NCBI GenBank assembly: GCA_023700245.1
Contig: JAJPRE010000006.1
Span: forward strand, 1 to 64,000
Length of the DNA: 64,000 nucleotides
From: Candidatus Thalassarchaeaceae archaeon
GTDB taxonomy: Archaea > Thermoplasmatota > Poseidoniia > Poseidoniales > Thalassarchaeaceae
Direction of reading: 5' to 3'
Below the pieces are notes generated by a model, which did no database searches, had not been told where the DNA came from, and saw only the letters and a program-made list of their open reading frames with translations. Made by a program: the position numbers and the translations under genes. This document shows, piece by piece, positions 1 through 64,000 of the stretch; the first letter of the stretch is position 1; each line of letters starts with the position of its first letter.

Positions 1-32
1 CTAGTAGGTTATTAATAGAAATTGGAATAATT

Positions 33-839
33 ATGCTTGAAAATATTGAATATATTTACCTAGAGCATGATGGAAAGATACTTTTGGTAGATGGTGAAGG
101 CAATGGGCCACAAGTACCAAAGCCAGGTAGAATTCTAGCTTTAAAAGATTATTTATTAAGATTGCCCACATATTATGAAGTTCAAGAATTGAATATATCA
201 TATAAAAAAATTAGAAATAATGTGATTGCCATTGGAAATAAATCTTACAAAATTACCATAGGAGAACCCGAAATAAATTGGCCGGAACATTGGGCATGGA
301 AAGATGATGCAATAAGTGATAATGTAGTTCATCCAATAGTAAGAGAGTGCGTCTATAGAACAATTCACAGAATAGTCAGTAAAGTAATTATTTTAAATGA
401 TGAAAATAAATTATTGATGGCGAAATCCTCAAGAGGATTTTTTACAGGATATTGGACATTACCAGGAGGATTTGTAAATTATGGGGAGCACCCAAGAAAA
501 GGTGCTGAAAGAGAAGTTTTGGAAGAGTTGGGAATAATTATCAACATACCCGATCCTACGGGTGAATCTGGAAATATAATGACAGGGAATGATAATTCAC
601 TAATTGAACAAGAAATATTTAATGAAGATGGAATTAATTGGGTATCATTTACATATAGAAGTAATTCCAATGTTATGATTGAAGATATTGAACCGAAAGA
701 AGGTGAAATTGAAGAAGTACGTTGGTTTGATATCAATGAAGCTTTAGAAATAGCCGTATCTCATTTTGATATAAATGCGATAAAGAGATTAAATAATCAA
801 AATGGGAACCGAATATCAAGCGGACGAAAACATAACTAA
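33..839 (+). CDS. NUDIX hydrolase with N-terminal extension
   Basis: 268 aa; Nudix box-like GGFVNYGEHPRKGAEREVLEELGI. Confidence 0.9.
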   Translation: MLENIEYIYLEHDGKILLVDGEGNGPQVPKPGRILALKDYLLRLPTYYEVQELNISYKKIRNNVIAIGNKSYKITIGEPEINWPEHWAWKDDAISDNVVHPIVRECVYRTIHRIVSKVIILNDENKLLMAKSSRGFFTGYWTLPGGFVNYGEHPRKGAEREVLEELGIIINIPDPTGESGNIMTGNDNSLIEQEIFNEDGINWVSFTYRSNSNVMIEDIEPKEGEIEEVRWFDINEALEIAVSHFDINAIKRLNNQNGNRISSGRKHN

Positions 840-847
840 ACAATCCA

Positions 848-882
848 CCCGGACATATCCGGCCCCCGGGTTTTTGTCCGGG
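848..882. repeat. GC-rich inverted repeat (cccggac/gtccggg) just after the NUDIX stop; possible terminator-like hairpin
   Basis: Perfect 7-bp arms at 848-854 and 876-882 in AT-rich DNA. Confidence 0.5.
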
Positions 883-1066
883 CAACTTGTGATGTAAGCA
901 CTTCATCCTTAAGTCCTAGCAATAATTGATGAGAATATTCACTTAAAATATAAAAATTAATAGTGGCTATCTATAAATTCAAGATAAAATGTAGAGGTTT
1001 AAATATATATGGACCTCATAAATAATTTTATACAATAATTCTATTTTACATTTAGATCATTTAGGT

Positions 1067-1124
1067 GGTAGATGGCGAGCGTGATAACGAGACCCTGAAA
1101 GAAAACGTTAAATTGCCATCTACC
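1067..1124. other. Candidate structured RNA: 10-bp perfect stem with inner 5-bp stem
   Basis: ggtagatggc (1067-1076) pairs with gccatctacc (1115-1124); inner taacg/cgtta. Confidence 0.4.
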
Positions 1125-1200
1125 GTATTTCGTCAATCGATTATTATTGATAAAGTTGGTGTATATAGATAAAAAATATCACACATCATGGATTGACATC

Positions 1201-1477
1201 AACTTTCCTTAAGAGGTTTAAGACTTGAATAATTCCATACAAAAATTATCTGGATACCTTTGAGACTTACCGTCTCATACAATTGTTGAGAAAAATACAA
1301 AGAATCAGAGTTATCTCTTAGAAGATTATTGTATGCCAGAGTATTATCTCAATTGGATAAGAGATCTAGTTAAGGAGATGTAATAATTCCTTGGCATAAA
1401 CAATTAGGAGAAGATGAAAAATCAAAATCTATGGTTAGGTCAAGGTGGCATGCATAAATTATGGTAGGACTGCCTGG
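1201..1477. repeat. Degenerate repeat copy A, homologous to 2036-2395, including a decayed tRNA-Pro 3' end
   Basis: Shared blocks: attcca-caaaaat-gtctggatac-cttgggacttac and ggtggcatgcataaattatggtaggactgcctgg. Confidence 0.6.
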
Positions 1478-1579
1478 TGTTGTCAAGGATATGAGATAGG
1501 CAATCACGGAAGGTGAACTTGGTTGTTTTGAGAGATTATGTTACCTTCTAGAATCTTTAGGAAGGGGTGAGAAATGAAT

Positions 1580-1657
1580 TTATACCTTAGTAGGTGTATT
1601 TCTATCAGTACCTTCAGTACAACCATTAAAAAGAGCAAGTAATAATGTTATAATCAT
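1580..1657 (-). CDS. Possible 25-aa lipoprotein-like micro-ORF or truncated gene
   Basis: MIITLLLALFNGCTEGTDRNTPTKV; hydrophobic stretch plus lipobox-like FNGC; not in supplied ORF track. Confidence 0.25.
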   Translation of the reverse strand: MIITLLLALFNGCTEGTDRNTPTKV

Positions 1658-1747
1658 AAATAAAACCTCGACTTACATATTTGGTCAATCAAAACTACGG
1701 CATATAACTTACTTACATCAGTAATAAGAGTTTAAATGAATTATTCG

Positions 1748-2032
1748 TCAGGTTTTTTTAAAATACTTTACTTTTATAGTCTCAATCAATTTTGTTGTCT
1801 CAATCAAAGTGATTGCATACGTGATAACATAAAAAATAAGTCCGAGGATAAAACCGTAAGCAAGCATAAGTGCCGTGATTTCATCGTAACTAGTATCTGG
1901 AAAATCACCTACAAACCACATCCATGCAACAATACTTCCACCAATAAGGAATCCAGAAATAGCATTTTCAATTCTGGCAAAAATTTGATGATTTTTCATC
2001 GGCGTATCATCTTCTTTCTGCGTAGCTGTCAT
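1748..2032 (-). CDS. Small membrane protein, two predicted TM helices
   Basis: 94 aa, hydrophobic segments; overlapping + ORF 1736..2062 looks non-coding. Confidence 0.6.
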   Translation of the reverse strand: MTATQKEDDTPMKNHQIFARIENAISGFLIGGSIVAWMWFVGDFPDTSYDEITALMLAYGFILGLIFYVITYAITLIETTKLIETIKVKYFKKT

Positions 2033-2035
2033 CAG

Positions 2036-2400
2036 TCAACCTTAGGAGGATTTGGTAATTAATAGTTCCATTCAAAAATGGTCTGGATACGCTTGGGACT
2101 TACCTTCTGGTGTCATTTTTAGCATCATCTGATGGTGGTGGCAGAAAAAAAAAATTTATTAATTACAAAAGCTATAACTCCACAACCAAGGAAATTAAAA
2201 AATGTAATACCACTAAAATAAAACTCATCACTCGAAAGCGTCCACAAACCACCAAGAATGCCAAATGAATAAATGACATGCAAATCTAGTCAAGAAGATT
2301 TGTTGATTTCTTGGCATAAAGAGTTAGAGACAAGGAAATTTAAGCATTTAAGGTTGAGTAGGGTGGTATGCATAAATTATGGTGGGCCTGCCTGGATTTG
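2036..2400. repeat. Repeat copy B, 3' flank of tRNA-Pro
   Basis: Homologous blocks to 1201-1477, with an extra internal segment. Confidence 0.6.
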
Positions 2401-2457
2401 AACCAGAGTCTGTTCGTCCCAAACGAACAAGCATAGACCAGACTAACCCACAGGCCC
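2383..2457 (-). tRNA. tRNA-Pro(TGG)
   Basis: Reverse strand GGGCCTG...CAGGCCCA acceptor stem, anticodon loop TTTGGGA, T-arm CTGGTTCAAATCCAG. Confidence 0.93.
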
Positions 2458-2498
2458 TGTGGTAATCCGGCCGAACGGCCAATATGTCATGAAGGTTA

Positions 2499-2939
2499 CT
2501 AGAGCCAAGACCATTCATTATGTGCTGACCTAATAATTAGTCCTTCAAATTCAGACTTTGCAATGAGGTCCTCAGCAAGTACATCTTCTATGAAATTATT
2601 ATTTAGGATACTGACTAATTTATCTAACTTTAAAACTCCATCATTGGATGTAGCATTCTTCATCATAACTTGATATTTTGACATATTAACTACTTCATTT
2701 ATGTTCAAATTATATTTTTTTGCCTCGGATCCTTTTAATTTATTATTTATTATATGATTGATTTCTTCTGGTGCGTTTGCCGTAGCCACGGCTATTCGGA
2801 GATCTATAGAAGATGAAAAATTCTTAATAATTTTATAATCATTATTATTTGAACATCTGAAACACCTAATTTTATTCCCTTTTTTAATACCAAAATTATG
2901 GCCACAAATACATTTAATTAATGACCAGGCAGATTCCAT
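2499..2939 (-). CDS. Zinc-ribbon-containing hypothetical protein
   Basis: 146 aa; N-terminal CICG...CFRC. Confidence 0.65.
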   Translation of the reverse strand: MESAWSLIKCICGHNFGIKKGNKIRCFRCSNNNDYKIIKNFSSSIDLRIAVATANAPEEINHIINNKLKGSEAKKYNLNINEVVNMSKYQVMMKNATSNDGVLKLDKLVSILNNNFIEDVLAEDLIAKSEFEGLIIRSAHNEWSWL

Positions 2940-3032
2940 GTCACTCTGAATAGATATTAGTTCAATAAATTGCCTGAAAATTAATCTAATTTAGACTGGT
3001 TTATTGAAGTAGTCTTCACTCGGATAAACATC

Positions 3033-3302
3033 ATGACTACTTTGAGGGCCGTTATTGGAGTAACATTTTCTTTGATATTAATACTATTTTCTATATATAA
3101 TTTTATGATTAATAATTCACTTACAACTCAAGTTTGGGGCTATTTACTTCTAGCACCTTTACCTTTAGCAATAGGATTAAGTCCGAATACGGAAAAACTG
3201 AAGTTATACAAACAATATAATGATTGGGATGATGAAACCAGAGAAATAGATGATGAAAATATAGATCCAATAGCTTTTGGCTTTGATATTCCAATACTAT
3301 AA
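3033..3302 (+). CDS. Small membrane protein with acidic tail
   Basis: 89 aa, two hydrophobic segments. Confidence 0.65.
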   Translation: MTTLRAVIGVTFSLILILFSIYNFMINNSLTTQVWGYLLLAPLPLAIGLSPNTEKLKLYKQYNDWDDETREIDDENIDPIAFGFDIPIL

Positions 3303-3303
3303 T

Positions 3304-5220
3304 TCATGCGAGTCTAAGTGTTTCTAAGTTATCGGGCGCATAAGTTTGAACTTTGAATTTCTCCCTTAAACCCTGTCTGAATGCATTGCATGTCTGCGAA
3401 TCGCCATGATGGCAAATAATTTTACGTGGAGTGGGATGAAGTGCTGATACATAATCCATCAATTGATTTCTGTCAGAATGGCCGCTAAATCCATCAATTA
3501 TTACCATATTACAATTTACGGCAATCATCAAAGTTTGCCCTCTATCCATTAATGGAACTTGAGAATGGCCATCTTGTAATCTACGTCCGAGTGTTCCCGA
3601 CGCTTGATACCCTACAAAACAGAGAGTATTGCCATGTTCAGGTGCCCAGTGTTTGAAATATTCTACTATTGGGCCCCCAGTCATCATACCACTAGTTGCA
3701 AGTACAATGCATGGATTTGTTTCTAAAAGTATAGATTCTCTTTGTTTATGAGATTCTACTTGTTTAAACCAAGGAGAATTGAAAGGATTGTGATCTCCAC
3801 CTTTCAGCAACTGTTTTCTCAAATCTCTATTTAGAAAGTTAGGATGGCTGGAGTGTATAGCAGTTGCTTCAGATATCATCCCATCTAACCATACAGTAAC
3901 TGGTTTTACTTTTCCGGATTTAAATAATTCATCAATAGCAATCATTACTTCTTGTGAGCGGCCAACGGCGAATACTGGACTGAATATTTTACCGCCTCTA
4001 TTTAGAGTGTCAATAATTAAGTCTTGTAGTTCGTGACTAGCCTGTTGCCTAGTTGGTTGTATGTTTGTTGGACCACCATACGTTGATTCTATTACTAAAG
4101 TGTCAACTTTGGGAAATCTTACTGTAGCAGCGTCGAAAAGCCATGATTTTTCATATTTTATATCTCCAGAGAATAATAACCTATGTTCAGATTTTCCTTC
4201 ACCTATCTGAGCGTATACACTAGAGGAACCCAATATATGGCCGGCATTTTCTAAAGTTATTTTAATATCAGGAGATATATCAGTTTTATCCCCCCAATTT
4301 ATATCAACAGTATGTTTTATACATTCTTGAATATCAGCTTTTGAATATGGGGGATCATTACCTTCAGCGAGTGCTACTTTAATGTAGTCAATTTGTAATA
4401 ATGTCATCAAATCTCTAGTTGGAGGGGTGCAATAAACTGGGCCTCTATATCCATATTTGAATAAAACTGGTAACATCCCAATATGATCTACGTGGGCATG
4501 AGTAATTACAATTGCATCTAGATTATCTAATGGCAATAATTCTGGTGCAGAGAAAAATGGCTGAGTTTCATTCCTATTTGTTGTTGGCTTAGCACCGCAA
4601 TCAACTAAAATTTTTGATTCATTTGTTGTAACTAAATGCATTGCCCTTCCAACTTCTCTATAGGAACCTAGAGCGGTTACTCTGACCCATGGCTCCCCGG
4701 AACGTTTAGGCCTGTATATTCTAGTTCCGAATTTACGCATTAATGCTTTTCTGTCACTAGCCATTTCTTTTCGATATCTTCTGATATCATGTTGCGTCCT
4801 ACTTGCAATAGCAGGTGCACGAACGACGTTGACCAACCATCCAATTTCATCCCTCAATTGTTGAATGTGTATTCCTTTAGGCCCTACAGCAGATGAAGGA
4901 TCATCGCATTCCAGGATAATTTCAGATAATGCTGGATCTAAAAAAGTATTATTCACTCCGGCTTCAGGAGGAATATATTTTGAAACTGCCTGATGTATGG
5001 TAGTTTCATCTGCAAGTATATCGGGATGAGGCCGTATAACCACTCTACGCTTGATAGATTTTGCAATTTGGACAGTTAAACTATCTCCGCTGCCAATAAA
5101 TGAAGATGGGCTTTTGGTAATTATGGATATAGAACCAGCTTCTAGATCAACATCGTATTCAATATGTTTTGGTATAACTGAGGCTATTCTCTTTTTCATT
5201 TCGACTAACGATAATCGCAT
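3304..5220 (-). CDS. aCPSF1/FttA-type KH-metallo-beta-lactamase-beta-CASP ribonuclease
   Basis: 638 aa; ITHAHVDHIGMLP, SGDIKYE, STYGG, ATSGMMTGGP, HGD; N-terminal KH-like region. Confidence 0.95.
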   Translation of the reverse strand: MRLSLVEMKKRIASVIPKHIEYDVDLEAGSISIITKSPSSFIGSGDSLTVQIAKSIKRRVVIRPHPDILADETTIHQAVSKYIPPEAGVNNTFLDPALSEIILECDDPSSAVGPKGIHIQQLRDEIGWLVNVVRAPAIASRTQHDIRRYRKEMASDRKALMRKFGTRIYRPKRSGEPWVRVTALGSYREVGRAMHLVTTNESKILVDCGAKPTTNRNETQPFFSAPELLPLDNLDAIVITHAHVDHIGMLPVLFKYGYRGPVYCTPPTRDLMTLLQIDYIKVALAEGNDPPYSKADIQECIKHTVDINWGDKTDISPDIKITLENAGHILGSSSVYAQIGEGKSEHRLLFSGDIKYEKSWLFDAATVRFPKVDTLVIESTYGGPTNIQPTRQQASHELQDLIIDTLNRGGKIFSPVFAVGRSQEVMIAIDELFKSGKVKPVTVWLDGMISEATAIHSSHPNFLNRDLRKQLLKGGDHNPFNSPWFKQVESHKQRESILLETNPCIVLATSGMMTGGPIVEYFKHWAPEHGNTLCFVGYQASGTLGRRLQDGHSQVPLMDRGQTLMIAVNCNMVIIDGFSGHSDRNQLMDYVSALHPTPRKIICHHGDSQTCNAFRQGLREKFKVQTYAPDNLETLRLA

Positions 5221-5291
5221 ATATTTACATCCTTATAGGCAAAGCCTGCTAAACTAGTATCTCGAAAATGAGAACTAGGGCAGGAATATGA

Positions 5292-5918
5292 TTATAGAGA
5301 GGACAAAAGGACGATTTTTTCGTCTTCTGTGAGTAATTTGAAACCATCATCGAGAGTAATTACAGCTAAATCCATACCATTGCCACTAGCTGCATCTCTT
5401 TGAGCAGAAGCTAAGAGTGCTTTAGCAGCAACCTTTAGTGCATCTTCTCTGGACATATTATCTCGGTATTGGTCTTCTAAAACTCCATACATGTAGGGGC
5501 TACCTGAGCCAGTTGCACAATAAACGTCAGGTATTGAACCTCCGGCTGCATCGATACTGTATACACTTGATCCATCCTTGTCAGCTCCGACAATTAGTAA
5601 TTGTACATGATGAGGGCGGCCAACTAAAATATTGGCTGTTAGTGTCGCTGCACCTTTTACTGTCATTGGAGAATCTCGCTTTAATTCATATAATCTTAGT
5701 TCAGATGCTAATGTCCTAGATAGAGATTGTGCATGGCCTACAAGTCCAGCAGTTGTCAATGCTATAGAATTTGAAATTTGAAATACTTTTTGCACGCTTT
5801 TATTCGCTATAAAATGCCCCATTGTGGCTCTGTGATCGGCGCCTACTACTACACCTCCATCGAAAGTTATCCCAATAGTGCTAGTTCCAGTTTTTACTAC
5901 TTCAGTAGACATATCCAT
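5292..5918 (-). CDS. psmB: Proteasome beta subunit
   Basis: 208 aa; short propeptide then TSTIGITFDGGVVVGADHRATMG. Confidence 0.95.
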   Translation of the reverse strand: MDMSTEVVKTGTSTIGITFDGGVVVGADHRATMGHFIANKSVQKVFQISNSIALTTAGLVGHAQSLSRTLASELRLYELKRDSPMTVKGAATLTANILVGRPHHVQLLIVGADKDGSSVYSIDAAGGSIPDVYCATGSGSPYMYGVLEDQYRDNMSREDALKVAAKALLASAQRDAASGNGMDLAVITLDDGFKLLTEDEKIVLLSSL

Positions 5919-6077
5919 AAAAAATCACTCGCTCCGGAAGAGTTCCCAGCAAACCTTACTGAAATCAGGCCCCTTATGAATGCGACGGGGCTCAAGGCTC
6001 AAAAACACTAAAATTAAAATAATTTAATTTGATGTAATGATAGAAGAAGTCAAGTCAATGAATCTATTCGCTGGACC

Positions 6078-6476
6078 ATGGCCAGCGAGGATAGGGAACC
6101 TCGTTGGATTGAAATGGAATCAAATCTCTCCGATAATGATGAAGATTTACAACCTGGTGAAAAGTATCATGACTTACATAAAAAGTATCCCAACCCCCCA
6201 ACTCCAAGAGGCCCTAGTGATACCATCATACATCGAGCTGTACTCCAAGACTTAACTGGAGTGCCAATGATTTTGAATTGGATTTCAGATGGAGATATCG
6301 TAATAATTGAAATGTCAGAATTAATAAAAAGAGAGACTGAATTAAATATTGCAGTAAAACGCATTAGTAATTTTGTTGAATCTGATATATCAGGTACTGT
6401 ATTACTATTAGGTAAATCTAGGCTTTTGCTTCTTCCTTCTAAGTTTGATGGTAATGAAGGACACATCTCTTCTTAG
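6078..6476 (+). CDS. Hypothetical protein
   Basis: 132 aa; same direction as the next CDS; competing ORFs 6037..6255 and 6167..6466 look less protein-like. Confidence 0.6.
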   Translation: MASEDREPRWIEMESNLSDNDEDLQPGEKYHDLHKKYPNPPTPRGPSDTIIHRAVLQDLTGVPMILNWISDGDIVIIEMSELIKRETELNIAVKRISNFVESDISGTVLLLGKSRLLLLPSKFDGNEGHISS

Positions 6477-6484
6477 GTGAAATT

Positions 6485-7075
6485 ATGGAAAGTATAATTG
6501 AGCAATCGTGCCCAATATGTTTTGCCGATAAAGGATTAAAATTATTTGTCCACATTTCTGAAATCCCATATTTTGGAGAGCACACTCAAATGACGATGCT
6601 ATGTGAAGAATGTGGCTGGAAAAATACAGACTTTATCCCTGCAGAAGGAAAAAAACCTGGGGCTTGGTCAATAATTATATCTAATATTAGTCATATGTCT
6701 ACGAGAGTAGTTAGATCATCTTCATGCACAATAAAGATAGATGAAATCGGACTGGAAGTAGAACCTGGAGGCAATTCTAGTGGCTACATATCCAATATCG
6801 AAGGAGTCCTCAATAGGTTTAAAGGAATTGTTGAAATGATATTAAGGCAGGCAAAAAGAGATAAAGATGACAATATTGAAAAATGCTTAATTCTAATAGA
6901 TAAGATAAATGATATAAAAGATGGCAAAAGAGAGGTTGAGATGATATTATTAGATCCAATGGGGCACAGTCAAATTCTTCATGAAGATGCAAAGTCTAGA
7001 GATTTAGATGAAACAGAGATGGCTGAATTACCAACTGGGCCTAGCATACCGGTTTTTGATTTAAATGAAGATTAA
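6485..7075 (+). CDS. ZPR1-type zinc finger protein
   Basis: 196 aa; CPICFADKG...IPYFGEHTQMTMLCEECGWKNTDF. Confidence 0.8.
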   Translation: MESIIEQSCPICFADKGLKLFVHISEIPYFGEHTQMTMLCEECGWKNTDFIPAEGKKPGAWSIIISNISHMSTRVVRSSSCTIKIDEIGLEVEPGGNSSGYISNIEGVLNRFKGIVEMILRQAKRDKDDNIEKCLILIDKINDIKDGKREVEMILLDPMGHSQILHEDAKSRDLDETEMAELPTGPSIPVFDLNED

Positions 7076-8454
7076 ATAGCATCTGGCGCTAAAAATTCAT
7101 TAACTCTACCGGCCCATTCATCTCTTTTTTCAGATAAATCATTAAGCCAGATTGTAGCATTCTCGATGCATATATTTTTCATTTTACCTGCTAATATTTT
7201 TCCGCTTTCATAATCTCTTTTTACATCATTTAAAACATTATCATCTTTTTCAAAGAAAAATTGTAAGTACTGAAATGAAACATCTTTACTACAGTCACCA
7301 CCTAAACGTCTGTGTTCTTCTACGGTTGGCTGACCTCCACTATATGCTTTCTTGACTTTCTTTTCCATTTGAGCGATACTATCATTCATAAATATAGTAG
7401 TTTCAGGTTTAGAGGAAGACATTTTATCTCCTGTCATTCCCACAGCGAACCTGTGGTAAGTAGAGCATGGTGGCATGAACCCCATACCCCCCATTTTTCG
7501 TTCTAAACGTAATAAATTCAACTTTAATTCCGATATATCGTTATTTGAAGCGCCAGGAATATCTAATGTACCATGTTTAGGATTAGAAATTATGTCTGCA
7601 TACCCAATAGAAGAAATTGAGGATTTTATCCTATTAAAAATAATGTTACGAACCTCACGATTTACTTTACCTTCTTTAGAAATTCCAAATATTTCCGAGT
7701 TATCATCTTGGATTGATAATGCTACAGTAAGTCCTCCATTTTTTCTAGGCTTTACATTGAACCAATTTGTCTTACTAACTAAGCCCCTAGTTAGTCTTAG
7801 GTGAGGATCTTGGTCTATTCCAACAGGCACTACAATCGGCCTAAGTCCGCCAAACTCCTCCATCTGTGGATGAACAATATCTCCTGCTTGAACAAGTGGT
7901 GCTTGGACATGAGCTAAATTAGTGTCGCCTCCGAATCCATATATTGCTTCAAATTCGGAAATATTAGTTTTACGGCCCAAAGTAAAGGCTAGACGTTGGA
8001 CGTCGGGCCTTTTACTTTGAAAATAAACACTAGTAGATTTAGGATTCAACCCCATTGCTGCATAATTAATAATGTATTCTTCCAAAGCAACTTCTCTACC
8101 TTTTCTTAGCGAGGTAGATCTGGTTGCTAATGCTTCTAAATCTGCAACTGCAACGGTAACATCTCCCCCTTGTTCTTGAAACCATTTTACTTGGTCGATT
8201 ACCATGCTATGGCCGAGGTGCATCTTACCGCTAGGCATAAGGCCAGTTAGAACGCCAAATTTTTCACTTTTATGTATGGAATTTAGTATTATATCTAGGT
8301 CCCTATGGCCAAAAATAATTCCCCTTCTATGTAATATATTTGGATTAGGAATTTTAGATAATTCTATTGAGTCTAATCCAAATTGAGTAGATAATCTATC
8401 ATAATCAGTAGACTGTTCTGATGACCAAGGATCAATATGACCTGCATCTCCCAT
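7072..8454 (-). CDS. trpS: Tryptophanyl-tRNA synthetase
   Basis: TGLMPSGKMHLGHSMVIDQ (HIGH-like) and KMSSS; likely start MGDAGHID within ORF 7072..8523. Confidence 0.9.
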   Translation of the reverse strand: MGDAGHIDPWSSEQSTDYDRLSTQFGLDSIELSKIPNPNILHRRGIIFGHRDLDIILNSIHKSEKFGVLTGLMPSGKMHLGHSMVIDQVKWFQEQGGDVTVAVADLEALATRSTSLRKGREVALEEYIINYAAMGLNPKSTSVYFQSKRPDVQRLAFTLGRKTNISEFEAIYGFGGDTNLAHVQAPLVQAGDIVHPQMEEFGGLRPIVVPVGIDQDPHLRLTRGLVSKTNWFNVKPRKNGGLTVALSIQDDNSEIFGISKEGKVNREVRNIIFNRIKSSISSIGYADIISNPKHGTLDIPGASNNDISELKLNLLRLERKMGGMGFMPPCSTYHRFAVGMTGDKMSSSKPETTIFMNDSIAQMEKKVKKAYSGGQPTVEEHRRLGGDCSKDVSFQYLQFFFEKDDNVLNDVKRDYESGKILAGKMKNICIENATIWLNDLSEKRDEWAGRVNEFLAPDAI

Positions 8455-8549
8455 GACAATCGGTAGATGATATATGCAATCAAACCATCGATGAATTAGA
8501 AGTATTTTAACAGTTAAACACAATAAAGATCACCTCGCCCGATTAATTA

Positions 8550-9608
8550 ATGGCATCCATTCATTGCTTGGGAACGGGACTAGTTGGGTCATTTGTAGCC
8601 AAAAGATTAGCGATTAATGGCCATCTAGTCTATGCACATGACATTGCCCCTAATTCACAATTGGTTGGCCACCAAAACATCACGATAATAGAGGGTGATG
8701 CATTAGAAAAAATTAGAGATGTAAGCAAAATGCCTAAATTTGATTTAATAGTCAATATGTTACCTGGAGATATCGGGCATGAGGCAATGAAGATACTATG
8801 CGCTCAAAATGTTAAAGTTGTAGATTTGAGCTTTAGTGAAATTACTCCAGACAGTTTAATCAAAGACAATAATAATAGTAATTGTAGAGTATTATGGGAC
8901 GTTGGAATTGCCCCTGGACTATCCAATATGCTAATCTCCATAGCCCATAGGAGGATGGGTAAACTTAAAATTGGAGAAATTAGAGTAGGAGGTAATCCAA
9001 TTAATAAAATAGGTGGTTGGAATTACATGGCACCATTTTCTCCGAAGGATGTTATTGCAGAATATACACGTCCCGCCAGAGTAGTTAGAGATTCAAATAT
9101 CGCCATATTGAAACCATTATCTGAAAGGCACAATATCCAAGTATCTGGAAAGGGCCAGATGGAAGCATTTCTAACAGATGGATTGAGAAGTATATTGACC
9201 TCAATACCGGCAACAGAATTATCAGAATTCACAGTTAGATGGCCAGGCCACATTCAGAAATACATTGATGAATTTAATGATGGAACACTAGATTATAACC
9301 AATTATTGAATGATTGGAAATATAATGAAAATATAGAAGAATTTACTTGGATGGAAGTAATAGCAATTAATCACGATGGTAAAATGATGAAATGGACAAT
9401 ATCTGATGAAGGTGCAAATGATGGTCATTCTATGGCTAGATGTACGGGATTGGTAACAGTTTTTTGCATAGAAGAATGGCTAAATAATCCTGATATGATT
9501 ACAAAGGGCGTTCATGCTCCAGAAGAATTAGATAATGAGACCATAGAGAGAATAATTAAAAATATAAAGAATGAAAATATAGTTATAGAATTCGAATGTA
9601 ATTTTTAA
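8550..9608 (+). CDS. Saccharopine dehydrogenase-like NAD(P)-binding protein
   Basis: 352 aa; N-terminal Rossmann GTGLVGSFVAKRL; DVGIAPGLSNML. Confidence 0.75.
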   Translation: MASIHCLGTGLVGSFVAKRLAINGHLVYAHDIAPNSQLVGHQNITIIEGDALEKIRDVSKMPKFDLIVNMLPGDIGHEAMKILCAQNVKVVDLSFSEITPDSLIKDNNNSNCRVLWDVGIAPGLSNMLISIAHRRMGKLKIGEIRVGGNPINKIGGWNYMAPFSPKDVIAEYTRPARVVRDSNIAILKPLSERHNIQVSGKGQMEAFLTDGLRSILTSIPATELSEFTVRWPGHIQKYIDEFNDGTLDYNQLLNDWKYNENIEEFTWMEVIAINHDGKMMKWTISDEGANDGHSMARCTGLVTVFCIEEWLNNPDMITKGVHAPEELDNETIERIIKNIKNENIVIEFECNF

Positions 9609-9609
9609 T

Positions 9610-10725
9610 TTAACCTAATGTTGTATCGTATTTATCTTTTAGTATTAACCACTTTATTGCGATTGGAGTTGCAATTAGAGTAATTATTGCGATTCCTATT
9701 ATAGGCCAATTAAAATCAGGTTCCGATGATCTTTCTATTAGCCACGTAAATAATATTTCAGAATCTAAAAAGTCTGAAGCAGATTCCCTGAGGTTACTGA
9801 CGTGATGCCCCACGACGGTAACACCATTATGTAAATCATTAAATGTCATTAGAGGGTTACTTATTGTAGAATTTAAATTTGAATTTTCAAATATTAATGT
9901 ATATGATTCATTTGGTGAAATGGTCAGTATAATTTTGTTATCGGCATTTCTCCAACCGGTTTTAAGATTCTGATCAGATGCATTCAGAATTGGTACATCA
10001 ATATCATTAGAATCTTTAATAGAAATTAGTTCAGGAGTATTTTCAATAGAGATAGTGCCCGGAACTTGCCATGAATTATTAGCAGTCGCTAAAGTTACTA
10101 TTAGTTCATTATTTTCTTTACTTATGTTAATTGATTGACTTGATATCTTATGATTATACCATTCTCCCCATGTTGTATACCATATTTTTTCATTTGACTC
10201 TAACCATTCTACAACTTCTTTATCTTCTCTAACCTTGATATCATATATTCTGGCTATCCAGTATATACTTACAAGAGTATCTTTATTAGCAGAATTTAAT
10301 AATGAAATATTTGCTATATTTTTCTCTAAACTCCCCCCATTCCTCTCCATTACAAAAAGTTCATTAGGAGAATTAGTGACTTGATCTCCAATGATTTTAA
10401 AGCCAGAATTAAGAAGATTAGTTTCGGTCAGATTATCTATTTCTCCAGACGTTATCCCAAAGGATATAGGATATTTTCCCCATCTTGAGGAATTGGATTG
10501 GGTTGATAGATAATCTCTGCAACTTTCAATTATCCATTGTTCATCATTAATATCAATATTCTCAAATCCATGGCATCCAAATTCATCACCTAAGGCAAGT
10601 CTTTCTGGTCCAATTAAATTTTTAATCCATCCATCGGACTTCCATTCAGTAGCCATTACTGGTGAAACTGTTGGAATAGTGAATATAATAATTAATATCA
10701 ATCCTTTGATACTGAGTCTCCCCAT
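9610..10725 (-). CDS. Exported membrane-anchored hypothetical protein
   Basis: 371 aa; N-terminal signal, C-terminal TM, Asn/Ser-rich ectodomain. Confidence 0.6.
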   Translation of the reverse strand: MGRLSIKGLILIIIFTIPTVSPVMATEWKSDGWIKNLIGPERLALGDEFGCHGFENIDINDEQWIIESCRDYLSTQSNSSRWGKYPISFGITSGEIDNLTETNLLNSGFKIIGDQVTNSPNELFVMERNGGSLEKNIANISLLNSANKDTLVSIYWIARIYDIKVREDKEVVEWLESNEKIWYTTWGEWYNHKISSQSINISKENNELIVTLATANNSWQVPGTISIENTPELISIKDSNDIDVPILNASDQNLKTGWRNADNKIILTISPNESYTLIFENSNLNSTISNPLMTFNDLHNGVTVVGHHVSNLRESASDFLDSEILFTWLIERSSEPDFNWPIIGIAIITLIATPIAIKWLILKDKYDTTLG

Positions 10726-10805
10726 GGTTTCCGGAAATATATCTAGGATATGAAGTACTTGGAATCATTAGTAAAGGCTAAGTTGAAAGGGCAATACGGT
10801 AAATT

Positions 10806-11579
10806 ATGGGAGGTTTGGAAAGTAACCTAATAAATTTGTCTAACCTAATAAAGATTAAAGGTACTGGAAATGAATTTAAGACTCCTAAATTATACAAATT
10901 TTTAGTAAATTATATCAGAATAATTGGGCGAAGTTTTACAAGAGTTAATTTTGAAGGATTAGAGAAAATACCAAGACGCGGGCCCGTAATAATTGTTGGG
11001 AATCATACTTCCAATATCGACCCGATCATTAAAATTATGGGCAATATGAGGCCGATTCATTATCTTGCTAAAGAAGGTCATTTTAAGAAGCAGCCAAATA
11101 GAACAATAATGCTCAGTACGGGTCAAATTGAAACATTTAGAGATTCAGGTGGAACGGATGCTTTGGCTCGTGCAATCGATGTATTAGATTCTGGATTATG
11201 TTTGGGCTTGTTTCCAGAAGGAACAAGATCTAGAAATATCAAAGCCCCATTTTTACAAAAGGGTAAAACAGGTGTTGCCAGAATTGCAGCAAGTTACCCC
11301 GACATTCCGATAATACCTATGTGCATAATGGGCGCGAGAGATATGATGGCCCCAGGAGACAATATAATTAGAATATGGAAAAAAATATCTGTTAAAATAG
11401 ATGAGCCCATAACATTTAATCAATGGATCATACATGAAGATGGAGGTTCCATGAGCGAAAATAAAATTGTGAAAATGATAGCATCAAATGATGAAGATAG
11501 AAATGAACAGATGAGATTTTTATATAGAAAATTTACTGATCAATTGATGGAAAATTTGAAACAATTGGGCGCACCATAA
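10806..11579 (+). CDS. PlsC-like 1-acyl-sn-glycerol-3-phosphate acyltransferase
   Basis: NHTSNIDPI (HX4D block) and FPEGTRSR. Confidence 0.88.
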   Translation: MGGLESNLINLSNLIKIKGTGNEFKTPKLYKFLVNYIRIIGRSFTRVNFEGLEKIPRRGPVIIVGNHTSNIDPIIKIMGNMRPIHYLAKEGHFKKQPNRTIMLSTGQIETFRDSGGTDALARAIDVLDSGLCLGLFPEGTRSRNIKAPFLQKGKTGVARIAASYPDIPIIPMCIMGARDMMAPGDNIIRIWKKISVKIDEPITFNQWIIHEDGGSMSENKIVKMIASNDEDRNEQMRFLYRKFTDQLMENLKQLGAP

Positions 11580-11597
11580 ATACAACTTTCCGTAGCG

Positions 11598-12425
11598 TTG
11601 AAGGACTACCAGCGCAGACGCCTACAATACATGGAACAGTATTTGACATTCCTTCGAACGATTTTAGAAGAAGGAGAAGAAAAATCAGATAGGACAGGAA
11701 CGGGCACAATCTCAATATTTGGACATCAAATGAGATTTAATTTAACTGATTCATTTCCGGCTGTAACGACTAAGAAAATACATTGGCCAAGTGTGATTCA
11801 TGAATTATTGTGGATCTTATCAGGAGATACAAATGTATCATATCTTCAAGAAAATGGAGTTAAAATATGGAATGAGTGGGCTGATTCTGAAGGAAATTTA
11901 GGCCCTGTTTACGGAGAACAATGGAGGAAATGGAAATCTGATGAAGGCGCACTAATAGATCAAATAAAAGATGCAATTAATATGATAAATGAAGATCCAG
12001 ATAGTAGGAGGATTATCGTATCAGCATGGAATGTTGGTGAATTAGATAAAATGGCATTAATGCCGTGCCATGCATTTTTTCAATTTTATGTTAATGATGG
12101 TAAGCTATCGTGTCAATTATATCAAAGAAGTGCTGATGCGTTCTTAGGAGTGCCATTCAATATATCTTCATACAGCTTGTTGACATGTATGATTGCACAA
12201 ATTTGTAATTTAGAGCCTGGAGAATTTATTTGGACAGGGGGTGATTGTCACTTATATCTCAATCACATAGAACAAGCTAAATTACAAATTAATAGAGTGC
12301 CGCTTCCTCAACCAAAGTTGAAATTAAATAAAGAAATAGTTAACATAGATGATTTTTCATTTGAAGACATCAAGATTGTTGATTATCATCATCATCCCTC
12401 GATATCTGCACCCATTTCAATATGA
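11598..12425 (+). CDS. thyA: Thymidylate synthase, ThyA-type
   Basis: [35 protein letters not shown]; start could be at ATG near 11631. Confidence 0.93.
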
Positions 12426-12434
12426 GGAATAAAT

Positions 12435-12944
12435 ATGATAATTTCAATGATTGTAGCAATGGACCTAACGAATGCGATTGGAGAAGGAAATACTATCCCG
12501 TGGAGGTTATCGGCAGATATGATGAGATTCAAAAATTTAACACAGGGCTCTGGTAATAATGCAGTAGTCATGGGTAGAAAAACTTGGGAGAGTTTGCCAA
12601 ATAAATCAAGGCCATTGCCGGATAGATTAAACATAGTTATGTCTAGAAATTCTAATTGGAAAGATCTTGGGGCAGAGGTTGCTTTGTACCCCGGGCGGGC
12701 AATAGAAATAGCATATTCTGAAGCCTGCGATATATGTTGGATAATTGGCGGTTCAGAGATATATGATTTATTTATTAATCTCGTAGATGAGATTCATCTT
12801 ACTAGAGTAAAAACTGAACATAGTGGGAAAGTAGTATTTCCAAGATGGGACTCCGATAATTGGACTGAGCAGGTTGTAGAAGAATATATGAAGGATTCAA
12901 AAAATGAATTTAGTACAATTTATTCAATATGGAAAAAAAACTAA
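12435..12944 (+). CDS. folA: Dihydrofolate reductase
   Basis: AIGEGNTIPWRLSADMMRFKNLT, VVMGRKTWESLP. Confidence 0.93.
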   Translation: MIISMIVAMDLTNAIGEGNTIPWRLSADMMRFKNLTQGSGNNAVVMGRKTWESLPNKSRPLPDRLNIVMSRNSNWKDLGAEVALYPGRAIEIAYSEACDICWIIGGSEIYDLFINLVDEIHLTRVKTEHSGKVVFPRWDSDNWTEQVVEEYMKDSKNEFSTIYSIWKKN

Positions 12945-13372
12945 TCAATTTTCTTATAATTTGTTACTCTGATTCCTAATCCGCCCTTTATTGAAGGCCT
13001 CTTCATAATTACGTCCATTTTATTATGAAATTCTTTTTCTAAATCTATTTCTAGTGCTAAAGAATGACCTAAAATCAATATCAAAATATCTGCAAGTTCT
13101 TCGGAAATTTCATTTTTTGATTTACCTTTTGTTATTGCGGCTGAAAATTCTCCTAATTCTTCTACTGTTAATGCTATTCTATATCCCATATCGTGCCCGT
13201 TATTGTGTTTATTTGAAAAAGAATGTTTGGAATGAAAACCCGCCACCCTTTGCATCATTGTACCCCAAAGTCCATCTAATTCTCCTCCAAAATCTGATAT
13301 AATCCAATCTTCAACACTCAGTGGCCTGCCCATGTGCTCCGAATAGCGAAGAGGGTCATCAATTTTACTCAT
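12941..13372 (-). CDS. MazG-like nucleotide pyrophosphohydrolase
   Basis: EELGEFSAAITKGKSKNEISEELADILI (EExxE/ExxD helices). Confidence 0.75.
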   Translation of the reverse strand: MSKIDDPLRYSEHMGRPLSVEDWIISDFGGELDGLWGTMMQRVAGFHSKHSFSNKHNNGHDMGYRIALTVEELGEFSAAITKGKSKNEISEELADILILILGHSLALEIDLEKEFHNKMDVIMKRPSIKGGLGIRVTNYKKID

Positions 13373-14136
13373 TAAATATATTGATTAATCAATAAATCAA
13401 TACACTTAGAAATATTTTCAACAATCAATGAACTAAGGTTCTCAATTTCATTATGATTTATCCCAATAGAATTACCATTTGGATTTCTGCCAGATGCCCA
13501 GTTGGCAGAATATATAATTGATGCATATGGAATGGATAATTCTGATATCAATCGTGATTCCGGACCAAGCGTCATATTTACTGCCTCAGCACCCATTTTT
13601 CCTAATGCATTTATCTCCGCAGGACTTTCAAACTGAGGGCCGTTACATTGAGCAACTACAATTTTTTGTACACACTTTTGTTGAATATTTTCGATAATAA
13701 TTTCTAAATTATTAATTATTTGTTGATCGAATATTGATGTTCTATCTGAATGTACGGCCGAAGCATCATGAAAAGACCAAGAGTATTCACTAAAATCTAT
13801 CATATCTATCGATAATCCAATATCCCCCGGAGAAAAATTTGAGGACAATGTTCCTACTGAATTTATGCTAATAATGAAATCAGAATTTGTACTAGAAGAA
13901 GCATGAATATTGGCCCTATGTTCAATTAAATTGGGGGGAGTTGTGCTACCATCATCTGAATGATCCCTTTGGATCATAAATATCATATTATTACTATTAT
14001 CATTTATTGCCGATATTGGGACATCGCCCCATTTTGAATGACTTCTTAAGACGGTAATTTCAGAACCATATAATTGAGAAATAAATTTTGGTAGATTAGA
14101 TAATCCGGTGCCATATAATACGCATACGCGAACCAT
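13372..14136 (-). CDS. Purine nucleoside phosphorylase / MTA phosphorylase family
   Basis: NGPQFESPAEINALGKMGAEAVNMTLGPESRLISEL. Confidence 0.85.
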   Translation of the reverse strand: MVRVCVLYGTGLSNLPKFISQLYGSEITVLRSHSKWGDVPISAINDNSNNMIFMIQRDHSDDGSTTPPNLIEHRANIHASSSTNSDFIISINSVGTLSSNFSPGDIGLSIDMIDFSEYSWSFHDASAVHSDRTSIFDQQIINNLEIIIENIQQKCVQKIVVAQCNGPQFESPAEINALGKMGAEAVNMTLGPESRLISELSIPYASIIYSANWASGRNPNGNSIGINHNEIENLSSLIVENISKCIDLLINQYI

Positions 14137-14178
14137 TACGATTTATCGCAGAGGACTGCAATAGATGTAATTAATGGA

Positions 14179-15087
14179 CTATTCTTCTAAACGGGCTATT
14201 AAGTCTGCTTTCTTACCTGAAATTGGTTTACTTGCTTCCTTTAGTAGATCCTTTAATTGAGCAACTGTCATAGACTTATAATCAATTGATTCAGTTTTTT
14301 CAGATTTTTCTACTGGGGCGACTTCATCAATTGGAGTTTCTAGGACAGATTCCTCAATTAGTTCAGATATTTCTGCTCCGGCTTCTGCAGCAACTAATAC
14401 ATCTGATTCAGGTTCTTCAACGGTGACTTCTTTTGATTTTTCCATTTCATATATTTCATCAAGAGTCGGACCTTCATCAACAACTACTCCTGATTGAAGT
14501 AATTGAACTCGTCTGAATAGGATATTTTTTACTGGTTGAATTTTTGTTACTTCATCCTTCATAGAGTTTTCAAGAGTACCGTCAAATAATGATTTCTGAA
14601 TTTCAATCCAAGTGGAATCGGCACCAATCCTCAAAATAGTATTTCTTGCAATTGTACGCATTTGTTGCTTTTGACTAGCTTTTATCCTACCTCTTGATAT
14701 AATAAGTGGTTTAAATCTTAGATAATACCCATCTTTGGTTACTAAATCTACCGTATCATCAATTTTTCCACGTTCTCTTCTAACTAAACGTCTAACATGG
14801 TCTTTCATCAAGTCATAACCAACAAATTCTGTCAGAGCATCTTTACTTACTACTTCTGTAACTCTGAATTGAATCTTAACATGCATTTTAGAAAAATCGC
14901 CATCTAATTCATTTTGCATTACTTCATAATGACGATCCACTACTTGGGAATCTTCTTCTGCAAGAGTTTCTCCGATCACTTTGAATGACCACGGATTACG
15001 AGGTGCGCGAATTGAGTACCATCTCTTTGATTTCCACTTATCTTTCTGTTTACGTGCTGCTGCCCTTGATACTGCTCCTTTTGCCAT
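14179..15087 (-). CDS. rps3ae: Ribosomal protein S3Ae (eS1) with C-terminal SAP-like domain
   Basis: MAKGAVSRAAARKQKDKWKSKRWYSI; C-terminal MTVAQLKDLLKEASKPISGKKADLIARLEE; likely start 15087. Confidence 0.9.
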   Translation of the reverse strand: MAKGAVSRAAARKQKDKWKSKRWYSIRAPRNPWSFKVIGETLAEEDSQVVDRHYEVMQNELDGDFSKMHVKIQFRVTEVVSKDALTEFVGYDLMKDHVRRLVRRERGKIDDTVDLVTKDGYYLRFKPLIISRGRIKASQKQQMRTIARNTILRIGADSTWIEIQKSLFDGTLENSMKDEVTKIQPVKNILFRRVQLLQSGVVVDEGPTLDEIYEMEKSKEVTVEEPESDVLVAAEAGAEISELIEESVLETPIDEVAPVEKSEKTESIDYKSMTVAQLKDLLKEASKPISGKKADLIARLEE

Positions 15088-15178
15088 AATAAGACCTCTC
15101 CTTCTGGGGGCTACCCCAATTGCAGTCCTTGCGAAATGAGTTGAGTATTTGAACAAGGTACATCATTATTGTATTTAA

Positions 15179-15667
15179 TTGTTGGATTTAATTCAAAGAC
15201 TTGGCACCCCTCCTGAGACCATGAGTCTGCATGGTGCAACATGGAGAGTCCATACAAGTTCAGTAGATGACGTAGACTTGATAATGGATGGAGTAAAATG
15301 GCTTGCAGGAAAAGACGCCATAATATCTGTAGATAAAGATAAATCTATACATGGCGCCATTCAAAATACTATTGAAGCCAGATTAGATAAAAAAAAATTA
15401 GCGATGGAATCATTAGAAAGACTTGGAGTTGATGTACTAGAAATGATTTATTCTGGTGATTTGAAAGCTAGGATTGATGAAGACAAAAATATGCATTTAA
15501 GGCTTGATTTGTCATCTCTTGTGCAACAAAAAATTAAATTATCTTTTGCAAGAAATGATGGGTTAATAGTAAAAGGCATATTTAAGATTGAATCATACCC
15601 TGGAGAAGATCCTTGTAATGTCCTCTCTCAAATATTAATCAGTGCCATTAATAAATTTAAAAAATGA
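15179..15667 (+). CDS. COG1325-like predicted RNA-binding protein (exosome-associated in older annotations)
   Basis: HGAIQNTIEARLDKK...DEDKNMHLRLDLSS; TTG start. Confidence 0.6.
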   Translation: MLDLIQRLGTPPETMSLHGATWRVHTSSVDDVDLIMDGVKWLAGKDAIISVDKDKSIHGAIQNTIEARLDKKKLAMESLERLGVDVLEMIYSGDLKARIDEDKNMHLRLDLSSLVQQKIKLSFARNDGLIVKGIFKIESYPGEDPCNVLSQILISAINKFKK

Positions 15668-15730
15668 AAATGTTTGCCTAATTATAACCAAGTATTAAAA
15701 GCCTAGAGAATAACCACTAACTCAATTACC

Positions 15731-16006
15731 ATGACTCATGTAGTAACTTCGGCTTGCGTTGGCCATAAATATCAAGATTGCGTAGCAGTTTGCCCGGTAG
15801 AAGCATTTAAGGAAGCAGATAATTATTTGGTAATTGATCCAGATGAGTGTATTGATTGCGCCGCATGCGTTCCCGAATGCCCTGTAGATGCCATATTTGC
15901 AGATACAGACTTACCTGATGAAGAAGAAGAATGGTTGCAAAGGAATGAAGATGAATCTCCGAATCTAGAAATTGCAGAAGGAGATTCTCCAGTCCTTGCA
16001 GACTAA
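15731..16006 (+). CDS. 7Fe/8Fe-type ferredoxin
   Basis: [18 protein letters not shown]...[17 protein letters not shown]. Confidence 0.92.
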
Positions 16007-16060
16007 AATGTTTCAGTTCGATTAACATAACTTCTTGAACTCTAGACGAGAGGAAATAAT

Positions 16061-17050
16061 ATGGCTACTAACGTTGACATGACCCAACTCTTACACGGCA
16101 CAGATCTCTTGAAGAGAGGCTTTGCTAAAATGCAAGAAGGAGGAGTAATAATGGATGTAGTTAATGCTGAACAAGCACAATTGGCAGAAGACTCTGGTGC
16201 AGTTGCGGTGATGGCACTCGAAAGAGTGCCGTCAGATATTCGCGCTGATGGAGGAGTTGCTAGAATGAGTCACCCTAAGATGATAATGGAAATAATTGAT
16301 ACCACAAGCATACCAGTTATGGCTAAATCAAGAATTGGTCACGAAGGAGAAGCCAGAATCTTGGAATCTCTAGGAGTGGACATGATAGACGAATCAGAGG
16401 TATTGACGCCTGCAGATCCTTTCTTCCATATACCCAAAAAGGAGTATAATGTACCATTTGTCTGTGGATGTACCAATTTAGGAGAAGCCGTTAGGAGAAT
16501 AGCCGAAGGTGCTGCAATGATTAGGACAAAGGGGGAAGCAGGGACTGGAAATGTTGTAAGTGCCATCCAACATTCACGGTTAGTCAGCAATGAAATTAAT
16601 GCATTATGTAATTCTACAGCCGATGAGGCAAATGACGCAGTAGATAAAATCATGGAAGGTTTTCAAAAATTAAAAGATGTTTCTGAATTTGACATAAATC
16701 CTAATATTACTCCTTTTGGAACAATGGAAGATTTAAGAAACGATGTGGTAGACGTTTTTAATGAAGTAATGAAACAAAAAAGATTGCCCGTTGTAACTTT
16801 TTCTGCAGGAGGTATCGCCACTCCAGCAGATGCAGCACTCTTAATGAAACATGGAATGGATGGAGTTTTTGTAGGGTCGGGCATTTTTAAGAGTAATAAT
16901 CCAAAAATGACAGCAGACGCAATTGTTCTAGCAACTCATCATTATCAAGATGCTAAGATAGTAGCAGAGGCTAGTGAAATGATGGGAGAGCCTATGCCAG
17001 GACTTGAAATTAGTAATTTAGAAACAAGATATCAAGATAGAGGATATTGA
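16061..17050 (+). CDS. pdxS: Pyridoxal 5'-phosphate synthase subunit PdxS
   Basis: [44 protein letters not shown]. Confidence 0.97.
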
Positions 17051-18043
17051 TTACTTCTTTCTTCCTCTAGAGGTTCCCAGTTTACGTGATTGTTTCTTAT
17101 TCTTTGACTTTGGAATATTATTTTCTATAAAATCACCACCCAAGGTACCTCCAAACGTCAAAGAACCCGTTTCCATTAGTTGTGCCGACAATGAGTTTGC
17201 TAAATCTTCATCCATATCAGGCGTTGTCAGTGATTCTCGAACTGATTTATTATGATTTTCTATAACTAATCTTCCTTCTTCAATTTCTGATTTCATCTCA
17301 TCTCTGATTTCATTAACCTTTTTTAATAATTCAACTATCGAAGCATGGACGTCATCAGCATTTTTTCTAGCTAAAACAAATGACTCATGTAGCCTATCAC
17401 CTTCTGCTTTCATAAAATCTCTTTCTTCAAACATAGGCTTTATTTCATCCCACACTTCATCAGCATGGCTATGAGCATCTATCATTAATTTGTGTTCTGA
17501 ATCTGCTTCTGCCTTAAGGAGTTGAATAGATCCTTCCATATCGCCCAAATCAATAGATAGTACATTAAAATCTTCTACTAAAGGAGACAATTCAGCTCTT
17601 TTAGATATCAGAACTTTTAATTTCTTTAGCAGAGAGTTTTCTTTCTTCAGCGTTATTGTACCATCAGTCATTATTTGCCTTTCAATTCTCTCAATTGCTC
17701 CGACAGTTTCGGATAATTGAATAATAACTGATTTAGTGCCCTTATTATCATCTTTTCTTCCCTTTTTCTTAGAAATTAATTCCCTTATTTGACTTTGAAT
17801 TTCGTCTCTTTTCATTTGGTGCCCTTTAGCTATTAATCTAATTTCTTTTTGTTGTTCCAGTAACTCTTTTATTTTATCTCTTAATTCTTTACTTTGTTCT
17901 TGAATTCCATTACGTGAGTCTGCGGCCCTTCTAGCGTTTTCGGAAAAATTATTACGTTGATCACGCATTCTTTTTAGTTTAGTTTCCATTGCATGGAGGC
18001 GGCTTCGGAGGTCATCTTCAGGCATCTCCGCTACATCATTCAT
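17051..18043 (-). CDS. COG1340-like archaeal coiled-coil protein with basic tail
   Basis: 330 aa heptad-rich; tail KNKKQSRKLGTSRGRKK. Confidence 0.7.
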   Translation of the reverse strand: MNDVAEMPEDDLRSRLHAMETKLKRMRDQRNNFSENARRAADSRNGIQEQSKELRDKIKELLEQQKEIRLIAKGHQMKRDEIQSQIRELISKKKGRKDDNKGTKSVIIQLSETVGAIERIERQIMTDGTITLKKENSLLKKLKVLISKRAELSPLVEDFNVLSIDLGDMEGSIQLLKAEADSEHKLMIDAHSHADEVWDEIKPMFEERDFMKAEGDRLHESFVLARKNADDVHASIVELLKKVNEIRDEMKSEIEEGRLVIENHNKSVRESLTTPDMDEDLANSLSAQLMETGSLTFGGTLGGDFIENNIPKSKNKKQSRKLGTSRGRKK

Positions 18044-18078
18044 ATGGTCCGCGAGTAGTATTTACTTATTCAAGGAAA

Positions 18079-19716
18079 CTAAAGTCCGAGTAATGATAAA
18101 GCGAATGGAATGAGGGGAGAAAAGACAGCTACTGCGGCTCCAAACATAAATAAAGCACCAGTTGTAAGCCGTAATCTAGTAAAAATATCTGAACGAACCT
18201 GAACAGTCAAAACTCTACCTGAAATAAGATTTCCAGATGTGTCTTCTAATCGTACTGTAACAGTGGCTTCACCTGTCGAAGCTGGAATTAAACTCTGCCA
18301 TATTATTTTAGTAGAAAGTAGAAGGTCCGGGAGTGTATCTGCTACATTTCGAGATAATGGATTTGAAGATAGATTTTGAGGAGGAGCATTTAGACGATAA
18401 ACACATTCATTCGGCCTAAAATCGGGAGTTTGCACTCGTAAAATCAATTCTTTATTTTCTTCATTTTGATTTAATACATATGCAAAAAGATTGGCTTTTC
18501 CCAATGTTAAATTTTCCATATCAACATCAAACCAAATATCTTCGTCTTGAATGGAATTATTTTCATAATGCATACGTAATCTATCATGAAGTCTAAAAAA
18601 TGGTGCACATCGCTCTTCAGCATGTGTTAATAGCCTATTCCAAGTTTCTTCACCTAATTCAGGGTGGTTAAAAACTTGTTCTATGAAGTCTTCATCTACA
18701 ATTGTAATCAAAACATCTCTAAATTCATCATCCGTTATAATGCCTGATCTTCTTAAATGTAATAAATGAAGTAGATTTTCCTGTAAATCCGTTATAGTTT
18801 TCCCTTTACGTAATTTTGAAGATAAAGAATTGACGTAGCTTGAAACTTTTACCAAGAGTAAAGGATCTACATGCGACCTGATGACATCCGTAAATGGTCT
18901 TTTTAACAATGCAGGATGGATAGGAGTCGAGAATGCTTCGAGTAACCCCCATGGATTAACGGTATTGAATCGTGTGCGACTAGAAATCATGTAAACTCCA
19001 TGACCTGCAAGCAGTGAACCGGTTGAAAGTGCAATCATTATTGGTAATTCTGTTGAGTTATTAATTGAAAAATACATAGATATTGAAAGTAGAATAGTTG
19101 CAATAATCATTAGTGCAGTTGTCACTATTAATTGCCTAGATGATCCATCAATTATGGCTTTCATTTGTGCATAACCATGTGCACTGTTGAAAGTTATTCC
19201 TGAATTAGTTATTGCATCTGCTTCTAAAGTGAAAATTTGTCGAGTCACGTAAATTAATCTTAATAGAATTACCAATAATGAAATATCTGCAACCAATATC
19301 AATAATGATGCAAAATAAATTGATGTAGATATATCTAAACCAAGGTAAACATCCTGAACACTATTGGCCCACCAATCTGGATTTGAATTACCGAAAGATT
19401 GTGCTAGACCAAATAAAATTACTACAAAGAGGGGTAAGTAAAGGATTAATCTGGCACCTCCGCTGATGAGTAAATCATCTATTGCAGTCAAAATATTTTC
19501 TTGATTTTTAAATTTAGATTTTAAATCTAATACGTTATTTTCTTTGAAATCTTCATTTTTAATTACAATGTCTTGAATACTTAATTCTTCACTCGGTGCA
19601 GAAGCCATATCTTTTGGGAAGGATTCTAAAATAGATTTAGTTTCAATCGCATCAACTTCCCCTATTTCGGAACTACGACTTTCATCCTGAATCAATTTAA
19701 TCCCCTCCTTACTCAA
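18079..19716 (-). CDS. Multi-TM membrane protein with SHOCT-like segment
   Basis: 545 aa; LHLLHLRRSGIITDDEFRDVLI; several TM helices. Confidence 0.65.
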   Translation of the reverse strand: MSKEGIKLIQDESRSSEIGEVDAIETKSILESFPKDMASAPSEELSIQDIVIKNEDFKENNVLDLKSKFKNQENILTAIDDLLISGGARLILYLPLFVVILFGLAQSFGNSNPDWWANSVQDVYLGLDISTSIYFASLLILVADISLLVILLRLIYVTRQIFTLEADAITNSGITFNSAHGYAQMKAIIDGSSRQLIVTTALMIIATILLSISMYFSINNSTELPIMIALSTGSLLAGHGVYMISSRTRFNTVNPWGLLEAFSTPIHPALLKRPFTDVIRSHVDPLLLVKVSSYVNSLSSKLRKGKTITDLQENLLHLLHLRRSGIITDDEFRDVLITIVDEDFIEQVFNHPELGEETWNRLLTHAEERCAPFFRLHDRLRMHYENNSIQDEDIWFDVDMENLTLGKANLFAYVLNQNEENKELILRVQTPDFRPNECVYRLNAPPQNLSSNPLSRNVADTLPDLLLSTKIIWQSLIPASTGEATVTVRLEDTSGNLISGRVLTVQVRSDIFTRLRLTTGALFMFGAAVAVFSPLIPFALSLLGL

Positions 19717-20440
19717 AATAACTTGAAACTCTTACAAGAATTTTATGAGATAATGAATTAGATATTTCCAATGTATCGTCATTAAATCGATAATTACCTT
19801 CAATATTTTTTATAATAGCACCATGTTTAATACCCATGCTCTCAAAAGTTTTTTTCTCACTATCATTCATTACGATTAATTCAATTTTTCCCATTGAATT
19901 TAGGGGAAGGCAATTTAATGGAAGAAGATTATTCATTATAGGCTCCATGTTTCTTTCTATTATAGGAATTTTAACGCCGGAAGGGGACATTTCTGGATAT
20001 CCCAGCATATTATCTAACGCGAGTTCAAGATCTTGATCGATTGCATGTTCTATTTTACAAGCAGCGGCATTTATATCTCCGGTAAACCCAATTACATCTA
20101 TAAGTAAAATTTCAATAAGAGATTCTCTTCTTTTAATTCTGGCTGCATTTACAAAACCTTCTGGAGTTAAGCGACACCCCCTATATGGCAAATAAGTCAA
20201 CAATTCACGTTTCGAAAGTCTAATCAACATTTCAGTAGTAGAAGCAGAACTAACTTTCATTATTCCTGCTAATTGAGAAGTTCTCACTATCTGATCAGGT
20301 TTTGCAGAATGTAATTCAAAAATCCTTTTAAGATACATTTCTTCAAATTCACTTAGTTGTATAATATTATTCAACTCCTTCTGTCGCCATAAATTCAGAC
20401 CTGCATGCTGGACAGCGTGCCCTGACTGGTCGTTTTCCAA
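19709..20440 (-). CDS. DtxR/MntR-family metal-dependent regulator
   Basis: LKRIFELHS...QLAGIMKVSSASTTEMLIRLSKRELLTYLPYRGCRLTPEG...CKIEHAIDQDLE...YPEMSPSG; true start probably TTG near 20374. Confidence 0.85.
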   Translation of the reverse strand: MENDQSGHAVQHAGLNLWRQKELNNIIQLSEFEEMYLKRIFELHSAKPDQIVRTSQLAGIMKVSSASTTEMLIRLSKRELLTYLPYRGCRLTPEGFVNAARIKRRESLIEILLIDVIGFTGDINAAACKIEHAIDQDLELALDNMLGYPEMSPSGVKIPIIERNMEPIMNNLLPLNCLPLNSMGKIELIVMNDSEKKTFESMGIKHGAIIKNIEGNYRFNDDTLEISNSLSHKILVRVSSYFE

Positions 20441-21962
20441 GCGGTACCTTTAGTTTTTGGCTACAATCTGGACAATCCAACATATCCACAGTAGATGAAA
20501 CAACCGTTATATCATATTGAGTTTCTTGATTATCTTGTTTAACATTTGTAATATTATCTTCAGCACCTGCATTATCATCTTTAATATCAAAATTTGATAT
20601 ACAAGACGGGCATCTTACCATCCCAATATGATTAACCGGAATGTTTAATCTTTGTTCGCAAAGAGGGCATAAAATCTCTCTTTTATTTTTATTAGGAGAT
20701 ATTGTAGAATTCTTGGATTTTCTAGGAGGCCTAAAATTAGAGGCAGGATTGGTGCTTGGAGTCCTATTAGATACTGCACTAATTACGACTTTGCCAATTA
20801 AAACTGCAGATAAGCCAAATACTGATCCATAAAATAATGAATAATAATCAATAACATAAGAATCGGATTGTCCAGAAATCGAGGGCGTGACAAAAACCCA
20901 ATCTCCGCCAGAATAAGATTCAGAAATCCATATTATAGTAGTATTTACAAGTTGGACATAGTTCCAATTCTCAATATTTATTGTACCTGTATAACTACCT
21001 CCAGAAGATAATGGTGATAGGCGCTCTTCATGAATAATTGTTTGATCGGGCATTATAATTCTTACAATACCTGCTTCAGTGGCACTGTTACCGTTATTTA
21101 TTATTGTATATTCAAAAGATAAGTTTTCACCCAATGAAGGATTTTTTGGGTAATAATCATCAATATTTAAATCGATATCTGCAAATGGGATAATGACATC
21201 AAGCGACGTAGTATTTATTGAATTTTCAATTGAATTGAACCATGAAAGAGGAATGGCCTCTATTGCTAAGGTTGAGAAATCAGGATTACCAAGATTCACC
21301 GATAATAGCCTAAATCCATTGTCCATCACTAATTTTGATGAATATAGGATATCTTCAGGTTCCAATTCATTAAAGATATTTAATAAAATTGGCCTAGCTA
21401 CCCCATTTGAAAGATATAATGACAAATCTAATTTTAAAGATGAAGATAAATCCCATTCGTAAGAATCATATGAAAGAACTAATGATTGTGATTCCAATAT
21501 TTCAACATTGAATGAGCCATTAAGGCCGGGATCAATTCCGCCCATTGGGCTATAAACATACCACATGAATTCCACATTTCCAACAATTTCAGGTAAAAAA
21601 ATAGTAGAAAGTTCTTTACTTGAACCGGGCATAATTTTAATATCATCACCAAAAAATAAAATTTCATTGCTTACATCCTCAATTATCAAACGAACGGTAT
21701 CATTGTATTGACCTGAATTATGTATTAGTATTGATGCTACGCCAGAATCGCCTAAGTGTAAAGGCTCTCCTATGATAGTAATTTCATCAGATCCTGCGTT
21801 TGTAATATTATAAGAATCTACTTTAGATGCATTGAATGATTCTTTTGATAAATTTGAATATGAAATTGAATCTAATATAAAGTTATTAGAATGAATTAAA
21901 ATAAAGAATACTAGAGTTAAAATAGTTAATAAATTAACAAAGACCGTCTTATTACTCCCCAT
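20367..21962 (-). CDS. CARDB-like exported/TM protein with two cytoplasmic zinc ribbons
   Basis: Signal, repeated beta domains, TM, then CPLCEQRL...CPSC and CPDCSQKL...CPAC. Confidence 0.7.
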   Translation of the reverse strand: MGSNKTVFVNLLTILTLVFFILIHSNNFILDSISYSNLSKESFNASKVDSYNITNAGSDEITIIGEPLHLGDSGVASILIHNSGQYNDTVRLIIEDVSNEILFFGDDIKIMPGSSKELSTIFLPEIVGNVEFMWYVYSPMGGIDPGLNGSFNVEILESQSLVLSYDSYEWDLSSSLKLDLSLYLSNGVARPILLNIFNELEPEDILYSSKLVMDNGFRLLSVNLGNPDFSTLAIEAIPLSWFNSIENSINTTSLDVIIPFADIDLNIDDYYPKNPSLGENLSFEYTIINNGNSATEAGIVRIIMPDQTIIHEERLSPLSSGGSYTGTINIENWNYVQLVNTTIIWISESYSGGDWVFVTPSISGQSDSYVIDYYSLFYGSVFGLSAVLIGKVVISAVSNRTPSTNPASNFRPPRKSKNSTISPNKNKREILCPLCEQRLNIPVNHIGMVRCPSCISNFDIKDDNAGAEDNITNVKQDNQETQYDITVVSSTVDMLDCPDCSQKLKVPLGKRPVRARCPACRSEFMATEGVE

Positions 21963-22028
21963 GTCTCGACCCTCTAAGTATGACCGTATGAATGAAACCC
22001 TTATTGGTTAACTCATAGAACCATTTTA

Positions 22029-22877
22029 ATGGTTAATTTAATTCGACGCACTATGGAAATAGGCGCTCTGCTGAATGTTACTCCTCAGGAAATCGCCGAA
22101 CAGTTACTAACAAGAAGAAAAGTATTAAGAGAACAATTACCAAATATCATAAAAACTCTGGATGGAGAATCAGAATCTTTATCGCCAAAAGTAACAAAAA
22201 TCAAGGAAAAAAACGACAAAAATAAAATTGAAATCTCGAAGTATAAGGAACTTAGAGACGGATTGCAATCAGAAGCTAGAGCCATTTTAGATGAAATTAA
22301 ATTAATTCAAGAAGAATTATCAATTTCGGGTAATATGATTAATTTAGATCCGAAATGGAAAAAGGAAAGGATGTGGGAAGAACTGCAGGATATTGAATTT
22401 AAAATTCAGACAATGGCATTAGATCAAAAATCTGAAAAAAAAATGATTGAAGCAAGGAAAAGAATCCTACAACAGAATGAAGAATGGTTGAAAGAAAGAA
22501 AAGTTTCTAATCCAAAAATGGCAATCTATATAGAAAAAAGAAAAAAGATGAATTCACTATATAAAGATGCAGATAAATCACATTTAGAAATGATTAAGCG
22601 CGTACAAAAAGGTGAACCCATACATGCAAAGTACATTTTATTAAAGGATGAATTTATAGATATCAATAGGCAAAAAGATAGAGCAAAGGAATTGTTCAAA
22701 AATTCAGATAGAGATGTTTTATTTTGGGAAAATATAATTTCTGAAGGACTGGATGACTTGTTACAATCTGCAAATAGTGTCAAAGAAGGTTCTCCATCAA
22801 CATTTGTATCAAAAAAGAAATCAATTAATAAAATTAAATTATCAAAGCCCATAATTAAGGAGGCAGAAGAGGAATGA
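22029..22877 (+). CDS. Coiled-coil protein
   Basis: 282 aa charged heptad-rich. Confidence 0.65.
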   Translation: MVNLIRRTMEIGALLNVTPQEIAEQLLTRRKVLREQLPNIIKTLDGESESLSPKVTKIKEKNDKNKIEISKYKELRDGLQSEARAILDEIKLIQEELSISGNMINLDPKWKKERMWEELQDIEFKIQTMALDQKSEKKMIEARKRILQQNEEWLKERKVSNPKMAIYIEKRKKMNSLYKDADKSHLEMIKRVQKGEPIHAKYILLKDEFIDINRQKDRAKELFKNSDRDVLFWENIISEGLDDLLQSANSVKEGSPSTFVSKKKSINKIKLSKPIIKEAEEE

Positions 22878-23845
22878 GTGAATTATCATCAAATGAAACT
22901 AGTGATGGAATAAAAGATATGGATTTATCTAATATAAAATCATTAAAGCAAGATTTAATTAATCAACTAGAAGTTGGTGAGCAGCAGTTTAGAGATTTAG
23001 TAGAAGATAGGAGAAATCAAATTGATATTGTGAAAACATTGAGAAATGCGGTAAAGGAAGTAGAATCAATGGATGATGGAAGAAGGGAATTATTAAAAGA
23101 ATTTCATGGATTTAGGAAGGCGGCGGAAATAGCTAAAGATTTAAGAGATAAAGTCAATAAATTAATTCCTCCTCCAAGTGACATATTAGAAAAATGGATA
23201 GTGAAATCTCATAATAGCCTAACTACATTACCTAATGACTTAACCGAACTGCCTACACTACCAAGGGAAAAGGATATTTTCAAACGTTTTTTCGAATTAC
23301 AAGTATGCATATTGAAGAAGAAAGAATCTGAAAATGCACATATAGAATATGTTAGCAATATTGAGAAGTTGAGAGAAGTATCTAAGAAATTAGATTTGCA
23401 CAGAGAAGAGAAAGAAAAGAACATATCAGAAATTGTTGATGATATTGGAGAGGGTGAAAATTCCGTCTCGAGAAAAGATGTTAGAAAAATTAGCAAAAAA
23501 ATTACTGGAATAGATAAGAAGTTGGATTCCCTTAAGGAGGAACGTACTCAAATACGGGATGAATTAAATAAAATAAAAATAATATTGAAACAAAGTAATA
23601 GTAAAGTTAGAAAAATTTCGATTAATGAAGTTAAAGAAAAAATAAAGGTAGGTAGCTCATTAGATGCATCTGAATTCGAAGCTTTGCTCCATGATGGAAA
23701 TCTGTCCGGAATTGGGTCAATTAATAATGATAAAAATATGAAGACAAATAAAAAACAAACTCAGAAAAGAAAAATGAGAAAGTTAGGATCTACGCAGAGG
23801 AAATCAAGGCGAGGCAATACTGCAGCACTTAGAGAAAATGATTGA
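22874..23845 (+). CDS. Coiled-coil protein with basic tail
   Basis: 323 aa; 4-nt overlap with previous ORF; tail QKRKMRKLGSTQRKSRRG. Confidence 0.7.
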   Translation: MSELSSNETSDGIKDMDLSNIKSLKQDLINQLEVGEQQFRDLVEDRRNQIDIVKTLRNAVKEVESMDDGRRELLKEFHGFRKAAEIAKDLRDKVNKLIPPPSDILEKWIVKSHNSLTTLPNDLTELPTLPREKDIFKRFFELQVCILKKKESENAHIEYVSNIEKLREVSKKLDLHREEKEKNISEIVDDIGEGENSVSRKDVRKISKKITGIDKKLDSLKEERTQIRDELNKIKIILKQSNSKVRKISINEVKEKIKVGSSLDASEFEALLHDGNLSGIGSINNDKNMKTNKKQTQKRKMRKLGSTQRKSRRGNTAALREND

Positions 23846-23874
23846 AATAAATAATCTAATTAGTATTAACTTAT

Positions 23875-24768
23875 ATGAGTTTACAAAGCCCGTTAAAACA
23901 TAGAAGGTGCAGTTCAATGAATTATGCTGAGGTAGGTAAGATATTCACTCCCCTTTGCGATAGTATAAAAATAGAATTAAGCATAAATAAAGAACAAAGA
24001 GATGAATGGAACAATAGAGTAAGGAAACATCTCGATATGAGAAATGAAGTTAATGTACAAGTAAAGGAATTAATCACAGAAGTTCAAAAACAGAAGGTTT
24101 TGAGGGATGCTGCCAATATCAAGGTTAAAGATTTGAAAGAGTCAAGATTTGAAAAGTCAGAGAAATTAAAAACGATTAGAACTCAATTGAGAGAACTCAT
24201 AGAATTAGAAGGCGACCAACCAGATAAAAAGTCCGGCCCAGATCCTAGGAAATTAAAATCTGAAATGGAAAAGTTAGAGATGAGTTATGAGAGAGGGGCA
24301 TTTTCAGGAAAAAAGGAAAAAGAATTTTATAGCAGAATGAAGGAACTCTCTAGGCTATTAAAGGTATCAAAATCTCAAAGCAGAGAAGACGGTGTTGGAT
24401 CATTGAAAAGGCAACAGAGAGAAGCAAAATTTGCACAGGCCAGTGCCCATGAAGAAGTAGTCGTAGCAGTAAAAGATGCGCAAGAAGCTCATGATCTAAT
24501 GATGGAACTTTCTGAAGAAGTTGATAGACTTAGGGCAATTGCAAATAAATCACAAATGGAAGTGACTGTCTCCAAGAGAGAAGCAGATATAATGCATAAT
24601 AGATATGTAGTATCTTTGAGGTGCATACATTCAATGCAAGATATTTTAAATCAATTAAAATCAGATTCTGGAGATGAAGATAGAGTTGGAATTTCAGATT
24701 TGATGACCAGATTAATGTCCGGAGATACCTTATCAACTGACGAGTTAATGTCTTTGCAAAGAAATTAA
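23875..24768 (+). CDS. Coiled-coil protein
   Basis: 297 aa; C-terminal DLMTRLMSGDTLSTDELMSLQRN. Confidence 0.7.
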   Translation: MSLQSPLKHRRCSSMNYAEVGKIFTPLCDSIKIELSINKEQRDEWNNRVRKHLDMRNEVNVQVKELITEVQKQKVLRDAANIKVKDLKESRFEKSEKLKTIRTQLRELIELEGDQPDKKSGPDPRKLKSEMEKLEMSYERGAFSGKKEKEFYSRMKELSRLLKVSKSQSREDGVGSLKRQQREAKFAQASAHEEVVVAVKDAQEAHDLMMELSEEVDRLRAIANKSQMEVTVSKREADIMHNRYVVSLRCIHSMQDILNQLKSDSGDEDRVGISDLMTRLMSGDTLSTDELMSLQRN

Positions 24769-25727
24769 TTTAAAAATTTATATGTTTTACCATTTATTCC
24801 ATGTAAAATAGTTGGTATTGTAAGATTTAAAATCCAGGCAGAAATAAATATGTATTGAAAGTCAAGTTCAGCCTTGTCCGCATTAAATCGCCAATTTTGA
24901 AGCATCATACTTCTTGTCATCCCTCCGGATAATTTAGGTTTACCTTGTCTTTTTTCAGATAAAATATCTACTAATAAGTTTATTATTTGATTATCACCTT
25001 TCCATGCCATCCTATTTGGTTCCAATATCCTTAATGAAGGTATAAATTCCAGCTTATCGTTATCATCATATTCATATATTTTATTAGACCATGAATCTTC
25101 TATTATTTTCCAATTATGTTCTTCAAAATCACCATTTGAATTTTTAAGTTCGCCATTAATAAACCATATTTTACACTTTAATAAAACAGGAGTTATTCGT
25201 ACATCGGAAAATGAATTATCGTTAAGCCATTTCTTAATGTCTATAGTGGGCTTTAAAGCTACAGATTCGAATTCATTAAATATTTTATTTGAAGATTTGT
25301 CTATTTCATCACTTAAATTCTCATCATAACCATGAGTATCTGCAGGGATGATTATTCCTGATAAAACCGCCTTACCAATCCATTGGGCTAATTTATCAGG
25401 ACCCCAAATAATTACATTTTGTAATATTTCTAAATATTTTAATAATTCAGGTTTAAATCCTCTTTCAGATATTAATAAATGATTACCTGAAGGTGCGTCG
25501 ACACTCCATCTCTCAATTTCTGATTTATTTATACTAGTTATGCCATTAGATATATGCCAAATATATGTTGGACCAGTTGTTGATCTTGGTAAATCTGGAA
25601 ATGAATCAACCATCCCTATAATTTTTATATCTGTAATTTCATATATATTATCTAATCTTTTAAAATTAGGATAATGAGAGATAATAATCTTAGTAATTAT
25701 TGATTCCACGAGTGACCCAAGGGCCAA
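24765..25727 (-). CDS. Hypothetical protein
   Basis: 320 aa, no family recognised. Confidence 0.6.
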   Translation of the reverse strand: MALGSLVESIITKIIISHYPNFKRLDNIYEITDIKIIGMVDSFPDLPRSTTGPTYIWHISNGITSINKSEIERWSVDAPSGNHLLISERGFKPELLKYLEILQNVIIWGPDKLAQWIGKAVLSGIIIPADTHGYDENLSDEIDKSSNKIFNEFESVALKPTIDIKKWLNDNSFSDVRITPVLLKCKIWFINGELKNSNGDFEEHNWKIIEDSWSNKIYEYDDNDKLEFIPSLRILEPNRMAWKGDNQIINLLVDILSEKRQGKPKLSGGMTRSMMLQNWRFNADKAELDFQYIFISAWILNLTIPTILHGINGKTYKFLN

Positions 25728-25770
25728 AAGAATATCAATAAACCGCTAATAATTACAGTAAGAGTTACAT

Positions 25771-26067
25771 CTATACATTTTGAGGTAGAGTTAGTAATTC
25801 ACTTTGACCTGGATCGACAATACACAATGCACTGACAGGAAATGGCTTAGCGCATGCTGCTCCAAGTTGCCTATTCACCATCATTACTTGATGTACAGTA
25901 ACATCAGGGTGATTATTTTTTAAATCAGATATATAATTTGCAGGACAGTTAGCAGCGACTAAAATCATCCTTGCATCTCCTTTAGAACAGGCGCTCAAAG
26001 CCTGCCTTTGACCAAATAGTATTGTTCCAGTATTCATTCCTTGTTTTAATTGACGTATTAAATCCAT
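25771..26067 (-). CDS. rpl30e: Ribosomal protein L30e
   Basis: GTILFGQRQALSACSKGDARMILVAANCPANYISDL; next to rpoA2. Confidence 0.92.
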   Translation of the reverse strand: MDLIRQLKQGMNTGTILFGQRQALSACSKGDARMILVAANCPANYISDLKNNHPDVTVHQVMMVNRQLGAACAKPFPVSALCIVDPGQSELLTLPQNV

Positions 26068-26081
26068 ATTTATATTCCTCC

Positions 26082-30738
<4,657 letters not shown>

Positions 30739-30742
<4 letters not shown>

Positions 30743-33700
30743 CTTTGGTCCTCCAGTTCTAATCTCATAGCGACACCTAAACTTTTCATCTCATCCAGTA
30801 AAAGTTTGAATGCATAAGAAGTTTGTATTTTGTAAACTTCTGCACCATCACCATGAATTGGAGAGACGTATGTCCTCTTCCTAGGGTCATACCAAGCGAT
30901 ATGCCCTGATTGCGCGCATACGAATAAATCTATACCATCTGATTCACCAAGTAATCTATCTTTAATGACCATTGACGCACCATGTGAAATCAGGCAATCT
31001 CTCTCCATTTCTCCAAATCTTAATCCTCCCTGTCTAGCACGCCCTTCAGTTGGCTGTCTTGTCAGGATCTGAACTCTACCTCTACTCCTGGCATGTAATT
31101 TACTACTTACCAAGTGATGTAATCTTTGATAGTAAATAACACCGACGAATACTTCAGCTGGATACGATTCACCAGTCTCACCATTTACCATAGACTCTCT
31201 GCCAGTGTGGTTAAATCCATTTCTTAGAAGTCCTGACCGGAGAGATTCTTCTTTTTCACCGGTGAATGCGGTACCGTCAACTCTTCTAGTTTCCATAGAT
31301 CCGACCTTTCCTCCAATCATCTCTAAAACGTGAGCCACAGTCATCCTAGAAGGGATCGCGTGAGGATTAATTAATATGTCTGGAATTACACCATCTTCGG
31401 TGAAAGGCATATCTTCTTGATCGACTAATCTTCCAATAATTCCTTTTTGACCGTGCCTACTAGCAAATTTATCTCCCAATTCAGGGATTTTATTACTTCT
31501 AAGTGTTATTCTAACTAATCTTCCAGAATCAAGAGATTCTGTAACGAATACGTTATCGACCCATCCGTATTCTCCATGTCTAACATTCATCGAAGATTCA
31601 CGCCTTTCTTGCGCCTGCAAAAAAGCGCCATGCGCTTCTTCCAAGAATCTAGGTGGACTAGTCTTACCTACTAATACAGGATTCTCCCCTTTGGCCGTAG
31701 ATAGGAATGTTTCAGGTATTGGCAATCCATCTCTTTCCAAGTGAGAATATGAGTCCCATGATTTTAGGCCTTTAATTTCATCTAGACCAGTTCCTGGTAT
31801 TTCTATTCTCTCTTCTTGCCCTCCGGGAAATCTTTTATTTTCAGCATTATATGTCCTCATAAATGAGGATCTGCCCATTGATCTTTCAACTGATGCTTTG
31901 TTCATTACAATGGCATCCTGCATGTTGTATCCGTGATAACTCATAATTGCAACAACTAGATTCTGGCCACCGGGCCTTTGATTGAATTTAGTAGAATCCA
32001 TAGCTCTTGTTCCTACAATTGACCTTTGTGGATAATGCATAATATGCGCCCTTGTATCTGGCCTTAAACGGTAATTTGCGCTAGACAATCCTAGACTTTG
32101 TTTTACCATAGCTGTTCCACCTGTGACTCTAGGAGTAGAGTTATGCTCAGGATATGGAATTAAAGATGCGCAAACTCCCAAAATCAATTGTGGATCTATT
32201 TCCACATGGGTGAAAATTAAAACAGTATTGCCTTTCTTCTCTTTTCTTTTTAGTGCATCAATATCATTTTGGTAGTAATTTAATGGTATTTTGAATTTTT
32301 CAACTATAGTTTTACCACTTGGAAGTTGAATTTCAGCGGCTAATTTGGCATGAGAGATATCATGTTCTCCGAGATTAAGCCACTCAACTTTATCGGGATT
32401 AATGGGTCTTTTATTCTTGGGTGAATGGGAAGGCAAATCGTATGGCCTTGGAGCAATTAAAAGATCTTCTTCTTCTTCTGCATCTACCCATTCTACTACT
32501 CCACTTCTAACTAGATCATTGAAATCTAGTTCATTAGATCTAAGCGCATCAAGATGTGCTTTAGATAGAGTTAAGCTTCCATTTTCAATTACTAATAATG
32601 GTCTGAGAATTCGTCCACGGTCAGTATTAATAAATACATCTTTATTTTCTGTATCATGTCTAATGCTAACTTCATGCCTAATTTTACCTTGCCTTCTGCG
32701 GCGCTTAAATTGGCTAACTAACTTCTGAGGCCTTTTATGTAATCCAAATATATCACCATTTACATGGACTCTCGAACCATCTGCCCACCCTTCAGGATTA
32801 TCATTAACGCCAGTTTCCTTTAATAATTCTTTAACATCTCCTTCTGCTACTTCCTCAGAAACGTCAATCATTTGTGCTGCATTCTTAACTAGTCCACAAT
32901 TTTGTCCTTCTGGAGTTTCGTTAGGGCATAATCTACCCCATTGCGTAGGATGTAAATCACGTGCTTCGAAATGCGGTTGACTTCTAACTAGCGGACTTGT
33001 TACTCTCCTCATATGAGACAGTGCAGAGAGGAATGTAGTCCTGTCCAATAATTGACTAACTCCGGAACGTCCTCCGACCCAATTTCCAGTAGCAAGTGCA
33101 TGCATTATTTTAGAGGTTAAAACATCTGGCCTCAAGCATGAGTTTATTTTTAATTCTCTTTTACGATTGTGATGTCTTTCTAATTGATATTTTAGATCTC
33201 TAGCCAACTGTTGTAAGCTAACTCTGAATAAATCTTCGATTAAATCTCCTGCTAAACGAACCCTTTTATTTGCATAATGATCTTTATCATTTGGATCTTT
33301 GTTATTAATCGCCATCTCTAAGACTTGTCTGACAATTCTACCTAAGAAGATTGCTTTCTTCTGTCGGTGTTCATAAGCTGCGCCCAGATGAGGTAGTAAT
33401 TCTTTGTCAAGTAGATTTTGAATTCTTGATTCTCGATATTCTTTTTGTTGTCCTGCTGCGAACTTCTTTTCTAGCCAAGCCAATGCTTCTTCTTCATTCT
33501 CAACACCATATTCTTCGTTATCCTTAACATCATTAAGGTTAGCTACTGTATATTTCATTGCTTCGACCGGTCCGGCTATTGAAGAGAATATTTCCCTATC
33601 ATTGGACATCCCTAATGCCCTCATCAAAAGTACCACTGGAATTGCCGTAGTTCCTGCACTTGGAATTTTTACCATTAGCATTCCATCTCTTCGCTTTTCG

Positions 33701-34428
33701 ACATTTAACGGTTTACGAACACCATCTTTTTGTGAAAATATTTTTGCGACTTCTGTATCATGGGCATATTTTTTATTCCTTTCTACTGTAACTCTATTTG
33801 GTGCTAAATCTTCCATCGATATGAGTACTCTCTCTGTACCGTTTATTATGAAATACCCACCTGGATCAACTGGATCTTCGCCAAATTTTCGTAATAATTT
33901 AACATATTGTTCTGCGTCTTCAGGAGATGTATCGGGAGATAATTTTCTATTTGAATCAATATTGTTAGCGTGTAAATTACATCTTGCAGACCTAACCATT
34001 ATTGGAAGGTTTCCTATGTGTACATTCTTTTCGTCCATATATCCTAAATCAGCACCAGGAGATGGAGGTAAATCATCCCTGTATATTCTAAAATCTAGAT
34101 ATACGGGTGCAAAATATGTTAATTTCCTTAGTCTACATTCCATAGGAGTTGCAGGGTGTTCTGCACCGTTGGCTTCCCTAATAGTTGGTTGACCTAATCT
34201 AATATTTTTTACTCTGACAACTATTTCTTTTTCTAAAACATCCAGTTTGATTAATCCTCCTTCGGCCTCATCGACTTCAAAATCATCGCTACCAATTCTA
34301 ATGTTTCTTACGATTTTTTCCATCCTACTTGACTTACCATCTGATAGCGGGATGCAATCATTATACGATGCGAGTTGGTGATTTACTAAACTTCTTTTAT
34401 CAAAATAACTTTTTACAATTTCTTTCAT
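30739..34428 (-). CDS. rpoB: RNA polymerase subunit B (single chain)
   Basis: 1229 aa; GYNMQDAIVMNKASVERSMGRSSF, GDKFASRHGQKGI. Confidence 0.98.
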
Positions 34429-34441
34429 CTAAATAACTCCC

Positions 34442-35029
34442 TTAAGCTCTCTCCACTACTAATCTGAAGGCAATACTTGTGCCTGCTGATCTACTATATC
34501 TTTTTACTTTCATTACCCTGTTAGTAAGCCAACCGGCCAACAAAGTATCATCTTCAGCCTCTGTCATTTCTTTAATTGCCTGAACTGCAGGATCTGTAAT
34601 AAGAATTTTTGGCAATAATTCTTTTGCAAGTCTATCTTTACCTTCGAAATCTTTTTCCATTAAGTTCCATGGAGACAGTTCGTTTTCCTCATCTTCAATC
34701 GGTACTAGTTCATGATGAGGGACCAATATGTGATTCAGAACATTAAATCTATCATCGCCCTGCGGTATATCTTCGTCCAAGAGAGCATTTCTAGAAATTG
34801 TTATTCTGCCACTTCTACTTCTTTTTCTAGAAGCCATTTGTTCTCGGATTACAGCCATAATAATTTCTAAATCGGCACTCCCCAATTCAAGATCAACCTT
34901 TTTTGCGACTTGTTCGACGGTCATCCTTTTTATGGCGTCCATATTGGCATCATCGGCTAATTTATGAGCCCTATCTTCAGGTACACCTAGTTCTATCAGC
35001 CTTTTTTTAGTTGAACTTTTTACTGCCAT
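34442..35029 (-). CDS. rpoH: RNA polymerase subunit H (Rpo5) with N-terminal accessory domain
   Basis: HILVPHHELVPIEDE...KILITDPAVQAI...RSAGTSIAFRLVVERA; upstream of rpoB. Confidence 0.93.
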   Translation of the reverse strand: MAVKSSTKKRLIELGVPEDRAHKLADDANMDAIKRMTVEQVAKKVDLELGSADLEIIMAVIREQMASRKRSRSGRITISRNALLDEDIPQGDDRFNVLNHILVPHHELVPIEDEENELSPWNLMEKDFEGKDRLAKELLPKILITDPAVQAIKEMTEAEDDTLLAGWLTNRVMKVKRYSRSAGTSIAFRLVVERA

Positions 35030-35080
35030 ATTCGCCTTCCCCTTACCTGCAAAAAAGCATGAACCAAGAGCTTAGTCAGG

Positions 35081-35154
35081 CGGGCCTGACGGGATTCGAA
35101 CCCGCGGCCGACGGGTTAAAAGCCCGTCGCTCTACCTGACTAAGCTACAGGCCC
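35081..35154 (-). tRNA. tRNA-Lys(TTT)
   Basis: Reverse strand GGGCCTG...CAGGCCCG, anticodon arm ACGGG-CTTTTAA-CCCGT, T-arm GCGGGTTCGAATCCCGT. Confidence 0.96.
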
Positions 35155-35214
35155 ATAGCATATGCTGGGCTATCAGCCGTCCTAGGAGGGGTTTAAGAAT
35201 CTAACTAACCAAGC

Positions 35215-35275
35215 AGCGCCGAGAGCTGAGGAAGCTCCCTATACTGCAACAGGGAATACGCATCGATAGGGCGCT
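35215..35275. other. Candidate compact structured RNA between tRNA-Lys and the methyltransferase/biotin ligase gene
   Basis: Pairings agcgcc/ggcgct, gagct/agctc, ccctat/ataggg (partly mutually exclusive at junction nucleotides). Confidence 0.35.
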
Positions 35276-35277
35276 TA

Positions 35278-36672
35278 TTGGATAAAGGTTTTCGAAAAAA
35301 TGAGATTATTAAGATGGATTTAATCAGTAAGAATATATTGTTTAAAATTGAAAAAATATGTTCGTTAGATTTGAATATTCCTAGAACAGTTTATGCACCT
35401 AGAGAAGATACATATTTACTCGCTGATGCCATAATCAAAATTGGAATTAAAGTAGGAAATGCTATGGAAATTGGATGCGGTTCCGGAGCGTTGTCATTGT
35501 TGATGGCTCATCTAGGTTGGAATGTCACATCTTGTGATATTAATCCGAATGCAGTAGTAGCAACAAAGACTAATGCAAAGAATAATGGTTTAGATGGTAA
35601 AATTATAGTAGAACACAATGGAATTGGAGACAAATTAAAATTTGATTCGAATTTAAATCTAATTGTGTGGAATCTCCCATATCTAAATCCATTAAAAGCT
35701 GATGAAGAGCATTTAGAATTTATAGAAGATGCAGCATATATTGATATCGATAATGGAGGTTGGAGTGAAAAACTTATTGATGAATTAAAAAAATCTAAAA
35801 TCTCTGATGAATGTGTAATATTATTATTATTTCGAATTAACCCAATTAGTCCTAGTTCACCTTCATCATGGAAGTTGCAAGGATGGGCTTCAAGAAGAAT
35901 TAATTATTTATTAATTGGTGATGAGAAATTAGAAGTCCATGCATTTTGGAAGCCAGGTTTTAATCAACCTCCGCTTATATTAGATGAATGTGAAAGCACT
36001 ATGGACGAAGCTAAATTTCTATCAACGAAAGGATGGAATAGAGTCGTCGCAAACAATCAAGTCAATGGCAGAGGAAGGAGGCATACAACTTGGAATTCAA
36101 AAAAAGGAGATATGACTGCAACCTGGTTAATATCAAAATCAGTATTGAAGGACATTCAAATTGGCTTGTTACAAATAGAGATAGGGTCGATAGTTGCAAA
36201 GGCATTGACTGCTAATTTAAAATGGCCGAATGACATATTGTCTAATGATTTCAAAAAAATTGGAGGGATCATACTAGAATCTAGTGATACGGAAAATCAT
36301 ATTAGATTAGGAATAGGAATAAACAAGGTTCGAAGAGATATTGAAGGAGTTGAGACATCTGGATGGGTTGAAAAATTTGATAAATATACTAACATGGATA
36401 TATTCGTGCTAATAGATGCTGCATTGTCCTCAAGATTTGAGGTTAATTATATTAAATCGGATATTAAATACTTAGATTATTTAGAGAATTCATGGATCTC
36501 ATTATCTCAATTTTTATCCAGGGGCGTAAGTGCATCAATACATAACAATAAGTTCCAAGAAAGAGTGGTGAAGTTAAATGAAAATGGTTCTTTGGATTTT
36601 GTTAACTGTAATAAATTAATAAATAGCAATGAAATAGATGAAATAAATTGGAGATATTTTGTTAAAGTTTAA
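35278..36672 (+). CDS. Fusion: HemK/PrmC-like methyltransferase + biotin-protein ligase
   Basis: MEIGCGSGALSLLMAHLGWNVTSCDINPNAV...NLPY; GRGRRHTTWNSKKGDMTATWLI...LKWPNDIL...KKIGGIILESS; start may be ATG near 35314. Confidence 0.85.
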   Translation: MDKGFRKNEIIKMDLISKNILFKIEKICSLDLNIPRTVYAPREDTYLLADAIIKIGIKVGNAMEIGCGSGALSLLMAHLGWNVTSCDINPNAVVATKTNAKNNGLDGKIIVEHNGIGDKLKFDSNLNLIVWNLPYLNPLKADEEHLEFIEDAAYIDIDNGGWSEKLIDELKKSKISDECVILLLFRINPISPSSPSSWKLQGWASRRINYLLIGDEKLEVHAFWKPGFNQPPLILDECESTMDEAKFLSTKGWNRVVANNQVNGRGRRHTTWNSKKGDMTATWLISKSVLKDIQIGLLQIEIGSIVAKALTANLKWPNDILSNDFKKIGGIILESSDTENHIRLGIGINKVRRDIEGVETSGWVEKFDKYTNMDIFVLIDAALSSRFEVNYIKSDIKYLDYLENSWISLSQFLSRGVSASIHNNKFQERVVKLNENGSLDFVNCNKLINSNEIDEINWRYFVKV

Positions 36673-36988
36673 TCTCCATTCTTTCCCGGACTAATTTTAT
36701 TTTACCTGAACTGGTAATGGTCTCAATTAATTCATGCGAATTAAGAATTTCAATAGATTCTTTATATGAATTAAGATCTATTTTGACGATGGAATAAGTT
36801 ACATTATTTACAGTTATAAAATCATATAGTTTCCAAATAGAATTAATTAATAAATCATCAAGGATTACCTCAAATTTTTTCCTAGATTGGAGATTTGAAT
36901 CTAGGGCTAAACCAATCCACCGATGCTTTCCTCTTTTGGCCTTAGTTAGCCGCGCCATGTGTTCCGAGAAGGGGTTTAACTTAACCAA
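36662..36988 (-). CDS. Possible RNase P protein of the Pop5 (Rnp2) family
   Basis: KRGKHRWIGLAL...FEVILDDLLINSIWKLYD...TSSGKIKLVRERM resembles Pop5 RYIAF...SGTIKRLKRK layout. Confidence 0.45.
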   Translation of the reverse strand: MVKLNPFSEHMARLTKAKRGKHRWIGLALDSNLQSRKKFEVILDDLLINSIWKLYDFITVNNVTYSIVKIDLNSYKESIEILNSHELIETITSSGKIKLVRERMEIKL

Positions 36989-38124
36989 TGATGGTGTGCC
37001 CTGTGAATATGGGGGAAACCACCTTCGATGCTAACAACAATTACGAGACCGAGGATGCAAATAAAAATAATGCAATTAGTAATCCTTCCACTTTACCGCA
37101 TTTTATTTTATTATTATTAAATGCTAGTATATTATATTTATTTATGAAATCAAACTATGGGATAATTGGTGCTAAGGGTAGTTCAATATTTCTTTCAATG
37201 GCAATCAGCTATTGTATTGCGGCATATATTTATACGACTAAATTTGGCATTAAAATATTAAAAATTGAAGATAATGGAATGGGGATATTAACTACTAAAT
37301 ATTGGTTTTTGGCTGTAAAGGCTGTAATGCCAATGGTTTTCATGTCATTAATTTTAACTGGAATTATTAATATAATTTTTACAGAAAGTGAAATTGATTA
37401 CTTTATGAGTTCATTATTTATTGTAATGTCAATTGGACAAGGAATATCAATAATTACTGGTGGAATCATTTACTATGATAGTAAGGGCATCAACGGAACA
37501 AGCAATAATTCCGAAAATTATAGAATAATAAGAGTTGTTTCTATTATTGTAATTTTTATCCCATTAATTTGGTGGTTTGGATATGGTGCAGAAAACACTT
37601 TGAATAAATCTTTAGTTATTAATTTATTATGGATTTTATATGCAATAACAATAGCATTGATAGCGTATTTATTGGATAGATTTACGTCCAATACCCGTAA
37701 TAATTTAGGTTTAAATGGAGCAAAAGCAGATAAGTTTCTTTTATTGATGATTATTACAATTTCTTGGCACCTCCTTAGTGCATGGAGGAGGAATCCAATT
37801 TTAGTGGAATCTACGGATTTATTAATGTTATTTGAAGAGGGGATATTGATGCTTGTTACCATATTACTTACTGTAACCGCATTGATAAAAAAAGGGAAAA
37901 AGAGAGGATGGATAATATTTGAAGGTCAATCGGCCATTTTTTGGGGAGTGGCCTTTGGATACGCATATTCTGGAAGTATTAGTTCGCTAACGATACTATC
38001 AGAAAAATTAACAGAAAGTAGCTTATTACAAACTACCGCGGTGGGCCATCTTTTAACTGCATTTATAATTATTATCATATTACCGAGTTCGATTAAGAAG
38101 TTTATGATTTACGAAGAAGAATGA
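36988..38124 (+). CDS. Polytopic membrane protein
   Basis: 378 aa, about ten hydrophobic segments. Confidence 0.65.
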   Translation: MMVCPVNMGETTFDANNNYETEDANKNNAISNPSTLPHFILLLLNASILYLFMKSNYGIIGAKGSSIFLSMAISYCIAAYIYTTKFGIKILKIEDNGMGILTTKYWFLAVKAVMPMVFMSLILTGIINIIFTESEIDYFMSSLFIVMSIGQGISIITGGIIYYDSKGINGTSNNSENYRIIRVVSIIVIFIPLIWWFGYGAENTLNKSLVINLLWILYAITIALIAYLLDRFTSNTRNNLGLNGAKADKFLLLMIITISWHLLSAWRRNPILVESTDLLMLFEEGILMLVTILLTVTALIKKGKKRGWIIFEGQSAIFWGVAFGYAYSGSISSLTILSEKLTESSLLQTTAVGHLLTAFIIIIILPSSIKKFMIYEEE

Positions 38125-38140
38125 ACGTATTTATTATAAA

Positions 38141-39046
38141 TTATATTCCACTTAATACAGCTATTAACCTTAATTTTCCTAACATATTATCACTTGTTCT
38201 TGCACCAAGAATTACTTGACAATCCGGATCTAATATAGATAAAAATCCTTCTGAAACTTGTTCAAGATGTGCTAAAGTCATATCTGGGCCGCCTTCTACT
38301 TGTATTAAACATCCCTTTGCCCCCTGTACATCGATATCATAAAGTGGAGATTTTTTAGCCATTTTAACAACATAATCTGGATCATTAGTATTCCCAGTGC
38401 CGACTACAAGAGTTGTGTCTCCAGATTTATTTACTATTGTCTTTAAATCCATCAAATCTAGATTAATTTTTCCAACTTTGGCTAAAGTTGTGACTAACCC
38501 TTCTATTAATTCTCCAATCCATTCGGATCCAGACTCCCAATCAGAATTTCTATCTTTTGCTTGCCAAGCGAGGCGTTCCATACTTAATTTTATACACACA
38601 TCAGAAAAATTTTCAAGATATGGTAATGCATGTTTTGCTATTGCAGATCGGAGCGGTTGCTCGGCAAAGGGGAGTCCGGCTATAGAAACTACGACACTGC
38701 CTGTATCTTGGGCCATCGCAGCAATTTCAGGTGCAACTCCCGAACCTGTCCCCCCACCCAATCCTGCCAAAATAATGACTAATTCGGAAGATTTTAATAA
38801 TGGCTTAAATTCATTTATGCCCTCTTTTAATCTATGTTTTGCTACCCTACTAAGAGTTGCTGTCCCTTTATCATGACCTCCCAAAGATAATTGCAAACAG
38901 TGAGCAGAATTAATTCCAGAAAAAGAATCTTTATCAGCATCAATTAATAGTAAATCTGCAAATTTGGCGCATCTTAAATGAGCTTGACTAGCCCATTTAC
39001 ATCCTACACCACCAGCACCGACTATCAATATGCTGCCGCGCTCCAT
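38141..39046 (-). CDS. Divergent FtsZ/tubulin-superfamily GTPase
   Basis: N-terminal VGAGGVGCKWASQA, LAGLGGGTGSGVAPEIA tubulin signature, NLDLMDLKTIV. Confidence 0.8.
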   Translation of the reverse strand: MERGSILIVGAGGVGCKWASQAHLRCAKFADLLLIDADKDSFSGINSAHCLQLSLGGHDKGTATLSRVAKHRLKEGINEFKPLLKSSELVIILAGLGGGTGSGVAPEIAAMAQDTGSVVVSIAGLPFAEQPLRSAIAKHALPYLENFSDVCIKLSMERLAWQAKDRNSDWESGSEWIGELIEGLVTTLAKVGKINLDLMDLKTIVNKSGDTTLVVGTGNTNDPDYVVKMAKKSPLYDIDVQGAKGCLIQVEGGPDMTLAHLEQVSEGFLSILDPDCQVILGARTSDNMLGKLRLIAVLSGI

Positions 39047-39077
39047 GCATGTGGAAGTAGAGGTGAATTATATTATC

Positions 39078-39401
39078 CTAGTCATAATTTAGATATCTTT
39101 GATAACGCCTTCTTTCATCCCTTGCCCAAGCATTATCTGGCTCTAAAATCAGAACTTGTTCATATATCTTGATTGCATTTTTGAAATCTGATAAATATCT
39201 ACCTTGCATATGCCCCATGACATTTAAGATTGGTATGCAATTTGGATTTTTACTTAGAAGCTCAATTAGAATATTTTCTGCCTGCGTGATTTCCATTAAT
39301 TCCATATGATCTTCTGCGATTCCTAAATTATTGATTTCATATTCATCTAAATCATAAATATTTCTCCAAGTAGGGCCTGTCATGGACTTGCTAGGGGCCA
39401 C
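39078..39401 (-). CDS. TPR-like hypothetical protein
   Basis: 107 aa; helical repeats KNAIKIYEQVLILEPDNAWA. Confidence 0.6.
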   Translation of the reverse strand: MAPSKSMTGPTWRNIYDLDEYEINNLGIAEDHMELMEITQAENILIELLSKNPNCIPILNVMGHMQGRYLSDFKNAIKIYEQVLILEPDNAWARDERRRYQRYLNYD

Positions 39402-39411
39402 ATAGTTTTAT

Positions 39412-39432
39412 GTTTTCGAGAGTAACGAAAAC
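39412..39432. promoter_or_regulatory. Inverted repeat in a divergent intergenic region upstream of the Rieske/cyt b operon
   Basis: GTTTTCG-agagtaa-CGAAAAC, perfect 7-bp arms. Confidence 0.45.
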
Positions 39433-39520
39433 TTGTTAAAAAAGATAGTCAAGGAAAGTGGTTAACTGGAACCTTAATAGTCTCCTTTCAATTGGGTTAG
39501 AATATCATAGAGGCTAAAGT

Positions 39521-40342
39521 ATGAATAGTGCGATTTTGTCCTCAAAAAGAGTAATTGTTTTGGGAGCATTATTGATGTTTATGGCAGGGACTAGTCAAGC
39601 AATTCATAGTGGTGTTGGAGGAGATGCAAATAATCAAGGTGATGTTGCGATTGCTGGATGTACTTGTCACGCATCTGAACCAGATAATTCTGTAACGGTA
39701 ATACTTGATTCAGTACCATATCATTATTCATATGGCGCAAGCTATAACATGGAAATTCAACTCATAGGAGGCCCAGAAATACTAGTTGGAGGCCAATCAG
39801 GAGGATTCGCCCTAAGAGTCAGTAGAGGGACCCTAGGGCCAGGAATAGGATATGAAAATTTAGTGCAAAATTGGGAAAATGACCTATCGGCACTTACCCA
39901 TACTTCGGCAGGATCTAAAGTTGAAGATAGGGCATGGCACATAATTTGGAATTCACCGGACACAATGGAAAACGATACAACGGTTACTTTTTGGTTAGCA
40001 GGAAACTCAGTGAATGGAGATAAAATCCCGTCATCACTAGACAGGTGGAATAGATTAAGTGTGACTCTCGAAGAAGGAGAAGATAATGGAAAAACTAGAA
40101 CCGTATTTTCTGGCAATGGGGACATTAATCCCCCTGCCCCTGTGACTGATGAAATTGATTTGCACCACATGGGTGCAAAATTAAGAGCGCATTGGCTAGG
40201 ATTGCTAGGATTTGGAGCAGTGATATTAGTAATTGTATTTTGTGGTTTGTTTTTAAGATATGGATTTTCAAGACATTATGTTGGACGTAGTAATTTACTC
40301 AAATTGAGAATAAAACATCTTAGAAGGGGTGATCAACTTTGA
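39521..40342 (+). CDS. Exported, C-terminally TM-anchored protein with CTCH motif
   Basis: Signal peptide; HSGVGGDANNQGDVAIAGCTCHASEPDNSV; C-terminal TM; overlaps next ORF. Confidence 0.65.
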   Translation: MNSAILSSKRVIVLGALLMFMAGTSQAIHSGVGGDANNQGDVAIAGCTCHASEPDNSVTVILDSVPYHYSYGASYNMEIQLIGGPEILVGGQSGGFALRVSRGTLGPGIGYENLVQNWENDLSALTHTSAGSKVEDRAWHIIWNSPDTMENDTTVTFWLAGNSVNGDKIPSSLDRWNRLSVTLEEGEDNGKTRTVFSGNGDINPPAPVTDEIDLHHMGAKLRAHWLGLLGFGAVILVIVFCGLFLRYGFSRHYVGRSNLLKLRIKHLRRGDQL

Positions 40343-40788
40343 AAGATGATGTTGTCATGAGATTACTACGAGATGTTAGTCTCGGTAAGGTATCTGTTGA
40401 AGAGGCCAGAGAAGCACTAGAAGGCATTGATATTTCGGAAGAAAATTATGTAAAGGCTGTGGATCATGGAGTATTTAATATGCCGAAACCGGGAACCATA
40501 GTAAGGGCCAGCATATCTCCCTCTGGCGATTCTTGGTTGATCATCCTAGTAGGATTATGGGGCATAATCTGGACATTATTTTGGGCAGGTTCATTATCAT
40601 ATGGATTATACAATCATTGGAATCAACAAATGCTAGCATTTGATTTAGCAATGACCTTGTTGACCATCATAATTATGGGAATCGTGTACCTAAAATATGT
40701 TATGCCTGACGTAGTTGTTGTAAAGCACAGAAGAAACAAATACATAACAAGGAATGATCCTGAGGCTTGGAAAAAATACGAGGCATGA
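40339..40788 (+). CDS. Two-TM membrane protein of the cytochrome b operon
   Basis: 149 aa; overlaps both neighbours. Confidence 0.65.
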   Translation: MKDDVVMRLLRDVSLGKVSVEEAREALEGIDISEENYVKAVDHGVFNMPKPGTIVRASISPSGDSWLIILVGLWGIIWTLFWAGSLSYGLYNHWNQQMLAFDLAMTLLTIIIMGIVYLKYVMPDVVVVKHRRNKYITRNDPEAWKKYEA

Positions 40789-41636
40789 CCATGGCTAGAA
40801 GATTTAAATTACGTCCTTTACCTAATGACTCTAATGATAATAAAGAATCATTAAAGATGATAGATCGAAGAGAGTTTATGAGGCTTTCATTTAATACAGC
40901 CGCTGGACTAATCACTATGGCGAGTATCGGAAGTGTTGGATTCGCATCACTATTAATGGGGCAACCAGAGGCAGATGGAGGAGATACGGCAGTTAGGTTT
41001 TGGGTACCTTCAGGAGCAGAAGATACCGCTTGGTTTGGAGATCGCCATCTTGAGCCTATGAATTACAGCGCATTTCAAACTGCAGCGGCCAATACCAAAA
41101 CAGGAATGATAGGTGCTCAAGGAGTCTGGTCAGGATTACCTGTTAACGTAGTTTATGTGCCCCATGAGGAAAATAAAGACTTACCTCTAGTGCCCGATAA
41201 ACCAAGATTTCAGTACCTAGATGGTTATGATTTAGGAGGGAAATATGTTGGGTCGGGGAGAGAAGTAGAAGATGATTCGACTTATTCCACATTATCAATT
41301 CATGATAATATGATAATAATATTTTCAAGATGCCCTCACCTCTGTTGTATACCGGGATGGCAATTAGTAACTAATAATTATACAGGAGATAATTGGGCAT
41401 CAGGAGGAACAGATTCTGGAGGCGATAAATTATTTTGTATTTGCCATTCCAGTAGATTTGATCCAACGGCGATTGAGAAAAATAGTATGGGAAGAGGAGT
41501 TCCTTTTGATTTCATTGGAGTTAGGAGAACGGGTGGCCCTGCACCCAATGGAATGCCTTTAATCCCGTTTGTACTAAATGGAGATATTATTGAGGCATTA
41601 CCAGATTTTAAAGACTGGTATGCATATTGTGGTTGA
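40785..41636 (+). CDS. Rieske iron-sulfur protein
   Basis: CPHLCCIPGW...CICHSSRFDP; N-terminal RREFMRLSFNTAAGLITMASIG anchor; start within ORF 40767..41636. Confidence 0.9.
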   Translation: MTMARRFKLRPLPNDSNDNKESLKMIDRREFMRLSFNTAAGLITMASIGSVGFASLLMGQPEADGGDTAVRFWVPSGAEDTAWFGDRHLEPMNYSAFQTAAANTKTGMIGAQGVWSGLPVNVVYVPHEENKDLPLVPDKPRFQYLDGYDLGGKYVGSGREVEDDSTYSTLSIHDNMIIIFSRCPHLCCIPGWQLVTNNYTGDNWASGGTDSGGDKLFCICHSSRFDPTAIEKNSMGRGVPFDFIGVRRTGGPAPNGMPLIPFVLNGDIIEALPDFKDWYAYCG

Positions 41637-41647
41637 GGTAGATAAAT

Positions 41648-42514
41648 ATGATTCAATTTTGGTTCTTATGGCTTTTTATTGCAATAGTAGTTGTCATCGT
41701 AGCATTTACCTTACGAAAGGAAAGGGATGATATGCCTAGAAAGGATATTTTAAGGGCAGTGGAAAGTAATGCAAGTAATATGGGTTTAGCAGAAAAATTA
41801 TTTTTATGGGCTTTTTCATGGTTAGATACTAGATTTAGAATACAAGATTATTGGGGAATGAGCAGAGATGCATTCCATAGCGTTCACAGGCAGATGCCCC
41901 TTACTCATGCTGAAAAATATAAATTGAGAATTATTTGGTATTGGTACCCACTTTATTGTTTAGGCGGTATTTCGTTTTTAGCGTTTATAATATTGGTAAT
42001 TACTGGAACTATACTTGGCCTTTATTATGTGCCAGGAGGAGAGGGAGATCCGACTCCTGCATACAGCAGCCTTGAATTTATTATGACTACATTGCCATTC
42101 GGATATATAATAAGGTCAATACACCATTGGACAACTCATTTTATGGTTGCAGCAGTATTCTTACACATGTGTAGAGTTTACTTTACTGGGGCATATAGGA
42201 ATCCTAGAGAATTAAATTGGTTAATAGGAGTTGCATTAATGTTTTTCACAATATTCTTTGGATATTCTGGATATCTACTCCCATGGGATAGTTTGGCATT
42301 TGGAGCTGCTACGATTGGAATAAATATGGCAACATCAACTCCTTTAATTGGAGAATGGATGGCGAACATACTTTTCGCGGGATCTACATTATCTGGACAA
42401 ACTGTAACTAGAATGTACTTTTTACATGTCTTCATATTACCAGTCCTAGTGACCGCTTTAATATTAGTTCATTTATTCATAGTTTGGGTTCAAGGGATTG
42501 CTGAACCGCATTAA
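41648..42514 (+). CDS. Cytochrome b6-like N-terminal subunit
   Basis: RSIHHWTTHFMVAAVFLHMCRVYFTGAYRNPRELNWLIG; GYSGYLLPWD. Confidence 0.92.
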   Translation: MIQFWFLWLFIAIVVVIVAFTLRKERDDMPRKDILRAVESNASNMGLAEKLFLWAFSWLDTRFRIQDYWGMSRDAFHSVHRQMPLTHAEKYKLRIIWYWYPLYCLGGISFLAFIILVITGTILGLYYVPGGEGDPTPAYSSLEFIMTTLPFGYIIRSIHHWTTHFMVAAVFLHMCRVYFTGAYRNPRELNWLIGVALMFFTIFFGYSGYLLPWDSLAFGAATIGINMATSTPLIGEWMANILFAGSTLSGQTVTRMYFLHVFILPVLVTALILVHLFIVWVQGIAEPH

Positions 42515-42525
42515 GAGGTATTTAA

Positions 42526-45309
42526 ATGGGATTAATAGATAGATTTGGAAGGATTGCTGATACATATGTCAGCGAAAGGGATCATTTAATTGAAGCAGAG
42601 CAAGAACGAAGAAGAGTTTTTGTCGGTCACTCGTTTTGGCCTACAGAAGTATTAAGAGATACAATAATCCTAGCTAGTATGGTCATGGTAATATGTTTCT
42701 ACTCATGGATTGTGCCCCCTCCACTGCATAGTGCTGCAGATCCATTTGCTCAAGCAGGATTCGTATTTCCGGATTGGTATGTATTATTCTCTTACGGATA
42801 CCTAAGATGGGGCGAATACCTGCCTCAGTACACAATTCCAGCAGGCCCTATTGGTGATTTCTTTGGTCAGCCATTTATTTATTGGAATGCAGCATGGTGG
42901 GGTGCGGCGATAACCGGCATCCCAGTAGGAATATTGGCCCTGCCTCCATTCATAATAGGTAAAAGAGAAAAAAGAGGCGTTGAAGATCCTTGGTTTGCAA
43001 GTGCAGGGGCCGCTTATTTAGCACATGTCTGGTTTATTTCCGTATTCTCCATAAATATATTCTTAGAATTATATGCAAAAGATTTGACCAATTATTGCTT
43101 CAAAGATTCTCACGATTATTTCTTCTGCGGCCGACAGGCTCCTTGGACTGCTACGATATTTAATGCCATTCCTTGGATATTATCAGCCTTTTTCTTAGGT
43201 GTAATTTTATATTTCGGCATAAGAAAATTTTTGTTAAATACGATGGGTGCCAGAGTAACTCCGTCTCTCGGAAAACAAGTAACGATAGGCACCATAATTA
43301 TTACAGTACTTATCTCAACTGTAACTTGGCCGATATATGAAGGCGGATTTTGGAATTATGGAGGATTAGGTGCAATGGATGATATCTCGCAATTAGATGA
43401 AATGAGAGAACAGCCGCAGGATACATTAGTTCATTATGGTAAAGGAAATGTCTGGGAAACGTGGGAAGAAGAATGTTTATCACATGAAGAAAGTTTCGGA
43501 TTAGGAGTCTGGGAAAGCATAAATCAAGAAGATTATGAAGAGTGGTGTGTGATACCTGCATCTAATTGGATAGACTGGTCTATCTATCAACCAACAAAGT
43601 TTACTTTAATTGATTATTCTGGCGTTAATGGACATGCAGATTATGAAACTGGACAAAATCAAGCATTTTCAGGAATGACATATACTGGAAATTCAGATGA
43701 AACAGAAGTAAGTATTTCATCTTTCGAATCTTTTACAGTAGAAGATTTTGGCGTGAGTGAATTACCCACGGATATAGGATGCAATTTTAGAACAAGTACA
43801 TACGGAGCAGGAAATCATCAACAGACAGTATATTTAACTAATTCAATTAAAGAAGAAGTTTGGAGGATGGAAGGAGAAACTTGTTCACTAGAAACAATTT
43901 ATCTTAATTCAGGAGAAACATACACAATCTATTTTGAAACAACCTCGAATTCTATCAATGAATCAATTACAATGATTACAGATTTTTCGGCTACGGCTTA
44001 TCAGCCATTATTATTGACAGAGGATGGGACTGCCCTAATCAGATCGTCCAGTATTTTAACATTAGATGAGATGAAAGAACTATCGATAGAGAATCCAACT
44101 TACCATAAGAATCCGAAGAGCCTGGATGCCAAATTAATATACTCATTATTCATACCTTGCTTAGGAGTAGGTGCAATGGTGTTTATGTTAATGAGAAGTA
44201 TGGCACGAGGATATGAATGGGAAATGAACAAATGTTATGGCTGTGACCTTTGCGATGATGCATGTCCGGTAAGGTTGTTTAATGCAGGAGATAAATTAAA
44301 TATAATTTATAATACATGGAATAATGAAGATGATGGAGTTCCCCTATATTCTTGTTTGACTTGTAGTGCATGTACAAATGCCTGCCCTCAATTAGTAGAT
44401 TATGATTCATATGTAGACATTCGAAGAAATTTGATTGTAGGCGGCCCTCCTGCAGCCGAGATACCGCATACAGTACTGCAAGCAGTACTGGCTGCTGAGG
44501 CCGATGAGGATGAGTCGTTTATCCCTACAGCTGATTATCCAATAGATTCCAACATTGGCTATTATCCAGGATGCGTGGACTACATAGATCAAGAAATGGT
44601 ATTTAGCCATGTAAATGAAGGCACTATGAACCTTGGAGAAACAACTACTGCAGCATTCACACTATTCGAAGAGTTGGGGCAAGATGTTACTTATTTAGGA
44701 AGAGATTTCTTAAAATGTTGTGGCCACGACCAAAAGTGGCAAGGATTATCTGAAGTATTTGAAAAACTAAAGGGATATAATCAAAAGAAAATTGGAGAAA
44801 GTGGAATTGATACATTAGTAACATCATGTGCTGAATGTTTCAGAACCTTCGCATTAGATTATGAATTAGAAGACATGAAGGTTATGCATACAACAGAATT
44901 CTTGACTGAAAATGGATTTGATATGGAATTAAAAACAGAGGATGACATAACAGTAACTTACCATGACCCTTGCAGAATTGGTAGACAAATGAATTTGTAT
45001 GATGAACCAAGAAATTTAGTAGAATCAATTGAAGGGGTGTCTTTAGTAGAGATGGAACATAATAAAGAAGACGGATTATGCTGTGGCGTTTCTAGTATGA
45101 TGTCATGCAATGAAAACAGTAGAGGGTTACGACTTCAAAGATTTGATGAAGTTAAAGCCACAGGCGCGGATATCATGCTAACAACATGCCCAAAATGTGT
45201 AAGTCACTTTGAATGTTTAAAATTTGAAGGAGATCCGAGACATGATTTTGAAATATTAGACGTAGTCAGTTTCTTAGCAAGGCAAGTAAATGCAAAAAAT
45301 AAAGTTTAA
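42526..45309 (+). CDS. Cytochrome b C-terminal domain + exported insert + 2x[4Fe-4S] + two HdrD-type CCG domains, one chain
   Basis: FPDWYVLFSYGYLRWG; CYGCDLCDDACP, CLTCSACTNACP; YPGC...KCCGHD...SCAECF and DPCRIG...LCCGVS...TCPKC. Confidence 0.88.
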   Translation: MGLIDRFGRIADTYVSERDHLIEAEQERRRVFVGHSFWPTEVLRDTIILASMVMVICFYSWIVPPPLHSAADPFAQAGFVFPDWYVLFSYGYLRWGEYLPQYTIPAGPIGDFFGQPFIYWNAAWWGAAITGIPVGILALPPFIIGKREKRGVEDPWFASAGAAYLAHVWFISVFSINIFLELYAKDLTNYCFKDSHDYFFCGRQAPWTATIFNAIPWILSAFFLGVILYFGIRKFLLNTMGARVTPSLGKQVTIGTIIITVLISTVTWPIYEGGFWNYGGLGAMDDISQLDEMREQPQDTLVHYGKGNVWETWEEECLSHEESFGLGVWESINQEDYEEWCVIPASNWIDWSIYQPTKFTLIDYSGVNGHADYETGQNQAFSGMTYTGNSDETEVSISSFESFTVEDFGVSELPTDIGCNFRTSTYGAGNHQQTVYLTNSIKEEVWRMEGETCSLETIYLNSGETYTIYFETTSNSINESITMITDFSATAYQPLLLTEDGTALIRSSSILTLDEMKELSIENPTYHKNPKSLDAKLIYSLFIPCLGVGAMVFMLMRSMARGYEWEMNKCYGCDLCDDACPVRLFNAGDKLNIIYNTWNNEDDGVPLYSCLTCSACTNACPQLVDYDSYVDIRRNLIVGGPPAAEIPHTVLQAVLAAEADEDESFIPTADYPIDSNIGYYPGCVDYIDQEMVFSHVNEGTMNLGETTTAAFTLFEELGQDVTYLGRDFLKCCGHDQKWQGLSEVFEKLKGYNQKKIGESGIDTLVTSCAECFRTFALDYELEDMKVMHTTEFLTENGFDMELKTEDDITVTYHDPCRIGRQMNLYDEPRNLVESIEGVSLVEMEHNKEDGLCCGVSSMMSCNENSRGLRLQRFDEVKATGADIMLTTCPKCVSHFECLKFEGDPRHDFEILDVVSFLARQVNAKNKV

Positions 45310-45584
45310 TTAAATGCAAAATACGCTGAGATCAAAGATAGTATTGCATTTAGTAAAATACCTATTAATGTAAGTTTTGCTACTTGTTTATTTTGATAAC
45401 CTAACGCCGTTAACCACAAAAATAATCCTATCAAGCCACCACAAGCAAATGAAATCCACGCTGCCTCTAAACTCAAGAATAACATCATAAAAAGCCAAAT
45501 TAATACTCCTTGAAACAACGATAATAGAGACAAGGGATTAAAAAAAAATTTCTTTAGTTCACTCATAGACATCCGAGACGACAT
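45306..45584 (-). CDS. Small membrane protein
   Basis: 92 aa, three hydrophobic segments. Confidence 0.55.
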   Translation of the reverse strand: MSSRMSMSELKKFFFNPLSLLSLFQGVLIWLFMMLFLSLEAAWISFACGGLIGLFLWLTALGYQNKQVAKLTLIGILLNAILSLISAYFAFN

Positions 45585-45648
45585 AGAGCAATGAAACTGA
45601 CGATTGATAAAGGAAGTACACCTGAAGTTGAACGATGGAGGGTGAGGA

Positions 45649-45981
45649 GTGACGAAGCAAGATGACTTAGCCTTGAGGAGAGTTTCTCAGCAAAGAAGAA
45701 TTAGGATGATGATGAATGCTGTCAAATCTGAAGAAAGAGCGAAACTCAAAGGAGGCCCTGAAGCAGTAGCATGGGTAAAAGAAGATTTATGTATTGGTTG
45801 TGACCAATGCACAATTGTATGTGATGACGATGCAATAGAAATATATCATACTCCATTAAAAAGTCCAATAATGAATGTAGATAATAATAAAAAAGCAAAG
45901 GTCTTGAGAGACCCTTGTACTGGATGTAAGTTATGCGTCTTGGCGTGTCCAACTGACGCAATAGTAATGATAGATAGGTGA
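45649..45981 (+). CDS. 2x[4Fe-4S] ferredoxin-like protein
   Basis: CIGCDQCTIVCDDDAI...CTGCKLCVLACPTDAI; GTG start. Confidence 0.88.
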   Translation: MTKQDDLALRRVSQQRRIRMMMNAVKSEERAKLKGGPEAVAWVKEDLCIGCDQCTIVCDDDAIEIYHTPLKSPIMNVDNNKKAKVLRDPCTGCKLCVLACPTDAIVMIDR

Positions 45982-45988
45982 AAAAATT

Positions 45989-46282
45989 ATGAGTGAAAAG
46001 GATCCATTGAGATTTGGAGCTGAATTTGGCCCAAAAGGCGTAACTAACCCAAGTGGTGTATCATTATCGACATTTAAGACATTAGTATGGGTATCAAATC
46101 TCGGCGGATTAATATTATTTGCAATAGGATTAGAATTAATGGTAGTTCAACAATTATTTGGATTTGGATTATTATGCCTAATTGCAGGCGTAATCATAGC
46201 ATTGTTTCCATCTAATTATGAAATTACAGGAATGGAGGAGTTATCTGATTCCTTTATTATGAATAACCAAGATGAGGAGTAA
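45989..46282 (+). CDS. Small two-TM membrane protein
   Basis: 97 aa, follows the ferredoxin gene by 8 nt. Confidence 0.6.
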   Translation: MSEKDPLRFGAEFGPKGVTNPSGVSLSTFKTLVWVSNLGGLILFAIGLELMVVQQLFGFGLLCLIAGVIIALFPSNYEITGMEELSDSFIMNNQDEE

Positions 46283-46285
46283 AAC

Positions 46286-46776
46286 ATGTTTGAACATGGC
46301 GTTAGGAACATAGAAACTCCAATAGGTAACTTGTCAATACGTGCAACTAATGTTGGAATTTGTAAAGTTTCATCTGAACTCGATATAGAAAATAATAAAA
46401 TCGGAAGAGACCATTTGGATCATGCAGAAAAGTGGTTTATTGGATATTTTAAAAAAAAACAATCGATTTTCCCAAATTTGATTTTTCGAGCTTGTCGAGC
46501 TTTGGATTAGTAGTTACAAGTACACTTCTTGAAAACGTTAAATTTGGAAATACTTCTACATATTCAGAATTGTCATTTACCGCAAATAAGCCAGGCGCAA
46601 GCAGAGCCGTCGGGGCAATAATGAAGAATAATTCATTGCCAATCATCATTCCTTGTCATAGAATAATTAAAAAAAATAATCACATTGGAAATTACAATTT
46701 TAAAAAAGGAATAACTACAAAGGGTTGGCTATTAATGCACGAAGGAATAATAATCCAAGATAGTCATGTAGTTTAA
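46286..46776 (+). pseudogene. Methylated-DNA-protein cysteine methyltransferase, frame-disrupted at an A9 run
   Basis: Frame 1 (46286..) N-terminal part; frame 2 carries TIDFPKFDFSSLSSFGLVVTSTLLENVKFGNTSTYSEL...IIIPCHRII. Confidence 0.8.
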
Positions 46777-46778
46777 AT

Positions 46779-48641
46779 TCAACTAGGCCATAAACTTACG
46801 TCATCCAATATGTCTAATGTATTTTTATTGATTGGGGGATTGTCTCTTTGAGTTAAATGGATCGAATGAAATAATCTTAATCCAATGGCCATATCTGGTT
46901 GTTTCAATAATTGCTCAGTAAGAATCCCATAATCATGTGCCCACTCTTTAGCGTGAGGCTTCATCTCGTCCATAAATGAATTAAATAATGATGGAGAGGT
47001 TGCTGTACCGGCTGGCATTTTTGGCCTATTAACAATTCGGCTAGGAAGTCCGGATAGTTTTGCTGCTTCCCTTAATGCCATTTTTTCAGTAGAATCAGAT
47101 ATTTTCCAATTTATAGGAATTTTATGGGACTCATCCCTATGTTTTTTCCCAAGAAATGGGACGCGAACTTCCAAGCCAAAGCACATACTATGCCTATCTG
47201 CTAATCGTAATTGAAAATTTGATAGTTGCCCTCTATCAATTTCAAACTGGAGTGTTTGTTGTAATGTATCAAAATTCTCACCTAAAAAAATATTTTTGTC
47301 TTTCCAAGGCATACCTGGCCCTGAATGAATTTCTGGCAATGAATCATTACCAATTAAATTAAGTCTCTCTTTAACAATATTAGAATGATTTTTAATGTCC
47401 TTAAATCTCGAATATCCAGCATGTAGCTCGTCAGCGCCTTGCCCGCATAGCCCAACCTTAACACTATTTGACATATGAGAAAATAAAGGTTGCCAAAATA
47501 GGACTGATAAATCCAATTCTTCACCATGATATGAAAATTTAGGCAGTTCTTTCCAAAAAATATTATCATCCATAATACTAGAATTTAATTTTAAATCATT
47601 TTCTTGGGCTACGAATTGTGCTGCAAGATAGTCAGGATTATCTTCGCTCCCTGCTATCGTCCAACATTCAGGGACTGCAGCGCCGGTATTATTTGCGGAT
47701 TTTTTTGAAAGGGCGGCTATTAAACTTGAGTCTAAACCCCCAGATAAAACAATTCCTATTGGAACATCAGCCATCAATCTATCATCTATACTAGATTCCA
47801 AGCTATTAAGTAATATTTTAGCATGCTTTGAAGGCGTCCATTGTTTTGAAGGAGAAATTATGTCTTTCGAATATGTGCTTACTCCTGTCAAGACCGCCCG
47901 CCCATTGGAATCAATAGACCATGTTTCCACTGTGCCCGGAGAAACTTGGCTAACGCCTTCGAATAGAGTAGTGTTATCTATAGTATATTCATATGATAAC
48001 CTAGCGTGAAGTGATAAGATGTCGGGTTTAGGAATAAAATCTGGATGCATAAAAAATGCTTTAATTTCTGATGAAAACATTAAAGTTCCATCTTCTAGAA
48101 TAGTCCGGAATAATGGCTTTACACCCATAGGATCTCTAGCGAGTATTAACTCGCGTTTGAGTGGATTCCAAACTGAAAAACCAAAAACGCCATCTAATTT
48201 AGAAATCCAAATGTTATGTTTACTGGCAGGATTATTAATATCTGAATAATTGGGCGTATGTCTAATCATATTATTTAATTTCCCAATAGGTACAGAATTC
48301 GGAATATTTAAGTTTAAATTATATTTATCATGTAATGCAAGTATTACTTCTGCATCTCCATTAGTTCGCCAGGGGAAATTTGTAATCTTTGATTTAATTT
48401 CTTTATAATTATAAATTTCTCCATTTTGGATTAAAACAGATGAATTATCAGATAATATTGGTTGTTTCGATCCAGATAAATCAATTATGGATAATCTAGA
48501 ATGGCTCAGTGCAACCGATCCCCCATCCATATGTTCGACAAAGGAACTAATTCCATCTGGACCTCTGTGGGCAATACGGGATGCCATTGCTGCAGTGATT
48601 GATGAATCAGCATTACCAAAAAGGCCAGATATTCCGCACAT
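46779..48641 (-). CDS. asnB: Asparagine synthase (glutamine-hydrolysing)
   Basis: MCGISGLFGNADSS...HRGPDG; PIGIVLSGGLDSSLIAAL. Confidence 0.93.
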   Translation of the reverse strand: MCGISGLFGNADSSITAAMASRIAHRGPDGISSFVEHMDGGSVALSHSRLSIIDLSGSKQPILSDNSSVLIQNGEIYNYKEIKSKITNFPWRTNGDAEVILALHDKYNLNLNIPNSVPIGKLNNMIRHTPNYSDINNPASKHNIWISKLDGVFGFSVWNPLKRELILARDPMGVKPLFRTILEDGTLMFSSEIKAFFMHPDFIPKPDILSLHARLSYEYTIDNTTLFEGVSQVSPGTVETWSIDSNGRAVLTGVSTYSKDIISPSKQWTPSKHAKILLNSLESSIDDRLMADVPIGIVLSGGLDSSLIAALSKKSANNTGAAVPECWTIAGSEDNPDYLAAQFVAQENDLKLNSSIMDDNIFWKELPKFSYHGEELDLSVLFWQPLFSHMSNSVKVGLCGQGADELHAGYSRFKDIKNHSNIVKERLNLIGNDSLPEIHSGPGMPWKDKNIFLGENFDTLQQTLQFEIDRGQLSNFQLRLADRHSMCFGLEVRVPFLGKKHRDESHKIPINWKISDSTEKMALREAAKLSGLPSRIVNRPKMPAGTATSPSLFNSFMDEMKPHAKEWAHDYGILTEQLLKQPDMAIGLRLFHSIHLTQRDNPPINKNTLDILDDVSLWPS

Positions 48642-48713
48642 AGTAAATTCCTCATCTTAGTTTATTCATAATTAGATTTAAATAATAGCCATACCAAAAT
48701 AAGAATGTATTAA

Positions 48714-48818
48714 TCAGAAGAATCTAATTAATATTAAGAGAGATGCTGCTGCTGATAATGCCCAAATGAACATATATGCATTTTGAGATAATTCAGAGTC
48801 GTCTTCTTTAGGAGCCAT
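48714..48818 (-). CDS. 34-aa single-TM micro-protein
   Basis: MAPKEDDSELSQNAYMFIWALSAAASLLILIRFF; not in supplied ORF track. Confidence 0.4.
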   Translation of the reverse strand: MAPKEDDSELSQNAYMFIWALSAAASLLILIRFF

Positions 48819-48868
48819 ATTACAACCCTTGGAATAGAAATTGCCATGTAAAGATGACGGATAAATAA

Positions 48869-49489
48869 TTAAACAAACGGCAAAAGAATTACCATAGCGA
48901 CAAGAGGGAATAGTATCATTGTAGCATTATCGTCAATATATTTTACCTGAGGTATTTCTCCAAGAACTGTCAAAGGGGCAAGAAATAATGAAAGAATTAA
49001 GGGAGTTTGTAAAAAATAACTACAACTAAGCCAAATAAAATATGAACATATGAGTCCAATAACTATCGCCATCTTAATATCTTTCATTTGCCTTTTAATT
49101 TCCCCCATTAATGGATCTACAAATGTTAATCCAAATATGATTGGAATACCATATAATCCTGACTTAATTCCTTCAGTATCGCCAGTTGGAACAATTAGAA
49201 ATACTAAAGAAACTGATAATGCTCCCCACGCTAAAGCCGATATTTGAGTAGATTCGTATGCCCTTTGACCTATGACGACTATTCCAAATTTTAATCTTAT
49301 TATTTCAAGGATTAATGTAGAAATGCAAATTATGCTAACTAATTGATCGATACTTAAGCTCAAATTAGATGCAATGTTTTCGCCCATAGTATAGTAAATA
49401 ATAGGAATTACGGACATAGAAATATGAGTCGCTCGCCTGAATGCATGCCCGCCGAAACCACCAATTGAATGTTCAACATGATCAACCAT
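48869..49489 (-). CDS. Dolichol/phytol kinase-like membrane protein (tentative)
   Basis: FRRATHISMSVIPIIYY; polytopic; FGLTFVDPLMGEIKRQ. Confidence 0.45.
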   Translation of the reverse strand: MVDHVEHSIGGFGGHAFRRATHISMSVIPIIYYTMGENIASNLSLSIDQLVSIICISTLILEIIRLKFGIVVIGQRAYESTQISALAWGALSVSLVFLIVPTGDTEGIKSGLYGIPIIFGLTFVDPLMGEIKRQMKDIKMAIVIGLICSYFIWLSCSYFLQTPLILSLFLAPLTVLGEIPQVKYIDDNATMILFPLVAMVILLPFV

Positions 49490-49530
49490 AATATCTGTAT
49501 TTGATGAATTATTAATCTAAAATCCCTCCA

Positions 49531-50409
49531 TTAATGTTCTAATTTGCATATTAAATCAACTGCTTGTTCAAGTGTCATTATTCCGTCATCTAATTCTATC
49601 AGTATATCATTTAAAGAAGGGTGGGAAAGTAGTCGAGAATCCCATGCTGAAAGAAGTCTTTCCTTAGTTCTCAGAATATTATTGACACCAGTGTGCTGAC
49701 ATGCCTCTATAGAATAAATTAATGATGAAATACCGTCGCCAGTAATAGCGGAAACAAGATGGACGTCCGTATTGGAATTATCACTCATATCCAAGGAGTA
49801 TTTAATTGAATTAAAAGTTGCATGAGAGCTGGGGATATCAGATTTATTAATTGCTACGATATCTGCTAATTCCAAAATGCCAGCTTTTTCGGCCTGAATT
49901 ATATCTCCCATATCAGGCCCTTCAACTAATAAAATCCTATCGGTGAATGCTATAATTCTAATTTGAGATTGCCCCGAACCGACAGTTTCAATGATTATTC
50001 TTGTCCAACCTGCTGCAGATAGTAGATCGACCATTGGGGCCAGAGAATATGCTAACCCTCCTGGATGGTTTCTTGTAGCTATGGATCTAACGTAAACGGA
50101 TTCAGATGAATCAATGCCCTGCATCCTCATTCTATCCCCTAGAAGGGCCCCTCCTGATTTTGGAGAAGATGGGTCGACTGCTAAAATTGCAACTTTCTCG
50201 CCTTTTTTTAACCATTCAGATGTTAAAGTTCCAATTAGAGTAGATTTTCCTACTCCTGGCGGACCCGTTACACCTAGTGTCCAGGTTTTTGTTGGTGGAA
50301 TATCGGGCCTAAATCCTGATTCAATTTTTGAAATTAATTTACCTAGACTTCGCCTATCTCCGTTCAATGTTGAATGCAATAAGGTACCTTCACTCAAGTC
50401 CAACGCCAT
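49531..50409 (-). CDS. meaB: MeaB-type methylmalonyl-CoA mutase chaperone GTPase
   Basis: GVTGPPGVGKSTLIGTL, AVDPSSPKSGGALLGDRMRM, ETVGSGQSQI, NKSD. Confidence 0.93.
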   Translation of the reverse strand: MALDLSEGTLLHSTLNGDRRSLGKLISKIESGFRPDIPPTKTWTLGVTGPPGVGKSTLIGTLTSEWLKKGEKVAILAVDPSSPKSGGALLGDRMRMQGIDSSESVYVRSIATRNHPGGLAYSLAPMVDLLSAAGWTRIIIETVGSGQSQIRIIAFTDRILLVEGPDMGDIIQAEKAGILELADIVAINKSDIPSSHATFNSIKYSLDMSDNSNTDVHLVSAITGDGISSLIYSIEACQHTGVNNILRTKERLLSAWDSRLLSHPSLNDILIELDDGIMTLEQAVDLICKLEH

Positions 50410-50840
50410 CCCTTATCTTCTCCGACACCAATAGGTAAATGTTTATTTTTCCGATTATTAACCTCAAATAAAAAATCAGTAATGACATGTGAGTATGTTC
50501 CTGGGCCAAAAATTGCCCTAACTCCTGAATTAAATAAATTTTCATGATCTTTCTCTGGAATTATTCCTCCTGCAAATACCACTATATCATTCATACCTGA
50601 ATCTTTTAATTTTTGGCATATTTTTGGGATAAGTACTTGATGTGCCCCGGACAACGAAGATAATCCTAGTGCGTCGGCATCTTCATCCATAACAATCCTA
50701 TTAATCTCATCAGGCGTTTTCCGGATTCCGGTATAAATTACCTCGTGACCCGCATCTCTTAATATTCGCGTGATGACTTTAGCACCTCTATCATGACCAT
50801 CGAGACCAGGTTTAGCAATTACTATTCGCATGCCCTTCAT
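50394..50840 (-). CDS. Methylmalonyl-CoA mutase B12-binding subunit
   Basis: [46 protein letters not shown]. Confidence 0.93.
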
Positions 50841-50945
50841 TATGGCCGAAGGTATCGCTTATTTTCAAATAACCCCAAGAGAATACATTTTATTACATCC
50901 CATACGGAATGCTCAAGGGCGTCCTTACTCAATCAAGGGTCAGAG

Positions 50946-52499
50946 ATGAGTATTAAGGATGACAAAGCCGTTGATTTGCGGCTGAGAAAGACGCGCTCCA
51001 AAGCTGGAGGTGGTAATGCTAGAATTGCATCGCAACATGCAAAAGGTAAGATGACAGCACGAGAAAGAATAGATTTTTTATTTGATGATGATAGTTTTAT
51101 GGAAATAGATTCTCTAGTCGAGCATAGGTGTCAAGACTTCGGAATGGAACGAAATATTATCCCTGGAGATGGAGTAGTTTGCGGACATGGGACCATAGAT
51201 GGGAAACTTGTTTACTGCTTTGCCCAAGACTTCACAGTATATGGTGGATCGCTGGGTGAAATGCATGGATTAAAAATATGTAAAATATTAGATATGGCAA
51301 TTAAAAGTGGTTCCCCAATAATTGGTTTGAATGATAGTGGAGGAGCTAGAATACAAGAGGGAGTAGCAAGTTTAGGTTCGTATGCTGAGATATTTTTTAG
51401 AAATGTAAGGGCAAGTGGAGTCATCCCCCAGATATCAGTAATAATGGGGCCATGTGCTGGAGGAGCAGTATATTCGCCAGCAATTACTGACTTTGTAATT
51501 ATGGTAGATAAGACTTCACATATGTTTATAACGGGACCTGAGGTAATAAAAACGGTAACAAACGAATCTGTTACATTTGAAGAATTAGGCGGTGCAGGAA
51601 CTCATGGATCAAAATCAGGTGTAACTCATTTTACTGCTACAGACGATAAGGAAGCACTAGAAATAACAAAAGAATTGATTAATTTTTTACCTGCTAATAA
51701 TTTAGATAAGGCCCCAACTAAGGAAACCAACGACTCATTTGACAGAGAATGTTTGGCATTAGATACAATAATACCAACAGACTCAACTCAGCCATATGAT
51801 ATAACTGATGTGATCTACGAAATTTTAGATAATGGGGGATTTTTAGAAATTCAAGCGGATTTTGCCCCAAACATAGTAATTGGATTTGGCAGGTTAGGCG
51901 GGCATACAATAGGGATTGTTGCAAATCAACCAAAATTCTTAGCAGGATGTTTGGACATTAATGCATCAATTAAAGCAGCAAGATTTATACGATTTTGTGA
52001 TTCTTTCAATATATCATTAATTACTTTGGTAGATGTACCTGGATTCTTGCCTGGTGCTACACAAGAATGGGGTGGAATAATCAGACATGGCGCCAAACTA
52101 TTGTATGCATATGCAGAGGCAACGGTACCGAAACTTACTGTGATAACTAGAAAAGCATACGGAGGAGCCTACGATGTAATGTCCTCAAAACACATTCGCG
52201 GAGATTACAATATAGCATGGCCAACGGCAGAGTTGGCAGTCATGGGGGCAAGTGGCGCAGTACAAATTATTCATAAAAGAAGAATAAATGCCGCAATTAA
52301 TCCTAATGAAGAACGTGAAAGGCTAGTTGAAGATTATAATGAGAAGTTTGCTAATCCTTACAGGGCAGCTGCATTAGGATACATAGATGATGTAATAAAA
52401 CCTCGAAATACCAGAAAGGTACTAATTAAGTCATTAGGTGCATTATTAGATAAAGAGGAAATTAGGCCTTCTAGAAAACATGGAAATATCCCATTATGA
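50946..52499 (+). CDS. Propionyl-CoA/acyl-CoA carboxylase carboxyltransferase subunit
   Basis: [39 protein letters not shown]; likely start 50946 within ORF 50793..52499. Confidence 0.93.
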
Positions 52500-52508
52500 G
52501 GTCCTACT

Positions 52509-52703
52509 ATGTCAAAAGAAATTGATTTGAAACTAATGATTGCCGCGTTATCGGCAGTATTATTATACGAAAATGAAGGAGAGATATTGACAGTATCAAA
52601 AGCAAGAAAGAAGGGAAGTAATTGGGTCCAAGATCAACGGAATTCAGGACATGGAAAAAATGGATTATTACACACAAATAATAAGAGAAGCTTGCTTAGG
52701 TGA
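52509..52703 (+). CDS. Small acyl-CoA carboxylase-associated protein (epsilon-like?)
   Basis: 64 aa between carboxyltransferase and BCCP; KLMIAALSAVLLYE...NWVQDQRNSG. Confidence 0.55.
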   Translation: MSKEIDLKLMIAALSAVLLYENEGEILTVSKARKKGSNWVQDQRNSGHGKNGLLHTNNKRSLLR

Positions 52704-52708
52704 TTTAA

Positions 52709-53104
52709 TTGAGTGAAAATATAAAAGTTACAATAGACGGAGAAGACTATGATGTTGAACTTAAAAAAAGTGGAAATGTGTGGACGGTAACAGTACAAGA
52801 TCAGAAATTTGAAATAACTACAAATAACCTAAAAAATAAGAAAAATAGAGTAAAGAGGAGAAAGAAGAGATTAAATTCAGATGGAGTAATCTCTTCAACA
52901 ATACCAGGTAAAATCATTGTTATTAATAATAAAATTGGAGATATTGTAAAGGAGGGGGACGTATTGATAATTTTAGAAGCTATGAAGATGCAAAATGAAA
53001 TTACTGCACCAATAAGCGGCAAAATTATAGAAGTAAATTGCACAGCTGGTGGAAGTATAGAAGCAAATATGCCTTTGATAATTATGGACAATATTGATAA
53101 ATAA
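52709..53104 (+). CDS. Biotin carboxyl carrier protein
   Basis: GDVLIILEAMKMQNEITAPISGKI. Confidence 0.95.
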   Translation: MSENIKVTIDGEDYDVELKKSGNVWTVTVQDQKFEITTNNLKNKKNRVKRRKKRLNSDGVISSTIPGKIIVINNKIGDIVKEGDVLIILEAMKMQNEITAPISGKIIEVNCTAGGSIEANMPLIIMDNIDK

Positions 53105-53126
53105 TATTAAATCTTAGTAATTCTGT

Positions 53127-53789
53127 TCATATTAGGCCCAATGCGTCTTCAATCCTATTTAATTCGGGACCTGTAGATCCAGAGCCAACAAATGCGTGGG
53201 AATCACTAGACGTACATCCAGCTCCTACGAATGGTGAACCAAATGTAACTGTCCCAACCATCAAGGGAACTTGTAGAGTGCTCTCTATAATTTCAACCTC
53301 CAAGGGAGTAATGTCTGGATGTGCTAGGACGCCTTTATTATTGGCAACTAGTAGGCTCCCAATTGAATCTTGGTGAGCAACTGTAGTTGTCAGAGATGGA
53401 ACTCCCAATACATCTGAAATCATTTCTAATCCGTCATCTGGAACGGTTGGGCTGACTATAGCGCCATTGTTATTACATTCAATTAAATTGCCAGCAGCGT
53501 TGACACCGCTTTGCATGACGACTACGTCGCCGAAACTTGTTAATTCATCTAATTCATCTTGAAATGCTATATCTGCAACAGCTATACCATTTTTATTACC
53601 TCTAAGTAGACTACCCAGTAATGCGGAACCGCCTATGAGAAAGGGTTGCATCTCCATCTGAAAAGATGATTCAAGAAGTTCAACAGATGGGATATCGAGT
53701 GATCTAGGGTAAAATAATACATCGTTTACTATGCTTAAATGAACTCCTACTTGAGAATGTCCAAATAAACCACCGGTTGAAATTCCCAT
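53127..53789 (-). CDS. eif6: Translation initiation factor aIF6
   Basis: DVVVMQSGVNAAGNLIECNNNGAIVSPTVPD...GSLLVANNKGVLAHPD. Confidence 0.92.
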   Translation of the reverse strand: MGISTGGLFGHSQVGVHLSIVNDVLFYPRSLDIPSVELLESSFQMEMQPFLIGGSALLGSLLRGNKNGIAVADIAFQDELDELTSFGDVVVMQSGVNAAGNLIECNNNGAIVSPTVPDDGLEMISDVLGVPSLTTTVAHQDSIGSLLVANNKGVLAHPDITPLEVEIIESTLQVPLMVGTVTFGSPFVGAGCTSSDSHAFVGSGSTGPELNRIEDALGLI

Positions 53790-53856
53790 ATTATATCATC
53801 CTCATTAAATATGGCTAAAGCTGATTGGTTGTAATGTTTGCGGGGAATGAAGTAGA

Positions 53857-53979
53857 GAGGCACAACGATGAACGTTCCCGTGGGCTTTCGCACCACAGTA
53901 CAAGAAACAACGCAGGAGGGCTTGACTTCCGGGTTCGATATGGGACCGGGTATTACCCCTCCGCTATGGCCGTGCTCAA
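53857..53979 (-). rRNA. 5S rRNA
   Basis: Reverse strand GGCCATAGCGGAGGGGTAATACCCGGTCCCATATCGAACCCGGAAGTCAAGCCCTCC; ends approximate. Confidence 0.9.
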
Positions 53980-54054
53980 CTCTATCTTCGAATTTATGAA
54001 TTGATATGCGCTGTTGGACAGAGGCCCACATAGGCCTGGATTAGTGTAGAAATT

Positions 54055-57085
<3,031 letters not shown>

Positions 57086-57172
57086 CCGACCTACCTGTGG
57101 TATATGAATTAACAGGATGAAAATAATTTATTTTGTTCTGATGATTACTCAATATAACCAAGCCGAATTATC

Positions 57173-57445
57173 TCATTTAGGGGCTAATTCTATGCCAAAT
57201 GGTATACTTATAGAAATAGCGTATTGCGGAGCATTATCAATCCCGAAAGGTAATGGAAATGTTTGATTTATATTTTCGTAATTTAATTTGGAAGAATTTT
57301 GGTTATTTTCATCAATTTTTAAGTCGTTTATTTGTTGATTTTGGACGTCCACATCATCAATGATTAAGCCTCCACAAAATTGACATTGTGCATCAATTAT
57401 TCCGTCCATTCCGCACGTGTTGCAAACTGCCATAATATGTGACAA
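57173..57445 (-). CDS. Zinc-ribbon protein with duplicated PFGI-x-AP tail motif
   Basis: CNTCGMDGIIDAQCQFCGG; LPFGIDNAPQ and IPFGIELAPK. Confidence 0.65.
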   Translation of the reverse strand: MSHIMAVCNTCGMDGIIDAQCQFCGGLIIDDVDVQNQQINDLKIDENNQNSSKLNYENINQTFPLPFGIDNAPQYAISISIPFGIELAPK

Positions 57446-57486
57446 CTGTATGGGACACTTTACTGTAACTGATAATTAAATAATAT

Positions 57487-59124
57487 TTATTCAGATTCAG
57501 CTGTTATAGCTACCATGTTACTTACGCTACTATCTCTGTAAACATAAGGAGTAAGTGCTACGCTGATAATAGCCATTGAAGATATAATTATTATTGGATA
57601 TGCATTTGATGGCCAATTGATTGTATATCTCACAAGGCAGTAAACCGTTGCTATCATAACTGTAAAGATCATCATAGGAAATCCGGTTCGGAAAAAAGTA
57701 TTGAATGAAATATCATTTCCTGACTCTTCCGCCAATCCGGCTGCAACTACGTTCGCAGACGCTCCTATGATGGTCCCGTTTCCTCCTAGGCATGCTCCCA
57801 AAGCCAACGCCCATGCCAAGGGCCCCAGCGGTAGCCCAAGTAGAGGATCTGATGCAAGTTCTATCACTACTGGAACCATAGTAGCAGTATATGGAATATT
57901 ATCTATAAATGCTGAAGCAATAGCTGAGACCCATAACAGCAGAAGAACCGCTATCATCAATCGATTTTCTTCTGATGCTTTGCCAATTGCTTCTGAAATC
58001 ATTTCAGCTATCATCTCTATTAATCCCATGAATTCTAAACCATGGATCATAATGAACAACCCTGCAAAGAAAATAATTGTTGTCCATTCTACTGAATCTA
58101 ATTGCTCTTCAACATGATGTGGCGAAGTTATCAAAAGCATTGCTACAGCCCCTCCCAATGCTATTGTGGCTACTGATAATAATGGATGATGGAATGCAGA
58201 ATGAACAAAAAACGCCAATATTACAATCATAAGAATTATTCCTGATTTAATTAATAATTTTTTGTCTTTAACGCCATATCTGAGCCTCAATAAGTCAATA
58301 TTTCTATGTCTTTCGCCACTCAATCCCGAACTATCAATTTTCCTTAAAATCCATAGAGAAGGAATCATACAAATAACAACAGCAGGTGCTACGTGAATAA
58401 TGAAATCAGTAAATCCAATACTGGAGCTTTCAAGGACGGTCCCACTTAGGCTCTGGGCAGATAATTGGGCTCCAATTATTATATTCGGTGGATCCCCTAT
58501 TTGAGTAGCCGCACCTCCGATATTTGAAAACATAACTTCCGCAATTATTAGAGGTACAGGCTCTAGATCTAACACTTTTGAAATTTGAATTGTGACTGGA
58601 ACAATTAGTAATATAGTAGTTACATTGTCTAAAAAGGCAGAAAATACTGCGGTAATTATACATAAAATAAATGATAAACGCCAAATGGAGCCTCCACTCT
58701 GGGCATACGCTTGGACGGCTGCCCATTCAAAAATTCCAGTTTTTGAGAGAATATTAACAATTACCATCATGCCAATAAGAAGTCCAATTGTTTCCCAATC
58801 TATCCAAGTCATAATTGTGGATAAATCTGGTCCATCGCCAATAACATGCAGAGAAATGACCGCTGCAATTCCTCCTACTGCGGCGGCCAGTGCACGATGA
58901 ACAATCTCAAATACTATTAAAGTATAAACTGCAATTAAAATTATTATTGCTAATGGGACGCTCCATTCGGGCATATCTGGAGCTACCCAACTAGCATCTG
59001 AGCTTGCAGCTTTAACGGACGATAGGGGGATAATTGTACAAATAAATAATATACATAACCGAACTAATTTCACTGCCAGCCTGTGCCCAATCACGTGTCG
59101 CATGTTGTTGCGTAAACCAATCAT
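57487..59124 (-). CDS. ArsB/NhaD ion transporter superfamily permease
   Basis: SNIGGAATQIGDPPNIIIG and LGGNGTIIGASANVVAAGLAE. Confidence 0.85.
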   Translation of the reverse strand: MIGLRNNMRHVIGHRLAVKLVRLCILFICTIIPLSSVKAASSDASWVAPDMPEWSVPLAIIILIAVYTLIVFEIVHRALAAAVGGIAAVISLHVIGDGPDLSTIMTWIDWETIGLLIGMMVIVNILSKTGIFEWAAVQAYAQSGGSIWRLSFILCIITAVFSAFLDNVTTILLIVPVTIQISKVLDLEPVPLIIAEVMFSNIGGAATQIGDPPNIIIGAQLSAQSLSGTVLESSSIGFTDFIIHVAPAVVICMIPSLWILRKIDSSGLSGERHRNIDLLRLRYGVKDKKLLIKSGIILMIVILAFFVHSAFHHPLLSVATIALGGAVAMLLITSPHHVEEQLDSVEWTTIIFFAGLFIMIHGLEFMGLIEMIAEMISEAIGKASEENRLMIAVLLLLWVSAIASAFIDNIPYTATMVPVVIELASDPLLGLPLGPLAWALALGACLGGNGTIIGASANVVAAGLAEESGNDISFNTFFRTGFPMMIFTVMIATVYCLVRYTINWPSNAYPIIIISSMAIISVALTPYVYRDSSVSNMVAITAESE

Positions 59125-59171
59125 ATTAAATATATCGCGATTGATTTCATTAGTAATCCTTGAAATATAGA

Positions 59172-59444
59172 TTATTTACCTGACCAGTATACAGCCGTAT
59201 TGCCTCTATTGAATACTAAAATTGAATTAGATTCCGTCGCCATCAAATTAAAAAGTAATTTTCTTTTTTCTGCAGTTTCTACAACTCCTCGATTTGCCTT
59301 TACTTTTATTAAACGACGCCTATTAAGTTGATCTTTTAATTCATTAACGATGGATTCTGATAGGCCTTCGTGGCCGATACGCACAGAAATTAGTGTATCC
59401 TTATCTTTAGCTTCCCTCAATATATAGTTAGGTATTTTATCCAT
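59172..59444 (-). CDS. CRM/YhbY-domain RNA-binding protein
   Basis: VRIGHEGLSESIVNELKDQLNRRRLIKVK...ILVFNRGNTAVYW. Confidence 0.8.
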   Translation of the reverse strand: MDKIPNYILREAKDKDTLISVRIGHEGLSESIVNELKDQLNRRRLIKVKANRGVVETAEKRKLLFNLMATESNSILVFNRGNTAVYWSGK

Positions 59445-59455
59445 TTTTTTCCCTC

Positions 59456-59785
59456 TTATGTTGTACTTAATTTAAGCCGATATGTATTATTACAAATTTT
59501 GCAGGTGTTAGTTATGAATCCTTTTGAAAATCTGACTCTTGTGGTAGATCCAGGTATTAATGCAGATTCACATGTTCGGCATATTTTCTTGTAAATATCA
59601 CTTGATGGACGTATGCCATGTTTTTTCCCCATCCTTACCAAAGAACGGGCGGCAGAATTCATTATCGTCAAGTCAGATTTATTATCTTCTAAAATTGCTG
59701 ATAAGAATATAACGGCTTTTTTTGCATTTTGTTTCCTTGCTCTAGAATTATTGATACTTCTATTATTAGACATTTTAAGCACCAC
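59456..59785 (-). CDS. rnp4: RNase P protein Rpp21/Rpr2 family (Rnp4)
   Basis: ICRTCESALIPGSTTRVR...CKICNNTYRL. Confidence 0.85.
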   Translation of the reverse strand: MVLKMSNNRSINNSRARKQNAKKAVIFLSAILEDNKSDLTIMNSAARSLVRMGKKHGIRPSSDIYKKICRTCESALIPGSTTRVRFSKGFITNTCKICNNTYRLKLSTT

Positions 59786-60404
59786 TTATTTTAAATAATT
59801 TCTTGATTTCTAACTCAACATCATTAATCGATTGGTTTCCGTTAATTCTTGTTAAAATACCTTTATTTTCATACCATTCCGATAGAGGCGAAGTTTTATC
59901 ATGATAAGAATTTAATCGATTAATCACTGCTATTTCATTATCGTCTTTTCTTTGAATTAATCTGTTTTTTATTTCATTCGGAGCGGGCCTGAATGTAAGA
60001 TGATAAATTTCGCCAGTTTCGGGATCCATCCTTCTCCCGACGATTCTTTTTATTATTTCTTTATCTGGGACCTCTATGCAAATAACAGATGAGATATCAA
60101 CAATTGAAGAAAGAATTTCGGCTTGATTAATTGTTCGAGGAAACCCATCAAATAACACTCCATTAATTGCATCATCTTCTTTTAGCCTTTCTGATATTAG
60201 TTCTATTATTAGATTATCAGGCACTAGAAGTCCTGATTCCATATACGATTTTGCTTTTTTTCCTAATTCAGTATTTTTTTTTACTGAATTTCTGAGCATA
60301 TCTCCAGTTGAAATTTGAGGCATACCAGTTATTTCCGATATTATTCCTGCTTGTGTCCCTTTTCCCGCCCCAGGGGGCCCAAAAAGTATAATTGATTCGG
60401 CCAT
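59775..60404 (-). CDS. adk: Adenylate kinase
   Basis: LFGPPGAGKGTQAGIISE, FDGFPRTINQAE. Confidence 0.95.
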   Translation of the reverse strand: MAESIILFGPPGAGKGTQAGIISEITGMPQISTGDMLRNSVKKNTELGKKAKSYMESGLLVPDNLIIELISERLKEDDAINGVLFDGFPRTINQAEILSSIVDISSVICIEVPDKEIIKRIVGRRMDPETGEIYHLTFRPAPNEIKNRLIQRKDDNEIAVINRLNSYHDKTSPLSEWYENKGILTRINGNQSINDVELEIKKLFKISGA

Positions 60405-60446
60405 TGAATTCCTCCATTACGATTTCTTTGATAAGTAAATCTATTT

Positions 60447-63400
60447 TTAATTCTTATTCTTTTCCCACCACATGTGTCCATATGCATTCCATTGTTCCAT
60501 AGTCCAACCATCAGGTAACCCACTAAGTGGAAGAGGAGGGGCTCCGGGTGGAGAGTGCTTCAAACTTGGTAATGAAGAAGACAGGGCCGCATTTATCTCA
60601 TCTTGAGAAACTGTGCCCGACAATACTTCTCCAGATAATGATGTGTCCAATGCTGAATTCCTTCTTTCAGAGATATTTCCTGATGACAATGCTGATCCTG
60701 CAGGGATTAATTCTTCATCAGAATTAATAGAGTTAGATTTTCTCATATTAAATCCAACGAAGCCTACAGATATTAAAATCAAAATAAATATCATTGGGAT
60801 GATCCATGGTGGCAGACCTGCATCTTCTATAATCTCTGAAAGCCCACCATTTCCTGTTTCTCTCGCCATACTTACTTTGAGTAATAATGAAGAGTCTGTG
60901 ATTGATATTAATTCTGAAGAAGAATTTGCAAATAGTGTAAATTGTTTAAGTCCACTTGAAGATTTACTTACAGGAGTTGCCCCCGCCAATAGACTAACTT
61001 CGCTTCCAGGAGCAATTTGATTAATTTGTGTTTTATCTAATGATATTTCCCATCCTTCTAATTGATTAAATTCAATATTGACATTAGTCATTATATTGCC
61101 ATTATTTTTTAGAATGATATCAAAAAAGGAGTTTGAATTAATTCCAATATCTTCAATTTGTATTATTGGAGATTCTAAAATTATCCAAATTGATGGTAAA
61201 ACTGAAATTGATATTTCTACAGTATAAGTTACTATTTCTCCACTAGGCGTAGTAGCTTGAATAATCACTGGAACTTTATCCGATAATTTTCCTTGTTCTA
61301 GATTTGGAGGTAAATTTATACTTATTTGTACCACTGCTTCTCGATTCATATCCATTGTAAAATAATTGCCTGATAAAAATCCAACCTCCCAAGAATTAGG
61401 AACTGTTCCTATACTTATAGAAATATCTAAAGGTACATTTCCAGTATTTTTAATTTCAATCTCCGATATTCCGTCGGTGCCCAGGGCTATGTCTAAATCA
61501 TATGATTCAACAAAGTCTAATGACGCTATTTCCTCCACAATTAATTTTGTGCCGCTTCTTAACAATGTTCCTTCATCGGACGTAGTTTTTATAGAGATTG
61601 TATTCGTATCACCTTTTTGAGAAGATAAAGGGATAATAGTTTTTATTATTATGCTAGAATATTCACCAGGAGCCAGTACAATAGAAACTGAATTAATGAG
61701 TCCAATAGGAGTTAATTCAGTACTTTCATAAACTTGCAAAGGCCAAGTATTTAATGAGGATAAAACTTGAATTTCAAAACCAATTTCAACATTACCCAAA
61801 TTCGATATAACCAAATTTGTAGAAATAGTATCTCCATTTGTAACTGCCCTCGGTTCGGCAATTTCAACAGTTTCAAATTTATTACCTTCATCATCAGACA
61901 AATATGTAGAAAATAGTTTACTTTCCAAAACTGTTATCATTGCCCATTCAGTAGTATATATTGAAGAATCTGATATTGAAGTAGTTGTGCACGTTATTTC
62001 TTCAGTAACTCCTGCTAATGGCTGATAATCTAATGATTTGGGCACTTTTACCCTTACTGGAAGAGGGAGAAATTGTAATCTATTTAATGGATCAAGTACT
62101 AGTTCAGAGGATTCAGTATTTCCGATATGAATTAACCATCTATTTGCTGTTTCACAACTTACCTCATATTGAGTAGGGCCGTTGCCAATATTTCTTATTG
62201 ATAAAGAAAATAATCCAAATTTACCAGGTTTTGCAGATAAATCAGTTTCTCCTGCCACTACTGTAAATAACCCTTCAACTGTATCCACTATAGTCGTAAG
62301 TCTTATTGAATGGGAAATAGTAGGTGCATTCTTATCAAATAGTGTCAAATCCGTAACATAATCGCCGGGCAATGAATATCTTGCTAATGCGGTATCGGTA
62401 ATATCTGCATCTCTATTTGATAAGTTTAGAGATACTGTGTATTTATCCCCTTCTTGTCCTGATGGATTTAGAATCCAGGGGCCTGACTCATTCAATATTT
62501 TCCACCACTCATCTTGCGGTTGATTTAATATCCCTTGCTCACTTATTATCTGTAATGGTGAAATAGATAAATCAACTGTTATTTGAGAGGTTCCTTCATT
62601 TTTAATTTGCAATTTAAAGACTATTGAGGTATCTTCCCTGGGATCTAAATTCCTCATTTTTGCATTATTTAATTCCTCGAGGCTATTCGGAATTGTACCG
62701 TCTTCAAGTAAAGGTATGATTCTTACTCCTATTTGGGAAACGTTAAATGAGTAATTAAAAATATTATTATTTATGCCTTCTAATTCATCATTAAATTCTG
62801 ATACTTCAGATAAAGAATCAAGCCTTAACTGAATTACATGTTCGCCAGTTGTATCAAAGGAATGAGTAAATGACAGAGAGGCAATTTGACCTCCTACAAG
62901 GGACGCCATTTGAGAGGATTTTATTAATTCATTAGTAGTCAGGTCATGGATTGATATTGAATAGTCGCCTGTAGGAAGAGATGCTCTGTTGGACCATTTT
63001 GCATTTATTGATAGAATATCGCCCTGAAGTGGAGTAGATGTAAATGATGATATAGAATCTGGAATTATAGATAGATCGGCCCCGAATGTTTCTTCAATGA
63101 TTCCAGATACTACAAGAGAATATTGTTGAATATTACCCCTGGAATTTCCGATTTCAACAGACCATATTCCTTCTTCGGCTGAATCTAATTTTATTCTTTC
63201 TACATTATTTATATTGTCTGATTCACCACCCGATATACTATATCCAGAAATAAAGTTATTACCATTATAAATAACTCCACTAGGAGATGTAATTCTTAAA
63301 TCTAAATTATTGACTAATTTACTAATATTTTGATTACTCGTCACGGAACCCTCTCTGTCATTCCAAACTAAAGTTGCATCTAGAGTGGAACCTGAAGTAA

Positions 63401-64000
63401 CTTGTAATGTATACAAAAAACTATGCCCTGGAGATAATGAACGAGAGTAGTCAAATATAGTATCAGAATCAAAATCACCAGATTTTGGATAGAGACTTTG
63501 ACTCAAATTTAGTTGCCCCCAACCTTCAGAAGGATTAGGAATATTAGATAATCCTAAATCTGTAGCTCCATTTATTAAAATAGCTTTAATCAAATCTGAC
63601 CTTGGTTCGGTAATATTAACCTCTTCTCTAAGATATTGCCTAGTCATTGCAGCAGCCCCTGCGACTACTGAGGTTGACATTGAAGATCCATTTAATGCCA
63701 TATATAATGGAGTAATTTCATCGTTGTGAGTTGCCGTAGAACATGATTCTCCAATTGTGAACGATGCCTCTGCTGCTCTTGCAGAACATATCATTACCCC
63801 AGGGGCGACTAAATCAGGTTTTATTCGTCCATCCAAAGTGTAACCAGTTGATGAAAAATTATAGACACTGCCTGAATCTATACTTGAATATGCACCAGTA
63901 GTTGAAGCCCCAACGGTCAAAACATTTTTTGCGGTCCCGGGAGAGCTGATTCCAGAAGACCCTTCGTCTCCCGCAGAAAATAATACTAGGAATTTAGGTT
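60447..64000 (-). CDS. Subtilisin-family (S8) serine protease with long C-terminal extension, partial at window edge
   Basis: KFLVLFSAGDEGSSGISSPGTAKNVLTVGAS, NGSSMSTSVVAGAAAMTRQYL; reading frame open to window end; C-terminal TM and GLPDGWTMEQW tail. Confidence 0.88.
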   Translation of the reverse strand, partial: PKFLVLFSAGDEGSSGISSPGTAKNVLTVGASTTGAYSSIDSGSVYNFSSTGYTLDGRIKPDLVAPGVMICSARAAEASFTIGESCSTATHNDEITPLYMALNGSSMSTSVVAGAAAMTRQYLREEVNITEPRSDLIKAILINGATDLGLSNIPNPSEGWGQLNLSQSLYPKSGDFDSDTIFDYSRSLSPGHSFLYTLQVTSGSTLDATLVWNDREGSVTSNQNISKLVNNLDLRITSPSGVIYNGNNFISGYSISGGESDNINNVERIKLDSAEEGIWSVEIGNSRGNIQQYSLVVSGIIEETFGADLSIIPDSISSFTSTPLQGDILSINAKWSNRASLPTGDYSISIHDLTTNELIKSSQMASLVGGQIASLSFTHSFDTTGEHVIQLRLDSLSEVSEFNDELEGINNNIFNYSFNVSQIGVRIIPLLEDGTIPNSLEELNNAKMRNLDPREDTSIVFKLQIKNEGTSQITVDLSISPLQIISEQGILNQPQDEWWKILNESGPWILNPSGQEGDKYTVSLNLSNRDADITDTALARYSLPGDYVTDLTLFDKNAPTISHSIRLTTIVDTVEGLFTVVAGETDLSAKPGKFGLFSLSIRNIGNGPTQYEVSCETANRWLIHIGNTESSELVLDPLNRLQFLPLPVRVKVPKSLDYQPLAGVTEEITCTTTSISDSSIYTTEWAMITVLESKLFSTYLSDDEGNKFETVEIAEPRAVTNGDTISTNLVISNLGNVEIGFEIQVLSSLNTWPLQVYESTELTPIGLINSVSIVLAPGEYSSIIIKTIIPLSSQKGDTNTISIKTTSDEGTLLRSGTKLIVEEIASLDFVESYDLDIALGTDGISEIEIKNTGNVPLDISISIGTVPNSWEVGFLSGNYFTMDMNREAVVQISINLPPNLEQGKLSDKVPVIIQATTPSGEIVTYTVEISISVLPSIWIILESPIIQIEDIGINSNSFFDIILKNNGNIMTNVNIEFNQLEGWEISLDKTQINQIAPGSEVSLLAGATPVSKSSSGLKQFTLFANSSSELISITDSSLLLKVSMARETGNGGLSEIIEDAGLPPWIIPMIFILILISVGFVGFNMRKSNSINSDEELIPAGSALSSGNISERRNSALDTSLSGEVLSGTVSQDEINAALSSSLPSLKHSPPGAPPLPLSGLPDGWTMEQWNAYGHMWWEKNKN

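Follow-up and report, generated by a model that had tools for sequence, protein, structure and literature searches.

In the surface ocean, marine group II is one of the most abundant groups of archaea. A long-debated idea about the b6f complex is that its n-side heme ci accepts electrons from ferredoxin. Surveys of marine group II have reported an incomplete complex III, consisting of a cytochrome b and a Rieske protein with no canonical bc1 complex, along with an orphan "RnfB" (PMC6336850). Among proteins with CCG domains, EtfD has been described as a wire that carries electrons from ETF to menaquinone, and it is a precedent for such a wire without the bridging cysteine of the first CCG domain (PMC13083937). 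Here, we describe a protein from Poseidoniales (marine group II) in which a part of cytochrome b and an HdrD-type module lie in one chain. This fusion would be the missing half of the marine group II complex III, with an unexpected cytoplasmic electron wire. A search of the open literature turned up no account of a cytochrome b-HdrD fusion.

The fusion gene and its operon

The window, that is, the whole stretch of 64,000 nucleotides analysed here, comes from a Candidatus Thalassarchaeaceae archaeon and contains the fusion gene in the following setting:

39521..40342, + strand, choice-of-anchor-V protein with a GCxCH motif and a C-terminal membrane helix (NF041895, 7.3e-21; motif conserved)
40339..40788, + strand, small membrane protein (distant DUF7318 match, 4.3e-5, below cut-off; conserved in the operon in both orders)
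40785..41636, + strand, Rieske iron-sulfur protein with both ligand motifs (CPHLCC...CICHSSRFD) and an N terminus of the twin-arginine type (TIGR01416, 2.3e-8, under the cut-off of this model)
41648..42514, + strand, cytochrome b6, the N-terminal cytochrome b (PF00033, 1e-41; PDB cytochrome b6, 3.7e-42)
42526..45309, + strand, fusion protein of 927 aa (cytochrome b subunit IV, ectodomain insert, and an HdrC-like plus HdrB-like, i.e., HdrD-type, module)
45649..45981, + strand, 2x[4Fe-4S] ferredoxin of 110 aa (near the fusion in nearly every genome checked)
45989..46282, + strand, small membrane protein (no family match; likely counterpart of the membrane protein that ends the marine group III operon)

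The initial annotation had proposed that the C-terminal half of cytochrome b and an HdrD-like CCG module form a single 927-aa chain tied to the adjacently encoded bc-type core, and this proposal stands. The frame begins with ATG and has no internal stops. From the N to the C terminus, three helices of subunit IV are followed by an insert, the last helix, a double [4Fe-4S] domain, and two CCG domains:

42640..43077, + strand, subunit-IV helices E, F, and G (residues 39-184; hydropathy; family profiles match bc1 cytochrome b, and PF00032 is found in homologous fusions)
42769..42780, + strand, Qo-site motif PDWY (residues 82-85; invariant in 17 aligned Poseidoniales and retained in marine group III)
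43078..44115, + strand, insert between helices G and H (residues 185-530; membrane hairpin plus extracytoplasmic domain)
43633..44100, + strand, beta-sandwich ectodomain (approximately residues 370-525; the confident part of the AF2 model, with a weak Foldseek fold match to GOLD domains)
44122..44208, + strand, last membrane helix, H (residues 533-561), then a GYExxMN tail and the junction with the Fe-S module
44227..44391, + strand, HdrC-like domain with two cubane [4Fe-4S] motifs (residues 568-622; Pfam Fer4_8/Fer4_9; PDB HdrC chains)
44557..44859, + strand, first CCG domain, D1 (C683, C731, C732, C768, C771; Pfam CCG and motif)
44953..45210, + strand, second CCG domain, D2 (C816, C852, C853, C888, C891; Pfam CCG and motif)

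A trivial explanation for such a chain would be an assembly or gene-calling artefact that merged two unrelated genes. The chance of this is negligible: an equivalent ORF of 921-988 aa is intact in 36 of 40 related genomes, which cover 17 genera and both Poseidoniales families, and this recurrence leads us to reject a chimeric assembly. Moreover, full fusions exist separately in other families, and the junction has a constant position in the tail of subunit IV. The four exceptions are due to contig breaks (G004, G021, and G022) and to one frameshift (G017); nothing was found in favour of an artefact, this sole frameshift lying inside the ectodomain (L143:657-3436), where it may be real or a sequencing error.

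The membrane half of the window protein itself obtains no Pfam name, and its match to b6f subunit IV is weak (E ~0.12). Its relation to cytochrome b, as claimed initially, is established through its relatives, since related fusions score for PF00032 or for bc1 cytochrome b. Thus, PF00032 (Cytochrom_B_C) is matched in the homologous fusions L085 (39.3 bits) and L084 (22.5 bits; cut-off, 20.7), and in the fusions of G102 and G094, Cytochrom_B_C and CCG both exceed the Pfam cut-off in one chain. Against the PDB, the profile for the marine group III version matches bc1 cytochrome b (1e-6) and HdrC chains in one protein, and a profile of all forms matches EtfD (1.6e-74) and bc1 cytochrome b (1.7e-7). 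The FPDWY variant of the Qo motif was found where expected, at residues 81-85.

The plain subunit IV of other Thermoplasmatota terminates at GYExxLNxxYYxxR; in the fused forms, this tail is shared, and the chain extends from it into the first Fe-S motif. Because the plain forms stop at this tail, the junction corresponds to the natural cytoplasmic end of subunit IV. The six-helix topology is consistent with an Fe-S module on the n-side: counting the hydropathy-derived helices from a cytoplasmic N terminus would leave PDWY on the outer side of the membrane and the Fe-S module on the inner side.

The insert lies between helices G and H, as is seen by comparison with plain subunit IV. An insert had been recognized from the start, but its description as some 260 hydrophilic residues was too modest, as it comprises ~345 aa and holds two extra helices in addition to the extracytoplasmic domain. 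It is missing from the marine group III, f22, and f25 homologues. Apart from the ectodomain, AF2 modelled the full-length fusion poorly from 17 close homologues (pLDDT 53.7). A subunit IV from another Thermoplasmatota genome (L087:3994-5733), which has no Fe-S module, has extra helices and a large ectodomain of another kind, and the helix G-H loop therefore seems open to insertions.

The neighbouring cytochrome b6 aligns over residues 102-287 with its b6f counterpart and keeps both heme-ligand His-pair regions; the helix-B pair is visible across lineages. Its Cys104 aligns with Cys35 of b6f cytochrome b6, the residue that binds heme ci covalently. On the p-side, no recognizable gene for cytochrome c1 or f was found in the operon, and the only candidate for an extracytoplasmic electron partner is the choice-of-anchor-V protein. 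Since proteins of the cytochrome c assembly type are encoded in these genomes, this GCxCH protein could be an atypical c-type cytochrome that replaces cytochrome c1. GCxCH, with one residue between the cysteines as against the two of CxxCH, is conserved in the window protein (39521-40342), L038:3419-4114, L042:3948-4643, and L047:6392-7225.

The ferredoxin is the constant neighbour of the fusion, with no lactate or thiol enzyme in such a position. It lies 3' of the fusion in each of the 13 family-f1 loci examined and, among eight Poseidoniales genomes, within ~1.2 kb of it in seven and ~15 kb away in the eighth (G025); its best matches in marine group III are the polyferredoxins of the operon, except in G041. 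It is a candidate for the cytoplasmic partner. The ferredoxin scores 49.3 bits against the RnfB model TIGR01944, under the cut-off of 68.7, and is perhaps the published marine group II "RnfB". The small membrane protein that follows it resembles, by eye, L041:3149-3652.

Distribution of the fusion and the cysteines of its module

The full fusion occurs throughout Poseidoniales and in G094 and G102; in marine group III, which is the sister order, this operon keeps HdrB separate, such that a subunit IV-HdrC fusion is followed by an HdrB gene and then by a polyferredoxin gene. Among 392 Thermoplasmatota genomes searched, the best matches beyond the class came from G094 (a 789-aa fusion), G102 (a 606-aa fusion), and G107, a near relative of G102, the G094 and G102 proteins being full fusions without the ectodomain; other genomes of this set have stand-alone HdrD-like proteins. 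The HdrC-fused form is also present in L114 and L119, with a separate HdrB in L114. Ferredoxins are encoded 3' of the fusion gene in G094 and L114, and in G102 an HdrA-like gene takes this place. Among the genomes searched, with an all-genome scan that used two short patterns, the fusion is apparently restricted to some Thermoplasmatota. The simplest reading of this distribution would be that a bc complex acquired an HdrD module once.

The marine group III operon also lies on a contig labelled "Chloroflexi bacterium EAC10" (L108), probably owing to mis-binning. The ferredoxin of the operon has, in a single genome of marine group III, an N-terminal flavodoxin domain (L048:3946-4935; Flavodoxin_1, 6e-27), which points to a flavodoxin-linked partner.

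Within the module, the ferredoxin motifs noted initially are present as CYGCDLCDDACP at residues 570-581 and CLTCSACTNACP at residues 610-621, and Fer4_9 and Fer4_8 exceed the Pfam cut-off. Two complete CX(n)CCX(n)CxxC motifs were likewise found, C683/C731-C732/C768-C771 and C816/C852-C853/C888-C891, in two stretches matched by Pfam CCG (4.8e-22). In D2, the five cysteines are invariant among all aligned homologues. In D1, the full set is found in most Poseidoniales, G094, and G102; the cysteine that is bridging in HdrB is replaced by serine in the marine group III genera g20 and g21 and in the Poseidoniales L023/L024, and the last cysteine is lost in g19 and L114.

These cysteines bear on the possibility, raised in the initial annotation beside a lactate-like or other soluble donor, that the complex is a thiol:quinone oxidoreductase, in which the CCG clusters would act on a low-molecular-weight thiol/disulfide as HdrD acts on CoM-S-S-CoB. 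The complete HdrB-type sets of most Poseidoniales and the position of HdrD as the sister group speak for such an activity. We nevertheless consider it very unlikely: with serine in place of the bridging cysteine in several lineages, a disulfide reaction at two clusters is hardly a function that all of them share. The missing last cysteine of D1 (CAEG) was discarded as an argument against disulfide chemistry, as several stand-alone HdrD-like proteins lack it too.

An AF2 model of the C-terminal module (pLDDT 78.8) folds like EtfD, LutA, and HdrB, with EtfD as the top Foldseek match. EtfD is also the nearest solved homologue (4e-21), the match being limited to the soluble module. In a tree of modules, the details of which are unsure owing to long branches, a branch with 84/88 support sets the bc-linked modules apart; they lie beside stand-alone HdrD and away from EtfD-type proteins.

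The likeness to EtfD raises the question of whether the complex is an ETF:quinone oxidoreductase of fatty-acid-oxidizing archaea, with ETF donating electrons as it does to EtfD. ETF genes are encoded, and marine group II is predicted to degrade fatty acids (PMC6336850). This explanation is, however, improbable. In this genome, the ETF genes are on another contig, and a separate EtfD-type protein of 665 aa is encoded (L043:5646-7643); such a paralogue is the second match in most Poseidoniales genomes. The paralogues have CPHC and a serine at the bridging position, unlike the fusion, which has CAEC and groups with HdrD. A role confined to ETF is thus weakened by the separate paralogue. The L043 protein, on contig C41, combines a NarI-like membrane part with a CCG module and is itself likely to be the ETF:quinone oxidoreductase.

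Contig C6 of the same genome encodes a 729-aa protein (L044:3723-6772) in which two flavodoxin domains are joined to a succinate dehydrogenase iron-sulfur subunit; it adjoins an SdhE/HdrB-like CCG protein, indicating an unusual complex II.

Direction of electron flow

The explanation we favour is that of a bc-type complex hard-wired on its n-side to an HdrD-type wire that would feed electrons from a soluble carrier into the quinone pool; we give this explanation as a whole an even chance. It is supported by the conserved ORF, by the split-gene version in the sister order, and by the neighbouring ferredoxin. The donor would be a soluble low-potential carrier, most likely the ferredoxin of the operon or a flavodoxin, whose electrons would enter the CCG and cubane clusters of the fusion. 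Since the fusion has no NarI-type heme domain, the nearest n-side heme should be heme bH of cytochrome b6, which the electrons would reach probably via a covalent heme ci at Cys104. Quinone would then be reduced at the Qi site, and quinol re-oxidized at Qo by the Rieske protein, which would pass electrons to an extracytoplasmic acceptor and a terminal oxidase. A donor:quinone reductase and a bc complex would thereby form one unit. More generally, a direct exchange of electrons between this respiratory complex and soluble carriers, ferredoxin for example, is probable. The direction and the partner are inferred, direction being unreadable from sequence. The adjoining ferredoxin gene suggests a donor but is no proof of such a role, and the neighbour in G102 is HdrA-like.

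The cysteine for heme ci is found in seven of eight lineages with the module and in one of ten without it (Fisher p = 0.003). This association is no more than suggestive, because the cytochromes b6 that occur with the module mostly share ancestry and cluster together. Moreover, marine group III genus g20 has the module, yet has serine at the heme-ci position. A search of eight Poseidoniia genomes gave a two-oxoacid:ferredoxin oxidoreductase and no NADH-input domain of complex I, a combination that fits a ferredoxin-centred metabolism.

A serious rival to electron input is the reverse direction, for which the wiring would be identical. Quinol would be bifurcated at Qo, with the high-potential electron going to the Rieske protein and the low-potential electron going via heme bH to the HdrD module and on to a disulfide, ferredoxin, or flavodoxin; the oxygen-linked high-potential chain would drive the process. 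In most Poseidoniales, both CCG sites have the full five-cysteine catalytic motif of HdrB, bridging cysteine included, the module is nearer to HdrD than to EtfD-type proteins in the tree, and an HdrA-like gene lies beside the G102 fusion, all of which would suit an output. Such a transfer from the p-side to the n-side opposes the membrane potential, menaquinol-level donors are poor reductants of ferredoxin, and several lineages are without the bridging cysteine. We therefore regard output as possible but unlikely. Its more specific form, a quinone-based bifurcation into the cytoplasm in which heme bH/ci would reduce HdrD and then a soluble acceptor, so that an aerobe makes reductant through oxygen-driven quinol oxidation, is a rather unlikely prospect.

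HdrA-dependent bifurcation was rejected for Poseidoniales, as six of their genomes contained no HdrA, only short ferredoxin- or FAD-like pieces. Strong HdrA matches were found in G102, G107, and G040. G102 and G107 have 49 HdrA-type matches each, far above the other genomes searched, and in a marine group III genome, one stretch (L146; G040:C12:1-15000) encodes HdrA, ETF subunits, and a 2-oxoacid:ferredoxin oxidoreductase.

If the wiring functions as proposed, the bc complex would be a quinol oxidase plus an entry point (or an exit point) for soluble electrons, and it would be the hard-wired counterpart of the proposed transfer from ferredoxin to heme ci of the b6f complex.

Comparison with known systems

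With HdrABC, the fusion shares homologues of HdrC and HdrB; here, the module is joined to a membrane subunit. With HdrD, it shares the HdrC-HdrB order and the presence of two cubane and two CCG motifs in one chain, in keeping with their sister relation in the tree. The partners differ: HdrD works with the NarI-type cytochrome b HdrE, whereas the membrane part of the fusion is a cytochrome b subunit IV and its partners are a bc-type cytochrome b and a Rieske protein.

Mycobacterial EtfD (9ojn), like the fusion, combines a quinone-linked membrane part with two cubane and two CCG clusters in a single chain. EtfD has its own NarI-like heme domain, whereas the b hemes of the Poseidoniales complex would be in a separate subunit. 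In EtfD, the histidine of CPHC is a ligand in D2 and D1 has no bridging cysteine; the fusion has CAEC, usually with the bridging cysteine (C732). The complex is accordingly distinct from HdrDE, from EtfD, and, in Poseidoniales, from HdrABC. It could be pictured as an EtfD/HdrDE wire in which the NarI-type heme domain has been swapped for a bc core.

The resemblance to the Rieske/cytochrome b complexes (bc1 and b6f) lies in the cytochrome b6, PDWY, the Rieske gene, and the heme-ci cysteine, and the splitting of cytochrome b is shared with b6f (PetB plus PetD). The differences are the fusion of the n-side tail of subunit IV to an HdrD-type module, an operon without a recognizable c1 or f, and the large extracytoplasmic insert, which is a Poseidoniales feature. 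By the features tested, all of them read from sequence, the complex is a member of the Rieske/cytochrome b complexes.
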